Shown here piece by piece: positions 1 through 64,000 of a DNA stretch of 64,000 nt (the stretch's first letter is position 1; each line of letters begins with the position of its first letter). The position numbers and the translations under genes are program-made. Origin of the DNA: Novosphingobium sp. 9U (lineage in GTDB: Bacteria > Pseudomonadota > Alphaproteobacteria > Sphingomonadales > Sphingomonadaceae); contig NZ_LR732469.1 in assembly GCF_902506425.1 (NCBI RefSeq), positions 1,783,285 through 1,847,284 on the forward strand, in the 5' to 3' direction. The notes under the pieces are model-generated. The model worked only from the letters and a program-made list of their open reading frames with translations. It ran no database searches and was not told where the DNA came from.

Positions 1-33
1 CTCTCTCCCCTCCCCGCCGGGGAGGGGAGAGAG
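1..33. repeat. Perfect inverted repeat at window edge
   Basis: Two 15-bp arms (CTCTCTCCCCTCCCC and its exact complement) flank a 3-nt loop. It may be the terminator of a gene ending before the window, or one end of a palindromic element like those near 35.8 and 40.2 kb, which share CCTCCCC. The rest of 1-129 shows no gene. Confidence 0.7.
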
Positions 34-129
34 GCGCCGGAGACATCAGCAGCCCAGTCGCGGTACTTTCGCCACCTAGACACGAGGCTTATGTTCGACG
101 TTTAACCCGCCGCCTGTACGAGACTCGCC

Positions 130-1965
130 ATGCTGATGAACACCCACGAAGCCCGCCTGGACGCTCTGCGCAAGGAACTCGCTCGCCAGGGGCTCGACGG
201 CTTCGTGGTGCCGATCTCGGACGAGCACATGAGCGAATACGTCGGCGGCTATGCCCAGCGGCTCGCCTGGCTGACCGGCTTCGGCGGCTCGGCTGGCACC
301 GCGGTGGTGTTGACCGACAGCACGCTATCGCCCGCCGCCGCGATGTTCGTCGATGGGCGCTACACGCTGCAGGTACGCGATCAGGTGGACGGGCGCTTCT
401 ATGCTTACGAGAGCGTGCCGCAGACCAGCATCGCCAAGTGGCTGGGCGAGCACGCACCCGAGGGTGCCCGGATCGGCTACGACGCCTGGCTGCACGGCAA
501 GGGCTGGGCCACTGCGGTATCCCGGGCACTGGAGGCTCGCGGCGGCGCGCTGGTCGCGGTCGAGCGCAATCCGATCGATGCGGTGTGGCAGGACCGCCCT
601 GCCCCCTCGCCCGCCGCTGCGCTGGTCCATGGCGATGATCTGGCCGGCGAGACCAGCCAGGCCAAGCGCGAGGCGATCTCGAGCTGGCTGGCGGAACAGA
701 AGCTGGATGCCGCGGTGATCTCCGCGCTCGATTCGATTGCCTGGCTGCTCAACATCCGTGGCCAGGACGTGGAGCGCACGCCGGTGGCGCTGTCCTACGT
801 GCTCGCCCATGCCGATGGCACCGCCGAGCTGTTCATCGCGCCAGAGAAGGTCACGCCCGAACTGACGCGGCACCTGGGCAACGCCGTCCGCATCGAGCCG
901 CGCGAGGCGTTCGTGCCCGCACTGGAGGGCCTGAAGGGCAAGCGCGTGGCGGTCGACCCCGAGCGGGCGGTCGCTGCGATCTTCGCCACGCTGGAGCAGG
1001 CCGGCGCGCAGGTCCTCGAAACGCGTGATCCCACCGTGCTCCCCAAGGCGGTGAAGAACCCGGTCGAGCAGCAGGGCCACCGCAATGCCCAGGCCCGCGA
1101 CGGCGCGGCCGTCTCGCGGTTCCTGCGCTGGCTGGAGCGTGAGGGACCCACCGGCAAGGTCACCGAGATGTCCGCGGCCGACGCGTTGCAGGAGTTCCGC
1201 CGCCAGTCCGGCGACCTGCGCGACCTGTCGTTCGACACGATCTCCGGCGCCGGGCCGAACGGCGCGGTGGTGCACTACCGCGTGAGCGAGGAGACCAACC
1301 GCACGCTGGAGCCGGGCAGCGTCTACCTCGTCGACTCCGGCGGGCAGTATCCCGATGGCACCACCGACATCACCCGCACCGTGTGGATCGGCGCGCCCGG
1401 CGACCGGGCGCAACCCTCGGCCGAAGTGAAGGACCGCTTCACCCGCGTGCTCAAGGGCCACATCGCGCTGGCGCAGGCGGTGTTTCCGCAAGGCACTGCC
1501 GGGCACCAGCTGGACGTGCTCGCGCGCCAGTACCTATGGGCTGCCGGGCTCGACTATGCGCACGGCACCGGTCACGGCGTCGGCAGCTTCCTCTCGGTCC
1601 ATGAGGGCCCGCAGCGGATCGCCAAGGCGGCGGGCGGCCAGGCCGGGACCGATCAGGAGCTGATCGCCGGCATGTTCCTCTCGAACGAGCCGGGCTACTA
1701 CAAGACCGGCGCATACGGCATTCGCATCGAGAACCTGGTGCTGGTCGAGCCGCGCGACATCCAGGGTGCGGAAGGATCCTACCTCGGCTTCGAGACGCTG
1801 ACGCTGGTGCCGATCGACTCGGCGCTGGTCGACGTCTCACTGCTCACGCCGAGCGAAATCGGCTGGTGGGACACCTACCACGCTCGCGTTCTGGACGTGA
1901 TCGGGCCGCAGCTGGACGAGGAAGAGCGCGCCTGGCTGGAGGAGCGTTGCCGCCCGCCCAGCTGA
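130..1965 (+). CDS. M24 family aminopeptidase P
   Basis: This is a cytosolic dinuclear-metal aminopeptidase of the Xaa-Pro (aminopeptidase P) type, which releases an N-terminal residue in front of proline. At 611 aa it matches the long, three-domain form: two creatinase-like N-terminal domains and a C-terminal pita-bread domain from about residue 320. All five metal ligands are visible: Asp402 and Asp413 (VDSGG...TTDITRT), His482 (GTGHGVG), Glu520 (LSNEPGYY) and Glu534 (IRIEN). The ATG at 130 has no strong ribosome site, and ATG 136 is an alternative. It appears to be transcribed alone and no neighbour hints at a special substrate. Assignment to the family is firm; the substrate is inferred. 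Confidence 0.93.
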   Translation: MLMNTHEARLDALRKELARQGLDGFVVPISDEHMSEYVGGYAQRLAWLTGFGGSAGTAVVLTDSTLSPAAAMFVDGRYTLQVRDQVDGRFYAYESVPQTSIAKWLGEHAPEGARIGYDAWLHGKGWATAVSRALEARGGALVAVERNPIDAVWQDRPAPSPAAALVHGDDLAGETSQAKREAISSWLAEQKLDAAVISALDSIAWLLNIRGQDVERTPVALSYVLAHADGTAELFIAPEKVTPELTRHLGNAVRIEPREAFVPALEGLKGKRVAVDPERAVAAIFATLEQAGAQVLETRDPTVLPKAVKNPVEQQGHRNAQARDGAAVSRFLRWLEREGPTGKVTEMSAADALQEFRRQSGDLRDLSFDTISGAGPNGAVVHYRVSEETNRTLEPGSVYLVDSGGQYPDGTTDITRTVWIGAPGDRAQPSAEVKDRFTRVLKGHIALAQAVFPQGTAGHQLDVLARQYLWAAGLDYAHGTGHGVGSFLSVHEGPQRIAKAAGGQAGTDQELIAGMFLSNEPGYYKTGAYGIRIENLVLVEPRDIQGAEGSYLGFETLTLVPIDSALVDVSLLTPSEIGWWDTYHARVLDVIGPQLDEEERAWLEERCRPPS

Positions 1966-2015
1966 GCGGCCACGGCAGCAGAGCATAGGGCTTGCAGCAA
2001 GCCTCCTGCCCCTTC

Positions 2016-2046
2016 ACCATGCCGGCATGTCCGTGCCCGGCATGGT
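2016..2046. terminator. Hairpin between aminopeptidase and VOC gene
   Basis: Arms ACCATGCCGG and CCGGCATGGT are exact complements with an 11-nt loop. No T-run follows, so this is at best a weak terminator or an mRNA end-protecting stem. It sits 50 nt after the aminopeptidase stop. Confidence 0.35.
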
Positions 2047-2078
2047 AAAGTCAGCCCAGGCAGGAGGGGAGAAACGCG

Positions 2079-2459
2079 ATGCCCGTTGCCCACGTCACGT
2101 TCGGCACTACCGATTTAGCGGCCGGCGGCCGGTTCTACGACGCCGTGATGGATGCGTTCGGCGGGGCGCGATCGATGGAGACGCCCATCGCGATCGGCTG
2201 GGCGTTCCCCGAAGGCGGACCCAGCATCGGCATCTGCCTGCCTTATGACGGCCAACCCGCGACGCAGGGCAACGGCACCATGTTCGCGCTGTTCGCGAGC
2301 GACGAGGATCAGGTCCGGCGCGTGCATGCTGCAGCGCTGGCGAATGGCGGAAGCTGCGAAGGCCGTCCCGGATTGCGGCCTAACGGTTTCTACGCGGCCT
2401 ATTACCGCGATCCGGACGGCAACAAGCTCAACGCCTTCTGCATGCCGGCGGTGTCATGA
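2079..2459 (+). CDS. VOC (glyoxalase/bleomycin-resistance fold) family protein
   Basis: A 126-aa single-domain vicinal-oxygen-chelate protein. The first-strand histidine (MPVAHVTFGTTDL, His5) and the closing YRDPDGNKLNAF motif are clear. The Glu normally following the DPDGN strand is Asn here, so one metal ligand may be lost and a metal-dependent enzyme role is doubtful. An AGGAGGGGAG ribosome site lies before the ATG. Its stop overlaps the downstream cupin start (ATGA), so the two are co-translated. The substrate is unknown. Confidence 0.85.
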   Translation: MPVAHVTFGTTDLAAGGRFYDAVMDAFGGARSMETPIAIGWAFPEGGPSIGICLPYDGQPATQGNGTMFALFASDEDQVRRVHAAALANGGSCEGRPGLRPNGFYAAYYRDPDGNKLNAFCMPAVS

Positions 2460-2857
2460 CCGAGGCATCCAACGATCTGCGCACCCACCCGGTGCACCTG
2501 GGGCTCGGCGCCAAGGTCATTCCCCAGCCCGAGTTCGCCGGCATGCCGTGGTACGAGGCCTATGCCGCACGCACCGCGGCGGATGGCGCCGAGGGGCGCC
2601 TGGTCTCGCTCTACGACTTCGCCGAGAGCTGGGACAGCTGGGAGATGCACCCGGCGGGAGACGAGCTGGTCGTGTGCCTGGCCGGAGAGATCACGCTGAT
2701 CCAGGAATTGCCGGATGGTCGCTTCCACTCCGAGCCGCTGCAGGCTGGCCAATACGCGATCAATCCGGCCGGCACCTGGCACACCGCAGACGTCGTCGAG
2801 CAAGCGACGGCGCTGTTCGTCACCGCCGGCCAGGACACGCAGCACCGTTCGCGTTGA
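2456..2857 (+). CDS. Cupin domain-containing protein
   Basis: A 133-aa protein with one cupin barrel. Cupin motif 1 is represented by WEMHPAGDELVVCLAGEITL and motif 2 by the INPAGTWHTADV stretch. Similar small cupins bind a metal and act as sugar or aromatic isomerases, dioxygenases or sensors; nothing here fixes which. It overlaps the VOC gene by 4 bp, suggesting a joint role. The 191-nt gap after it holds no recognisable gene. Confidence 0.8.
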   Translation: MTEASNDLRTHPVHLGLGAKVIPQPEFAGMPWYEAYAARTAADGAEGRLVSLYDFAESWDSWEMHPAGDELVVCLAGEITLIQELPDGRFHSEPLQAGQYAINPAGTWHTADVVEQATALFVTAGQDTQHRSR

Positions 2858-3048
2858 AATTGCAGGCAAATGAACGGCAGCGCGCGGGTGATACAAATCA
2901 TCACACTTTCGCGGGGCTCCGGCATACTCGCGCGACAACCGCGTTCTAGAAGGGGCATCAGAAAGTCGCAGGGCGCGAGTTCTCCTCCCTCCCCTTCCGT
3001 CCTGTGACTTTCGCCTTATTCCTCAGGACACCAGGATTGGAGACGACC

Positions 3049-3678
3049 ATGAAAACAATCGCGATGGGCCTTTCCGCCGCTGCGCTGGTGCTGGCGGGCG
3101 GCGGTGCCTATGCCGCGCAGGTGCAGGCGCAGAACGCCCGCTGGGGTGACACCGACGGCAATGGCGTGCTCACCCGCGCCGAGGCTCAGGCGCAAGCGGC
3201 CACTCGCTTCGCGAAGCTGGACCAGAACAAGGACGGCAAGCTGGACCAGGCCGACCGCCAGCTTGCGCATGAGGCGCGGAAGACACAGATGTTCGAGCGG
3301 CTCGATACCAACAAGGATGGCCAGATCACCAAGGCCGAGTTCATGGCTGACCGCGGCCCAGGCGACCGCGGCCACCGCATGGCGATGCGCGGCGGTGATG
3401 GCGACAAGGGTCCCGGCATGGGTCCGAAGGGCCATCGCGGGGGTAGTCGTGGTGGCCACTGGGGCGGCCGCGGCGGCGGCATGATGATGGGCAAGATGGC
3501 CGACGCGAACAGCGACGGCGCCGTCACCCAGGTCGAGTTCTCGACCGCGGCGCTCAAGCGCTTCGACATGATCGACGCCAACAAGGACGGCCAGGTCACC
3601 AAGGAAGAGCGCCAGGCCGCGCGCGAGCAGATGAAGGCCAAGTGGCAGCAGATGCGCGAGCAGAAGGCACAAGGCTGA
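3049..3678 (+). CDS. Exported EF-hand protein with five calcium-binding loops
   Basis: A 209-aa protein with a signal peptide (residues 1-23, MKTIAMGLSAAALVLAGGGAYAA). Five EF-hand loops start at about residues 34, 58, 86, 152 and 176 (for example DTNKDGQITKAE and DANKDGQVTKEE). The second ends in Asp instead of the usual Glu. Loops 3 and 4 are split by a Gly/Arg/His/Met-rich segment (about 101-150). ATG 3049 was preferred over an upstream in-frame start at 3004 because it opens a classic signal peptide and lies after GGAGACGACC. It ends 29 nt before the response-regulator gene, so it may be a calcium or metal buffer or sensor linked to that system. The function is inferred. Confidence 0.88.
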   Translation: MKTIAMGLSAAALVLAGGGAYAAQVQAQNARWGDTDGNGVLTRAEAQAQAATRFAKLDQNKDGKLDQADRQLAHEARKTQMFERLDTNKDGQITKAEFMADRGPGDRGHRMAMRGGDGDKGPGMGPKGHRGGSRGGHWGGRGGGMMMGKMADANSDGAVTQVEFSTAALKRFDMIDANKDGQVTKEERQAAREQMKAKWQQMREQKAQG

Positions 3679-3707
3679 TTGGACGGCCGCAGGGATCCGG
3701 ATTGAGC

Positions 3708-4454
3708 ATGAACGATACCGCGTCACTCCCGGCCGCCCCCAAGGTGCTGCTCGTCGATGACGAGGCCGCCCTGCGCGAACCCCTGGCGGAGTACCTCACC
3801 CGCCAGGGGTTCCTCATCACGGCAGCCGCGAATGCAGCCGAAGCGCGCAGCCGCCTGCGCGAGGACAAGCCGGATATCGTCCTGCTCGACATCATGATGC
3901 CGGGCGAGGACGGGCTGTCGCTGTGCCGTCACCTGGTGGAAAGCCGTGACATCCCGGTGATCTTCCTGACCGCGCGCGGCGAAGCCACCGACCGGATCGT
4001 CGGGCTGGAGATCGGCGCCGACGACTACGTCGTCAAACCTTTCGAGCCGCGCGAACTAGTCGCCCGCATCCGCAGCGTGCTGCGCCGAGCCGGGCGCAGC
4101 GCCGTGCCTGCGACCGAGAACGAGATCTTCGAATTTGAAGGCTGGCGCCTCGATCCCCTGAAGCGCCGCCTGAGCGACCGCGAGGGCGCCGTCGTCGCGA
4201 TCTCTTCGGTCGAGTTCCGGCTGCTCATGGCGTTCCTGGAACACCCCCGCCAGGTGCTCGACCGCGACCGCCTGCTCGACATGGTGCAAGGGCGCGAGGC
4301 GCATCTGTTCGACCGCGCGGTCGACAACCAGGTCAGCCGCCTGCGCCGCAAGATCGAGGTCGACAGCCGCAATCCGCAGCTGATCCAGACCGTGTGGGGC
4401 GGCGGCTACATGTTCGCCGCCGACGTCAAGCGCATCGTCCAAGACGACGAATGA
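3708..4454 (+). CDS. OmpR/PhoB-family response regulator
   Basis: A 248-aa two-domain DNA-binding regulator. The receiver domain has the acidic pair in LLVDDE, the phospho-acceptor Asp61 (LLDIMMPGEDG) and the Lys of VVKPFEPRE. A winged-helix trans_reg_C domain follows (about 140-240, ending with the VWGGGYMF wing). ATG 3708 begins just before the receiver domain; a longer reading from 3642 would overlap the EF-hand gene. Its stop overlaps the kinase ATG, the usual arrangement for a cognate pair. Confidence 0.93.
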   Translation: MNDTASLPAAPKVLLVDDEAALREPLAEYLTRQGFLITAAANAAEARSRLREDKPDIVLLDIMMPGEDGLSLCRHLVESRDIPVIFLTARGEATDRIVGLEIGADDYVVKPFEPRELVARIRSVLRRAGRSAVPATENEIFEFEGWRLDPLKRRLSDREGAVVAISSVEFRLLMAFLEHPRQVLDRDRLLDMVQGREAHLFDRAVDNQVSRLRRKIEVDSRNPQLIQTVWGGGYMFAADVKRIVQDDE

Positions 4455-5872
4455 GGACGCTGCGCCCGGCCAGCCTGATGGGCCAGATGCTGCTCGCCGT
4501 CGCGGCGGCGCTGCTGCTCGTGCAGGGCCTAGGCGCCGCGCTGGTCTATCGCGCCCAGCGGGAGCGGTTCCAGGTCGAGACGATGAGCGCGCTCGCTTTC
4601 CGGCTGATTGCCGAGACGCGCGGCATCGAGCGCGCTCCGCGCAAGCTGCGGATGGGCCCGCGCGGCTTCTTCGGTGACCGCCTGCATCGCTTTGCCGTGG
4701 AAGCGCGCGGCACCTCGCCCCTGCAGGCCGGCGAGCGGCGCGATGCCGGTGCCGAGCAGAAGCTGCGCGAGATCCTGGCGAGCCAGGATTTCGGCACGAC
4801 CGAAGTCGTCGTGCTGCGCCGTCCCTTGGCCTCGGACCCTTACGCCGAAGCGGCGCTCGCCAAGAGGGCGGACCGCATCGACTTGCCAGCCGCCGCACTC
4901 GACAGGGCGATGGACGCGGACCTCTACGTCGCCGGCGTTCGCTCGCCCCAGAGCGCGGGCTGGATGGTCGCGCGGGTACGGGCACCGCCATCGGCCAATG
5001 CGCTGCTGATCCCGCTCACGCTGCAGACGCTGGCGCTTTACGTGGTGCTGGTCGGCGTGGTCGCGCTGATCTTGCGGCGGATCACGCGGCCGCTCAACGC
5101 GCTCACCCGCCAGGTCGCCCGCTTTGCAGCGACGCAGGATCCGTCCGGCCAGGTCGAGCCGATGGGCCCACAGGACGTGCGCCAGTTGATCGTCGCCTTG
5201 AACGCGATGGAGTGGCGCATCTCCTCGCTGCTGGATGAGAAGGACGTCATGCTCGGCGCCATCGGCCACGACCTCAAGACGCCGCTCGCCGCGTTGCGGG
5301 TACGCATCGAATCGGTCGAGGACGACACCGAACGTCTGCGCATGGCCGCGACGATCGAGGACATCGTGCGCACGTTGGACGACATCCTCTCGCTTGCCCG
5401 TGTCGGCCGGCCCAGCGATCCGCTGGAACGCAATGAATTGTCGGCACTGGTCGCGTCTGTCGTCGAGGAATACGAGGACATGGCCGAGCCGGTGGAACTC
5501 GGCGAGACTGAGCGCCTGGTCCTGGAAGTGCGCCCGACATGGCTGCGGCGCGCGCTTCGCAACCTCATTGGGAACGCCCTGCGCTATGGTGAGCGGGCGC
5601 GTGTCTCGCTGGAACGTCAGAACGGGTTCGCCGTGATCCGCATCGACGATGATGGCCCGGGCATCCCCGAGACGTCGCTGGAAGCGATGACGCAGCCATT
5701 CATGCGCGGCGATCCCTCGCGCAACAGCGAGACCGGCGGCGCCGGGCTGGGCCTTGCGCTCGCCCGCGCGATTGCGGAGCAGCACGGCGGTGCGCTTCAC
5801 CTGGCCAACCGGCGCCGACCAGATGGCACGGTCGAAGGCTTGACCGCGGAGCTGGCGCTGCCGCTCACTTGA
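4451..5872 (+). CDS. Two-component sensor histidine kinase
   Basis: A 473-aa inner-membrane kinase. A transmembrane helix (about 8-28) and a periplasmic region of about 150 aa are followed by a second helix (about 183-205) and a HAMP segment. The HisKA box is AIGHDLKTPL with phospho-accepting His273, and the ATPase domain has the N box (NLIGNALRYG), G1 (DDDGPGIP) and G2 (GGAGLGLALA). It starts at the ATG overlapping the regulator stop. The periplasmic part shows no known sensor fold. With the EF-hand gene upstream, a cation or envelope signal is possible but unproven. The 3' end overlaps the convergent M1 peptidase end by 8 bp. Confidence 0.93.
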   Translation: MRTLRPASLMGQMLLAVAAALLLVQGLGAALVYRAQRERFQVETMSALAFRLIAETRGIERAPRKLRMGPRGFFGDRLHRFAVEARGTSPLQAGERRDAGAEQKLREILASQDFGTTEVVVLRRPLASDPYAEAALAKRADRIDLPAAALDRAMDADLYVAGVRSPQSAGWMVARVRAPPSANALLIPLTLQTLALYVVLVGVVALILRRITRPLNALTRQVARFAATQDPSGQVEPMGPQDVRQLIVALNAMEWRISSLLDEKDVMLGAIGHDLKTPLAALRVRIESVEDDTERLRMAATIEDIVRTLDDILSLARVGRPSDPLERNELSALVASVVEEYEDMAEPVELGETERLVLEVRPTWLRRALRNLIGNALRYGERARVSLERQNGFAVIRIDDDGPGIPETSLEAMTQPFMRGDPSRNSETGGAGLGLALARAIAEQHGGALHLANRRRPDGTVEGLTAELALPLT

Positions 5873-8552
5873 GCCCGGCGAACTCCTCGGAGATCGCGCT
5901 GCCCAGCTCATTGTCGAGAGTGCCGCAGTTGCGGACCTGCTCGATCGAGCGCTCCAGTTGCAATGCCGCCGCCGTGCCGGCGAACCGTGGCCGCAAGTCG
6001 CGGATCATCTGCTCGGATTGCCCTATTGAGCAGAATTGCCCCAGCGCCGTGGCGATCCGGGACGCGTAGAACGGCCCCTCGCTGCCCTTCAGCAAGCTGT
6101 CGAGGTTCGCCACGATCCAGTCGTAGCCCAAAGAGCGGGTCGCGCGGCGCGCCATCACACCGTCGAGGATGTCGAGCCGTTCGCTGGCGCGCAGCCGCGG
6201 ATCGGCAAGACCCAGCATCCAGGACGCGATCGCGGTGCGGCTGCTGCGCGCCGCCGCGACCAACGCTGCCGGCCGCGCCACCGGATCCTCGGACGACAGT
6301 GCATACTCGACCAGAGCACGCGCCGCATCTTCGCCGCCATCGACGATGTACAGGTCGAAGCCGTGGTCGATCCATGCTTCGTCCAATGCCGAGCGGTCGC
6401 CGGCGAGGTAGCGCGCCGCCGCGTCCTGTAATTGCCGGCGAAGCTTCGCGCCGCGCGGCGTGCCCAGCAGAGCGCCAAGCATCGCGGTACGCCAGCGCAT
6501 GCGCGCGGGCGCCTCGCGAGCATAGACGCCTGCCCGCGGATCGAACCCATAGCGCTTGAGCAATGGTCCGTAGAGCCGCTGGCGCAGGCGCACCCAGCCC
6601 ACGCGTCCGGGCACGTCGACCAGGCCCATCTTCACAAGCTTGCTCAGCTCGCCATCGGCTGCAAAGGCAGCGCGACTGTCGGTATGGTGGCTCAGCTCCG
6701 ATGACAGGCGCGCCAGCTCGGCCACCGTCCCGCGCCCGGCCATGATCGATGCCGAGAGCGAGTCTGCCACGGATAGAGCTTCTCCTGCCGTCAGGCTGCG
6801 CCCCGCGCCGATCAGCGCCTGCCACATCCGCCGGGGCATGTCGAAGCGGTAGTAGCCCGTGCCCCAGGCATTGGGCACCAGCGGTTCGGTCCCGGGCACA
6901 TCGAAGCTGGCGCTGCGCCCATCCATGATCTTGCACTGGCGCACGGCACCGCGGCGTACGCACACCGGGATGATCCAGCGCGTGGCCGGCGTCGGCTGGC
7001 CGAGCGGCGCATAGCGGATCTGGGTCGCGTTGAACCGCTCGCCGTCGCGCCCGAACACCAGCAGCGGCACGCCTTGCTGCTCGACGAAGCTGCGCAACGA
7101 GGAAACGATCCGCGGGTCGTCGGCGGCTTGCGACAGCGCGGCGAAGAAGTCCGCGCTGGTCGCCGTGCCATGCCGGTGGGCGGCGATGTAGCGGCGCACG
7201 CCATCGCGAAAGCGCGCCTCGCCCATGTAGGCGCCCATCATCGCCAGCACGTGCCCGCCCTTGCCGTAAGTGATCGGATCGAAGGCACTGTCGATCTGCG
7301 CCGTCGCGGTGATCGGCTGGCGCACCGCGCGCCCGGCTCGGAGCGAATCCACCTCCATGGCTGCGAAGCCCTCGTCCAGCGTGCCCGACCAGATGTCGAG
7401 ATCGGGGCGCCAGGCCTGCCCGATCAGATAGCCCATGGCGTTCGCGAAGCTTTCGTTGAGCCACAGGTCGTCCCACCAGGCCGGGGTGACGAGATCGCCG
7501 AACCACTGATGCGCCAGCTCGTGCGCGACGATCCGTCCGAACTCCTTCTGCTGGGCGAGTGGCGCGTTACGGTCCATGACCAGCAGATCGTCGCGGTAGA
7601 GATCGGCGCCCGCGTTCTCCATCGCTCCCGGCAGGATCGGCGTCGTGATCTGGTCGAGCTTGGGATAGGGGAACGGCTCACCGAAGTAATCCTCCAGCAA
7701 GCGCACGATCTGGCCGGAGTTTTCACGCGCATAGTCCAGCCGACCGGCATTCTGGCGCGTGGAGACGATGCGCAACGGCAGCGGATCAGCGCGCTGGCGG
7801 GTGGGCTCCACGCTGCCCTCCTGCGTCACGAAGGGCCCGACCATCATCGCGACGAGGTACGTCGGCAGAGGCGCAATCGGCGCGAAGCGGTGGACGTCGA
7901 GCGTGCCCTCGTGCGTGAGCGGCAGCTCCGGGCCGTTGGCGATCGCCTTCAGCCCTGCCGGGGTGCGCAGCGTCACTTCGAACGGTGTCTTGAATCCCGG
8001 CTCGTCGAAGCCCGGAAAGGCCGCGCGTGCGTCGGTCGACTGGAATTGCGTCCAGCTGTACCACGCGCCATCGACACGGACGTGGAACATGCCCGCGGCG
8101 GTGTCGCCGAACGGGGCATCGTAGTCGAACACCAGCGTCGCCGGCCCGGCGGGCAGCGGCTCAGGGAACGCGATGCGGGCCGCGCCGTACCGGTCGAGCT
8201 GCGACCAGGCACCCGGGATCGTGCGGGAGCCGACTTGCGCCACCACCCGCCCGACGTTGAGGTCGCGCCCGTGGAGGAACACCTCCTTTGCGCTCGCGGC
8301 CAGGACGACGGCGATCTCGGCATGGCCGGAGAAGCGGGCTTGCGCAGGATCGACCGTCAGGTCGAGCCGGTACGCAGTCGGTCGCACGGCGTCGCCCAGC
8401 CGACCCAGCGGGTGAGGCGGCGGCGGCGCCCTGCGTCCCTGCACCTCGATCGTGGGCGTATCGCCAGCATCATCCGCGGCATGCGCGGGGCAGCCGACGG
8501 CGCACAGCACGAACAGCGCTGCGCACCAGGTCGGAAGCCGCCACCCGGACAC
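5865..8552 (-). CDS. M1 family zinc aminopeptidase, exported
   Basis: An 895-aa metallopeptidase (aminopeptidase N type) that removes N-terminal residues from peptides. The N-terminus (WRLPTWCAALFVLCAVGCPA) looks like a signal peptide with a possible lipobox cysteine, so a periplasmic or lipid-anchored enzyme is likely. The exopeptidase motif PGAMENAG and the zinc site His344-Glu345-X-X-His348 with Glu367 (WLNESFAN) are intact. An ERAP1-like C-terminal domain fills the remainder. The GTG at 8552 was chosen because it begins the signal peptide and lies 2 nt after the stop of the ATPase gene, indicating coupling. An upstream in-frame extension would run inside that gene and is Arg-rich shadow sequence. 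Confidence 0.9.
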   Translation of the reverse strand: MSGWRLPTWCAALFVLCAVGCPAHAADDAGDTPTIEVQGRRAPPPPHPLGRLGDAVRPTAYRLDLTVDPAQARFSGHAEIAVVLAASAKEVFLHGRDLNVGRVVAQVGSRTIPGAWSQLDRYGAARIAFPEPLPAGPATLVFDYDAPFGDTAAGMFHVRVDGAWYSWTQFQSTDARAAFPGFDEPGFKTPFEVTLRTPAGLKAIANGPELPLTHEGTLDVHRFAPIAPLPTYLVAMMVGPFVTQEGSVEPTRQRADPLPLRIVSTRQNAGRLDYARENSGQIVRLLEDYFGEPFPYPKLDQITTPILPGAMENAGADLYRDDLLVMDRNAPLAQQKEFGRIVAHELAHQWFGDLVTPAWWDDLWLNESFANAMGYLIGQAWRPDLDIWSGTLDEGFAAMEVDSLRAGRAVRQPITATAQIDSAFDPITYGKGGHVLAMMGAYMGEARFRDGVRRYIAAHRHGTATSADFFAALSQAADDPRIVSSLRSFVEQQGVPLLVFGRDGERFNATQIRYAPLGQPTPATRWIIPVCVRRGAVRQCKIMDGRSASFDVPGTEPLVPNAWGTGYYRFDMPRRMWQALIGAGRSLTAGEALSVADSLSASIMAGRGTVAELARLSSELSHHTDSRAAFAADGELSKLVKMGLVDVPGRVGWVRLRQRLYGPLLKRYGFDPRAGVYAREAPARMRWRTAMLGALLGTPRGAKLRRQLQDAAARYLAGDRSALDEAWIDHGFDLYIVDGGEDAARALVEYALSSEDPVARPAALVAAARSSRTAIASWMLGLADPRLRASERLDILDGVMARRATRSLGYDWIVANLDSLLKGSEGPFYASRIATALGQFCSIGQSEQMIRDLRPRFAGTAAALQLERSIEQVRNCGTLDNELGSAISEEFAGLK

Positions 8553-8554
8553 TC

Positions 8555-10153
8555 TCAGCGCATCAACCCACCGATGAGGTTGCGCGCGAAGCGGCCGATG
8601 CCCGGGATGCCGATCGCCTTTTCCAGCGTGCTGCCGATGGTGCCCGCCGCCGCGCTTGCGGCGCTGGCGCGCGGGCTGGCCCGGCTGGTCTTGCCCTGCA
8701 GCTTGCCTGCCAGGATCGAGCCGGCACTGGCGGCGGCGGCTCCGGCGGCGGCGCGCGCGACCTTGCCGCCCAGGCCATCCCACAAGCTGGGGCTCTTGCG
8801 CTCCTGCCGCCCAACCGCCTCGGCGCCCTTGTCGGCGACCTCCTGCGCCGTCGCTGCCGCATCGCTAGCCTTGGCCGCAAGCACCTCCTCGGCACTCTCG
8901 CGATCGACGCGGGTGTCGTACTTGCCGGAGAATGGGCTGATCGACTGCACGATCGCGCGCTCTTTTGCCGTCACCGGCCCCAGCCGCGAGCGCGGCGGCG
9001 CGATCAGGGTGCGTTGGACGATACCGGGTGCGCCTTCCTCGTCGAGCGTCGAGACCAGCGCCTCGCCGGTCTTGAGCTCGGTAATCGCGCGCTCGACATC
9101 GAGATCGGGATTGATGCGAAACGTCTCGGCCGCGGCCTTGATCGCCTTCTTGTCGCGCGGAGTGAACGCCCGCAGCGCATGCTGCACGCGGTTGCCCAGC
9201 TGCCCGGCGATTTCCTCGGGCACGTCGATCGGGTTCTGGGTGACGAAGTAGACGCCGACGCCTTTGGAGCGGACCAGGCGCACGACCTGCTCGACCTTCT
9301 CCTGCAGCGCCTTGGGCGCATCGTCGAACAGGAGGTGCGCCTCGTCGAAGAAGAACACCAGCCGCGGCTTATCGAGGTCGCCCACTTCGGGAAGCGTCTC
9401 GAACAGCTCTGCCAGCAGCCACAGCAGGAACGTGGCGTAGAGCTTGGGGCTGCGCATCAGCTTGTCGGCGGCGAGCACGTTGATGACGCCTCGCCCCTGC
9501 TCGTCGCAGCGGATGAAGTCGTTGATCTCCAGCGCCGGTTCGCCGAAGAACTGGGCGCCGCCCTGGCTCTCCAGGCTCAGCAGCTGGCGCTGGATCGTGC
9601 CGACGCTGGCCTTGGTGACGTTGCCGTACTTGGTGGAAAGCTCGCTCGCATGCTCGGCGGTGTGGACGAGCATGGCCTGCAGGTCTTCCAGGTCGAGCAG
9701 CAGCAGGCCCTGGTCGTCGGCGAAGCGGAAGGCGACGTTAAGCACGCCTTCCTGGGTCTCGTTCAGATCCAGCAATCGCGCGAGCAGCAGCGGCCCCATT
9801 TCCGAGATCGTGGTGCGGATCGGGTGACCCTGCTCGCCGTAGAGATCCCAGAACACCGCCGGATTGTCGGAGTAGGCATAATCCGTCAGCCTGATCTCCT
9901 TGGCCCGTGCTTCCAGGGCGGCGGCGTTCTTGAACGTGGGGCTGCCGGCCATGGCGATGCCGGATAGATCGCCTTTCACGTCGGCCAGGAACACCGGCAC
10001 GCCCGCAGCGGAGAACTGCTCGGCCACCGTTTGCAACGTCACCGTCTTGCCGGTTCCGGTCGCCCCCGCCACCAGGCCGTGGCGGTTGGCGCGCGAGAGG
10101 CGCAGGACCTGGCGCTCACCATTGCTGCCCAGTCCCAGGTAGATCTCAGACAT
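8555..10153 (-). CDS. HerA-like ATPase, DUF853 family
   Basis: A 532-aa P-loop ATPase of the DUF853 / helicase HerA-like family. Walker A is GATGTGKT (residues 30-37) and Walker B is [14 protein letters not shown]-terminal tail rich in Ala, Gly and basic residues ends in [18 protein letters not shown]. Related proteins are annotated as DNA translocases or helicases, with little experimental support. ATG 10153 follows GGGAG by a few nucleotides and begins the conserved SEIYLGLG segment; the upstream 23 codons lack family features. The M1 peptidase start is 2 nt from its stop, so the two probably share an mRNA. Confidence 0.88.
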
Positions 10154-10250
10154 CTGCGCTCCCGATCTTATTGCCGCGACGATAGTGCCCACCGCTCGCT
10201 CACGCGAGAGGCATTTTGCCACCGCATGACGGAACCGCTAGGGCGCTGTC

Positions 10251-12107
10251 GTGCCGCCGCCCACCACCTCTCCCATGCCAGCCGGATCGCCGTTCGTGCT
10301 GCTCGACGATGCGCGTGCAGACGGTGCGAAGGCGGCGCGGCTCTATCGCGATCCGCACGAGCTGGTGATTGCCCGCCGTGCCGATGAAGCGCTGCCCGCG
10401 CTCGACCGGCTGCGGCGGCTTTCGCGCGACGGAGCCTACCTTGCCGGCTCCATCGCCTACGAGGCAGGCCTGGCACTCGAACCACGCCTGGCGCCTCTGC
10501 TGCAAGGGCGCGTCGGTGATGCGCCGCTCGTCTGGTTCGGCGCCTTTGCCGGATATGAGACGATCGCACCCAGCGCGGTGCCGGCATGGCTCGCTGCCGA
10601 GGCTAAGCCGGCGGCGCCACCCGCGATCGGCCCGCTCGAACCGCAGCTTTCGCAAGGTGCTTACGCGCAGGCCTTCGCCACTGTGCGCGAGGCGATCGCT
10701 GCCGGGGACATCTACCAGGCCAACCTCACCTTTCCGCTCGCGGGACCGTGGCAAGGCGATGCGCTTGCCCTCTACGCCGCGCTCCGGCCCGGCGCCGCGG
10801 CGGGACACGGCGGCGTGGTGCACGACGGGAGCGGCTGGCTGCTCAGCTTCTCGCCCGAGCTATTCTTCGCGCTGCAAGCGGGCGAGGTTACCGTACGGCC
10901 GATGAAGGGCACGCGACCGCGCGGCCGCGAGTTGGCCGAGGACGCCAGGCTGCGCGATGACCTCGCCGCATCGGCCAAGGACCGAGCCGAGAACCTGATG
11001 ATCGTCGACCTGATGCGCAACGACCTGTCGCGCATCGCCGAGCCGGGTAGCGTGTGCGTGGAGGCGCCGTTCGCTGTGGAGACTTATCCCACCGTCCACC
11101 AGATGGTCTCGACCGTGCGCGCGCGGCTGACGGCCGGCCGCGATGCCGTCGACGTGCTGCGCGCCCTGTTTCCCTGCGGTTCGGTGACCGGCGCGCCCAA
11201 GATCCGCGCGATGGAGTGGATCGCCCGGGTCGAGCGCGATCCGCGCCAGGCGTACTGCGGCAGCATCGGCCGGATCGATCCCTCTGGCGATGCCGCGTTC
11301 AATGTGGCAATCCGCACCCTTCGCCTGGAACCGGGCAAGTCAGGCCAGGGCGGCCGGGCGGTTCTGGGCGTCGGCTCCGCGATCGTCGCGGATTCGCAAG
11401 CACTTCCCGAATGGCGGGAATGCCTGGTCAAAGGGGGGTTCGTGCGACAATCGGGACATGTCCCCCAAGGCGGAAGTGCTGCAGGCGCCGCCCGCTTCGA
11501 CCTGATCGAGACGATGCGCTTCACGCCCGAGGACGGCATTCCCCTGCTCGAGCTGCACCTGGAGCGGCTGCGGACCAGCGCCGACGCCCTCGGCTTCGCG
11601 TTCGACAGGCATGCGTTACGTAATGCCATCCAGGCGCTGTGCTTCGATGCCGAGCGACCCGCGAAACTGCGGCTGGTTGCCGCACGCAGCGGCGCCTATA
11701 GCCTGGAACTGGCCGACCTGCCCGACACCTTGCCGGTGCCGATGACCTGCGCCGTGCTCCCGCTTCCGGTGGACGAAAGCGACTGGCGCCTGCGCCACAA
11801 GAGCACCGATCGCAGCTTCTACGAAGGCGGCCTGGCGGTCGCGCGCGGCGCCGGCGCGCACGAAGCGCTGTTCCTGCGCGACGATGGCCTGGTCACCGAG
11901 GGCACCTTCACCAACATCTTCGTCGAGCGCGACGGCGTGCTGCTGACGCCGCCCGCTTCGCTCGGACTGCTGCCAGGCGTGCTGCGCCGCTCGCTGCTCG
12001 ACGCCGGACGCGCGCGCGACGCCGAATTGACGCTTGACGAGCTCGCCGACGGTTTCCTGGTCGGCAATGCCTTGCGCGGCCTCATGCCCGCGCGGCTGCT
12101 CACCTGA
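10251..12107 (+). CDS. pabB: Bifunctional aminodeoxychorismate synthase component I / 4-amino-4-deoxychorismate lyase
   Basis: A 618-aa fusion. Residues of about 110-395 are a chorismate-binding PabB domain (KGTRPRGRE, DLMRNDLSRI, GSVTGAPKIRAMEWI). Residues of about 410-618 are a PLP-dependent PabC domain (HKSTDRSFYEGG with the likely Schiff-base Lys, then EGTFTNIFVERDG). Together they turn chorismate plus amide nitrogen into p-aminobenzoate for folate. GTG 10251 or ATG 10275 could be the start; neither has a strong ribosome site. The glutamine amidotransferase subunit (PabA) is not in the window. It overlaps the next gene by 1 nt. Confidence 0.92.
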   Translation: MPPPTTSPMPAGSPFVLLDDARADGAKAARLYRDPHELVIARRADEALPALDRLRRLSRDGAYLAGSIAYEAGLALEPRLAPLLQGRVGDAPLVWFGAFAGYETIAPSAVPAWLAAEAKPAAPPAIGPLEPQLSQGAYAQAFATVREAIAAGDIYQANLTFPLAGPWQGDALALYAALRPGAAAGHGGVVHDGSGWLLSFSPELFFALQAGEVTVRPMKGTRPRGRELAEDARLRDDLAASAKDRAENLMIVDLMRNDLSRIAEPGSVCVEAPFAVETYPTVHQMVSTVRARLTAGRDAVDVLRALFPCGSVTGAPKIRAMEWIARVERDPRQAYCGSIGRIDPSGDAAFNVAIRTLRLEPGKSGQGGRAVLGVGSAIVADSQALPEWRECLVKGGFVRQSGHVPQGGSAAGAARFDLIETMRFTPEDGIPLLELHLERLRTSADALGFAFDRHALRNAIQALCFDAERPAKLRLVAARSGAYSLELADLPDTLPVPMTCAVLPLPVDESDWRLRHKSTDRSFYEGGLAVARGAGAHEALFLRDDGLVTEGTFTNIFVERDGVLLTPPASLGLLPGVLRRSLLDAGRARDAELTLDELADGFLVGNALRGLMPARLLT

Positions 12108-13273
12108 TGCATACCTCCACCGCCCTCGCGCGCATCGCGCCTTCGCAGACCACCGCCATGAGCGACCGGGCCGCGCGCCTGCGCGAGCAAGGCGTGGACA
12201 TCATCTCGCTCTCGGTCGGCGAACCCGACTTCGCGACGCCGCCGCACGTGATCGCCGCAGCCAAGGCCGCGCTCGACGCCGGCGAGACGCGTTACACACC
12301 CGTCGGCGGCACCACCCGGCTCAAGCAAGCCGCCGCCCTGCACTTCGCGCGCGACCTGGGTCTTGAAGTCCCGACCAGCCAGGTCACGGTCAGCGCCGGG
12401 GGCAAGCAGGCGATCTTCCACGCCCTGCTCGCCACCGTCAGCGAGGGCGACGAAGTGATCGTACCGGCACCCTGGTGGGTCAGCTATCCCGAGATCGTAC
12501 GCTTTGCCGGCGGCAGCGTCGTCCCGCTGATCACTTCGGCGGCGCACGACTACCTGTTCGATGGCGCCGACCTAGAAGCACAGATCGGTCCACGCACCCG
12601 CTGGCTGCTGCTCAACAGCCCCGGCAACCCGACCGGGGCCTGGTACCCGCCCGAAATGCTGCGCAGCATTGGCGCCGTGCTGCGCCGTCATCCGCAGGTC
12701 TTGGTACTATCCGACGACATCTACGCACCGCTCAACTACACCGGCAAGAGCCACGTCACGCTCGCCACCGAGTGCCCCGACCTGACCGATCGGGTGCTGA
12801 CCGTCTCAGGCGTGTCCAAGAGTCACGCGATGACAGGCTTCCGCATCGGCGTCGCCGCAGGGCCAGAGTGGCTGATCCGCGCGATGGAGACGCTGCAGTC
12901 GCATTCCTCCGGCAATCCCTCGTCGATCAGCCAGGCCGCCGCAGTCGCCGCGTTCGAGGGCCAGCAGGAGTTCCTGGCTGAGTGGCGCGACCGCTTCCGC
13001 ACCCGCCGTAACATGGTGGTCGACGCGATCAACGCCATCCCCGGCCTGTCCACGCCGGTGCCGCAGGGCGCGTTCTACTGCATGGTCGATGCTGCACCCT
13101 TGATGGCCCGCTTCGGCGACGATGCTGCACTCGTGCTGCACTTGCTGGACCATGGCGTTGCGGTGGTCCCGGCTTCCGCGTTCGGTGGCCAGCACGGCTT
13201 CCGCATCAGCTTTGCCGCCGACGAGGCGAAGCTCGCCGAAGCCGTGCGCCGCATTGCAAAGGCCGTCGCATGA
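12107..13273 (+). CDS. Class I/II PLP-dependent aminotransferase, aspartate aminotransferase-like
   Basis: A 388-aa fold-type I transaminase. The PLP lysine is Lys238 in SGVSKSHAMTGFRIG; the substrate-binding NSPGNPTGAWY loop and the C-terminal GFRISFA arginine are present. This subgroup usually transfers amino groups between aspartate or aromatic amino acids and 2-oxoglutarate; the exact pair cannot be read from sequence. It starts at the ATG overlapping the pabBC stop (TGATG) and overlaps the pseudouridine synthase by 4 bp. Confidence 0.9.
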   Translation: MHTSTALARIAPSQTTAMSDRAARLREQGVDIISLSVGEPDFATPPHVIAAAKAALDAGETRYTPVGGTTRLKQAAALHFARDLGLEVPTSQVTVSAGGKQAIFHALLATVSEGDEVIVPAPWWVSYPEIVRFAGGSVVPLITSAAHDYLFDGADLEAQIGPRTRWLLLNSPGNPTGAWYPPEMLRSIGAVLRRHPQVLVLSDDIYAPLNYTGKSHVTLATECPDLTDRVLTVSGVSKSHAMTGFRIGVAAGPEWLIRAMETLQSHSSGNPSSISQAAAVAAFEGQQEFLAEWRDRFRTRRNMVVDAINAIPGLSTPVPQGAFYCMVDAAPLMARFGDDAALVLHLLDHGVAVVPASAFGGQHGFRISFAADEAKLAEAVRRIAKAVA

Positions 13274-13983
13274 GCCCGTTCCCGATCCTGTTCGAAGACG
13301 GCGAAGCCCTCGTCATCGACAAGCCCGCCGGCCTGCCGCTCGACACACCGCGCGCCGGCGGGCGCAGCCTGGAGGACGATCTTGGCAATCTGCGCCTGAA
13401 CTTCCAGCGCGATCCCGCTCCGGTCCACCGCCTCGATCGCGACACATCAGGTTGCCTGCTGCTTGCCCGCAATCCCAAGGCGCTGAAGCGCTTCGCCGCC
13501 GCGTTCGAGGCGCGTACCGTGGAGAAGGTCTACCTCGGCGTGGTCGACGGCAGCGTCGAAGGCGATGAGGGCACGATCGATCTCGCGCTATCGAAAGTCA
13601 GCACCGCCAAGGACGGCTGGCGCATGATCCCGGCGCGAAAGGGCAAGCCGGCGATTACACGCTGGCGCAAGCTGGCCGAGCATGACGGCCGCACCCTGGT
13701 GGAGTTCCGCCCCCAGACCGGCCGCACCCACCAGATCCGCGTCCATGCCGCCAGCGGTCTCGGCGCGCCGCTGCTCGGCGATCCGGTGTACGGGACCGGC
13801 AATGCTGCACGCACCATGCTGCACGCTGCCGCGCTGACGGTGCCGCGCGATGGCAAGCCGTCGGTGACCGCCATCGCGCCATTTCCCGCCGACTTTGCTG
13901 CGCTCGGCTTTGCAGCGCCGGGCGTCACAGCGCCAGACTCTGCATCGCTAGACTCCGCACCGCCGCCGGGCGACGATGCCTGA
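13270..13983 (+). CDS. RluA-family pseudouridine synthase
   Basis: A 237-aa RNA-modifying enzyme that isomerises uridine to pseudouridine in rRNA or tRNA. The catalytic motif HRLDRDTSG carries Asp56, and the later FRPQTGRTHQIRVH block is diagnostic of RluA types. There is no S4 domain, so it belongs with the short RluA/TruC-like group. The C-terminal 20 residues are Ala/Pro/Ser-rich and probably disordered. The start overlaps the aminotransferase stop (ATGA), and the end overlaps arfB by 8 bp. Confidence 0.9.
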   Translation: MSPFPILFEDGEALVIDKPAGLPLDTPRAGGRSLEDDLGNLRLNFQRDPAPVHRLDRDTSGCLLLARNPKALKRFAAAFEARTVEKVYLGVVDGSVEGDEGTIDLALSKVSTAKDGWRMIPARKGKPAITRWRKLAEHDGRTLVEFRPQTGRTHQIRVHAASGLGAPLLGDPVYGTGNAARTMLHAAALTVPRDGKPSVTAIAPFPADFAALGFAAPGVTAPDSASLDSAPPPGDDA

Positions 13984-14386
13984 CGATCTGATCGACCGAG
14001 CCCAGGCACTGGCGAGCGAAAGCTTCATCGCCGCCTCCGGCCCGGGCGGGCAGAACGTCAACAAGGTGGCGACAGCGGTTCAGCTGCGCCTCGACGTCTA
14101 TGCGCTGCGGCTCTCGCCTCCGGTGTTCGCGCGGCTGAAGGAACTGGCCGGCAGCCGCATGACCAGCCGTGGCGAACTGGTCATTGCCGCCCGCCGCTTT
14201 CGCACCCAGGAAGCCAACCGCGCCGACACCCGCGAACGACTAGCCGAACTGCTTACCGAGGCACAGAAACTGCCCACCCAGCGCGCGAAGAGCCGCCTCA
14301 ACCGCGTCGGCAAGGAGCAGCGGATCAAAGGCAAGAAGCTGCGCGGCTCGGTCAAGGCCGGCCGCGGCAAAGTCAGCTTCGACTGA
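13976..14386 (+). CDS. arfB: Alternative ribosome-rescue factor ArfB (peptidyl-tRNA hydrolase, YaeJ)
   Basis: A 136-aa class I release-factor-like protein. The catalytic GGQ sits at residues 24-26 (SGPGGQNVNKVATAV) and a basic C-terminal tail (KEQRIKGKKLRGSVKAGRGK) is the part that enters the empty mRNA channel of stalled ribosomes. The length and absence of codon-recognition domains separate it from RF1/RF2. It is the last gene of the pabBC-aminotransferase-rluA run, 50 nt before the tRNA-Gly gene. Confidence 0.92.
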   Translation: MPDDLIDRAQALASESFIAASGPGGQNVNKVATAVQLRLDVYALRLSPPVFARLKELAGSRMTSRGELVIAARRFRTQEANRADTRERLAELLTEAQKLPTQRAKSRLNRVGKEQRIKGKKLRGSVKAGRGKVSFD

Positions 14387-14435
14387 ACACACGCGTTGAC
14401 GCGCAGCCTTCGCCCATGGCACTAGGCCCACCGAC

Positions 14436-14509
14436 GCGGGTGTAGCTCAATGGTAGAGCAGCAGCTTCCCAAGCTGAATACGAGGGTTCGATTCCCTTCA
14501 CCCGCTCCA
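14436..14509 (+). tRNA. tRNA-Gly, anticodon CCC
   Basis: The 7-bp acceptor stem GCGGGTG/CACCCGC closes at both ends, with discriminator T and an encoded CCA. The D arm (GCTC...GAGC), the anticodon loop TTCCCAA (anticodon CCC, reading GGG) and the T arm GAGGGTTCGATTCCCTT are all present. The outermost anticodon-stem pair is a G/A mismatch. It follows arfB and precedes a small exported protein gene. Confidence 0.96.
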
Positions 14510-14548
14510 GTTCCGGCAGCACGCATACGCAACCCTGAGGTGACCTGC

Positions 14549-14806
14549 ATGAAGCTATGCTATGGTGTCCTGCCGCTGATTGGAATGGCTGCCTCTTCGG
14601 CGCTGGCGCAGAGCACGTCGCAGTGGGATTCGACTGCGGCGATCACGCGTGCGGCGAGCGAGTGCAACATACCCTCGACTTATGTGTCGGCAGAGCTCGG
14701 AGCGGATGGCGTCGTGCGCGTCCAGGTATCGCCCAGCATCACCGCCTACCAGGCAGACTGCGCCGTCAACGTGATCAAAGGCTTCGGGGTGCGCGTCCGG
14801 CGCTGA
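14549..14806 (+). CDS. Small exported protein of unknown function
   Basis: An 85-aa protein. Residues 1 to about 21 (MKLCYGVLPLIGMAASSALA) form a signal peptide; the mature part has two cysteines that could form a disulfide in the periplasm. It resembles no family I can name. A longer reading from 14450 would overlap the tRNA gene and is rejected. GAGGTGACCTGC before the ATG supplies the ribosome site. Confidence 0.65.
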   Translation: MKLCYGVLPLIGMAASSALAQSTSQWDSTAAITRAASECNIPSTYVSAELGADGVVRVQVSPSITAYQADCAVNVIKGFGVRVRR

Positions 14807-14824
14807 GCACCATCGCGCCGGCTC

Positions 14825-15178
14825 TCACCAGATCTGCATCTCGGCATCCTCTGCGGAGATGCGGCCGTGTTCGCTCATCACGTCCTTGCTGATGTGCGAG
14901 ACGTATCCGCCGAGGTCCGGGTCGTAGGTCAGGTCCTGCCAGGGCACGAGCAGGAAGCGCGTGGCGCCGAGGCCAAACAGGCCGCTGTCGGAGACGATCA
15001 CGTGCGCGACCTGGCCGGTGCGCTTGTTGACCATGAAGTTGTGCACGTGGCCGACCTTGTGGCGGTCTTGCCCGTAGACGGCGGTACCTTCGACACGGTT
15101 AGAGGCGATCAGGTCGTGGTTGCCGACGGTTTCGATCGGGGCATCGGGTTCGGTGGTGTCGACTTCGCGTTCGGGCAT
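14825..15178 (-). CDS. PRC-barrel domain protein
   Basis: A 117-aa protein with a PRC-barrel-like domain across its middle (GTAVYGQDRHKVGHVHNFMV, then PWQDLTYD). Small stand-alone PRC-barrel proteins in alphaproteobacteria are often stress-associated and of unknown role. ATG 15178 follows GAAGGAG by 8 nt; a TTG two codons earlier is less likely. It lies convergent to the exported protein gene and downstream of the catabolic unit. Confidence 0.82.
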   Translation of the reverse strand: MPEREVDTTEPDAPIETVGNHDLIASNRVEGTAVYGQDRHKVGHVHNFMVNKRTGQVAHVIVSDSGLFGLGATRFLLVPWQDLTYDPDLGGYVSHISKDVMSEHGRISAEDAEMQIW

Positions 15179-15236
15179 GTCCAAGGCTCCTTCGGAGGAA
15201 TTGCTCCTTTGCCGCCCGTAACGCGTGTGCCGGCGT

Positions 15237-16154
15237 TCAGTTCGCTCCTTCGCGGATCATCTTGAAGCCGTACAGCAGATGGTCGAGCTGTCCGTCGGGT
15301 ACCGGCGGGAAGGCCAGGCTGTCACCATCGGTGCGGATCAGGTCGATCTGCTCGGCGACATCCTCCAGCGACCACTCGGGCTGGTAGACACCGGCGTTCT
15401 CGGCGATCCAGGCGCGCGCAACCCGGCCACCCATGGCGACGTACATTTCGCCGCTGGCGGTGCAGTCCTCGTGGCAGAGATACCCGACCATCGGCGCCAC
15501 TTGCTCGGGCTCCATCGGCGGGAACTTGCTGGTGTCGATCCCCTCCGACATGCGGGTGACAGCAGCCGGCACGATCAGGTTGGACTTTACGTTATGGTTC
15601 TGGCCTTCGATCGCGGCGGTGTTCGACAGGCCCATGAAGCCGGCCTTGCAGATCGAGTAGGTGACGTTGTCCGACTTGCCGTAGAGCCCATTGATCGAGC
15701 TGGTCAGGACGATGCGGCCATAGCCTTGCGCCATCATCAGCGGAAATGCCTCGCGCACGACGTGGTATGCGCCCTTGAGGTGCACGTCGAGCACGGCGGT
15801 GAAGTCCTCGTACGCAAGCTCGGACAGCGATCCGCGGCGCACGTTGCCGGCCGAATGGATCAGGATGTCGACGCGGCCAAACGCATCGAGCGCGGACTGG
15901 ATGATCGCCTTGCCGCCCTCGGGCGTCGCCACGCTATCAGTGTTGGCGATCGCCTCGCCGCCATTCGCGCGGATCTCGGCTGCGAGCGCTTCGGCCGGAC
16001 CTTCCTCGGTGAGGTCACCCGCCATTGACACGCCGGGATCGTTGATCACCACCTTGCAGCCGCGGCTCGCGAGCAGCAGCGCGTGCGCCCGGCCGAGCCC
16101 GCGGCCGCCGCCGGTGATGACCGCGACGCGGTTGTCGAAGCGCAAGTCAGCCAT
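15237..16154 (-). CDS. SDR-family oxidoreductase, 3-hydroxyacyl-CoA dehydrogenase type
   Basis: A 305-aa NAD(P)-dependent short-chain dehydrogenase. The nucleotide site is TGGGRGLGRAHA and the active site is TSSINGLYG followed by YSICK. The long, insertion-bearing form resembles the dehydrogenase part of HSD17B4-type multifunctional beta-oxidation enzymes, suggesting oxidation of a 3-hydroxyacyl-CoA. ATG 16154 follows GGGGAGAGAACC; an earlier start at 16208 lacks support. It is the last gene of unit A and lies 46 nt after the CoA-transferase. Confidence 0.87.
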   Translation of the reverse strand: MADLRFDNRVAVITGGGRGLGRAHALLLASRGCKVVINDPGVSMAGDLTEEGPAEALAAEIRANGGEAIANTDSVATPEGGKAIIQSALDAFGRVDILIHSAGNVRRGSLSELAYEDFTAVLDVHLKGAYHVVREAFPLMMAQGYGRIVLTSSINGLYGKSDNVTYSICKAGFMGLSNTAAIEGQNHNVKSNLIVPAAVTRMSEGIDTSKFPPMEPEQVAPMVGYLCHEDCTASGEMYVAMGGRVARAWIAENAGVYQPEWSLEDVAEQIDLIRTDGDSLAFPPVPDGQLDHLLYGFKMIREGAN

Positions 16155-16200
16155 GGTTCTCTCCCCATTCGTTCCGACCCGTCTTAGCGCGGCGTCGGCC

Positions 16201-17400
16201 TCAGGCAACGACCCCGGCGGCCTTCAGCGCGGCGATCCGCTCGGGCGATAAGTCGAGCACGTCGGCCAGGATCGCCTCGGTATGCTGGCCGAGCACGGGT
16301 GGCGCTTCGGGAACGGGCTGCTCGGCACCGGTGAAGCGGATCGAGCGGTTGACGATCGGGATCGTGCCCAAGGTCGCGTGCTCGGTCTCGACCACCATCT
16401 GGCGGGCCACGGCCTGGGGCTGGTTCAGCGCCTCGGTGACACCGAGGATCGGAGCATGCGGTACTTCGTGCTCGGTAAAGATCGCGACGAGTTCCTCGAC
16501 CGTGCGCTCTTGCGTGAAGGCCGAAACGATAGCGTTGACCTCCTCGCGCGCGTCGCGGCGCTTCTCCAGGGTGTCGTAGCGAGCGTCGTCAGTCAGGTCC
16601 GGGCAGTCGATCGAGCGGCAGACGCGGCTCCAGAAGCCCGGCGTCAGGCAGGCGATGACGATCGAGCCGTCCTTGGCCGGGAAGATCCCGTAAGGCACCA
16701 GGTTCGGGTGCTGCGATCCGACCCGCTGGGGGTCCTGGCCGGTGAAGAAGGCGAGCTGCGCGATGTAGCCGAGCATGCCCGTCAGGCCGTCCATCAGGCT
16801 GACGTCGATGTGGCGGCCGACGCCGGTCCGCTCCCGCTCGTAGAGCGCGGAGAGGATGCCGATCGGGCCGTTGATCCCGCCGACCAGGTCGCCAAGCGGT
16901 ATGCCCAGCTTGGTCGGCAAGCCATCACGCTCGCCGTTCATCGACAGCGTGCCGGACATCGCCTGCAGCACGATGTCGAAGCTGGGCCGATCCTTCAGCG
17001 GCCCGGTCTGACCGTAGCCGGAGATCGAGCAGTAAATCAGCCGCGGGTTGATCGCCTTCAGCGCCTCGTAGCCCAGTCCCAGCCGCTCCATCACCCCCGG
17101 GCGATAGTTCTCGACCAAGACGTCGCACTTGGCGGCGAGATCCTTGACCAGCGTCAGGCCTTCAGGGCTTTTCAGGTCCACGACGATCGACTTCTTGCCG
17201 CGGTTGATCGCCAGATAGTAGTGGCTCTCGCCATCGCGGGTCGGCGGGAAGGTGCGGGTCTCATCGCCGGTGCCGGGTGGTTCGATCTTGAACACCTCGG
17301 CGCCGAGATCGGCAAGCGCCAGGCTTGCCGCTGGGCCGGCCAGCACACGCGTGAAGTCGATCACGCGCACGCCGGCGAGAGGGCCCATCCATTCGCTCAT
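16201..17400 (-). CDS. Family III CoA-transferase (CaiB/BaiF)
   Basis: A 399-aa CoA-transferase that moves CoA between carboxylic acids without free acyl-CoA hydrolysis. The N-terminal GPLAGVRVIDFTRVLAGP block, the likely catalytic Asp142 in an FDIVLQ context, and GSQHPNLVPYG are typical of the family. Its ATG overlaps the upstream hydrolase stop by 1 nt, so both are co-translated. In context it probably activates or recycles the CoA of the pathway acid. Confidence 0.9.
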   Translation of the reverse strand: MSEWMGPLAGVRVIDFTRVLAGPAASLALADLGAEVFKIEPPGTGDETRTFPPTRDGESHYYLAINRGKKSIVVDLKSPEGLTLVKDLAAKCDVLVENYRPGVMERLGLGYEALKAINPRLIYCSISGYGQTGPLKDRPSFDIVLQAMSGTLSMNGERDGLPTKLGIPLGDLVGGINGPIGILSALYERERTGVGRHIDVSLMDGLTGMLGYIAQLAFFTGQDPQRVGSQHPNLVPYGIFPAKDGSIVIACLTPGFWSRVCRSIDCPDLTDDARYDTLEKRRDAREEVNAIVSAFTQERTVEELVAIFTEHEVPHAPILGVTEALNQPQAVARQMVVETEHATLGTIPIVNRSIRFTGAEQPVPEAPPVLGQHTEAILADVLDLSPERIAALKAAGVVA

Positions 17401-18416
17401 CAGTTCAGGTTCTCACGGAAGAAGGCGACGATCGCGTCATAGGCGTCGCGGGCTTCGGGCAGTGCCAGGTTGTAGTAGTAGCAATGTCCCATGCTCTCGC
17501 CCACGATCAGGGTCGAGCGCACGCCCGCTTTGATCAGCTGCGAGTTGGTGTAGATGGCCGGGCTGAGGTCGATCGAGCGAGTGCCGGTGATGATCAGCGT
17601 CGGCGGGAACCGGGCCAGCACGTCGAGGTGGTAGGCCGGCCAGGCGCTCGGGTCATCGGCGTCGATGCCGTTGAAATAGCCCTTGGTGATGTCTGGCGGA
17701 GCGCTGCCATCGGCAGGCGGCGGCGGGAACGCGCCGTCGATGTAACCGGTGACGTAAGCGGACTCGCCCGCTTCGAACGGCACGCCGCCAGCGCCGAACA
17801 CGCCGATGGCGCCCGCCTGGGGCAAGCCGTGCGCGGCGAGCCATGCAGCGGTCTGCGCGGTTAGAACGCCCCCCGCCGAGCCGCCATAGATACCGATCCG
17901 GCCCGGCGCATAGTCCTGCAACAGCCCGGCATATACCGCCGCCACGTCCTCGATCGCAGCCGGGTGGCGGTGCTCGGGCGCCATGCGGTAGTCGACGCTG
18001 ACCACGCGCATACCGGCGAGCACGGCCATTGGGATCGTCTCGACCAGCGCCACACCGTCCCAACCCACGGTGAAGGCGCCGCCGTGCAGGTTGATCAGCA
18101 CGCGATCCGGATCATGGCCGCCATCCGACGGGGTGACGTCGAGCACCGGCACGCCGCCGATGGTCTTCGCTTCGATCTCGACGGCGAAGGTCTCGCGCAG
18201 CTTGGCGATTGATGGCGCCATGTAGGCGTTGATCTGCTGGCGGCGCAGCGGCGCAGCATCAATGCCCGTCGTGTCGACCGGCGGCACAGTGGCACGGAGG
18301 CGCTGAGCCGCCGCCGCTTCCTCACTGACGAGACGCGAGATCGGCAGCGTAAATGCGGGCACGCGCACATCGCCATTCGCTTCGAACTGCGGCGTGACGG
18401 TCTGATCCTGATCCAT
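17400..18416 (-). CDS. Alpha/beta hydrolase, hormone-sensitive-lipase type
   Basis: A 338-aa esterase of bacterial family IV. The oxyanion motif HGGAF and the nucleophile elbow YGGSAGG (Ser180) are clear, and the likely catalytic His lies in the ESMGHCYYY segment. Such enzymes hydrolyse short or medium esters and lactones; in this unit it may open a lactone or release an alcohol. ATG 18416 follows GGGAAGAGGAC. It lies about 110 nt from the dehydratase, with a strong hairpin between. Confidence 0.88.
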   Translation of the reverse strand: MDQDQTVTPQFEANGDVRVPAFTLPISRLVSEEAAAAQRLRATVPPVDTTGIDAAPLRRQQINAYMAPSIAKLRETFAVEIEAKTIGGVPVLDVTPSDGGHDPDRVLINLHGGAFTVGWDGVALVETIPMAVLAGMRVVSVDYRMAPEHRHPAAIEDVAAVYAGLLQDYAPGRIGIYGGSAGGVLTAQTAAWLAAHGLPQAGAIGVFGAGGVPFEAGESAYVTGYIDGAFPPPPADGSAPPDITKGYFNGIDADDPSAWPAYHLDVLARFPPTLIITGTRSIDLSPAIYTNSQLIKAGVRSTLIVGESMGHCYYYNLALPEARDAYDAIVAFFRENLN

Positions 18417-18459
18417 GTCCTCTTCCCTTTCGCGCTTCGACCGGTCTGTTGAACGACAA

Positions 18460-18487
18460 GGCCCGAACCTCGCGAAAGGTCCGGGCC
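18460..18487 (-). terminator. Hairpin inside catabolic unit A
   Basis: On the minus strand, arms GGCCCGGACCT and AGGTTCGGGCC pair over 11 bp (one G-U) around TTCGCG and are followed by TTGTCGTTC. It lies after the dehydratase stop and before the hydrolase start. It may be a partial terminator that lowers expression of the last three genes. Confidence 0.5.
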
Positions 18488-18529
18488 GAAGTCGTCATGC
18501 CGGTTTGGAAGCGAGCATGTGGGCGGCGA

Positions 18530-19672
18530 TCAGCCCTTGCTCGGCAGTTCGGCGACGGCGGTGCCGAAGGCCGAGAGCTCGTTGCGGTGGGTGGTCGCCT
18601 TCTGCTCGATCTCGACGTACTTCTTGCCGTTCTCCTCGAACTTGCGGATCACCTCGCCGGTGATGACGATGGCGTCGCCGTCGGGATTGTGGCGGCGGAT
18701 CTGGCAGCTCGACTTGTGGAGGAAGCCGTCGTCGCCGATCCAGTCGGTGATGTGGTGCGTCAGCCACGAGGTGCGCTCTGGGCCGTAGTCGTAGGCGCCC
18801 GGCGCGCCGACCTCGAGGGCGAAGTCCTCGTCCCAGTGCACGCGCTCGGGGCAGTCCGGCACGTTGAAGCGGTTGCGGATGCCCAGGCCCGGGTGCGCCT
18901 TCTGCATCTTGTACGCCAGGCGGTTGGCGCGGATGTAGAGGCCGCCCCAGCCTTGCGCGTAGGCGATGAAGCCGGTGACGGTCATCGGCCCCTTCATCAT
19001 CGGCGGCAGCTTGTCGCCGACGTTCACGTCCTCGAAATAGCGCGGCACCGCGCCACGGATCTCTTCGCGGTCGTAAATGTCGTAGAACTCGTCGAGCTGT
19101 TCCTGGGTGAAGGGCTCCACGCGGCCGCGGGCTTCGGTGTACTTGGTGCCACGCTCGCGCGCTTCGTCGCGGTCGGTGCGGAACACCCACGAGTCGGCGC
19201 CCGCCAGGTGGTCGCCGTTCTGATTGTAGAAGTCGACGTGGTAGATCTGCTGGAACGAGCGCCCGGCGAACTTAGTCTGGTGCTCGACGAGGTCCTTCAG
19301 GTAGGCCTCGGTCCGGATCGTGTCGTTGCGCAGGACCGGCTGGTGCCAGGTCCAGTCGGCGCCGGCCCACATGGCGTGCACGCCGGCAAGGCCGCCGCAG
19401 TAGCCCGAGACGATGCGGCTAGTGCTGAACAGGAACGACGGCAGCGCGACGATGGTGCCGTACTTGGTGTTCTTGGCGTACTCGGGGTCGCACCACAGCG
19501 GGTTATCGTCGCCGATGCCGTGCGCGTAGTGGCGGATCGCGTCGCGGCTCGCCTCGTAGTTCCAGGGCTCGACCGTGTTCTCGATCTTGACGCCCATGCG
19601 GGCGCGCAGATCGTCGAGGCCTTGCTCGGTGATCTTGGGAAACTTGTTCTTGGGGGCGTCTGCTTCTGCCAT
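18530..19672 (-). CDS. FAS1-like dehydratase (double hot-dog, MaoC-related)
   Basis: A 380-aa protein with the look of FAS1-like dehydratase-domain proteins: an N-terminal hot-dog half (IRHYAHGIGDDNPLWCDP) and a C-terminal half resembling MaoC. It should hydrate or dehydrate an enoyl-CoA. ATG 19672 begins after GGAAGAGCAAG; a longer reading to 20110 is Arg-rich shadow sequence inside the synthetase gene. It sits 35 nt after the synthetase and is the second gene of unit A. Confidence 0.83.
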   Translation of the reverse strand: MAEADAPKNKFPKITEQGLDDLRARMGVKIENTVEPWNYEASRDAIRHYAHGIGDDNPLWCDPEYAKNTKYGTIVALPSFLFSTSRIVSGYCGGLAGVHAMWAGADWTWHQPVLRNDTIRTEAYLKDLVEHQTKFAGRSFQQIYHVDFYNQNGDHLAGADSWVFRTDRDEARERGTKYTEARGRVEPFTQEQLDEFYDIYDREEIRGAVPRYFEDVNVGDKLPPMMKGPMTVTGFIAYAQGWGGLYIRANRLAYKMQKAHPGLGIRNRFNVPDCPERVHWDEDFALEVGAPGAYDYGPERTSWLTHHITDWIGDDGFLHKSSCQIRRHNPDGDAIVITGEVIRKFEENGKKYVEIEQKATTHRNELSAFGTAVAELPSKG

Positions 19673-19707
19673 CTTGCTCTTCCTAGGTAAGATTGGGTGT
19701 GAGGGGA

Positions 19708-21276
19708 TCAGGCGACTGCGGCTTGTGCAGCCTTCGCCGCCTCGCGATCGCGCAGCATTTTGCGGTGAACCTTGCCGGCGGGGTTCTTGGGTAGCTCGTC
19801 GACGAACTCGACGATGCGCGGGAATTCGTGCTGCGCCAGGCGCTCGCGAGTGAAGTCCTGCAATTCCTTGACCAGTGCGTTGGTGCCTTCGCAGTTGGCG
19901 ACCACGAAGGCCTTCACCACTTGGCCGCGCTGCTCGTCGGGCACGCCGATCACCCCGCATTCCATCACGTTGTCGTGGCGCAGCATGGTGTTCTCGATCT
20001 CGACCGCGGACATCGTCCACCCGGCCGAGATGATCACGTCGTCGGCGCGGCCGCAGTGGTAGAAGTAACCGTCCGCGTCGGTCCTGGCGCGGTCCTTGGT
20101 GGTCATCCACCCGCCGCCTCGCCAGAGCATCAATTCGCCGATTTCACCGGGTTCGGTTTGCGACCCGTCGGGCCGGTGAACTTCGAGCTTCTGGCCGGGA
20201 ACGGCCTTGCCGAGCGAGCCGGGCTTCACTTCGAAGTCCTCGGCACCCGGGTAATTGACCAGCACCACGCCGATCTCGGTGGTGCCGTACATCGAGCAGG
20301 CCGGCACCTTGAAGGTCTCGTCGATCCACTCCAGCGTCGCCGGGTCGATCGGCTCGCCGGTGAACGACAGCTTCCGGAAGTGGAACTGGAAGTCGCCCCC
20401 TTTCCCGCTGTTCTTCATCATACGGTAGTGGGTGGCGGCCGCGCTCATGTTGGTGATGCCGAAGTCGTCCAGCGCCTTCATCAGCCGCACCGGATCGAAG
20501 CGGCCGGCGAAAGTGCCGGTGGTCACACCCATTGCCAACGGCGCCAGCGTGCCGTGCCACAAGCCGTGTCCCCAGGCAGGTGAGGATGGGCAGAAGAACT
20601 CGTCACCCGGGCGGATACCGGTGCCGTAAAGCGCCGCGAACATCAGCGTCACCAGCGTGCGATGCGAATGCTTCACCGCCTCGGGCAGCTCGCGCGTGGT
20701 GCCGCTGGTGTACTGGAACACGGCCATGTCGTTTGCCCTGGTCTTGGGCGTATAAGTGGTCGGCAGGTCCGAGAGCGAGGCGAGGAAGGCATCGTCCGCA
20801 ACGATCACGCGCGGGCCGTCCATGCTGCGGGCCAACTCGGCCTTCTCAGCATTGGTGATCAGGATCGAAGGGTTGCAGTCACCCACCCGCAGCCGCAGCG
20901 CGTCAGGCCCGAACAGCGTGAACAGCGGCACCGAGATCGCGCCGGTCTGCATCGCGCCGAACAGGCAGACGTAGAAGGGTAGCGAAGGCTCGAGCATGAA
21001 AGCGATCCGCTCGCCGGGCTGCACGCCTTCCTTGTCGAGCCAGTGCGCAAACTGCGCGGCACCGGCCGCGATCTGGTCGAAGCTGAGGATCGCGTCGGAA
21101 CCGTCGGCGTTGGCAAGCCGCACCGCCGGCCGACCCGAGCCATCGGCATGCCGCGTGATGCATTCATGCGCGATGTTCAGGTGTTCGCGATCGCCATCGA
21201 ACAGCTCCCACAGCGCCGCCGAATTCGCGTGCGCCTGAGCGTCGGCATAGCTGCTGTAGTCGGTCAGCCTGGTCAT
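19708..21276 (-). CDS. AMP-binding acyl-CoA synthetase
   Basis: A 522-aa ANL-superfamily ligase that makes acyl-adenylate and then acyl-CoA from a free acid. The phosphate loop reads YTSGTTRELPEAVKHSHR, a variant lacking the usual Gly-x-Pro-Lys. Later motifs MYGTTEIG, GRADDVIISAGW and the C-terminal Lys (PKNPAGKVHRK) are intact. The start at 21276 removes a weak 19-codon extension. It is the promoter-proximal gene of unit A and diverges from the IclR gene 107 nt away, so it is probably the regulator's target. Confidence 0.9.
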   Translation of the reverse strand: MTRLTDYSSYADAQAHANSAALWELFDGDREHLNIAHECITRHADGSGRPAVRLANADGSDAILSFDQIAAGAAQFAHWLDKEGVQPGERIAFMLEPSLPFYVCLFGAMQTGAISVPLFTLFGPDALRLRVGDCNPSILITNAEKAELARSMDGPRVIVADDAFLASLSDLPTTYTPKTRANDMAVFQYTSGTTRELPEAVKHSHRTLVTLMFAALYGTGIRPGDEFFCPSSPAWGHGLWHGTLAPLAMGVTTGTFAGRFDPVRLMKALDDFGITNMSAAATHYRMMKNSGKGGDFQFHFRKLSFTGEPIDPATLEWIDETFKVPACSMYGTTEIGVVLVNYPGAEDFEVKPGSLGKAVPGQKLEVHRPDGSQTEPGEIGELMLWRGGGWMTTKDRARTDADGYFYHCGRADDVIISAGWTMSAVEIENTMLRHDNVMECGVIGVPDEQRGQVVKAFVVANCEGTNALVKELQDFTRERLAQHEFPRIVEFVDELPKNPAGKVHRKMLRDREAAKAAQAAVA

Positions 21277-21357
21277 CGAACAATCCCGTCGCACCTGGAG
21301 TCGGCACGTTGTTTTCACCGTTGACAGGTTCATGGCACATCGTAGTTGCTATTGTAA

Positions 21358-21378
21358 ATATCGAATGCTATTCAATAT
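21358..21378. promoter_or_regulatory. Palindrome in the IclR/synthetase intergenic region
   Basis: Arms ATATCGAAT and ATTCAATAT match in 8 of 9 positions around GCT. A further CGAAT repeats just before the ATG. The 3' edge lies 5 nt from the IclR start codon. Position and symmetry fit a regulator operator for autorepression and for control of unit A. This is inferred, not tested. Confidence 0.55.
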
Positions 21379-21383
21379 ATCGA

Positions 21384-22160
21384 ATGAACCCCCTCGCTCC
21401 TCCTGCGGACGCTAAGTCCAAAGCACCGGCGATCGCGCGCGCGGCCGCGATCCTGCGCCTGTTGGGAAAGCGCGGTGCGCCGATGGGCGTGCAGGCGATC
21501 GCCCGCGAGTTGGGGCTGGTGCCGAGCACGTGCCTTTACGTGCTGCGCGCCCTCGCTGAGGAAGAGCTGGTTGCCTTCGATCCGGACACCAAGCGCTACG
21601 CGCTCGATGCCGGCGTCCTCACCTTGGCGCGCCAGTGGTTGCGCCACGATGCCTTCCACGACCTGGCCCAGCCGGTGCTCGATCGCATCGCGCGCGAGTT
21701 CGGCCTGACGACGCTGGGGGCGCAGTTGTTCGGCCTCGACCACATCATCGTCACCGCCATGTCGCAGGCCGGTGCCGCGATCCAGCTCTCGACCGAAGTG
21801 GGCAGCCGCTTTCCGGCACTGGTGTCCGCCACTGGTCGGTGCATCGCCGCATTTGGTGGCTGGAGCGATGCACAGCTGCGCCCCAGGTTCGACAAGCTGC
21901 GCTGGGACGAGGCTCCCGACTGGGATACCTGGAAGGCGCAGGTGGAGGCCGCTCGCGTGGAGGGCATCGCCGTGGACGCTGGACACTACATCGCCGGTGT
22001 CACTGTCGTTGCGGCACCCGTCTGGAAGCAGCCGGGCCGGCCAAGCCACGCCCTGGTCGCAATCGGCCTGGGCAGCGCGGTGCGCGGCGAGGCGCTACCT
22101 TCGTTGAAAGCCGCACTGCTTGCCGCCGCGCGCACTCTAAGCGAGCGGATGTCGGGCTGA
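21384..22160 (+). CDS. IclR-family transcriptional regulator
   Basis: A 258-aa regulator. An N-terminal winged helix-turn-helix (about 15-75, with GVQAIARELGLVPSTCLYVL) precedes an IclR effector domain, as in regulators of aromatic, acid and terpenoid breakdown. ATG 21384 was chosen over an upstream in-frame ATG at 21309, which would cross the AT-rich palindrome. It diverges from the acyl-CoA synthetase unit and is followed in the same direction by the carboxylase unit, so it could control both. Confidence 0.88.
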   Translation: MNPLAPPADAKSKAPAIARAAAILRLLGKRGAPMGVQAIARELGLVPSTCLYVLRALAEEELVAFDPDTKRYALDAGVLTLARQWLRHDAFHDLAQPVLDRIAREFGLTTLGAQLFGLDHIIVTAMSQAGAAIQLSTEVGSRFPALVSATGRCIAAFGGWSDAQLRPRFDKLRWDEAPDWDTWKAQVEAARVEGIAVDAGHYIAGVTVVAAPVWKQPGRPSHALVAIGLGSAVRGEALPSLKAALLAAARTLSERMSG

Positions 22161-22259
22161 TGCGCGCGCGACTTCGCTTTACCTCGCCCGCGATGCCTGC
22201 CTACAGGCATGGGAAAGAAGGACTGGGACGGGAATGATAAGCATGCACGAGCTGCCACG

Positions 22260-23861
22260 ATGAGCGCGCCGGTGCTCCCCACCAAGCTCGACCTCGCCAG
22301 TCCGGAGGCGCAGGCCCGTGCCGCGCACAACCGCGCACTGGCGGCCGAGCTGCGCGAGCGTGTCGCCAAGGCCGCACTCGGCGGCGACGAACGCTCGCGT
22401 GCCCGCCACGTCAGCCGTGGCAAGCTGCTGCCGCGCGACCGGGTGGAGCGTCTGCTCGATCCCGGCTCGCCGTTTCTGGAGATCGGGCAGTTGGCCGCCA
22501 ACGGTCTCTACAACGACGAAGTGCCGGGCGCCGGGATCATCGCCGGGATCGGCCGGGTCTCGGGCCGGCAATGCATGGTCTTTGCCAACGACGCCACGGT
22601 GAAGGGCGGCACCTACTTCCCGATGACGGTGAAGAAGCACATCCGCGCGCAGGAGATCGCCGAGGCCAACCGCCTGCCGTGCGTCTACCTGGTCGACAGC
22701 GGCGGCGCCAACTTGCCCAACCAGGCCGAGGTCTTCCCCGACCGCGACCACTTCGGCCGGTTCTTCTTCAACCAGGCGCAGATGAGCGCGAAAGGCATCC
22801 CGCAGATCGCCAGCGTCATGGGCAGCTGCACCGCCGGCGGCGCCTATGTGCCCGCGATGAGCGACGAGAGCGTGATCGTGAAGGAGCAGGGTACGATCTT
22901 CCTCGCCGGCCCGCCGCTGGTGCAGGCGGCGACCGGCGAAGTGATCAGCGCCGAGGACCTTGGCGGTGGCGATCTGCACAGCCGCAAGTCGGGCGTGACC
23001 GACCACCTCGCCGACAGCGACGAGCATGCTCTCACCATCGTGCGCGACATCGTCAGCCACCTCGGCCTTGCGTACCAGCACAAGCTGGAGTTGCGCGAGC
23101 CGCGGCCGCCGAAGTACGATCCGCAGGAACTCTACGCGATTGTCCCGGAGGACGTGCGCGCGCCTTACGACGTGCACGAGGTGATCGCGCGCGTCGTCGA
23201 CGGCAGCGAGTTCCACGAGTTCAAGGCGCTTTACGGCACCACACTCGTCTGCGGCTTCGCGCATATCTGGGGCATGCCGGTAGCAATCCTGGCCAACAAC
23301 GGCGTGCTGTTCTCCGAATCCGCACAAAAGGGTGCGCACTTTATCGAGCTCGCCTGCCAGCGCGGCATTCCGCTGCTGTTCCTGCAGAACATCTCGGGCT
23401 TCATGGTCGGCGGCAAGTACGAAGCCGAGGGCATCGCCAAGCACGGCGCCAAGCTGGTCACCGCGGTGGCGACCGCGCAAGTGCCCAAGCTGACGGTGCT
23501 GATCGGCGGCAGCTTCGGCGCCGGCAACTACGGCATGTGCGGCCGCGCTTACGACCCACGCTTCCTGTTCACCTGGCCCAACGCGCGCATTTCGGTGATG
23601 GGCGGCGAGCAGGCCGCCTCGGTGCTGGCGACCGTCCACCGCGACGCGGCCAAGTGGACGCCGGAGGAAGCCGAAGCCTTCAAAGCCCCGATCCGCCAGA
23701 TGTACGAGGACGAGGGCAACCCCTACTACGCCACCGCCCGCCTGTGGGATGACGGGGTGATCGATCCCGTCCAGACCCGCGACGTGCTGGGCCTGGCGCT
23801 GGCCGCTTGCCTCGAAGCCCCGATCCCGGAGGCACCCCGCTTCGGGGTGTTCCGGATGTGA
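22260..23861 (+). CDS. Biotin-dependent acyl-CoA carboxylase, beta (carboxyltransferase) subunit, methylcrotonyl/geranyl-CoA type
   Basis: A 533-aa carboxyltransferase. The blocks [48 protein letters not shown] and ISAEDLGG follow the methylcrotonyl-CoA carboxylase beta pattern rather than propionyl-CoA carboxylase. It moves carboxyl from biotin to a 3-methyl-enoyl-CoA. ATG 22260 begins the conserved part; an upstream ATG at 22209 is possible and neither has a strong ribosome site. The alpha subunit follows after 17 nt. The other leucine-pathway genes (isovaleryl-CoA dehydrogenase, HMG-CoA lyase) are not nearby, so geranyl-CoA or another branched substrate is possible. Confidence 0.9.
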
Positions 23862-23878
23862 TGACTGGAGGCAGCACC

Positions 23879-25729
23879 ATGATCCGATCCCTCCTCATCG
23901 CCAATCGCGGCGAGATCGCCTGCCGGGTGATCCGCACCGCGAAGAAGCTCGGCATCCGCACCATTGCGGTCTACTCCGACGCCGACGCCCAGGCTCTCCA
24001 CGTTCGCGAGGCGGACGAGGCCGTGCACATCGGCCCCTCGCCCGCGCGCGAAAGCTACCTTGTCGGCGAGCGCATCCTGGCAGCCGCCCAGCAGACCGGA
24101 GCCGAGGCGATCCACCCAGGCTACGGCTTCCTGTCCGAGAACTCGGCCTTCGCGCAGAGCGTCATTGACGCCGGGCTCGTCTGGGTCGGGCCGAACCCGG
24201 CTTCAATCGACGCCATGGGCCTCAAGGACGCGGCCAAGAAGCTGATGGCCGCGGCCGGCGTGCCGGTGACGCCCGGCTACATGGGCGAGGACCAGAACCC
24301 CGAGCTCCTCGCTGCCGAGGCCGCCAAGATCGGCTACCCCGTCCTCATCAAGGCCGTCGCGGGCGGGGGCGGCAAGGGCATGCGCCTGGCCGAAAGCCCG
24401 GACGCCTTTGTGGACGCGCTCGCCTCCTGCCAGCGCGAGGCGGCGTCCTCGTTCGGCAACGACCATGTGCTGATCGAGAAGTACATCCTCTCGCCCCGCC
24501 ACATCGAAGTGCAGGTGTTCGGCGACAAGCACGGCAACGTGGTCCACTTGTTCGAGCGCGACTGCTCGCTCCAGCGCCGCCACCAGAAGGTGATCGAGGA
24601 AGCGCCCGCGCCCGGCATGGACGAGGCGACCCGCGCCGAGCTGTGCGCCTCGGCTGTCCGCGCGGCCAAGGCCGTCGACTACGTCGGTGCGGGCACGATC
24701 GAGTTCATCGCCGATGGCTCGGAAGGTCTGCGCGCCGACCGCATCTGGTTCATGGAGATGAACACCCGCCTCCAGGTCGAGCACCCGGTGACCGAAGAGA
24801 TCACCGGCGTCGACCTAGTCGAGTGGCAGCTACGCGTCGCGAGCGGCGAGCCGATCCCGATGGCGCAGGACGAGCTCGGCATCGACGGCTGGGCGATGGA
24901 AGCGCGCCTCTACGCCGAAGATCCGGCAAAGGGTTTTCTGCCCTCGATCGGCAAGCTGGAGCTGCTGCAGTTCGGCGACGCGGAGGCAGGCCGGATCGAT
25001 ACCGGCGTCTACGAAGGGGCCGAGGTCTCGCCGTTCTACGACCCGATGATCGCCAAGGTCATCGCCTGGGGCGAGGACCGCGACGAGGCGCGCGAGCGCC
25101 TCTCCGACATGCTGAGCGACAGCGCGGTGTGGCCGGTGAAGACCAATGCCTCGTTCCTGGTCAAGGCACTGGAGCACCCCGACTTCGTCGCCGGCACCGT
25201 CGATACCGGCCTGATCGGCCGCGACGGCGAGGCGATGGCCGAAGTGCCGCAACCCTCTGCCGAAGTCCTCGAAGCGGCGGTGGCGGCGCTGGTGCCCGCC
25301 TACGCCACGCCGGGCCTGCGCCTCAACGCCGCTCCGGTGCGCAAGGCCTGGTTCTTGCTCGACGGGCAAGAGATCGAGGTGGCGCTACGCGAAGGCAGCG
25401 AAGAGCCGACCGACGCGGTGCTGCTGACCGAGCAGGGCCAGGCCTGGCAGCTCACCCCATGGCGCCGCGAAGGCGTGCACGGCGCGGCAGCAGGCTCAGG
25501 CGCGATCCTGGCGCCGATGCCGGGCAAGGTCATCGCGGTTGAGGTCGAGACGGGGCAGGCCGTCACCGCCGGGCAGAAGCTGCTGACGCTCGAGGCGATG
25601 AAGATGGAGCATACCCTCACGGCGCCGTTCGACGGCGTGGTCGCGGAGCTGAACGCCAGCGCCGGCCAGCAGGTACAGGTCGAGGCCTTGCTGGCGCGCA
25701 TCGAGGAAGCCGCCGGCGACGAGGCATGA
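23879..25729 (+). CDS. Biotin-dependent acyl-CoA carboxylase, alpha subunit (biotin carboxylase + BCCP)
   Basis: A 616-aa protein. The ATP-grasp biotin carboxylase domain spans about residues 1-445 (ANRGEIACRVIRTA, GGGGKGMR, FMEMNTRLQVEHPVTE) and the C-terminal biotinyl domain carries LEAMKMEHTL with Lys575 as the biotin site. It carboxylates its own biotin and feeds the beta subunit encoded just upstream. ATG 23879 follows GGAGG at good spacing. It overlaps the TfoX gene by 4 bp. Confidence 0.93.
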   Translation: MIRSLLIANRGEIACRVIRTAKKLGIRTIAVYSDADAQALHVREADEAVHIGPSPARESYLVGERILAAAQQTGAEAIHPGYGFLSENSAFAQSVIDAGLVWVGPNPASIDAMGLKDAAKKLMAAAGVPVTPGYMGEDQNPELLAAEAAKIGYPVLIKAVAGGGGKGMRLAESPDAFVDALASCQREAASSFGNDHVLIEKYILSPRHIEVQVFGDKHGNVVHLFERDCSLQRRHQKVIEEAPAPGMDEATRAELCASAVRAAKAVDYVGAGTIEFIADGSEGLRADRIWFMEMNTRLQVEHPVTEEITGVDLVEWQLRVASGEPIPMAQDELGIDGWAMEARLYAEDPAKGFLPSIGKLELLQFGDAEAGRIDTGVYEGAEVSPFYDPMIAKVIAWGEDRDEARERLSDMLSDSAVWPVKTNASFLVKALEHPDFVAGTVDTGLIGRDGEAMAEVPQPSAEVLEAAVAALVPAYATPGLRLNAAPVRKAWFLLDGQEIEVALREGSEEPTDAVLLTEQGQAWQLTPWRREGVHGAAAGSGAILAPMPGKVIAVEVETGQAVTAGQKLLTLEAMKMEHTLTAPFDGVVAELNASAGQQVQVEALLARIEEAAGDEA

Positions 25730-26100
25730 GCACCGCCAAGCAGAAGGAGCGCCACGCCGAGATCGTCGACTGGGTGAGCGAGAGCCTGGAACCGCTCGGC
25801 ATCGTGACCGCGCGCGCGATGATGGGCGGGCAGACGCTCTACTGCGACGGCGTGGTCTTCGCGATCGTCGCTGGGGGCGAGCTGTGGTTCAAGGCCGATG
25901 CCGCGACCGACCACGAGTGGGACTCGGCAGGACGCGAGAAGTTCACCTACGACCGGGACGGCAAGCCGGCCTCGATGAACTACCGCCTCGCGCCCGACGA
26001 CGTCTACGACTACCCCGAAGAGATGATGCGCTGGGCCGAACTGGGCCTCGTCGCCGGACGTCGCGCAGCAGCCAAGAAAAAGCCGAAAAAGGATACCTGA
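25726..26100 (+). CDS. TfoX/Sxy N-terminal domain protein
   Basis: A 124-aa protein made of one TfoX-N domain (VTARAMMGGQTLYCDGVVFA through FKADAATDHEW, NYRLAPDDVYD) and a Lys-rich tail. TfoX is known as a competence regulator in gamma-proteobacteria, but the stand-alone N domain in alphaproteobacteria has no established role. It is inserted between carboxylase and hydratase genes and overlaps both (4 bp and 1 bp), so it is translated with the catabolic enzymes. Confidence 0.85.
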   Translation: MSTAKQKERHAEIVDWVSESLEPLGIVTARAMMGGQTLYCDGVVFAIVAGGELWFKADAATDHEWDSAGREKFTYDRDGKPASMNYRLAPDDVYDYPEEMMRWAELGLVAGRRAAAKKKPKKDT

Positions 26101-26552
26101 TGCCGGGCAAGTTCTTCGACGAGTGGCAGGTGGGGACACGGATCACACACCAGCCCAGCCGCACCGTCACCGAGACCGACAACCTGTTGTTCAGTGCCAT
26201 GACGCACAACATGCAGCCGCTGCACCTCGACGCCGAGGCCGCCAAGGCGAGCGAGTTCGGGCAGATCCTGGTGAACTCGACCTTCACTTTCAGTCTCGCG
26301 GTCGGGCTGTCGATCGCCGACACGACGGTCGGCACGCTGGTGGCGAACCTGGGCTTCGACAAGGTGGTCACGCCCAAGCCGACCTTTATCGGCGACACGC
26401 TGACTTGCCACAGCGAAGTGGTGGAGATCCGCGAGAGCAAGTCGCGGCCGGGCCAGGGAATCGTCGTGTTCAAGCATGAGCTGACCAACCAGCACGGCGA
26501 GACGGCGCTGTCGATGCTGCGCACCGTGCTGCTGAAGAAGCGGGGAAGCTAA
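26100..26552 (+). CDS. MaoC-like enoyl-CoA hydratase
   Basis: A 150-aa single hot-dog protein. The hydratase signature is the ETDNLLFSAMTHNMQPLHLD segment, which supplies the Asp/His-type catalytic region. The reaction expected is hydration of an unsaturated or branched acyl-CoA, plausibly after the carboxylase encoded upstream. ATG 26100 overlaps the TfoX stop (TGATG). It is the last gene of unit C and is convergent with the alcohol dehydrogenase end 38 nt away. Confidence 0.87.
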   Translation: MPGKFFDEWQVGTRITHQPSRTVTETDNLLFSAMTHNMQPLHLDAEAAKASEFGQILVNSTFTFSLAVGLSIADTTVGTLVANLGFDKVVTPKPTFIGDTLTCHSEVVEIRESKSRPGQGIVVFKHELTNQHGETALSMLRTVLLKKRGS

Positions 26553-26590
26553 GACCCCTAATCCCGCGTGAGCCAGGGTCGAAGGGCACC

Positions 26591-27625
26591 TTAACCCAAT
26601 CGCGGATCCACCAGCGTGCGCACCGGGGCACTCGGGCCCGAGAGGTTGGCGACGGCATCCGCCACCTCGCCCAGCCCGATGCGGCCGCCCAGCCATGGCG
26701 TCACGTCGATCCGCCCGTCGGCGATCGCACGCAAGGCGAGGTCCATGTCCTGCGGCTCCTCGCCACCCGCGAACTGGATGTTGAGGCGCTTGTTCTGCGC
26801 GGCGAACACGTAAAGGCTCTCGGCCTCCATGCAGTAGCCGCCCATCACGATCCGTCCATCGAACGGCGCCGCCTCGACGATCCGCTGCAGCATGCCCGGC
26901 TGGCCGACGCACTCGTAGATCAGGTTGACGCGGCGGCCGTCGAACTGCGGCAGCGGCGCGTAGGGGTCGCTCTCACGCGGGTCGATGGCGATGTGCGCGC
27001 CCGCCGCGATCGCCAGCTCGCGCCTACCTGGATGGAAGTCCGCGGCGACGATCGGGCCCACACCCATCAGCTTGAGCCCCGCGATGACGCCCAGGCCGAT
27101 CGCCCCGCAGCCCAGCACCAGAGCGGCATCGCCCTTGTCCGGCCGGCCACGTCGAGCATGCTCCAGGCCGACGGCCAACGGCTCCACAAGCGCGGCGTAG
27201 TCGTCTGGCAAGGCATCGGGCACTTCGATCAGGAAGTCCTCGTCGAGCAGCATCAGCTCGCCGAAGCCGCCGGGGCACTGGTGGCTGTAGCCGACGACGG
27301 CATGGCTGCCGCCCTGCCGCATGATCGGCACCGACACCACGCGGCGTCCCGTCTGCACGCTGCGCCGGCTTCCAGGCCCATAGTCGAGCACTTCGCCGAC
27401 ATACTCGTGCCCCGGCACGAAGGGGCGCGCGAAGTCGAGCGCGGCATAAGGGCCGCCCATCTTGCGCGAAAGCTCGATCAGGTTGTGCCCGCCGCTGAGG
27501 AAGTGCTGGTCCGAAGCGCACAACCCGCAGACATGCGTGCGCACCAGCGCCTGGCCCTTGCCGGGAACCGGGTCAGCCAGGCCGCCGACGCCGACCTTGC
27601 CGTCGGCGATGAAAGCCGCCTTCAT
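26591..27625 (-). CDS. Zinc-type medium-chain alcohol dehydrogenase
   Basis: A 344-aa MDR dehydrogenase with a GroES-like N half (VCGLCASDQH, PGHEYVGEV) and a Rossmann half (ALVLGCGAIGLG). The catalytic-zinc region is present, but the four-cysteine structural-zinc loop of classic alcohol dehydrogenases is not visible between the GHE motif and the Rossmann domain. NAD(P)-dependent oxidation of a pathway alcohol is the likely role. The start codon overlaps the LLM gene stop by 4 bp, and it is the last gene of unit B. Confidence 0.87.
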   Translation of the reverse strand: MKAAFIADGKVGVGGLADPVPGKGQALVRTHVCGLCASDQHFLSGGHNLIELSRKMGGPYAALDFARPFVPGHEYVGEVLDYGPGSRRSVQTGRRVVSVPIMRQGGSHAVVGYSHQCPGGFGELMLLDEDFLIEVPDALPDDYAALVEPLAVGLEHARRGRPDKGDAALVLGCGAIGLGVIAGLKLMGVGPIVAADFHPGRRELAIAAGAHIAIDPRESDPYAPLPQFDGRRVNLIYECVGQPGMLQRIVEAAPFDGRIVMGGYCMEAESLYVFAAQNKRLNIQFAGGEEPQDMDLALRAIADGRIDVTPWLGGRIGLGEVADAVANLSGPSAPVRTLVDPRLG

Positions 27626-28638
27626 GCTGCCACCTTCGCGGCCATCACTTCGCGCAAGCGCGGCATCGTCGCCTCGAGCAGGCGGAGCGATTTCCAGCCC
27701 TCCTCGGGCGAGAGGCCGCCGAGCAGCGGCTGGAAGCCGATGTTCGGCCCATCGGGCAAGGCAGCAACGCGCTCGACCAGCTGGTCGGGAGTCATCGCCG
27801 CGAACATGCCGGCCTGGCGCAGCACGGCCGGGTCGGTCAGCCCCTTGAATGGCGAGTTGGACTGCTCACCCTCCTGCTCGGCCCACTTGGCATATTCGGT
27901 GATGACGTGGACGGCATGCGGCGCGATCGCGTCCCACCCGGCATCGGGGTCCTCGCACAAGTGCACCGCGAGCGGCATGCCCTGCATCGGACGGAAATAC
28001 GTGCGCGGCGGCCGACCGGCCTTGGCGCACTCCTCCAGGTAGAGGTCCACCACCGTGCCGTTGATCGGGCCGAAGCCCACGTCGAAGCGCGCGGCGCGCT
28101 TGGCCGATGCGGGCACGCCCCCGCCGACGAGCACGATGTCCTCAGGGCTCTGCACCGGCAGCGGGCGGACGAAGATGGGGCGTCCCTCGGCCTCGAAGCG
28201 CTCTCCCTTCAACGCACGCAGGATCAGGTCGAGCCCCGCATCCATCAGCTTGCCCCGATCGCGCAAGGACTTGCGGAACATGGCGAATTCCAGCGGCACG
28301 TAGCCGGCGCCGAAGATCACGTTGATGCGCCCGTTCGACAGGTTGTCGAGAACCGCAATGTGCTCGGCCAGCTCCAGCGGATCGTGCAGCGGCAGGATCA
28401 CCGCGCCCAGGATGAAGCGGATGCGCTCGGTCACCGCGGCCATGCCGCCCGCCAGCGTGAACGGCTGCGGCAGGTAGCCATCATCCGAGCCGTGGTGCTG
28501 CATCAGCCCGATCTGGTCGGCGCCGATCCGGTCGACGAAGGCGGCCATCTCGATCGCGGCGCGGTAGAGCTGCGGCGTCGGCGTCGCCCAGGCAGGGCTG
28601 CGCATGTCGAACGAGACGGTGATCTTGCTGGCGGTCAT
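27622..28638 (-). CDS. LLM-class (luciferase-like) flavin-dependent oxidoreductase
   Basis: A 338-aa TIM-barrel protein of the bacterial luciferase superfamily (FILGAVILPLHDPLELAEHI, FGAGYVPLEF). Members are FMN- or F420-dependent monooxygenases; some are type II Baeyer-Villiger enzymes. Oxygenation of a pathway ketone fits the neighbours but the cofactor and substrate cannot be read. No flavin reductase gene is in the window. It is coupled by ATGA overlaps to the NTF2-like gene before it and the alcohol dehydrogenase after it. Confidence 0.87.
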   Translation of the reverse strand: MTASKITVSFDMRSPAWATPTPQLYRAAIEMAAFVDRIGADQIGLMQHHGSDDGYLPQPFTLAGGMAAVTERIRFILGAVILPLHDPLELAEHIAVLDNLSNGRINVIFGAGYVPLEFAMFRKSLRDRGKLMDAGLDLILRALKGERFEAEGRPIFVRPLPVQSPEDIVLVGGGVPASAKRAARFDVGFGPINGTVVDLYLEECAKAGRPPRTYFRPMQGMPLAVHLCEDPDAGWDAIAPHAVHVITEYAKWAEQEGEQSNSPFKGLTDPAVLRQAGMFAAMTPDQLVERVAALPDGPNIGFQPLLGGLSPEEGWKSLRLLEATMPRLREVMAAKVAA

Positions 28639-29138
28639 GCGGAGGCTTTCAGGCTGGCGTAAGAGGGGTCTTGGCGGTCGCGGCGTGCCCATTGGTGATC
28701 ATGGAGCGGCCGGACATCGCTCATCGCGTCGAAGTCGATCACGGTGTTGCGGTGGTCGATGCGCCAAGTGCCTTCACGCCGCGACCAGGTGTCGCAATAG
28801 CGGGCCCAGACCTGCATCTGGAACGGCTGGCCCTCGCGCAATCCACGCAGCGCCGCCATCACGTAGGCCTCGCTGCCGGCACGGTCGCCCTCGACCTCGA
28901 TCAGGATGTTGGTGACCTGGTGCGAGTGCGCCTGGAGCTTGAGATGCGCCTCGCAGATCCAGTCGATCGCGCCGCGACCCGTACCCTTGTAGCCGGTCGG
29001 GCCGTAATCTGCGGTCGCGTCCTCGTGGAACACTCCATGGCCTAGCGGCACGTCGAGCCGATCCACCGAACGGCAGTAGCGATAGATCTGCTCGGTGATC
29101 GCCTGCTTGTCGGCGAGGTCTGCTGTCACGTCGGTCAT
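28635..29138 (-). CDS. NTF2/SnoaL-like protein
   Basis: A 167-aa protein with an NTF2-like cone fold (ITEQIYRYCRSVDRLD, FHEDATADYG, WARYCDTWSRREGTWRIDHR). Related proteins act as ketosteroid-isomerase-like enzymes, cyclases, dehydratases or binding partners. It lies between the SDR and LLM genes with 4-bp overlaps on both sides. A truncated gene of the same superfamily lies at the right edge of the window. Confidence 0.85.
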   Translation of the reverse strand: MTDVTADLADKQAITEQIYRYCRSVDRLDVPLGHGVFHEDATADYGPTGYKGTGRGAIDWICEAHLKLQAHSHQVTNILIEVEGDRAGSEAYVMAALRGLREGQPFQMQVWARYCDTWSRREGTWRIDHRNTVIDFDAMSDVRPLHDHQWARRDRQDPSYASLKASA

Positions 29139-29947
29139 CCTTTCGCGGCGTAGGCGGCGGACATGGCGGCCACTGCCCGAATCCGCTCACGGCGCTGCGC
29201 AGCGGAGGTGGCGGACACGACGGCCTCGTCGTCCGCCTCGCCCCAGTTGCACACCGGTCCATGGGGCAGGCGCTCGAGGCCGAGACGGGCGACATCGTCG
29301 GGATCCGCCAGGTTGTCGGGGATCGCCATGCCGCGGGCCTCCATCAACTCTCGGTGCGCCGGCGTGTCTGTCCGGCCGATCACGTAGCTGAGCACGTCGA
29401 CCCCGTGTGGCTCCAGTTCGGCCCAGAGCGCCTCGCACAGGACGAGGTCGAACGCCTTGCTGGCCGCATAAACGCCGATGCCGGGCAGTCCGGCGTAGCA
29501 GGCACCCGACCCGACCACGATCATGCCGCCGCGGCCCCGCTCGCGCATCGGCGCGCCAAAGGCATGGAGCGCGCGCATGGTGGTCATGACGTTGCGCGTG
29601 GCGAGCGCATCCCAGTTGGCAATGGCATTGTCGAGGAACATGGAGCCGTTCGGATCAGCGCCGGCGTTGAGGATCAAGAGACCCACTTCGCGGTGCCCTG
29701 CCGCCTCGACGAGCCGAGCCGTGGCATCCTCAGCCGCGAGGTCGATGGTGGCGGTGACAACCTCAACACCATGGCGAGCGCGCAGCTCGTCCGCGAGCTG
29801 ATCGAGCGGAGCCTGGCGGCGAGCGACGAGGATCAGATCCAAGCCCGCTTCGGCCAATTGCCGAGCGAAGCTGGCGCCGGTACCTTCCGACGCGCCGGCA
29901 ATCAGCGCCCATGGCCCGTATCGACTTGCGAACGCCTCCGCTTCCAT
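29135..29947 (-). CDS. SDR-family NAD(P)-dependent oxidoreductase
   Basis: A 270-aa short-chain dehydrogenase. The cofactor motif is GASEGTGASFA, and the active-site pair reads VGSGACYAGLPGIGVYAASK with the Tyr and Lys of YxxxK. It should interconvert a pathway alcohol and ketone. ATG 29947 follows GGGAGAGAGC; an ATG at 29968 is less well placed. It is the first gene of unit B and diverges from the GbsR gene 67 nt away. Confidence 0.87.
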   Translation of the reverse strand: MEAEAFASRYGPWALIAGASEGTGASFARQLAEAGLDLILVARRQAPLDQLADELRARHGVEVVTATIDLAAEDATARLVEAAGHREVGLLILNAGADPNGSMFLDNAIANWDALATRNVMTTMRALHAFGAPMRERGRGGMIVVGSGACYAGLPGIGVYAASKAFDLVLCEALWAELEPHGVDVLSYVIGRTDTPAHRELMEARGMAIPDNLADPDDVARLGLERLPHGPVCNWGEADDEAVVSATSAAQRRERIRAVAAMSAAYAAKG

Positions 29948-30014
29948 CAATGCTCTCTCCCGCCCCATGGCAATTTGTTGTGGCCTCCGCGCTAAAATTC
30001 ATTAAATTCGGAAT

Positions 30015-30494
30015 ATGTCAAACATGAAGTTGTCTGCCGAGGATGAACGCTTCCTCGACGATATCGCAGTGCTGATGGCGCCGTGGGGCTGGGCGCGTCC
30101 GGTCGGGCGGATCTATGCCTACCTGCTGCTGCGCGACGGACCCGCGACGCTGGACGAAATTGCCTCAGACCTCGGCATGAGCAAGAGCAATGCCAGCGTC
30201 GCTGCCCGCACGCTGGAGCATTGCGGCAACGCCCGCCGCCACAGCGAGCCCGGCAGCAAGCGCATCTACTACGCCGTGCCCGATAGCCATGGCGGCTCGT
30301 TCATCGAACGCGCCGCGCTGCTGGGCCGGCTGCAAGGCCTGTTCGTGCGCCAGAGCGACCGCGACTTGCCGGCATCGGTGGTGGATCGGTTTGATACGCT
30401 CGCGGCCTTCTACGCCCGCATGCGCGAGGCGATGGAAGGGGTGATCGAGGGTGAGCAGGTCGGGCACCAGAAGCCAAGCCGTAGGGCAGGCTGA
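30015..30494 (+). CDS. GbsR/MarR-family transcriptional regulator
   Basis: A 159-aa protein with the GbsR-type winged helix: GRIYAYLLLRDGPATLDEIA followed by DLGMSKSNASVAARTLEHCG as the recognition region. A helical C-terminal part probably makes the dimer. It is divergent from unit B across an AT-rich 67-nt gap (AAATTCATTAAATT before the ATG) and is followed by the oxocamphor-hydrolase-like gene 24 nt later, so both may be its targets. ATG 30024 is an alternative start. Confidence 0.86.
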   Translation: MSNMKLSAEDERFLDDIAVLMAPWGWARPVGRIYAYLLLRDGPATLDEIASDLGMSKSNASVAARTLEHCGNARRHSEPGSKRIYYAVPDSHGGSFIERAALLGRLQGLFVRQSDRDLPASVVDRFDTLAAFYARMREAMEGVIEGEQVGHQKPSRRAG

Positions 30495-30518
30495 ACAGCC
30501 CGTTCGCGGAGACATACG

Positions 30519-31277
30519 ATGGACCTGAGCGACTACGCCGAGAAGTATACCGGCATCCGCTTCACCCGTGAGGACGGCGTGCTGGAAATGACGCTGCACA
30601 CGCGCGGCGGTCCGGCGCTATGGGGCACCTCGCGCACCAGCCTCCATGCCGAACTGGGCGAGGCGTTCGCCGACTTGGCGCGCGACGCGCAGAACAAGGT
30701 GGTCGTGCTCACCGGCACCGGTGACAGCTTCCTCGCCGGCGCCGACCCGCAGGAGCGCTTCGACGAACCCGACATGGCTGACATGTGGCGCCGTATCCAC
30801 GAGGAGGGCCTGGCGCTGCTGCAAAATCTGCTCGCCGTGCCGGTGCCGATGATCGCGGCGGTGAATGGCCCGGCGCTGATCCATGCCGAGCTGGCGGTGC
30901 TCGCCGACATCGTCCTCGCCGCGCCGCACGCCGAGTTCGCCGATCTGGCGCACGTTCCGCAGGGGGCGGTGCCGGGCGATGGCGTGCACGTTGTCTGGCC
31001 GATGCTGCTGGGGCCGAACCGCGGCCGCTATTTCCTACTCACCGGCGAACGGATCGGGGCGGAAGAAGCGCTGCGCCTCGGCATGGTCGGCGAGGTGGTG
31101 CCGGCGGACCGGCTGCTCGATCGCGCCCGCGAGCACGCGCGTCGCCTGGCCACGCACTCGGCGCCGATGCTGCGCCACACGCGCAGTCTGCTGGTGCGCG
31201 AGCTGCGCCGGCGCATGTTCGACGAACTGGGCAGCGGGTTGGCGCACGAGGGGCTGGCGATACTGCTGGGACGTTAG
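30519..31277 (+). CDS. Crotonase-fold beta-diketone hydrolase, 6-oxocamphor hydrolase-like
   Basis: A 252-aa crotonase-superfamily protein. It lacks the second catalytic Glu of enoyl-CoA hydratases; that place reads AHVPQGAVPGDG. His43, His122, His145, Asp154 and Glu244 are all present, and four of the five fall at the same residue numbers I recall for Rhodococcus 6-oxocamphor hydrolase. Long stretches also agree with that enzyme, such as NKVVVLTGTG and NRGRYFLLTGE. 6-Oxocamphor hydrolase opens bicyclic beta-diketones by retro-Claisen cleavage without CoA. A ring-opening hydrolase is therefore likelier than a hydratase, though the true substrate is unknown. It lies 24 nt after the GbsR gene. 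Confidence 0.85.
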   Translation: MDLSDYAEKYTGIRFTREDGVLEMTLHTRGGPALWGTSRTSLHAELGEAFADLARDAQNKVVVLTGTGDSFLAGADPQERFDEPDMADMWRRIHEEGLALLQNLLAVPVPMIAAVNGPALIHAELAVLADIVLAAPHAEFADLAHVPQGAVPGDGVHVVWPMLLGPNRGRYFLLTGERIGAEEALRLGMVGEVVPADRLLDRAREHARRLATHSAPMLRHTRSLLVRELRRRMFDELGSGLAHEGLAILLGR

Positions 31278-31319
31278 CGGATCGGCGTCTTCCCCCGGCT
31301 CGACCCGCGTGTACGTGGC

Positions 31320-32342
31320 CTAAGCCAACTCTCGCAACCCCTCCGCCAGCGCCGGCACGTCGGCCAGCGCCCGAAGCGCATCGTTCAGATGCGTGCACCC
31401 TTCAGGGCCGCGCAGCTGCGCCAGGACCTCGGCGCGGATTGCGTCGAGGCGCTTGCCGATCAGCCGCCCGGTGTTGTGGATCGCGCCGGGGCATTCGGAG
31501 AAGGGCAGGATGCGCGCCTCGGGCTCGAGTGTCAGGATCTCCAGCGTGTCGAGATCGCAGGTCGCGCGCAGCAGATACTCGTGGATCGCGACGCGGCCGC
31601 CCTCACGCAGCTTGGCGCTGTCCTGAAAGGCCGAATCGATCCGCAGCTGGCCTGCCGCCTCGTCGCGCACAACATCGATGCGGCGGGCGCGGCGGAAGCC
31701 CGGGCCGTCCTCGTCATGGAAGGCATGCCAGCCGTCTGGGTCGGCCGGGTTGCGCAGCTCGCCCGCGTCGGCATCGGCGACGTTGTTGGGCGGACCTTCC
31801 GGGCGCACGCCGGTGTTGCCCTCCTGCAGGCCCCAGCACACGTTTATGCGCTGCTCCATCATCCTCGCCATGGTCTCCTCGCCCATGCGAGCGCGCAGTT
31901 TCTCGACCCAGTCGGGGTACCACTGCGACCAGGCGAAGGCGGAGACCAGCGCGGTTCCGGAGATATCGTCCAGCACCAGGTAGAGCGGGTCGTTGCGCGC
32001 GATCAGCTGCGGCAGGCGCTCGCGCAGCACCATGCGCAAGTGGCCGCCGCCGCGCTCGCCCACCAGCGTGTCGATGCCGGCTTGCGGGGGATCGGCTTCG
32101 ATGGCGATGACCGTCTTGTCCTCGGTCATGCGCAGGCGAAAGCTGCCTTCCGCGAGCACCTCGCCATCCCCGCGGTAATCGGTGCGCATGTCGCGTGCGC
32201 GGCCGACCATCCGCCGCGGCGCCTCGGGCCCGTCGGGCCAGGCAACGTCGATGCTGGAGGTACGCCGCATCGAGTTCGCAGGGCGCGTAGGGGCCGGATT
32301 GGCCGTCGAGCGCGGGGGCGGGGGGTAGATCGTGGTCGCCAT
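31320..32342 (-). CDS. DUF2889 domain-containing protein
   Basis: A 340-aa protein. The C-terminal third has the DUF2889 features: ECPGAIHNTGRLIGKRLDAI followed by LRGPEGCTHLNDALRAL. The N-terminal half starts with a Pro-rich stretch and holds no known fold. DUF2889 proteins are often found with catabolic genes in proteobacteria, with no known reaction. ATG 32342 starts the protein; an upstream ATG at 32378 adds a basic, unlikely leader. It is the last gene of unit D. Confidence 0.82.
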   Translation of the reverse strand: MATTIYPPPPRSTANPAPTRPANSMRRTSSIDVAWPDGPEAPRRMVGRARDMRTDYRGDGEVLAEGSFRLRMTEDKTVIAIEADPPQAGIDTLVGERGGGHLRMVLRERLPQLIARNDPLYLVLDDISGTALVSAFAWSQWYPDWVEKLRARMGEETMARMMEQRINVCWGLQEGNTGVRPEGPPNNVADADAGELRNPADPDGWHAFHDEDGPGFRRARRIDVVRDEAAGQLRIDSAFQDSAKLREGGRVAIHEYLLRATCDLDTLEILTLEPEARILPFSECPGAIHNTGRLIGKRLDAIRAEVLAQLRGPEGCTHLNDALRALADVPALAEGLRELA

Positions 32343-32465
32343 GCGAATCAGAGTGGATCGCGGGCGACGGCTTAGCAAGCAGGCACTTGCCCCATCGCGG
32401 TGGCGGACTTGGTTGGGCTACACTCACGTCTTGCCGTTGAGCTATCCCGTCAGGCCGAGGAATGG

Positions 32466-32486
32466 ACCCTGAAACAAGTTCAGGGT
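32466..32486. repeat. Short inverted repeat
   Basis: Arms ACCCTGAA and TTCAGGGT pair exactly around a 5-nt loop. It lies in the 196-nt gap between the oxidoreductase stop and the DUF2889 start. Similar ACCCTGAA..TTCAGGGT stems are frequent in sphingomonad genomes, to my knowledge. The rest of the gap shows no gene. Confidence 0.5.
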
Positions 32487-32538
32487 GACGATGAGTTTGG
32501 TTCCGAGCGTCGAGCGGCCCGACAGCCGGCTCTATCTG

Positions 32539-33561
32539 TTACTCCGCCGCCACGCGGACCAGCAGCTTGCCGACGTGGTCGTGACCTGAGAACACGCTGG
32601 CGAAGGCCTCGGGCGCGGCATCGATGCTTTCGACGAAGGCCTCGGCGAAGCGGATCTTACCGGCCTTCATCCAGCCGGCGATGTCGTCCAAACCCTTCTG
32701 CCCTGCGAACAGCCCGGCAAAGCCCTTGATCTCCAGCGCCTTGTTCATGATCTGGCGGTAGAAGCCCGGCAGGTGATCGGGCCCAGGCCCTTCCATGCCG
32801 ACGCCATAGTAGGCGATGAACCCGCACATCGGCATGCGCGCGCCGCGCTTCAGGTGCGGCAGCACCGCCAGTGTCACGTCGCCGCCGACGTTCTCGAAAT
32901 AGACGTCCGCGCCCTCGGGCAGCGCGGCCTTGAGCTGCGCGTCGAAGTCGGGCGCCTTGTAGTCGGCCACCGCATCGAAGCCGAGGTCGAGCAGGCCTTG
33001 GCACTTCGCCTGGCCGCCGGCGATGCCGACCGCTCGGGCGCCGAGTGCCTTGGCGATCTGCCCCGCCATCGAGCCGACCGCGCCGCCTGCCGCAGAAATC
33101 ACGATCGTCTCGCCCGCCTGCAGCCGGCCGACCTTGACCACGCCCTCGTAGGCCGTCTGCCCCGGACCACCGAGCGCGCCGAGGGCCGTCGAGACCGGCG
33201 CCAGGGCAGGATCGAGCTTGCGCGGCGGCCCGCGATAATCGCTTTTGTCGGGCGCGACGACGGTCGTCTCCGCCCAGGGCGTGCGACCCTCGACATAGTC
33301 ACCTGCCGCGTAGTTCGGGTGGTTGGAGGCGATGACCTGACTCACCGTGGGGCCGATCATCGGCGCGCCCAGGTCCATCCGGCCCGCCCCTGTGATCGTG
33401 CTCTCGTCCAGCGAGAAGCGGATCAGCGGGTCGACCGCGATATAGAGCGTCCTGAGCAGCAGCTCGCCCTCACCCGCCTGCGGTTCCGCCACTTCCTCGA
33501 CGCGGAAGTCGGTGGCCTGCGGGTTGCCCCTGGCATAGCTGGCGAGGACGACCTGCTTCAT
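32539..33561 (-). CDS. NADP-dependent oxidoreductase, leukotriene B4 dehydrogenase/zinc-less MDR type
   Basis: A 340-aa medium-chain reductase without zinc ligands. The nucleotide motif is AAGGAVGSMAGQIAKALG, preceded by GGPGQTAYEGV, and the FENVGGD block is typical of the prostaglandin reductase/curA-like group. It should reduce an activated C=C bond of an enone with NADPH. ATG 33561 lies 5 nt after the P450 stop, so the two are co-translated. A far longer open frame to 34449 is antisense-like shadow sequence in the P450 gene. Confidence 0.88.
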   Translation of the reverse strand: MKQVVLASYARGNPQATDFRVEEVAEPQAGEGELLLRTLYIAVDPLIRFSLDESTITGAGRMDLGAPMIGPTVSQVIASNHPNYAAGDYVEGRTPWAETTVVAPDKSDYRGPPRKLDPALAPVSTALGALGGPGQTAYEGVVKVGRLQAGETIVISAAGGAVGSMAGQIAKALGARAVGIAGGQAKCQGLLDLGFDAVADYKAPDFDAQLKAALPEGADVYFENVGGDVTLAVLPHLKRGARMPMCGFIAYYGVGMEGPGPDHLPGFYRQIMNKALEIKGFAGLFAGQKGLDDIAGWMKAGKIRFAEAFVESIDAAPEAFASVFSGHDHVGKLLVRVAAE

Positions 33562-33566
33562 CGCGC

Positions 33567-34886
33567 TCACCGCAGCTTGACGGGAACGGCGGTCATGCCG
33601 CGGTGTTCGAGGCCGCGGTATTCGGGCTTGGGCTTCGCCGGATCGAGCGTCATGTTCGGGAAGCGATCGAGCAATCCGTTGATGGCGACGATCATCTCCT
33701 GGCGCGCGACTTCGATGCCCAGGCACCGGTGCGGACCGAAGCCGAAGCCCATGTTCGCCTGCTTTTTGCGGAAGATGTCGTACTCGCCCGGCCGCTCGAA
33801 GATCGCCGGATCGTGGTTGGCGGCGCCGAAGCACAAGTGCACGCGGGTGCCGGCGGGCACGAACACGCCCTCGACCGTCGCGTCCTCCATCGACAGGCGC
33901 GGCATTTCCGGATCGGTGCAGCGCCAGCGCAGCGATTCCTCGACCGCCAGCTCGACCAGCGAGCGATCGTCGCGGCAGGCATCCCAGAACTGGCGATGGT
34001 TCATCAGCGCGTCGATGGTGATGCCCAGCTGGCGCCAGGTGGTGCCGCCGCCCGCGAAGATCGCCAGCTTGCAGTAGCCGAAGATCTCGTCCTCGGTCAG
34101 CTTGCGCTTGTAGCCGTCCTCCTCGTCGACGATCTCGGCGGCAAGCAGCCCGGCAATCAGGTTGTCGCCCGGAGCGCGAGTGTTTTCCGCGATCAGCCCG
34201 CGCAGGGTATCGTCGACCCAGGCACGCGACGCGGCGGACTCCTCCGGCGGCAGCTTGGCAGCGCCGAAGGTTGCGCGTTCCAGCTGGTAGCGGAACTCGA
34301 TCACGTCCTCGCCCTCCAGCCCGATCGCACGGGTGACCGTCGCCATCGGCAGGCGGGCGCAAAGCTCGAAGTTGAGGTCGGTGGTCTCCTGCTCGAGCAG
34401 ACGGTCGAGCAGCGCGTCGACCGTTTCCTCGATCCAGCGCTTGTTCCACCAGTCGATGACCTTGGGCCGCTTGAACAGCGGCTGCGCGGCGGAGCGCAGG
34501 CGCTTGTGCGGCTTGCCGACCATCGACAGGATGGTGGTGCCGATCGTGCGCACGCCGGGGCTCTCGTTGTAGCCCTCGGAGGAGAACAGCAGGTTCTCGC
34601 GAAAGCCGATCTCGCAGGCGCGGTACGAGAAGAACGTCATCTCGTTGCGCGGCGGCCCCATCGCGTGGCTCATCTGCGGCACGCCCAGCAGCTCGCGCAA
34701 GCTACCCTGGTGGACGGGCGCCTTGTCACGCAATGCATTCATGTCATCGGTGTAGTCGCGGCCGCCGTCGACGCCGGCATTGGCACTCTGGCTGTTGACG
34801 TCGAACATCTGCGCATAGCGCGGATTGTCGCTCATCAGCGAGTTGAGCGCGTTCGAGCTGCGTCCCGTCATCGGGCAAGTCGCCAT
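33567..34886 (-). CDS. Cytochrome P450
   Basis: A 439-aa soluble P450. The heme loop FGFGPHRCLG has the thiolate ligand Cys388, the K-helix reads EESLRWR, and the I-helix reads AIFAGGGTTW. It would hydroxylate a pathway substrate using electrons from a ferredoxin and a ferredoxin reductase, neither of which is in the window. It sits 4 nt after the SDR stop. The family member and substrate are unknown. Confidence 0.93.
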   Translation of the reverse strand: MATCPMTGRSSNALNSLMSDNPRYAQMFDVNSQSANAGVDGGRDYTDDMNALRDKAPVHQGSLRELLGVPQMSHAMGPPRNEMTFFSYRACEIGFRENLLFSSEGYNESPGVRTIGTTILSMVGKPHKRLRSAAQPLFKRPKVIDWWNKRWIEETVDALLDRLLEQETTDLNFELCARLPMATVTRAIGLEGEDVIEFRYQLERATFGAAKLPPEESAASRAWVDDTLRGLIAENTRAPGDNLIAGLLAAEIVDEEDGYKRKLTEDEIFGYCKLAIFAGGGTTWRQLGITIDALMNHRQFWDACRDDRSLVELAVEESLRWRCTDPEMPRLSMEDATVEGVFVPAGTRVHLCFGAANHDPAIFERPGEYDIFRKKQANMGFGFGPHRCLGIEVARQEMIVAINGLLDRFPNMTLDPAKPKPEYRGLEHRGMTAVPVKLR

Positions 34887-34890
34887 GGGT

Positions 34891-35706
34891 TCAGGCTCCC
34901 GTCTTGCGGCCGGCGAACAAGCCGCCGTCGACCGGCAGGTTCACGCCAGTGATGTTGGATGCCAGGTCCGAGCAGAGGAACAGCGCCGCCGACGCGGTAT
35001 CGCGCGGTTCGATCGCCTTGCCCAGCGGATGGGCCTTGCCCATGCTTTCCAGGATGCGGTCCTTGTGCTCGCTGTCCGGGTCCATGCCGGCATAGTGGGT
35101 GAGCATGCCCGCGGGGCATACTGCGTTGACGCGGATGCCCTTGCCCGCGACTTCGATCGCAAGCGCGCGGGTGAACTGCACCACCGCGCCCTTGGTCGTG
35201 CCGTAAAGCACGCCGCCATAGCCCATCAGCCCCGCGACCGAGGCGGTGGACACGATCGCGCCGCCGCTGCCCTGCCCGGCCTCGGCTTGCTTCTCGAACT
35301 GGCGGATGGCCGCCTGTGAGCCATAGATGACGCCGTTGATGTTGACGTCCTCGACCCTCTTCATCTCTTCGGGCTCGCAATCGACCAGGCTCTTGAGGCC
35401 CTTGCCCGGGATCGGGTTCACGGTGATGCCGGCATTGTTGTAGATGATGTCGAGCCGGCCGAAAGCTTCGACCGCCTTGGCGACTGCCGCATCGACCGAT
35501 GCAGGATCGGCGACGTCGCAGCCGATCGCCACCGCGTCTCCGCCGGCCGCTTGCGCCATCTTGGCGGTTTCCTCGGCATTGGCGTCGTTGATGTCAGCGG
35601 CGACAACCTTTGCGCCGTGCTCGCAGAACAACAGCACCGCCGCGCGGCCCAAGCCCGAGCCGGCGCCGGTGATCACTGCGACTTTTCCCTGAACCAGACC
35701 GTCCAT
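34891..35706 (-). CDS. SDR-family oxidoreductase
   Basis: A 271-aa classical short-chain dehydrogenase. The cofactor site is TGAGSGLGRA, with Asp after strand 2 (VVAADIND) suggesting NAD(H). The catalytic region is STASVAGLMG followed by YGTTKGA. It may oxidise the alcohol made by the P450 encoded just downstream. Two adjacent ATGs (35706, 35709) follow GGGGAGAGC; 35706 has the better spacing. A palindromic element separates it from the aldehyde dehydrogenase. Confidence 0.88.
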   Translation of the reverse strand: MDGLVQGKVAVITGAGSGLGRAAVLLFCEHGAKVVAADINDANAEETAKMAQAAGGDAVAIGCDVADPASVDAAVAKAVEAFGRLDIIYNNAGITVNPIPGKGLKSLVDCEPEEMKRVEDVNINGVIYGSQAAIRQFEKQAEAGQGSGGAIVSTASVAGLMGYGGVLYGTTKGAVVQFTRALAIEVAGKGIRVNAVCPAGMLTHYAGMDPDSEHKDRILESMGKAHPLGKAIEPRDTASAALFLCSDLASNITGVNLPVDGGLFAGRKTGA

Positions 35707-35747
35707 CATGCTCTCCCCTCGTCCCTTTGCGTTCGTACCATGACCCA

Positions 35748-35890
35748 AGATCCTCCCCTGCAAGGGGAGGGGGACCGCCGCCGCAGGCGGTGGTGGAGGG
35801 GTGTCACCCTCTCGCGAGCGCGTGCCTTCACGAGTGACACCCCTCCGTCAGCCCTGCCGGGCTGCCACCTCCCCTTGCAGGGGAGGATCT
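35748..35890. repeat. 143-bp nested palindromic element, copy A
   Basis: Outer 22-bp arms (beginning AGATCCTCCCCTGCAAGG) are perfect complements at 35748-35769 and 35869-35890. A second perfect 13-bp pair, GGAGGGGTGTCAC, lies inside at 35795-35807 and 35834-35846. There is no coding sequence. It is related to the element at 40121-40266. It looks like a non-autonomous interspersed palindrome, MITE- or REP-like, and would form a long stem in the unit D mRNA. Confidence 0.8.
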
Positions 35891-35905
35891 CGGAGCAGAA
35901 GCTGC

Positions 35906-37378
35906 TCACCCGCCGATATTCAGCGTGGTCATCATCTGGAACTCGCGCAGGCCTTCGATGCCGCGCTCGCGGCCCTGGCCGCTCATCTTGATGCCGCCGC
36001 CGCTCGCGTAAGTGGACATGACCGCGCCGTTGATGTTCACCGCGCCGCTACGGATCTTGAGGCCCACCTCAAGCGCCTTTACCTTGTCCGCGCCATGCAC
36101 CCAGCCCGAGAGGCCGAACTTGGAATCGTTCGCCATCTCCACCGCATGGTCAAGGTCGCGATAGCCGATCACGCCGATCACCGGTCCGAAGATCTCGTCC
36201 TTTGCCGCCGGGTTCTTGTTGTCCGGCAGGTCGAGCACCGTCGGCTCAAAGTAGAAGCCTTTGTCGAGATGGTCGGGTCGCTTGCCGCCTGCGACCACCT
36301 TGCCGCCCTCGGCCACCGCGGCTTCGACGAAATGCTCGCAGCGCGCCCGCTGGCCGGCGCTGATCACCGGGCCCAGCACCGTCGCCGGGTCGCTCGCCGG
36401 ACCGATCTTCACGCCTTCCAGCGCCTTCGCCATGCCTTCGAGCACCTGGTCCTTGCTCTCCTGCGGAACGAACACGCGCGTACCCAGCACGCAGCCCTGC
36501 CCTGCATGCGAGAGGCAAACGCTTGACGCTGCCGAAGCCGCGCGACCGACCGCGTCGGGCAGGTAGATCTGCGCCGACTTGCCACCCAGCTCCAGCACCA
36601 GCCGTTTGAGCGTGGGCGCCGCCTGCTCGGCCACTTTGGCGCCGACGGTGCACGATCCGGTGAAGCTGACCATGTCGACATCGGGGTGCGTGGTCATGGC
36701 CAGGCCGCCTTCGAGGCCCTGTTCCATGATCACGTTCATCACGCCTTTGGGGAGACCGGCTTCGTCCGCCGCTTCGGCGAAGACCAGCGAGGACAGCGGG
36801 GTCAACGGGTTGGGCCGCAGGATCACCGTGTCGCCCGCCATGAGCGCCGGTATCACCTTCCAGAACGCGGTGTAGAACGGCACGTTGTAGGCCGAGATTG
36901 CGGAGACCACGCCCAATGGCGACCAGCGCTTCAGGCTCTGCACCACGAAATAGGGATTCACCCGCTCGTGGATGGGGAGCGGGTTCTCCTCGTGTTCGGG
37001 CAGACGCAGGAACAGCTCGACGATCTCGTCCGTCATGCGCAGCGGCGTGTGGACCTGCGCGCCCATGACGTTGGACGAGACCGGGCAGCCTGCCTCCAGG
37101 ATGGCGCATTCCTTCAGCCGGTCGGCGCGGGCCCGCAGCGCATCGGCGTAGCGGGTCATGTACTTGGCCCGCTCCTTCATCGAGAGCCCCGACCAGCCGC
37201 CATCGTCGAAGGCCCGCCGCGCCGCGTTGATGGCTGCGATTGCCTGCGCCGAGGAGACGCCGGTCACGGTATCGACGACACTCTCGTCGGACGGGTTCTC
37301 GACATCGAAGGCCGCGCCCTCGCCCTTCACGAACGCGCCATCGATGTAGCCTGCGTAGTCCAGAGCGCCTCTCCACAT
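35906..37378 (-). CDS. Aldehyde dehydrogenase family protein
   Basis: A 490-aa NAD(P)-dependent ALDH. The catalytic Cys296 lies in HAGQGCVLG and the general-base Glu in LELGGKSA. It converts a pathway aldehyde to the acid, which could then be activated by the CoA ligase or CoA-transferase of unit A. ATG 37378 starts the typical N-terminus (YIDGAFVKGEGA). It is the first gene of unit D, divergent from the semialdehyde dehydrogenase across 206 nt that hold no further gene. Confidence 0.92.
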   Translation of the reverse strand: MWRGALDYAGYIDGAFVKGEGAAFDVENPSDESVVDTVTGVSSAQAIAAINAARRAFDDGGWSGLSMKERAKYMTRYADALRARADRLKECAILEAGCPVSSNVMGAQVHTPLRMTDEIVELFLRLPEHEENPLPIHERVNPYFVVQSLKRWSPLGVVSAISAYNVPFYTAFWKVIPALMAGDTVILRPNPLTPLSSLVFAEAADEAGLPKGVMNVIMEQGLEGGLAMTTHPDVDMVSFTGSCTVGAKVAEQAAPTLKRLVLELGGKSAQIYLPDAVGRAASAASSVCLSHAGQGCVLGTRVFVPQESKDQVLEGMAKALEGVKIGPASDPATVLGPVISAGQRARCEHFVEAAVAEGGKVVAGGKRPDHLDKGFYFEPTVLDLPDNKNPAAKDEIFGPVIGVIGYRDLDHAVEMANDSKFGLSGWVHGADKVKALEVGLKIRSGAVNINGAVMSTYASGGGIKMSGQGRERGIEGLREFQMMTTLNIGG

Positions 37379-37584
37379 TTCTCTATAGCGAATTATTGTT
37401 CGATGCTGAGACTAGCTGAGCGCCCGCTGTCCGTCAATCGGACTCCCATGCGATCGCTGAGTGGCTCCCAGTTGCCATAGTTGCATCGGGCCGGGGCGAT
37501 GCCTATTCCACACCGCGTGATTTGGCCGCCTGCCGCCCGTGGCAAAGCCGGCCGCAGCCCTGATACGAGAGGACGCGTCCAGCG

Positions 37585-39093
37585 ATGGCCTACACCGATT
37601 TCCTGAAGCAGCAGTGCTACATCGACGGCCAGTGGGTGGATGCGGACTCGGGCGCAACGTTCGAGGTCACCGATCCGGGTTCGGGCAAGGTGCTGGGCAC
37701 CGTCCCCAAGGCTGGTGCAGCCGAAACCGCCCGTGCGATCGACGCAGCCGAAGCCGCGCTGCCCGCCTGGCGCGCCAAGACCGCGGGTGAACGCGCCAAG
37801 CTAATGCGCCGCTTGTTCGACCTGATGATCCAGTACCAGGACGATCTGGGCGAACTGCTCAGCCGCGAGCAAGGCAAGCCCTTCGCTGAGGGCAAGGGGG
37901 AGATCGCCTATGGCGCCGGCTTCATCGAGTGGTTCGCCGAGGAAGGCAAGCGCGCCTATGGCGACGTCATCCCCGGCCATGCTGCCGATCGCCGCATCGT
38001 CGTGATCAAGCAGGGCATCGGCGTCGTTGGCGCGATCACGCCCTGGAACTTTCCCAATGCGATGATCACCCGCAAGCTCGGGCCCGCGCTGGCGGCAGGT
38101 TGCACCATGGTGATCAAGCCCGCGTCGGCCACGCCCTACTCGGCCCTGGCAATTGCGCGCCTGTGCGAGATGGCGGGCATTCCCAAGGGCGTCGTCAACG
38201 TCGTCACTGGCAGCGCCGGCCAGATCGGCTCGGAACTGACCCGCAACCCCAAGGTCGCCAAGATCACCTTCACCGGCTCCACCGAGATCGGCCGCCAACT
38301 CCTCAAGGAGAGCGCTGAGACGATCAAGAAGTGCTCGATGGAGCTGGGCGGCAACGCGCCGTTCCTGGTGTTCGACGACTCCGATGTCGATGCCGCGATC
38401 GAAGGCGCGATGATCTCCAAGTTCCGCAACGGTGGCCAGACCTGCGTGTGCACCAACCGCTTCTACGTACAGGATGGCGTCTATGACGCGTTCGTCGGCA
38501 AGCTGGCGGACCGGGTCAAGGCGATGAAGATCGGTTACGCGATGGACGAGGGCACGCAAGTCGGTCCGCTGATCGACGAGAAGGCGGTCGAGAAGGTCGA
38601 GGAGCATCTTGAGGATGCCCTCGCCGGTGGCGCCAAGATCCTGGCGGGCGGCAAGCGATCGAGCCTGGGCCACAGCTACTTTGAACCCACCGTGCTCTCG
38701 GGCGTAAAAGCCGACATGAAGATCGCCAAGGAAGAGACCTTCGGCCCGCTCGCCGGCGTGATCCGCTTCACCGACGAGGCCGACGCGATCCGCATGGCCA
38801 ACGACACCGAGTTCGGCCTCGCCAGCTACTTCTACGCGCGCGACATCAGCCGCGTGTGGCGCGTGGCAGAGGCATTGGAAGCCGGCATGGTCGGCATCAA
38901 CACCGGGCTGATCTCCACCGAAGTGGCGCCGTTCGGCGGCGTCAAGCAGTCCGGTTTGGGCCGCGAAGGGTCAAAGTACGGCCTAGAGGACTTCTTGGAG
39001 GTCAAGTACCTGTGCATGGGAATCGAGACTTCGGCGCCCGCCGCCAAGCAGGGCCAGCCGCAGCCGGGCTCGGGCGACGCGGGCGGGGAATAA
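37585..39093 (+). CDS. NAD(P)-dependent succinate-semialdehyde dehydrogenase-like ALDH
   Basis: A 502-aa aldehyde dehydrogenase of the GabD type. Catalytic Cys287 is in GGQTCVCTNR, the Glu in MELGGNAP, and ITPWNFPNAMITRK is characteristic of succinate or glutarate semialdehyde dehydrogenases. It probably oxidises a dicarboxylic semialdehyde formed after ring opening. The last 18 residues (SAPAAKQGQPQPGSGDAGGE) are a low-complexity tail beyond the family's usual end. It is the first gene of unit E. Confidence 0.9.
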   Translation: MAYTDFLKQQCYIDGQWVDADSGATFEVTDPGSGKVLGTVPKAGAAETARAIDAAEAALPAWRAKTAGERAKLMRRLFDLMIQYQDDLGELLSREQGKPFAEGKGEIAYGAGFIEWFAEEGKRAYGDVIPGHAADRRIVVIKQGIGVVGAITPWNFPNAMITRKLGPALAAGCTMVIKPASATPYSALAIARLCEMAGIPKGVVNVVTGSAGQIGSELTRNPKVAKITFTGSTEIGRQLLKESAETIKKCSMELGGNAPFLVFDDSDVDAAIEGAMISKFRNGGQTCVCTNRFYVQDGVYDAFVGKLADRVKAMKIGYAMDEGTQVGPLIDEKAVEKVEEHLEDALAGGAKILAGGKRSSLGHSYFEPTVLSGVKADMKIAKEETFGPLAGVIRFTDEADAIRMANDTEFGLASYFYARDISRVWRVAEALEAGMVGINTGLISTEVAPFGGVKQSGLGREGSKYGLEDFLEVKYLCMGIETSAPAAKQGQPQPGSGDAGGE

Positions 39094-39102
39094 ACCGCCT
39101 TA

Positions 39103-39137
39103 CCCCTCCACCACCGCTTTAAACGGCAGTGGAGGGG
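39103..39137. terminator. Hairpin after the semialdehyde dehydrogenase
   Basis: Arms CCCCTCCAC and GTGGAGGGG pair exactly, with an extra CCG/CGG inside the loop. No T-run follows. The CCCCTCCACCACC core is shared with the 40.2-kb element (its complement with the 35.8-kb one), so it may be a remnant of the same repeat acting as a weak terminator. Confidence 0.55.
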
Positions 39138-39231
39138 CTTGGACGCTCGGGCAAGCGCGCCGGAGCCGCAATGCTTGCCTGACCCCTCCCCTTCGCTAGC
39201 CTCTCCCGAAACACGGGGAGAGGACGCCGCC

Positions 39232-40122
39232 ATGAAGATCTGCCGCTACCAGGAGGCCGCCGACGGCCCGATCAAGCTTGGCGTTGTGCGCGGCGAACAC
39301 CTCCACGACGTGACCCGGGTAACGGACACCCTCCCCACCGTACGCTGGCCCTACCCGGCGGGCGACCTGTTCATCACCCACCTGGATGTCCTCCGCCCGC
39401 AGATGGAAGCCATGGCCGACCAGGCGGTGCCCGTGCCGCTCAGCAACGTGCTGCTCAAGAACCCGGTCGCCAACCCCGGCAAGTTCGTCTGCGGCGCCGG
39501 CAACCACAAGGTCGTGCTCGGCATGGGGGGGCACCCGCGGCGGCTTGGCCTGCTGTTCAAGATGACCAACGCCGCCGCCGGCGCCTCGGACGGTGTCACC
39601 CTGCGCTGGCCCGAGCGCACCACGTTCCACGAGATGGAGATCGCCATCGTGATCGGCCGCGAAGGCAGCGAGATCGGCGCGGCCGACGCGCTGGACTACG
39701 TGGCCGGCTATTGCATCGGCCTCGACATGACCATGCAAGGGCCGGAGTTCCCCAGCTTCGGCAAGAGCTTCGATACATACGGCATCATGGGCCCGTGGCT
39801 CACCACCAAGGACGAGATCGCCGATCCGAACGCCCTCTCCTACCGCCTGCAAGTCAATGGCGAGGACCGCCAAGTGGATACGACCGCCAGCTTGGTGCTC
39901 GGCATCCAAGACCTGGTCGAGCACGCCAGTTCGGTGATGACGCTGTACCCGGGCGACGTGATCTTCTCGGGCACGCCGCCGACCAGCACCGGCCCGGTGG
40001 TGCCGGGCGATGTGATGTTCGCCGAGATGGAAGGGCTCGGCAGCATGACCGTCGAGGTACGCGGCGGACCGGGACGCAAGACACCGCTGGAGGGGATGGA
40101 ACCGGCGGCAAACGCCAGCTGA
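39232..40122 (+). CDS. Fumarylacetoacetate hydrolase (FAH) family protein
   Basis: A 296-aa metal-dependent protein. The metal-binding acids are visible in HEMEIAIVIG and in GYCIGLDMTMQGPEFPSFGK, followed by IMGPWL. FAH-family enzymes hydrolyse C-C bonds of acylpyruvates, decarboxylate or hydrate keto acids. Here it may perform a second C-C cleavage. ATG 39232 follows GGGGAGAGGACGCCGCC; an upstream in-frame start at 39139 crosses the repeat. Its stop codon lies in the first bases of the palindromic element that follows. Confidence 0.9.
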   Translation: MKICRYQEAADGPIKLGVVRGEHLHDVTRVTDTLPTVRWPYPAGDLFITHLDVLRPQMEAMADQAVPVPLSNVLLKNPVANPGKFVCGAGNHKVVLGMGGHPRRLGLLFKMTNAAAGASDGVTLRWPERTTFHEMEIAIVIGREGSEIGAADALDYVAGYCIGLDMTMQGPEFPSFGKSFDTYGIMGPWLTTKDEIADPNALSYRLQVNGEDRQVDTTASLVLGIQDLVEHASSVMTLYPGDVIFSGTPPTSTGPVVPGDVMFAEMEGLGSMTVEVRGGPGRKTPLEGMEPAANAS

Positions 40123-40266
40123 GATCCTCCCCTATAAGGGGAGGTGGCGCGCGCGGAGCGCGTTACGGAGGGGTGCCACCGCTGGCGTAATGCGCGACCG
40201 CGAGGGTTACACCCCTCCACCACCAGCTGCGCTGGCGGTCCCCCGCCCCTTGCACGGGAGGATCTC
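40121..40266. repeat. 146-bp nested palindromic element, copy B
   Basis: The ends GAGATCCTCCC and GGGAGGATCTC are exact complements, and inner GGAGGGGTG-like and CACCCCTCC-like arms mirror copy A at 35748. The middle is diverged from copy A. The element begins inside the FAH stop codon and ends before the GNAT gene, with no coding content. Confidence 0.78.
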
Positions 40267-40304
40267 AGATTGACGCTCGCGTTTGTTCCAGCAATGCCGC
40301 AGCC

Positions 40305-40820
40305 ATGATCCTGCGCGACGCCACGCCCCAAGACGCCCCCGCCATCGCCCAGCTCGGAGCCGAGGCGTTCTGCGCCGCCTTTGCGCATCTTTACAACGAG
40401 CAGGACCTCAGCGGCTTTCTCGCCGCCAGCCACTCTCCCGCCAAGGCCGCGGCCGAGATCGCCGATCCCGGCATGCGCGTGAAGCTGGCCGTTGATGACG
40501 CAGGCAAGCTGCTCGGCTTCTGCAAGCTGGTGCTCGCCTGCGGCTGGCCCGAGCATGCCCGCGCCGGCAACGTGATCGAACTCAAGCAGCTCTACACCGA
40601 TCCAGCCGCGACCGGCCGAGGCATCGGCGCGGCGCTGATGGACTGGGCGCTCGACTTTGCGCGTGAGCGGGACGCAGGTGAGATCCAGCTTTCGGTCTAT
40701 AGCGAGAACCCCGGCGCGCAGCGGTTCTACGCCCGTTACGGATTCGAGAAAATCGCCGACATCCACTTCATGGTCGGCCAGCAGCGCGACGAGGAGTTCC
40801 TGTTCGCCAAGCTCTTATAA
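40305..40820 (+). CDS. GNAT-family N-acetyltransferase
   Basis: A 171-aa acetyltransferase. The acetyl-CoA pyrophosphate motif reads LYTDPAATGRGIGAALM (Q/RxxGxG/A type), followed by LSVYSENPGAQRFYARYGFE. The acceptor cannot be told; RimI-like, amine- and toxin-resistance members share this pattern. It sits 38 nt after palindrome copy B and is convergent with the second P450, so it may not be part of the catabolic pathway. Confidence 0.87.
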   Translation: MILRDATPQDAPAIAQLGAEAFCAAFAHLYNEQDLSGFLAASHSPAKAAAEIADPGMRVKLAVDDAGKLLGFCKLVLACGWPEHARAGNVIELKQLYTDPAATGRGIGAALMDWALDFARERDAGEIQLSVYSENPGAQRFYARYGFEKIADIHFMVGQQRDEEFLFAKLL

Positions 40821-40840
40821 GCTCCACACAAGCCCGGTTC

Positions 40841-42127
40841 TCAAGCCAGCTCCACCGCGGGTTCGAACTCGATGTGCAGCTCCTGGATGTTGCGGAAGGA
40901 GTAGGTCGGCTCGAACGCGTAGCGCCGCTCGCCCGGTGCGCCGTGGTGCGCTTCGCTGATGCGGATCTGCGAGGTGCGCGCAAGCAGACGCTCGATCGCG
41001 ACCTTGGCCTCGAGCCGAGCGAGCGGTGCCCCCAGGCAGCCGTGCGCCCCGCGGCTGAACGCCATGTGATCGCGCACGCCCTGCCGGTCGAGATCGAAGC
41101 GATCCGGGTCGGCATAGTGCCTCGGATCGTTGTTCGCGCCGGTCAGCGAGACGTTGACCACCGTGCCCGCCGGCGCCGGCACTCCGGCGATCTGCGTCGA
41201 CTTCTGCACCACGCGGTAGACCACCTTCACCGGCGGATCGATGCGCAGCACCTCCTCCAGAAAGTCGCCGATGCGCTCGGGCTCGCGGCGCAGGCGGTCC
41301 TGCAGGGCGAGGTCATCCCCCAGCACCCGGATCGCCATCGCCATCAGCCGCGAAGTGGTGTCCTGCCCGGCCCCGAACAGGAACCGCGCCAGCTCGGCCA
41401 ACCGCTCGTAACTGGGCGCGCTGCCGTCCTTGAACCGCGCGTTGGCGAGGTCCGACAGCAAGTCGCCGCAAGGCTCCGCCTGTCGCGCCAGGATGTAGCC
41501 GTCGAATCGCTCCTTGAGGAAGATCAGCGGATCGGGCCCGACCTTGTGCACCGCGTCGCCGTCGATCTGGCTGGGCGGGGCACCGAGCAGCTCCAGCAGC
41601 TCGAAGCGGTCCTCCATCGAGATGCCCATGATGTCGCTGATCGCATAGGTCGAAACCTTGTGCGCGAACTGCTGGACCACCTCGCACGTCCCGCTGCGCT
41701 GGAACTCGTCGATCAGCTTGTCGACCAGTTCGCCCAGGTACGCCTCGTTGGCCTTCAGCCGCTTGAACGTGAGCAGGCTGGTGAGCAGCGCGCGGTGCTT
41801 GGTGTGCTTGTCACCGTCGAAGCAGACCAGGTGCGCTGTCCAGGGCATCAGGTCGCGATGTGCGTCGAGCTGCTCGCGGATGTCGTCGCCCTCGGGCTCA
41901 AACGGCAGCGGCGGCAGCGGTCCAAGCACCGAGACGGAGGACGAGAACGTCCCGTCGCGGCTGGTCAGCACCTCGGACACTTCATCGTAGCCCGAGACGA
42001 TCATCGAGCCGTGATACGCCTCGCGCACCACCGGATTGATCGCCCGCATTTGTGCGAAGTACTCGCGCGGCGTGTCGATCACATGTGGGTCGCTGTAGAA
42101 ATCCGGATAGCTCGCGTCGTGCGCCAT
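40841..42127 (-). CDS. Cytochrome P450 (second copy)
   Basis: A 428-aa soluble P450, clearly different from the one at 33.6 kb. The heme loop FSRGAHGCLG carries Cys364, the I-helix is FLFGAGQDTTSRL, and the K-helix ExxR is EEVLR. It is alone on the minus strand and would need external redox partners. Two unlike P450s 6 kb apart suggest two hydroxylation steps or two substrates for this catabolic region. Confidence 0.92.
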   Translation of the reverse strand: MAHDASYPDFYSDPHVIDTPREYFAQMRAINPVVREAYHGSMIVSGYDEVSEVLTSRDGTFSSSVSVLGPLPPLPFEPEGDDIREQLDAHRDLMPWTAHLVCFDGDKHTKHRALLTSLLTFKRLKANEAYLGELVDKLIDEFQRSGTCEVVQQFAHKVSTYAISDIMGISMEDRFELLELLGAPPSQIDGDAVHKVGPDPLIFLKERFDGYILARQAEPCGDLLSDLANARFKDGSAPSYERLAELARFLFGAGQDTTSRLMAMAIRVLGDDLALQDRLRREPERIGDFLEEVLRIDPPVKVVYRVVQKSTQIAGVPAPAGTVVNVSLTGANNDPRHYADPDRFDLDRQGVRDHMAFSRGAHGCLGAPLARLEAKVAIERLLARTSQIRISEAHHGAPGERRYAFEPTYSFRNIQELHIEFEPAVELA

Positions 42128-42201
42128 GGCTCTCTCCCGCCGTGTTTGGCCGGAGGGTGTTGGTGCGCCGGCCCGGAGTCAAGCCGGAACTGAGCAGTCG
42201 C

Positions 42202-43209
42202 TCAGAACCACTTCAGGCGGCGGAACAGCAGCATCTGCGCAGCTGCGATCGTCGCGCAGATCGTCAGCACTTCCCAGAACGCGTACGGGTCCTTGGCGTC
42301 GGGAATCCCTGCGACATTCATGCCCAGCAGCCCCGCGATGAAGTTGAGCGGCAGGAACACGGTCGCCACGATCGCCAGTTGCGATTGGGTGCGCGCGTTG
42401 CGTTCCAGCAGGCGGGCGCGCACGTCGTCCTGCAGGACCAGCGCGCTCTCCTTGCTGATGTCCAGGTCCTCGACATAGCGCCGAAGCCGGTCGATCGACT
42501 CGGCGATCTCGCGCCGGTCATGGTCCTCGAACCAGTCGGGCGCGTCGCGCGCGATGTTCTCGAGCGCTTCGTGCTGGGGCGACATGTAGCGCTTGAGGGC
42601 CAGGCATTCGCGCCGGATGCGGGAGATCTCCGCCAGCATCGCCTTGTCGGCGCAGTCGACTTCCTCTTCCTCCAGCTTGTCGATCGCATCGTCGAGATCG
42701 AGGATGACATGGCTCATGCGGTCGATCAGGTGCTCGGTGAGCGAAGTGATCAAGGCGCCCGCATCGCGCGGTCCATCGCCCTGGTCGAGCTCGTGGCGGG
42801 TGTCGCGCGGGGTCTGGAGCGGCACGCGGCGCAAGGTGATCAGGCGCAGCCCGTCGGACCAGACCTGCATCGAGACCATGTCCTCGGGCTCCGCGCCCGG
42901 ATTGAAGTTGATGCCGCGCAAGGTCGCCACTAAGGCCTGCCCCTCGCGGAACGCCCGAGGCCTGGTCGCATCGCTGGTCAGCAGTTCGGCCGTGGGCTCG
43001 GGGATGGCGAGCCTGTCGATCAGCCATTCGCGCACGCCCGGAACGGTGCGGCACATGTGCAGCCATAGCATCTCGCCCGCAGCCGAGGGGCGCCAGGTGC
43101 GCGCCTCCTCCCACCCGATCTCACGCGCGCCGCCGCGCCCGTCGAGCACGCGGCCGAACAGGAGCGGTCCATCAAGGTCGCAATCGTCGTTGTGGGTCGG
43201 GTCGAGCAT
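42202..43209 (-). CDS. CorA/ZntB-family metal ion transporter
   Basis: A 335-aa inner-membrane protein. A long alpha/beta cytoplasmic funnel with charged helices precedes two C-terminal transmembrane helices ([19 protein letters not shown] and [17 protein letters not shown]). The pore signature GMNVAGIP is that of the CorA/ZntB superfamily, which moves Mg2+, Co2+ or Zn2+. Sequence alone does not tell magnesium uptake from zinc transport. ATG 43209 was taken; GTG and ATG codons slightly upstream are possible. It appears to be single. Confidence 0.9.
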
Positions 43210-43296
43210 GGCTGGTGCATGCCTCAACGCCGGCGCGCGGGAAAGGTGCGATGGGTTTGTGGGGCAGAGGTTGGCTGGCTGGCCCTTCGGCGCAGC

Positions 43297-43515
43297 TCAG
43301 CCCGGGCGGTGTTGAGAGAAGAAGGGGTCCGGCGAAAAGAAGGTCCTCACCCCAGCACCGCCCAGGCTGAGCTTGTCGAAGCCCGCCCGCGATACCCGCT
43401 CCATTTCGCCGGATCGAGGCCTCGCCCCCTCACCAGCGAGCAACGGCGCAGCGAACGGAGCGGCGCTGGCGACGAGCAAGGCGGCGACGAGCAGCCAATG
43501 ATGAGAAATCTTCAT
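43297..43515 (-). CDS. Possible small exported peptide
   Basis: A 72-aa frame starting [20 protein letters not shown], a convincing signal peptide, with AGAGGA upstream. The downstream part (including [15 protein letters not shown]) is translated from intergenic sequence with a GAGCTTGTCGAAGC motif seen in sphingomonad repeats, so the mature part may be degenerate. It may be a broken small secreted protein gene. No family is recognised. Confidence 0.35.
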
Positions 43516-43716
43516 GGGATTGGGTGTCCTCTTGTTGTCGTTGTAAGGTGCCGCCTCATGCCGCAGCGCGGTGCCGGAGCAAATCGCACCCGTCGCAGCG
43601 GCTCGCACGCTCGTCGATCAGGGGCCGTCGATCAGAGGGCGTCGACCAGCGGCCGTCGATCAGCGCGCCCAACAGCCGCCTTCCCCCTGTCATGCGAAGC
43701 GCGTATATGGGCGCGC

Positions 43717-44853
43717 ATGTCCTCCATACGTCCCTGGCGCACCATCGAGCGCCGCAAGAGCCGCCAGATCATGGTCGGCAAGGTCCCCGTCGGCGGCGAT
43801 GCGCCGATCACGGTGCAGACCATGACCAACACGCTCACCAGCGATGCCAAGGCGACGATCGACCAGATCCGCCGCTGCGAGGATGCGGGCGCCGACCTGA
43901 TCCGAGTCTCCTGCCCAGACGTCGAGAGCACCACCGCCTTCCGCGAGATCGCGCGGGCCGCGAAAGTGCCGCTGATCGCGGACATCCACTTCCACTACAA
44001 GCGCGCGCTCGAAGCCGCCGACGCCGGCGCCGCCTGCCTGCGCATCAATCCCGGCAACATCGGTTCTGACGACCGCGTGGCCGAAGTGGTGCGCGCGGCC
44101 AAGGCCAACGGCTGCGCCATCCGCATCGGCGTCAACGCCGGCAGCCTGGAGCGCGACCTGCTCGAGAAATACGGCGAGCCTTGCCCCGAGGCGCTGGTCG
44201 AGAGCGCGCTCGACCACATCAAGCTGCTGCAGGATCACGACTTCCACGAGTACAAGGTGGCGGTGAAGGCCAGCGACGTGTTCCTGGCGGTCGCCGCCTA
44301 CCAGGGCCTTGCCGAAGCGGTCGATTGCCCGCTGCACTTGGGCATTACCGAGGCGGGCGGGTTGATCGGCGGCACCGTCAAGTCGGCGCTGGGCATAGGC
44401 AACATGCTGTGGGCCGGCATCGGCGACACCCTGCGCGTTTCGCTCTCGGCCGAACCGGAAGAGGAAGTACGCGTCGGGTTCGAGATCCTGAAGTCGCTGG
44501 GCCTGCGGACCCGCGGCGTGCGCGTGGTCTCCTGCCCCTCGTGCGCGCGCCAGGGTTTCGACGTGATCCGCACTGTAGAGGCGCTGGAAAAGCGCCTGTC
44601 GCACATCAAGACGCCGATCTCGCTCTCGGTGCTCGGCTGCGTGGTCAACGGCCCGGGCGAAGCGCGCGAGACCGACATCGGCCTGACCGGCGGCGGCAAT
44701 GGCAAGCACATGGTCTACCTCTCGGGCGTGACCGACCACCACGTGCAATCGGCCGACATGCTCGACCACATCGTCTCGCTGGTGGAAGCGAAAGCGGCCG
44801 AAATCGAGTCGCAGATGACCGATGCCGACAAGGTGACCGAAGCGGCGGAATAA
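43717..44853 (+). CDS. ispG: (E)-4-hydroxy-3-methylbut-2-enyl-diphosphate synthase (IspG/GcpE)
   Basis: A 378-aa enzyme of the MEP isoprenoid pathway, converting methylerythritol cyclodiphosphate to HMBPP using a [4Fe-4S] cluster. The cluster cysteines are Cys273 and Cys276 (SCPSCARQG) and Cys308 ([11 protein letters not shown]). The TIM-barrel start ([17 protein letters not shown]) is complete. ATG 43717 is preferred; the same frame is open upstream to 43192 but that part does not resemble the family. It appears to be monocistronic. Confidence 0.95.
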
Positions 44854-45097
44854 ATATTCGCCCATGCTCGGATGCGTCGCTCGGAGCAAAACAGTTACGG
44901 CGCCTGTAGTTAGGCGGGACCGTCGATTGTGTCCGTATGCTCATAATCGTCGTGCAGCGGTAAGCCAGTTATTTGTACGTATGGACACCATAACCGGTCC
45001 ATTGAATACCTGATCCGGGCATCCCGGGCCGCCCTTCAATCCAAGCACATGCGCGCTGCCAATGCGTGCCTGTTCTGTTCTTGAGGGGGCAATCTCA

Positions 45098-46327
45098 ATG
45101 GCATTATCTTCTTACCGCGTTGCACTGTCGCTGGCTGGCGCCGCGATCTGTTCAGCGTTCATCGCCTCGCCCCGTGCGGAAGCGGCGACCTGCATCGGTA
45201 ATTGCGGCCACAACTTCGGCACCGCCGACGGTGTCATCAGCCCTGCGCCGGGCAGCTTCGGCGAGTACGACTGGGTCTCGACCGAGGAAGGCCTCAACGG
45301 AGCAGCACGGATCGCCGGCTATGACGGCGCTGCCACCAATGGATCGGAGCTGCTGTCCGACCTCTTCTTCGCGGCCGTCGGCCAGGTCGTCAGCTTTAAC
45401 TTCAATTACGTGACCTCGGACGGCTCGCAGTATGCTGACTATGGCTTTGCGCAGCTGATCAATACGACCACCAGCCAAGTGTACGAGCTGTTCAACGCAC
45501 GCACCGTGCCCGATGGCGCAATCATCCCCGGGCGTGACCTGCCGCCAGTGGTTGCAGAGTTGTCACCCGCGGTGGTCTCGATCAATCCCGGCGCGCCGAC
45601 ATGGTCGCCGCTCGGCGGGTCGAGCGGCGATTGCTACGCCGCCGGCTGCGGCTATACCGGCTGGATCGCCTCGAACTTCACGGTGCCGACCGAAGGCTCG
45701 TACCAGTTGCGCTTCGGTGCGGCGAACTGGCTAGATACGGCGTTCGACAGCGGTCTGGCTTTCAGCGGCCTGCTTCTCGACAACGCCACCATCGGCGACG
45801 GATCGAGCGTGGAGAACCCATTGCTGCCCCAGGAGATAGGGCCCAATGGCGAGTTCCAGTTCGAGTTCACGGCTACGCCCAACCAGACCGTCTTCGTCGA
45901 TCCGTTCATCGCGACCGGCTACGACTTTGAAGTCCAGTCCGGCCAGCTGATCCTCAGTGCGATCTTCCCAGAACTGGGCGATGCCAATGGCTACGACATC
46001 TATAGCCTGACCGACCTGGTCAACCCACTGGCGACTGGAATCGCCGGCGGCTCGCCGTTCAGCTTTGGCTCGGGCGTAAGCGGCTTTGCGCTTCGCGGCA
46101 TCGATGCGGCGCTGGCGCTGGACCCGGCCAACACGGGCGCGTTCGTCACCGGTCTGACCTTCGACGTCAGCGGCTCCACCACGATCCAGCTGACGCAGAC
46201 GCCGGTGACCGAGTTCTCCGCCGCCGTGCCCGAGACCTCGACTTGGGCGATGATGATCCTGGGGCTTGGCCTGCTCGGCGGCGCACTGCGGCGGCGATCG
46301 GCTCAAGCGCTTTTCGCTCCAGCCTGA
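45098..46327 (+). CDS. Surface protein with PEPxxWA-type C-terminal sorting signal
   Basis: A 409-aa exported protein. The signal peptide (about 1-30, ALSLAGAAICSAFIASPRAEA) is followed by a beta-rich region with a Cys pair (CIGNC) and a long NF-type repeat-free body. The C-terminus has VPETSTWAMMILGLGL, then a short hydrophobic helix and GALRRR, the PEP-CTERM variant recognised by exosortase. It should be exported, cleaved and anchored or released with exopolysaccharide. GAGGGGG precedes ATG 45098. The exosortase gene is not in this window. The 244-nt gap before it (44854-45097) shows no gene. Confidence 0.88.
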   Translation: MALSSYRVALSLAGAAICSAFIASPRAEAATCIGNCGHNFGTADGVISPAPGSFGEYDWVSTEEGLNGAARIAGYDGAATNGSELLSDLFFAAVGQVVSFNFNYVTSDGSQYADYGFAQLINTTTSQVYELFNARTVPDGAIIPGRDLPPVVAELSPAVVSINPGAPTWSPLGGSSGDCYAAGCGYTGWIASNFTVPTEGSYQLRFGAANWLDTAFDSGLAFSGLLLDNATIGDGSSVENPLLPQEIGPNGEFQFEFTATPNQTVFVDPFIATGYDFEVQSGQLILSAIFPELGDANGYDIYSLTDLVNPLATGIAGGSPFSFGSGVSGFALRGIDAALALDPANTGAFVTGLTFDVSGSTTIQLTQTPVTEFSAAVPETSTWAMMILGLGLLGGALRRRSAQALFAPA

Positions 46328-46334
46328 ACCCTGA

Positions 46335-46377
46335 GAGGATGCCGCTGCCGGACTCGCGTCGAGCGGTCGGCATCCTC
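46335..46377 (+). terminator. Hairpin after the PEP-CTERM gene
   Basis: GAGGATGCCG and CGGCATCCTC are exact complements with a 23-nt, partly paired loop, starting 7 nt after the stop codon. There is no T-run, so termination strength is uncertain. Confidence 0.45.
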
Positions 46378-46404
46378 ATGCGACCTGCATCCGGCGCGCT
46401 CGCG

Positions 46405-46593
46405 TCAGAGATCGATCATCCCGAGCGATTGGCGTGTCCTGCCGCCTTCGCCCGTTTCAACGTGGCTGCAGCCGGGCCCGAAGCAAGTCTCCGCCGAGCC
46501 CGGTCGCACGCTGCCGGTCCATAGAGCGAAGGCGGTCATGGCCAGCACTGCGGCTGCTGCAGCGGTGGTCACGGGGGAGAGCGGGCGAGACAT
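46405..46593 (-). CDS. Possible small membrane protein
   Basis: A 62-aa frame, MSRPLSPVTTAAAAAVLAMT, with one hydrophobic helix (about 8-27) and a short tail with CFGPGCSHVE. The ribosome site is weak. No family is recognised. It could be a small exported peptide or chance coding. Confidence 0.4.
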   Translation of the reverse strand: MSRPLSPVTTAAAAAVLAMTAFALWTGSVRPGSAETCFGPGCSHVETGEGGRTRQSLGMIDL

Positions 46594-46741
46594 CGGCCAA
46601 ACTTTCGGGACTGATCTGGTGTGAGCCGGCCTTGCCCTATGGGGCGTCATAGAGCCATGTCGCCCGTCGAGCCGGCCATGTCCCTCGTCGACAAGCTCAC
46701 CAGACTCTACGTATCGGCCGCAGGATAGCGTCGATCAGCTG

Positions 46742-47182
46742 TCAGAAATGAATATCGATGTAGTCGGTCAAACCGTCGCACCACTCGAACTCACGCAGGC
46801 GGTAGTATGGCCGTCCCTGCGTAATGGCGAAGTGCCAGTCCTTGGTCGCTTCGCAGCGGCGGCCAGAATCGGGCGTGTCGGTCATGCGGATCGTGCCGCG
46901 GAAGGTGAAGTAGCCTTTGCCGATCTCGGTCACAGCACCGTCGAGTTGCAGGCGGCCTGGTCCGCCCGCTTGCGCTTGCGCAGCCGAGAGGTGCCATACC
47001 GGCCCCGTCACCACCCGCACAGTGCCGCGCGTGCTCCAGTCGATCCACTGCAACGTCACGCCCTGGGCGGCGAGTAGGCGCTGTGCGTCACGTTGGCTGG
47101 CAATCCGAGTGCCGTCGCCCTCTGCATGGCCGGGAGCGGCTCCCGTGAGCAAGGCGGGAGCGAGGAGCAGGAGAGCGCGCAT
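46742..47182 (-). CDS. Exported protein of unknown function
   Basis: A 146-aa protein with a signal peptide (MRALLLLAPALLTGAAPGHA). The mature part has a compact beta-like pattern and two cysteines (RRCEATKDWHF, EFEWCDGLTDY), which may form a disulfide. I do not recognise the family. ATG 47182 begins the signal peptide; the longer open frame to 47707 is not supported. It lies between two small genes of uncertain status. Confidence 0.7.
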   Translation of the reverse strand: MRALLLLAPALLTGAAPGHAEGDGTRIASQRDAQRLLAAQGVTLQWIDWSTRGTVRVVTGPVWHLSAAQAQAGGPGRLQLDGAVTEIGKGYFTFRGTIRMTDTPDSGRRCEATKDWHFAITQGRPYYRLREFEWCDGLTDYIDIHF

Positions 47183-47311
47183 CCTCGCATGGTAGCGTAC
47201 CGCGCCCACCCTGTCCCGTGCCGACACGGGAGCTCGGGTGCTCGCACTTGCAAAATAATCCATTTCGGACACACTCGGTCGAGGCTTTTTAGAAGAAGGA
47301 CGACTCAGCTT

Positions 47312-47527
47312 GTGTTGAAGCTGCTCTTCTTGCTGGCCATTGTGGTGGCGATCGGCACGAGTTTCGTGGTGCTGGTGATATCGCGCCGGAGTCGACATCG
47401 CCGCCGCCTTAGCCGCGCGAGGCGTGAGGGCGACTATGCCGAACGACAGTCGCAGTGGCGCAGTTACCTGAGCCTCAATCAGAGCCGCCGGACGCGGCGC
47501 ATCACCGACCAGAGCGACGAGAGTTAG
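47312..47527 (+). CDS. Possible small membrane protein
   Basis: A 71-aa frame with GTG (or TTG 47315) start, 11 nt after AAGGA. It has one N-terminal hydrophobic helix (LLFLLAIVVAIGTSFVVLVI) followed by an Arg-rich cytoplasmic tail. The composition suits a small bitopic protein. No family is recognised and no ATG is available, so confidence is limited. Confidence 0.45.
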   Translation: MLKLLFLLAIVVAIGTSFVVLVISRRSRHRRRLSRARREGDYAERQSQWRSYLSLNQSRRTRRITDQSDES

Positions 47528-47576
47528 CGCCTGAGCCGGTCGGCCGTTGCAGGCCTCGCATACAAGCGGTCTCCCC

Positions 47577-47647
47577 CGTTCGTGTCGAGCGAAGTCGAGA
47601 CACGTTCGCGCCAGGTCAGCGTGTCTCGACTTCGCTCGACACGAACG
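47577..47647. repeat. Perfect 27-bp inverted repeat
   Basis: Arms at 47577-47603 (CGTTCGTGTCGAGCGAAGTC...) and 47621-47647 are exact complements with a 17-nt spacer. No coding sequence is present. The motif resembles a small palindrome scattered through sphingomonad genomes. It lies between the small membrane gene and the rpoC terminator. Confidence 0.8.
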
Positions 47648-47713
47648 CGAAATCAGACGCGAGCACCGGTTGGTGCAGGGCTTGTGCTCAGATGTAACGC
47701 CACGCACCCAAAC

Positions 47714-47749
47714 AAAAAGCCCCGCCGGATCGCTCCGGCGAGGCCTTTT
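47714..47749 (-). terminator. Rho-independent terminator of the rpoBC operon
   Basis: On the minus strand a GC-rich stem (GCC..GCCGGA with its complement, internal 2-nt mismatch) is followed by TTTTTG. It starts 26 nt after the rpoC stop codon. Confidence 0.85.
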
Positions 47750-47775
47750 GTCAGTTCAGGTTCGTCGCTTCAGGC

Positions 47776-52062
<4,287 letters not shown>

Positions 52063-52105
52063 AGTTTACGTCCCTCTAGGGGTAATTTCATGAGCGGAAG
52101 CGAAA

Positions 52106-52132
52106 GAGCGCTGTCTTCTGGAGACAGCGCTC
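52106..52132 (-). promoter_or_regulatory. Strong hairpin between rpoB and rpoC
   Basis: Arms GAGCGCTGTCT and AGACAGCGCTC pair perfectly over 11 bp around a 5-nt loop. It starts 7 nt after the rpoB stop. On the minus strand it is followed by TTTCGCTTCCGC, not a long U-tract. It may be an mRNA-processing or partial-termination site that sets beta to beta-prime ratio. Confidence 0.6.
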
Positions 52133-52139
52133 CTTAGGT

Positions 52140-56336
<4,197 letters not shown>

Positions 56337-56593
56337 GAGAAGTCTATCGCCTTTTCGCTTCGCAGGTCTCGCACCGGAGGAACCGGCCGAACCTGCCATC
56401 GTTATCTCTCGCGAGTCGCCGCCGAAGCGACGAAGCCATCCACAAGCGCGACAAAGGCCGCGGACGCACGCTGCCGGATGGCAGACCTGCGCTTCGCAGC
56501 CTGTTGCGTCAGATGGATACCCGGTTGCCGCTTCCTTCGTGGATGAGTCCCCGCGCTGGACCCGTCTTGCTCGAAGCGCCGAGCTGGACCCGC

Positions 56594-56622
56594 CATATAG
56601 GACCGGGGCGCGCGGGTGTCAA
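56594..56622 (-). promoter_or_regulatory. Probable sigma70-type promoter for rpoBC
   Basis: On the minus strand TTGACA (-35, 56617-56622) and TATATG (-10, 56594-56599) are separated by exactly 17 nt. Transcription would start near 56587 and give a leader of about 250 nt before rpoB. The 56337-56593 stretch otherwise shows no gene. Confidence 0.7.
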
Positions 56623-56626
56623 ACCC

Positions 56627-58063
56627 ATGCGCAACAAGGATGCCACTGCAAAGGTTCGCCAGGCACTGCACGCCGCGGCGCTACCTTTGGCCCACTCCTC
56701 GACACCGACCCAGGCGAAGTGCTTGGGTATGTCCATGCACATCCCCTCGCCACTGCCCGAACCCATGCCGCTCGACCGCGCCCAAGGTGATATCACGGGC
56801 CTGATCATCCCCGCACACGGAGCCGCGCTGCAGGAGGACGGCGCCGAATTCCTCACCCGCGCGTTCCACGCGTTCGGCAGCTTGCCGGCGGACAATGCGG
56901 TGACCGCCTTCGCCCTCCAGCCGTGCCCTGGCGGCAGTACCGGCGCCAAGTTCTTCCTCAACGTGACGTATGCCAAGCCCGATCCGGCGCTTCACAACGC
57001 GCTATTCGCCAAGTTCTCGCGCGATTTCACCGATCCACGCCGCGATCATCCCGGCCGGTACGAGATGGCCGCCGAAGTGCCGTTCATGGCTCTGGCGCGG
57101 GCGGCGGACTTCCCGATCCGCACCGCCGCCCCGTATTTTGCCGACTACCACATGGCGAGCGGCACCGGGCTGGTCATCACCGAGCGAGTGGGCTTCGGCG
57201 AAGGCGCGATCGAGCCGCATCGCGCCAAGTGCCTCGACTTCGCGACCATGGCCGACCCGCTGCTGTACTACAGAGCCACAGTGACCGCGCTCGCACAGTT
57301 GTGTGGCGCCCACAAGGCCGGCTGTATCGACGACAGCGCCTTCCCCTTCGACCCGATCGCCGGCAGCGCCGACCCGATCCGCTATGACGCGGCGCAGCTC
57401 GCCGCCGAGCTTGCCTACGTCCGCGCGTTCGTCGAGCGCTGCCCGCAGCACTTCGCGCCCGAACTGCGCGAGCCGGCGTTCCTCGCCGCGTTCTGCGCGC
57501 AGGCGGAGGCGATCCGCGCCAACGAAGTCAAGATCCGCGTTTGGCTGATCCACGATCCGGATTTGCGCGCGCTGTGCCATTGGAATGCGCACATCGACAA
57601 CGCCTTCTTCTGGCGCGAAGGCACTGGCTTCGGGCGCGAAGGCGCTGGCCTGCAATGCGGCTTCATCGACTGGGGCCGTGTCGGGCAAATCACCCTCGGC
57701 TCGGCGCTTTGGGGCGCGCTAAGCGCCGCGCACCACGACATCTGGGACGAGCACCTCGATGAGCTGCTCGCCTTGTTCGTGGCCGAGTACGCAGCCGCAG
57801 GAGGGCCGAGCGTTTCCGTTGCCGCACTGGAGGAGCACCTGATAGTCCACATCGCGACTATGGGCGTGGCACGCGTGCTCGCCTTCCCCGAGATCATCGC
57901 CTTCCGCTGCCCCACAGTTGCCGAGCTGACCGGCCCGCATGATCCAGCGATCCTGGGGATCGAAAGCGCGCGCAACTGCCTGCACGTGTTCACGGTGTTC
58001 CTGAAGCTCTGGCATACGCGCGGCCTGGGACGGCGCTCCGCTCAGGTACTCGCCAGGCAATGA
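56627..58063 (+). CDS. Kinase-fold (aminoglycoside phosphotransferase-like) protein of unknown substrate
   Basis: A 478-aa protein whose C-terminal half resembles the phosphotransferase/protein-kinase fold: CHWNAHIDNAFFW in place of the usual HGDxxxxN loop, and later GFIDWGRVGQ, the counterpart of the IDW metal-binding motif. The first catalytic loop is a variant, so activity is uncertain. Related proteins are common in steroid- and aromatic-degrading sphingomonads, to my knowledge. The start is uncertain: ATG 56627 has no good ribosome site and lies next to the rpoB promoter; ATGs 56729 or 56735 may be used. It is divergent from rpoB. Confidence 0.72.
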   Translation: MRNKDATAKVRQALHAAALPLAHSSTPTQAKCLGMSMHIPSPLPEPMPLDRAQGDITGLIIPAHGAALQEDGAEFLTRAFHAFGSLPADNAVTAFALQPCPGGSTGAKFFLNVTYAKPDPALHNALFAKFSRDFTDPRRDHPGRYEMAAEVPFMALARAADFPIRTAAPYFADYHMASGTGLVITERVGFGEGAIEPHRAKCLDFATMADPLLYYRATVTALAQLCGAHKAGCIDDSAFPFDPIAGSADPIRYDAAQLAAELAYVRAFVERCPQHFAPELREPAFLAAFCAQAEAIRANEVKIRVWLIHDPDLRALCHWNAHIDNAFFWREGTGFGREGAGLQCGFIDWGRVGQITLGSALWGALSAAHHDIWDEHLDELLALFVAEYAAAGGPSVSVAALEEHLIVHIATMGVARVLAFPEIIAFRCPTVAELTGPHDPAILGIESARNCLHVFTVFLKLWHTRGLGRRSAQVLARQ

Positions 58064-58142
58064 CGGATCGCGGCCCTCAAGCGATGCAGCTCAAATCCGT
58101 TAATATAACTGAAGGGCAAATGAACTCACCGGAGAGATAAGC

Positions 58143-58196
58143 ATGTACGTTTTGAATGTAAGGTTCTGGAACGTGCGTTCTCGAAAACTTACCTAG
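58143..58196 (+). other. Possible 17-codon leader ORF
   Basis: ATG with GGAGAGA 7 nt upstream opens a 17-codon frame (MYVLNVRFWNVRSRKLT) ending in TAG, about 100 nt before the Ala/Pro-rich protein gene. A second 6-codon frame (58120-58140) with GAAGGG lies just before it. They may be translated leaders or coincidental. The 58064-58294 gap holds nothing else. Confidence 0.3.
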
Positions 58197-58294
58197 TTCA
58201 GCAATGCTCGTTTCACCGCTTCCTTGTACTCGATTGATCCGGAAAATGAGTATCCGCACTGTAACTCTGCCGCAAATTGCGCATTCTCATAGTC

Positions 58295-59398
58295 ATGACA
58301 CACACATTCACTCGATCGCTCAGCGCAACGGCCGCGATGTCCGCAGTTCTTGCGCTTGGTTCCACCCCGGTCCTGGCCCAGGAGGCCGCACCGACGATCC
58401 AGGTGCCCCCAGCTGCCGTCGCCGCGCCCGAGACGACCGCCGTGCCCGCCACTGCTGCAGTAGTGCCCCCCGCTGCAGCGCCTGCGCCGACGATCGTGCT
58501 CCCCGACGTGAGCGCGGCGACGCCGACGGCGCAACCTGTTGCTGCCGCTCAGACAGAAGCAGCCGCCCCGACTGCGAGCGAGACTCGCACCGAGACGGCT
58601 CGTCCGGCCCCGCGTGCCAGCCGATCCACTCCGCAGCGCGCCGCCGCGGCTCCTGCAGCCCGCGCCACCGTGGCCGAAGCATCGGCTCGTCCGCAGGCGT
58701 CCGCCCGGGCCGAAGCACCCCGCGCCTCGAGCGCCAACATCCTGAACGACGCACCCACCCGGCCCGTCGCCGCGCAGGCCACCCCGGCCGCCCCGTCTCC
58801 CGCTAATCGCACCGATGACGGCATCCCCGGCGAGGCGCTTGCCGGCCTGCTGGCGCTGCTCGGCATCGGCGCCGTGGGCTATGGCGCCATGCGCTCGCGC
58901 CGTCGCCGCGTCGACACCGACGAGGCTTATACCGCCGAGGAGATGGTCGCCGCGGAGCCAGTCTACGAGGAAGAAGCCGCGCCCCGCACCGCGCCGGTGT
59001 TCGGCACACCGCAGCACGTCAGTCCGGCTGCCGGCCTGCACTATGGCTTTGCCCCGGCGCGCGGCCATGCAAGCGATACGCAGGTGATCGAGCGCGAGCC
59101 GATGACCATGGCCCCGCCGCTTGCGCCCAGCACCAAGCGCACCCGTCCGGCCGCGGCAATGCCGGCGAGCATGCCCGAGACCGCCGACGAGCGCACCACG
59201 ATGCTCGACCGCATGGTCGATGCCGAGCCCGACGAGGCCAATCCGTTCACCTCGCGCAAGTCGCGTCGCAAGCGGGCCCGCCTGCTGCTCCAGCAGCGCG
59301 AAGCAGAGGCGCAGAGCACCGCAGCCTTCGACTGGCGCTCCTACAAGTCGTCGACCAAGCCCTCCGCCCCGGCATCCCCTCCGTTGGTCACGGCCTGA
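58295..59398 (+). CDS. Ala/Pro-rich membrane-anchored protein of unknown function
   Basis: A 367-aa protein. A signal-like N-terminus (1-30) leads to a long low-complexity Ala/Pro/Thr region (about 31-170), a hydrophobic helix (ALAGLLALLGIGAVGYGAM, followed by RSRRRR), and a charged cytoplasmic tail with a Lys/Arg-rich stretch (SRKSRRKRARLLLQQREAEA). This suggests an exported domain attached by one helix to a cytoplasmic tail. No family is recognised. A strong terminator follows 26 nt after the stop. Confidence 0.75.
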   Translation: MTHTFTRSLSATAAMSAVLALGSTPVLAQEAAPTIQVPPAAVAAPETTAVPATAAVVPPAAAPAPTIVLPDVSAATPTAQPVAAAQTEAAAPTASETRTETARPAPRASRSTPQRAAAAPAARATVAEASARPQASARAEAPRASSANILNDAPTRPVAAQATPAAPSPANRTDDGIPGEALAGLLALLGIGAVGYGAMRSRRRRVDTDEAYTAEEMVAAEPVYEEEAAPRTAPVFGTPQHVSPAAGLHYGFAPARGHASDTQVIEREPMTMAPPLAPSTKRTRPAAAMPASMPETADERTTMLDRMVDAEPDEANPFTSRKSRRKRARLLLQQREAEAQSTAAFDWRSYKSSTKPSAPASPPLVTA

Positions 59399-59424
59399 AC
59401 CAGCCCGCCTGCCGGGCTCCCTAT

Positions 59425-59459
59425 GGGGCGGCTTCCTTGACGGGAAGCCGCCCCTTTTT
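59425..59459 (+). terminator. Rho-independent terminator
   Basis: GGGGCGGCTTCC and GGAAGCCGCCCC pair exactly over 12 bp around a 6-nt loop and are followed by TTTTTC. It ends the Ala/Pro-rich protein gene. Confidence 0.92.
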
Positions 59460-59516
59460 CGTGCCTGCCAAAAGAGAAACTCGCAGAACGATAAACTACA
59501 CATCGTTTTTCGATAT

Positions 59517-59562
59517 TATTGATTGACGATATGCCGACTCGCCGTTATTGATAGTCGATATA
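59517..59562 (+). promoter_or_regulatory. Two AT-rich direct repeats upstream of the DUF2975/HTH operon
   Basis: TATTGATTGACGATATG (59517-59533) and TATTGATAGTCGATATA (59546-59562) agree at 14 of 17 positions and start 29 nt apart. They lie directly before the small operon whose last gene encodes a Cro/CI-like protein, so an autoregulatory operator is plausible. The AT content is unlike the surrounding coding sequence. Confidence 0.5.
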
Positions 59563-59582
59563 GAGCATATCGGAGAACGAAC

Positions 59583-59762
59583 ATGATCCTCACCAGCCAA
59601 CGCCCGCTCGCCATCCTCTTGGCTACCGCGCTGACCCTGGCACTGTGGAGCCCGACTCTCTCCAGCCCCGTACAGGCCAGCCAAGGCGGCACACCGAGCC
59701 AGGCTCGCACCGCGCCGCACTTCGTCTTCGCCACCGCCTCGGCGGCGCCGGTGCTGATGTAA
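59583..59762 (+). CDS. Small exported or membrane peptide
   Basis: A 59-aa protein, MILTSQRPLAILLATALTLA, with a signal-anchor helix and a short polar tail ending in FVFATASAAPVLM. The ribosome site (GGAGAACGAAC) is good and the start is close to the DUF2975 gene 24 nt after its end. It may be the first gene of that operon. No family is recognised. Confidence 0.6.
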   Translation: MILTSQRPLAILLATALTLALWSPTLSSPVQASQGGTPSQARTAPHFVFATASAAPVLM

Positions 59763-59786
59763 GCGGATCGGGAGGGGAGAACCGCC

Positions 59787-60338
59787 ATGACTTCGATCAC
59801 CCGCGATCCGCTGCTGGCCATTGCCAAGGGCCTGCTCTGGTTCCTGATGGCCTGCACGCTGATCGGCGCTGCCGCCTGCGTTGCCGCAGTGCCGCTGATG
59901 CACGTGTTCCAGAACGACATCACCATTGAGCTGAGCAAGGAGGCGCCCCATCTGGTGGTCTCGCAGTTCATGTGGATCATCACCGGCCTGCTCGCCTGCG
60001 CCGTCGTGCTGCTGCTACTGGTGTTCCGGATCTTCCAGCTGCTCAAGCGCATCGTCGACACCGTGGCGCTGGGTGACCCGTTCGTGCCCATCAACGCCGA
60101 CCGGCTGACGCAGATGGCTTGGCTGTCGCTCGGGGTTCAGATCGCCTCGTTCGTCATCGGCTCGATCGCGCAGTGGCTCGACCATGTCGCCGGCGATGCG
60201 CCGCACATCCGTGGCGAGATCCAGGTGGACGGCGGCCTGTCCGGCAACGGCCTGCTGCTCATGCTGATCCTGTTCATCCTGGCCCGCGTGTTCCGCCAGG
60301 GCGCCGCGATGCGCGCCGAACTGGAAGGCACCGTGTGA
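59787..60338 (+). CDS. DUF2975 family membrane protein
   Basis: A 183-aa inner-membrane protein with about four hydrophobic segments (GLLWFLMACTLIGAAACVAA, FMWIITGLLACAVVLLLLVF, LGVQIASFVIGSIA, LLLMLILFILARVF). The length and the conserved central segment (IVDTVALGDPFVPINADRL) match DUF2975. The family is usually paired with a small helix-turn-helix gene, as here. The role is unknown; sensing at the membrane is possible. It overlaps the HTH gene by 1 nt. Confidence 0.85.
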   Translation: MTSITRDPLLAIAKGLLWFLMACTLIGAAACVAAVPLMHVFQNDITIELSKEAPHLVVSQFMWIITGLLACAVVLLLLVFRIFQLLKRIVDTVALGDPFVPINADRLTQMAWLSLGVQIASFVIGSIAQWLDHVAGDAPHIRGEIQVDGGLSGNGLLLMLILFILARVFRQGAAMRAELEGTV

Positions 60339-60601
60339 TGGCGCCCAAGACGAAACCCGACGACAACGACGAGACTGAAGGAACCAGCATCGTGGTGAAG
60401 CTCGACGACCTCCTCTACGAGCGCCGTATGACGCTCACCGAACTCGCCGAGCGCATCGGCATCACACTCGCCAACCTCTCGATCCTCAAGACCGGCAAGG
60501 CCAAGGCGATCCGCTTCTCCACGCTGGAAGCGATCTGCCGGGAGCTCGGGTGCCAGCCGGGCGACCTGCTGGGGTATGATGGCGGATTTGCAGCGGACTG
60601 A
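60338..60601 (+). CDS. Cro/CI-like (YozG-type) helix-turn-helix regulator
   Basis: An 87-aa DNA-binding protein: a short charged N-terminus and one HTH_26-type domain (VKLDDLLYERRMTLTELAER, then LANLSILKTGKAKAIRFSTL). It is the usual partner of DUF2975. ATG 60338 overlaps the DUF2975 stop (TGATG). Control of its own operon through the direct repeats at 59517-59562 is an inference. Confidence 0.87.
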   Translation: MAPKTKPDDNDETEGTSIVVKLDDLLYERRMTLTELAERIGITLANLSILKTGKAKAIRFSTLEAICRELGCQPGDLLGYDGGFAAD

Positions 60602-60616
60602 AAGTGGGGCTCGAGC

Positions 60617-60970
60617 CTAATGCCCCCGGCGCCGTCCTGCGAACCGCCGGCCCGATAAGTGGTTGCCCGGCCCCGGGTCTTCACAGGCGACACCATCACT
60701 ATCGCCGTCCATGTTCGCACTGTAGCCTGGTTCGCCGGCGTACAGTGGCGCACTGCCGGCGCGCCGGACGGCGGTGCAGCCGCTCCAATGATCTCCGGCC
60801 TGGGGTGGACGTCGGCGCATCATGCCGCTCTCGACCCCGAGATCGTGAAGCGATGCCGTAAGCCGGGCAGTGTTCTGCAGCGTCGCCATGATCGAACCAG
60901 CCCCAACGATCGCACCGAACAGCCCTGCACCGATCAGGATGAGCGACGTGCTGGATCTAAGGGCTTGCAT
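60617..60970 (-). CDS. Excalibur-domain protein
   Basis: A 117-aa protein with an N-terminal membrane helix (LILIGAGLFGAIVGAGSIMA) and a C-terminal excalibur calcium-binding motif, GCTAVRRAGSAPLYAGEPGY followed by DGDSDGVACE. The domain is found in extracellular or envelope proteins, often near nucleases. The acidic DxDxDG loop suits Ca2+. It is convergent with the HTH gene. ATG 60970 lacks a good ribosome site; GTG and ATG codons within are possible. Confidence 0.78.
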   Translation of the reverse strand: MQALRSSTSLILIGAGLFGAIVGAGSIMATLQNTARLTASLHDLGVESGMMRRRPPQAGDHWSGCTAVRRAGSAPLYAGEPGYSANMDGDSDGVACEDPGPGNHLSGRRFAGRRRGH

Positions 60971-61229
60971 GGCATGCAGGCATAAGGAACTTCGGTAAAC
61001 GGATCGTAGCGGGTTACCGACGCCTTGACTCTTTGCCCGGCTTGCGTCAGACGCCCGCCCCGACCGGCAGCGCGAGCGGCCGAGTCAGCCGTCCGAGACA
61101 GTTGGTGAGGGTTTCCCTCTTAATTTCCAGCCTAGACGGGGACAGAGAATTCCTCGGCTCTTCGCTTCCATGCGTGGTGCCGCTTTCCGGGCCGCAAGGC
61201 GCGGGCTCCTTCCCCATCGAACGGAACCT

Positions 61230-61253
61230 CTCGTGCCGCACTCGCGGTACGAG
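61230..61253 (+). promoter_or_regulatory. Hairpin in the rplJ leader
   Basis: Arms CTCGTGCCGC and GCGGTACGAG pair over 10 bp (one G-U) around a 4-nt loop, 57 nt before the rplJ start. The L10-L12 complex represses its own mRNA in other bacteria by binding the leader, so this stem is a candidate. The remaining gap 60971-61310 holds another short inverted repeat (TCGGTAA/TTACCGA, 60992-61020) but no gene. Confidence 0.4.
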
Positions 61254-61310
61254 AAAAACGTAGCCGGTCGCCGCGTCACAAGCACGGCGGCCATTGTGAA
61301 GGAGTAAGGC

Positions 61311-61826
61311 ATGGATCGTTCGCAGAAAGCCGAATCGGTCGCCCAGCTCAGCGCGACGTTCAACGAGGTCGGCGTGGTGGTGATCACCCGCAACCTCGGC
61401 ATGTCGGTGGCCCAGTCCACCGCCCTGCGTACGAAGGTCCGCGATGCGGGCGCGACCTACAAGGTTGCGAAGAACAATCTGGCCAAGCTTGCCATCAAGG
61501 ACACGAACTACGCGGGCATCGATTCGATGTTCACGGGTCCGACGGCGATCGCCACCTCGGTCGATCCCGTCGCTGCCGCCAAGGCAGTCGTGGACTTCGC
61601 CAAGACGACCGACAAGATCGAGATCGTCGGCGGTTCGATGGGCACGCATGTTCTGAACGCGGAAGGGATCAAGGCGCTCGCCTCGATGCCCTCGCTCGAC
61701 GAGATGCGTGGCACGCTTATCGGCCTCATTCAGGCACCGGCGACCAAGATCGCCCAGCTCACGGTCGCTCCGGCGTCCAAGCTGGCGCGCGTCTTCAACG
61801 CCTATGCCGAGAAGGACGCCGCTTAA
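61311..61826 (+). CDS. rplJ: 50S ribosomal protein L10
   Basis: A 171-aa L10 that forms the stalk base with L7/L12 and recruits GTPase factors. The start MDRSQKAESVAQLSATFNEV and the VAKNNLAKLAI segment are standard for alphaproteobacteria. GGAGTAAGGC precedes the ATG. It is followed by rplL in the same mRNA. It is oriented away from rpoB, so the operon is split from rpoBC. Confidence 0.98.
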   Translation: MDRSQKAESVAQLSATFNEVGVVVITRNLGMSVAQSTALRTKVRDAGATYKVAKNNLAKLAIKDTNYAGIDSMFTGPTAIATSVDPVAAAKAVVDFAKTTDKIEIVGGSMGTHVLNAEGIKALASMPSLDEMRGTLIGLIQAPATKIAQLTVAPASKLARVFNAYAEKDAA

Positions 61827-61905
61827 GCTTCCAAGCTCAGGCAGATTTCAAGCGATTTACCCGGTTGCCACGCGGCGCCGGGACCACAACTAGGAGTGAA
61901 ATACC

Positions 61906-62283
61906 ATGGCCGATATCGCCAATCTCGTTGAAGAACTTTCGAAGCTGACCGTTCTCGAGGCCGCTGACCTCGCCAAGGCTCTGGAAGAGGCATGGGGCGT
62001 TTCCGCCGCTGCCGCCGTTGCAGTTGCCGGCCCTGCCGGTGGCGGCGCCGCTGCCGAGCCGGTCGAAGAGAAGACCGAGTTCGACGTCATCCTCACCGGC
62101 GACGGTGGCAAGAAGATCCAGGTCATCAAGGAAGTCCGCGCCATCACCGCGCTGGGTCTCGCCGAAGCCAAGGCTCTGGTCGAAGGCGCTCCCAAGGCGA
62201 TCAAGGAAGGCGTGAACAAGACCGAAGCCGAAGACATCAAGAAGAAGATCGAGGAAGCCGGCGGCACCGTCGAGATCAAGTAA
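61906..62283 (+). CDS. rplL: 50S ribosomal protein L7/L12
   Basis: A 125-aa stalk protein. The N-terminal dimer region ([20 protein letters not shown]), the Ala/Gly hinge (about 35-50) and the C-terminal EF-binding domain ([20 protein letters not shown]) are complete. A good terminator follows. It completes the rplJL operon. Confidence 0.98.
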
Positions 62284-62321
62284 TTGGTCTAGCTTTCCGG
62301 TCCTTCGGATTGGAACACGAG

Positions 62322-62353
62322 AAAGGGCGGCTCCTCGGGGCCGCCCTTTTTTT
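62322..62353 (+). terminator. Rho-independent terminator of rplJL
   Basis: AAAGGGCGGC and GCCGCCCTTT pair around a short G/C loop and are followed by a T-run (TTTTTTTG). The remaining gap to the Crp/Fnr gene shows no gene apart from the stem at 62543-62574. Confidence 0.92.
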
Positions 62354-62542
62354 GTTGCCCAAATGGTAAGTTACCGGCGCTGTGACTACTTTGCGGCGAG
62401 CCGACACCGCATCGGCAGACGCGGCAGACATACGTAAACTCAGTCGCTCACCTGTGATCAACTCCGGTAATCGTCTTAGCAATTGTCAAGTTAAGTGCGA
62501 TTGAAGTTGTAGCGGATTGCCCCGATGGCCACCTTGTATGCA

Positions 62543-62574
62543 CCAGCGGCACGACGCCCCGCAGGCGCCGCTGG
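62543..62574 (+). promoter_or_regulatory. Hairpin in the Crp/Fnr gene leader
   Basis: CCAGCGGC and GCCGCTGG are exact complements with a 16-nt loop, about 45 nt before the start codon. It may affect translation or stability of the mRNA; no known riboswitch is recognised. Confidence 0.35.
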
Positions 62575-62620
62575 CTGAGAGACTTTCGTCGCGCTCCCGC
62601 TTGCCAGAAGGGAACGCGAC

Positions 62621-63442
62621 ATGTCTTTTTCCAAGAAACCGAATGTTCAGGCATTTGTCACCCGGCTCGCCAGCCGGTCGATGCTAACGCGCGAAGAAGA
62701 GAAAGCGCTCCTCGATCTTCCATGCCATGCCGCGCAAGTGCGCGCGAACGAGGACTTCGTGCGCTTGGGAGAGCATGTCGACCACGCCTGCCTGATCGTT
62801 GACGGCCTGGTCGGTCGCTTCGACCAGAACCACCAGGGCAGCCGGCAGATCACGGCGATCCACGTGCCCGGCGACATGGCCGACCTGCACTCCGTCGTTC
62901 AGCCACAAGCGACTTCGGCGCTGCAGGCCTTGTCGGTGGCAACGATCGTGCGCATCCCGCACAAGGCGATCCGAGCGGCGACAGCGGCGCACCCTGCCTT
63001 GGCCGAAGCGCTCTGGCGCGATTGCATGGTAGATGCCGCCATCCTGGCGCAATGGGTCGTGAACGTCGGCCGGCGCGATGCACGGTCACGCCTCGCGCAT
63101 CTGTTCTGCGAGATCGCGACCAGGTTGGAGGCCAATATCGGAAGCGCCTCCTTCCGCTTCCCCTTCCACGTCACGCAAGCACAGCTGGCGGATGCGACCG
63201 GCTTGACGCTCGTCCACGTCAACCGGACGCTCAGAGTGCTGCGCGAAGAGGGCTTGGCCGAAGTCACGCGGCACGAGGTGCGCGTGCTCGATTGGGAGGG
63301 CCTGGCGGCCGCCGGCGATTTCCAGACGGACTACCTGCAACGCGACAGCGCGATCGAGGAAAGGCTGCGTATCGTTCCGCCGGTGGACCAGCTCGTCCGG
63401 CACCTTGTTGTCCCTGGCCGAGTTCCGGTCTCGCGCTGCTGA
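62621..63442 (+). CDS. Crp/Fnr-family transcriptional regulator
   Basis: A 273-aa regulator with a cyclic-nucleotide-like sensory barrel (about 20-140, with the VPGDMADLHS segment) and a Crp-type winged helix (VTQAQLADATGLTLVHVNRT, recognition helix with LRVLREEGL). The Fe-S cysteines of FNR are missing, so redox sensing by that route is unlikely. AGAAGGGAACGCG is the ribosome site. The signal and target genes are unknown. Confidence 0.88.
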   Translation: MSFSKKPNVQAFVTRLASRSMLTREEEKALLDLPCHAAQVRANEDFVRLGEHVDHACLIVDGLVGRFDQNHQGSRQITAIHVPGDMADLHSVVQPQATSALQALSVATIVRIPHKAIRAATAAHPALAEALWRDCMVDAAILAQWVVNVGRRDARSRLAHLFCEIATRLEANIGSASFRFPFHVTQAQLADATGLTLVHVNRTLRVLREEGLAEVTRHEVRVLDWEGLAAAGDFQTDYLQRDSAIEERLRIVPPVDQLVRHLVVPGRVPVSRC

Positions 63443-63536
63443 GGGTAAAAGGCTGATCTTTGGCGGAAAATATAACCTATCTGCATGATCAGCCCGCGCG
63501 ACTCGCGTACAATCCTGGCGATACCGGGGCTGGCAG

Positions 63537-63704
63537 ATGACCAACGACATCGAACACTGCATGAAAATGATCGCACGCGAGGAGCAGCACATCGCCGCTG
63601 CTCCGTCGAGCGAGGCCGCGGAGATGCATCAGCAGAAGATCATGCTGTACCGCGCGCAGTTGCAGCACTTGCGTCGGGGTAGTCGGCTCGATCGGCGCCA
63701 CTGA
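63537..63704 (+). CDS. Small helical protein
   Basis: A 55-aa frame, MTNDIEHCMKMIAREEQHIA, with a largely helical, charged pattern (AAEMHQQKIMLYRAQLQHLR) that would make an amphipathic helix pair. It follows a GGGGCTGGCAG ribosome-like site, 94 nt after the Crp/Fnr gene. No family is recognised. Confidence 0.5.
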   Translation: MTNDIEHCMKMIAREEQHIAAAPSSEAAEMHQQKIMLYRAQLQHLRRGSRLDRRH

Positions 63705-63731
63705 TCCGATACAGCTCTACAAATGCTGCAC

Positions 63732-64000
63732 TCACCCCCGCAGCACGCTCACGGGGTTGATCCACAGGGTCTTGGGCCGGCGATGGGCGATGAGCCAGTC
63801 CTCGCCTTCCCGGCGCAGAGCATCGACGTAGTAGCCGTTGTGGTCGAGCCCGGCAGCGCTGGTCACCAGCCAGTAGGTGCGTGCCGTGGCGGCGTGCTCG
63901 CCGGTGATGGCGATGCGCGAGGTCGTCAGGTGGTGGCTGATGAACGACGCCGCGCCGCTCGCCGGCTGCGGGATGACCGAGGGCGCGGTCATCCATGCCA
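63732..64000 (-). CDS. NTF2/SnoaL-like protein, 5' end beyond the window
   Basis: The C-terminal 89 residues of an NTF2-like protein. The block TTSRIAITGEHAATARTYWL and GYYVDALRREGEDWLIAHRR is typical of the last strands. The frame stays open to the window edge, so the start lies outside. It ends in VLRG. The superfamily matches the NTF2-like gene in catabolic unit B. Confidence 0.72.
   Translation of the reverse strand, partial: AWMTAPSVIPQPASGAASFISHHLTTSRIAITGEHAATARTYWLVTSAAGLDHNGYYVDALRREGEDWLIAHRRPKTLWINPVSVLRG

Follow-up and report, generated by a model that had tools for sequence, protein, structure and literature searches.

Two crotonase-fold beta-diketone hydrolases with solved structures appeared in our search of PDB chains: 6-oxocamphor hydrolase (OCH; 1o8u, 1szo), whose source we take to be Rhodococcus sp. 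NCIMB 9784, and ABDH (ALR4455; 2j5g, 2j5s) from Anabaena. They belong to a small, rarely recognised enzyme group in which water splits the carbon-carbon bond between two ketones, and which databases would call enoyl-CoA hydratase; enzymes of the OCH type are useful for desymmetrising diketones. Ring-opening hydrolases that act on CoA thioesters exist as well, namely EchA20 and BadI, both of them crotonases. We take His45, His122, His145, Asp154 and Glu244 to be the active site of OCH. The catalytic residues known for ABDH are H43, H144, D153 and E243, and beta-diketone hydrolase activity has been proposed for the M. avium protein 3q1t (both from the accessible portion of PMC3584854); the portion of PMC4097962 available to us covers the Pseudomonas camphor route and contains no OCH route.

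The window analysed here is a stretch of 64,000 nt from Novosphingobium sp. 9U (GCF_902506425.1, NZ_LR732469.1, positions 1,783,285-1,847,284, forward strand). ORF 30519-31277 is a real gene, with a strong coding bias (codon-position G+C of 0.78/0.46/0.88 at positions 1/2/3) and a GGAG motif 7 bases 5' of its ATG; a scan of the locus for promoters and terminators gave nothing useful. To its left, divergent, lie SDR, SnoaL-like, luciferase-like (LLM) monooxygenase and zinc alcohol dehydrogenase genes, and to its right, convergent, DUF2889, CurA-like, P450, SDR and aldehyde dehydrogenase (ALDH) genes (Table 1). The MarR/TrmB-like regulator gene just upstream is probably its operon partner, with which it would be co-transcribed.

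Table 1. The putative diketone hydrolase gene and its neighbours, in window coordinates
Feature	Coordinates	Strand	Details
Zinc alcohol dehydrogenase, conserved neighbour	26591..27625	-	PF00107/PF08240
Luciferase-like (LLM) monooxygenase, conserved neighbour	27622..28692	-	PF00296 1.4e-36
SnoaL_4-like protein	28635..29138	-	PF13577 2.2e-25
SDR oxidoreductase	29135..29968	-	PF00106 7.6e-33; divergent from regulator
MarR/TrmB-like HTH regulator	30015..30494	+	PF01978 (Pfam) 2.5e-06; 24 bp upstream of hydrolase gene
Crotonase-fold beta-diketone hydrolase homologue	30519..31277	+	ATG, 252 aa; H27 W35 H43 H122 E124 D142 H145 D154 H157 W160 E244
DUF2889 protein, conserved neighbour	31320..32342	-	PF11136 3.5e-24; ATG at 32342; 340 aa
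CurA-like double-bond reductase	32539..33561	-	NF058644 319.7 bits; ATG at 33561
Cytochrome P450, conserved neighbour	33567..34886	-	PF00067 1.4e-23
SDR oxidoreductase	34891..35763	-	PF13561 1.1e-58; 4 bp from P450 gene
Aldehyde dehydrogenase, conserved neighbour	35906..37378	-	PF00171 2.3e-126

Searched with phmmer against all PDB chains, the window protein finds OCH (1o8u, 7.6e-64, 219 bits; 1szo, 1.8e-62) and ABDH (2j5g, 4.5e-59) before any other chain, and it is nearer to both than to EchA15 (3qk8, 9.2e-24), the next in order. In a phylogenetic tree OCH, ABDH and the window protein fall in a 41-row clade (100/100) apart from 11 other crotonases, the OCH and ABDH rows comprising chain residues 9-249 and 16-256 and the outgroup rows carrying a long-branch warning. 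The window protein sits inside a 14-row sphingomonad group (100/99) and OCH groups with L017, L018 and L021 (97/92), so a reading of the window protein as an OCH orthologue did not hold. Its predicted fold is closest to those of OCH and ABDH, with 46% and 40% identity in structural alignment. Closer alignment to hydratases with both catalytic Glu residues, which would have told against the original prediction, was not seen: OCH and ABDH are far closer in sequence, tree and fold, and all three back the assignment to the 6-oxocamphor-hydrolase-like crotonases. By sequence and predicted structure, the protein is thus assigned to the OCH/ABDH group of crotonase-fold beta-diketone hydrolases and not to the plain hydratases. 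It is a further member of this known group, in a branch for which a literature search (with most subscription papers beyond its reach) found no paper on the OCH/ABDH clade in sphingomonads.

The residues predicted from the sequence are in place. H43, H122, H145, D154 and E244 stand at the claimed numbers in the window protein, and in the phmmer alignment the last four are identical in 1o8u and H43 falls on OCH His45, so that the residue set of the OCH/ABDH group (His45, His122, His145, Asp154 and Glu244 in OCH numbers) is complete; 1szo, the His122Ala mutant of OCH according to its entry title, departs from 1o8u exactly at column 122. The missing second catalytic Glu of hydratases was likewise called correctly: at the two catalytic Glu positions of enoyl-CoA hydratase the window protein shows E124 and H145, and because columns 124 and 145 are both Glu in four crotonases of the same genome (L004, L005, L008, L012), the clade can be said to keep the first hydratase Glu and to replace the second by His. 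That replacement is found in all 43 aligned rows with H122, H145 and D154 (window protein, OCH and ABDH included), to which H27, an aromatic residue (W/F/Y) at 35, E124 and D142 are also common. Among the same rows H43 persists in 42 (Gly in L024) and E244 in 40 (L023 and L025 have Gln, and the truncated L057 a gap), a retention well beyond chance. L006, L014, L022 and L046 had been removed from this alignment by length or duplicate filters. In a further alignment of 38 sequences, comprising 9 loci and 29 proteins (that of the window among them) from the 120 listed, eleven signature positions are invariant.

An EKR-type C-terminal tail, recognised by a simple sequence pattern, occurs in 0 of 39 full-length signature proteins vs 14 of 25 other crotonases, and the window protein has no CoA-type tail. 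In CoA-type crotonases such a tail helps to bind CoA, so that CoA-independence of the window protein is something we infer. Nor do His43, His145, Asp154 and Glu244 alone prove it, because two paralogues in the same genome (L002, C20:187353; L003, C1:2783977) share these four residues, as well as Asp142, yet keep the CoA-type tail. These paralogues lack H27, H122 and E124 and lie outside the OCH clade in the tree; their closest solved chain is 3rrv, with OCH far lower (1e-27 to 1e-28). An EchA15-like identity was considered for them and set aside, as 3rrv is closest and EchA15 is nearly tied for L002 and further down for L003. Their sequences make them candidates to carry out the same chemistry on a CoA thioester.

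Of 8000 candidates scored in a homology search, 4845 proteins matched at E <= 1e-20, a number that includes other crotonases and is not the size of the clade. As the original prediction had anticipated, the default name misleads: among 120 listed of these matches, most of them without a name, those close homologues that do have one go under enoyl-CoA hydratase/isomerase or enoyl-CoA hydratase/carnithine racemase, and among 20 listed of 55 plasmid records with relatives, 17 are named enoyl-CoA hydratase, 1 crotonase and 2 are unnamed. Of 195 genomes in the genus, 49 carry the gene at E <= 1e-45; in samples of the family (199 genomes) and of the phylum (299 genomes) the numbers are 10 and 3, the source genome being counted each time. 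Scanning of genome contigs gave 41 loci: 13 from sphingomonads (69-78% identity), 18 at 49-57% from Chloroflexi/Dehalococcoidia/SAR202, Gammaproteobacteria, one Sphingobium, one Actinomycetota and others. The remaining 10, at 30-39%, are other crotonases. An in-frame stop was seen in one of 25 close copies in the genus (G302), and one genome of the family holds three OCH-like copies within 31 kb (G017:C1:893099-924036). Two loci on contigs titled as a Klebsiella pneumoniae MAG (L052, L056) cluster tightly with Gammaproteobacteria MAGs (100/100 in the tree), and their Klebsiella pneumoniae label is probably wrong.

The neighbours named in the original prediction are present in the window, with P450 genes at 33567 and 40841, SDR genes at 29135 and 34891 and the zinc alcohol dehydrogenase gene at 26591, and this P450/dehydrogenase setting recurs in relatives. 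An FAH gene, also named, does lie at 39139; it has no match in 33 loci and so falls outside the conserved neighbourhood as tested; it lies 7.9 kb from the hydrolase, about as far as several of the compared flanks reach or farther. Around the 13 close loci, several of whose flanks end at contig ends, we found P450 in 11, SDR in 12, ALDH in 8, DUF2889 in 7 (as the next gene), LLM in 6, zinc alcohol dehydrogenase in 5 (L032, L034, L036, L037, L039), CurA-like in 3 and a POR + DUF6537 oxidoreductase in 3. The LLM gene, separated from the hydrolase by three genes in the window, adjoins it in L027, L032, L034, L035 and L036 and stands on its other side in L029. At the 18 more distant loci P450 occurs in 6, LLM in 6 and SDR in 7, with hydrolase, LLM, P450 and HpaB genes consecutive in L045 and L049; the 10 other-crotonase loci (L058-L067) have P450 in 1, SDR in 3 and LLM in 1, a weak control because the flanks differ in length and most of the queries were taken from the lineage of the window. 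The best solved relatives of the window P450 are mixed, so no substrate can be deduced from it. In the DUF2889 protein the motif GCTHLND is invariant in the 35 aligned of 120 listed sequences; the part of PMC4520260 available to us mentions a fold relation for DUF2889 in passing. Elsewhere in the window a PEP-CTERM protein gene (45062-46327; a weak motif match, 5e-05) lies between ispG and rpoC.

Plasmid neighbourhoods were examined in 6 of the 55 records. P450, GMC oxidoreductase and hydrolase genes are consecutive on a Paraburkholderia plasmid, with ferredoxin, reductase and SDR genes nearby, and a P450 lies within ~8 kb of the hydrolase on Novosphingobium and Rhodococcus plasmids; incomplete gene tables list no P450 within 7 kb on the Streptomyces, Arthrobacter and Sphingobium plasmids. 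Searching plasmids with the window P450 itself returned one record, at 39%. The OCH-like gene on pLA3 of Novosphingobium pentaromativorans US6-1 (L102, 45%) is a more distant one; it follows a molybdopterin-dependent oxidoreductase gene, near genes for a ThDP-binding protein, SDR, ALDH and P450. On the plasmid of Arthrobacter sp. StoSoilB3 an OCH-like gene (L105, 43% to the window protein) adjoins an annotated cytosine deaminase gene, with RraA nearby; the substrate of its product could be a cyclic 1,3-dicarbonyl heterocycle.

Across the genus, the window P450 occurs in 22 of 25 genomes with a close hydrolase vs 16 of 170 others (Fisher 6e-16), and DUF2889 in 22 of 25 vs 34 of 170 (Fisher 4e-11), figures that ignore phylogeny and rest on cut-offs chosen after seeing the listings (close hydrolase E <= 1e-104, P450 E <= 1e-139, DUF2889 E <= 1e-100). 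Hydrolase and P450 share a contig in 12 of these 22 genomes and are on different contigs in 10, which need not mean far apart because many genomes are drafts; when the 12 are left out, the P450 counts are 10 of 13 vs 16 of 170 (Fisher 1e-7, phylogeny again ignored). Three close-copy genomes have no P450 at the cut-off (G343, G377, G378) and three no DUF2889 (G338, G343, G378); in G343 a fragment of DUF2889 stands at the end of a contig. No association is seen for the 24 genomes whose hydrolase copies are all of the more distant kind (P450 in 2, DUF2889 in 5). Because 16 genomes of the genus have the window P450 and no close hydrolase, the hydrolase is not essential to the P450 block; DUF2889 is itself linked to the P450 (34 of 56 vs 4 of 139 genomes).

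We propose that the window protein most likely cleaves a 1,3-diketone hydrolytically in a retro-Claisen reaction; the diketone, probably a cyclic one, would be supplied by P450 and dehydrogenase. We put the probability of this reading at roughly 0.65. That the reaction would be a hydrolytic carbon-carbon cleavage of a beta-dicarbonyl is the part we hold with good confidence; that the substrate would be a free (non-CoA) cyclic diketone we rate at about even odds. In the mechanism expected by analogy with OCH and ABDH, with single-residue roles that we presume from the literature on those enzymes, a water activated by His145 would attack one carbonyl of the bound 1,3-diketone, the bond between the two carbonyls would break, and Asp154, assisted by His43, His122 and Glu244, would hold the enolate and protonate it, giving a keto acid with no CoA used. 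The diketone would probably come from an alicyclic ketone by P450 hydroxylation followed by oxidation by an SDR or the zinc alcohol dehydrogenase, the same logic as in the camphor route with its P450, dehydrogenase and OCH, and the resulting acid would probably enter CoA-dependent degradation. The protein probably opens a ring, then, in the breakdown of a ring-shaped compound. The original prediction was right on active site and family and went beyond the evidence on substrate and CoA.

The main rival account keeps the ring-opening chemistry and moves it to a CoA thioester, as in BadI or EchA20, because a class III CoA-transferase gene ends ~10-40 bp upstream of the hydrolase in 5 of the 13 close loci, bringing CoA chemistry close at hand; acyl-CoA carboxylase and AMP-ligase (CoA-ligase) genes also lie ~5-11 kb from the hydrolase in the window. 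We consider it unlikely, since, among the proteins compared, sequence, tree and fold group the window protein with the free-diketone hydrolases OCH and ABDH, and the CoA-type tail is missing. Somewhat more doubtful still is cleavage of an acyclic or side-chain 1,3-diketone in place of a ring. Curcumin, on which CurA acts, is an acyclic 1,3-diketone, and the gene two places downstream of the hydrolase encodes a CurA-like reductase; against this, that protein is not the NF058644 equivalog because its score, taken from an over-long ORF, is below the cut-off of 440, for both solved relatives the product named in the entry title is cyclic, and the curcuminoid hydrolase CurH is presumably of the thiolase family, not a crotonase. 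CurH does lend the acyclic substrate some credit, being reported from Rhodococcus no. 34 (PMC12981152) and termed a beta-diketone hydrolase in a title cited there. An ordinary CoA-dependent enoyl-CoA hydratase/isomerase with drifted residues would agree with the Pfam result (ECH_1 at 7.2e-34, a weak ECH_2 and nothing else) and with the database name of the relatives, enoyl-CoA hydratase/isomerase family protein; it is nevertheless highly improbable given the uniform change of the second Glu to His, the lack of any NCBIfam model at its cut-off (best 129.7 vs 292), the much closer OCH and ABDH and the absent tail.

Two specific pathways were weighed beside the preferred diketone cleavage. Camphor as the substrate was set aside, as the match of the LLM protein to 3,6-diketocamphane monooxygenase is weak (0.0001) and the hydrolase lies outside the OCH subclade. 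An estrogen (edc) lead arose from L033, L037 and L039, where a gene for a POR + DUF6537 oxidoreductase-like protein (1161 aa in L037), which we take to be of the same family as EdcC, adjoins the hydrolase in place of the LLM gene; L037 and L039 also have a gene for a class III CoA-transferase beside the hydrolase. EdcC is described in PMC7793797, in whose text the word 'luciferase' is absent. The edc pathway was not adopted, though it keeps some probability, the POR + DUF6537 oxidoreductases of the source genome being outside the window (C1:2422448, 60%; C1:2324650, 45%).

If the assignment holds, sphingomonads and some Dehalococcoidia/SAR202 would repeatedly use hydrolytic diketone cleavage, beside P450s, to open rings. 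For SAR202, Baeyer-Villiger monooxygenases have been proposed as ring openers, and no hydrolytic diketone route was seen in the accessible part of the same source (PMC5395668). More tentatively, the sphingomonad branch, the SAR202/Dehalococcoidia sequences and their gammaproteobacterial kin might form a broad family, overlooked behind the label enoyl-CoA hydratase, that opens rings by hydrolysis and independently of CoA. Its members would act once a P450 (and a luciferase-like enzyme) has oxygenated an alicyclic, terpenoid-like or steroid-like compound in the course of its breakdown, and would offer a non-oxidative step alongside Baeyer-Villiger opening or in its stead. The eleven-residue signature together with the missing tail offers annotators a simple rule.

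Set beside the known systems, the window protein is ~46-49% identical to OCH, which does not fix its substrate, and differs by its separate subclade and by a three-residue insert between W35 and H43 in the phmmer alignment; camphor is not indicated as its substrate. ABDH has Phe at the column of W35 and pairs in the tree with another sequence, L019, and not with the window protein. Of the EchA15-type proteins (3qk8, 3q1t, 7m3w), 3q1t carries H44, D144, H146, D155 and E244 where ABDH has its catalytic positions, so far as these are given in the portion of the source at hand. To enoyl-CoA hydratase the likeness is one of fold and of the first catalytic Glu position (E124), whereas His145, the OCH-type Asp154 and Glu244 and the absent tail set the window protein apart.
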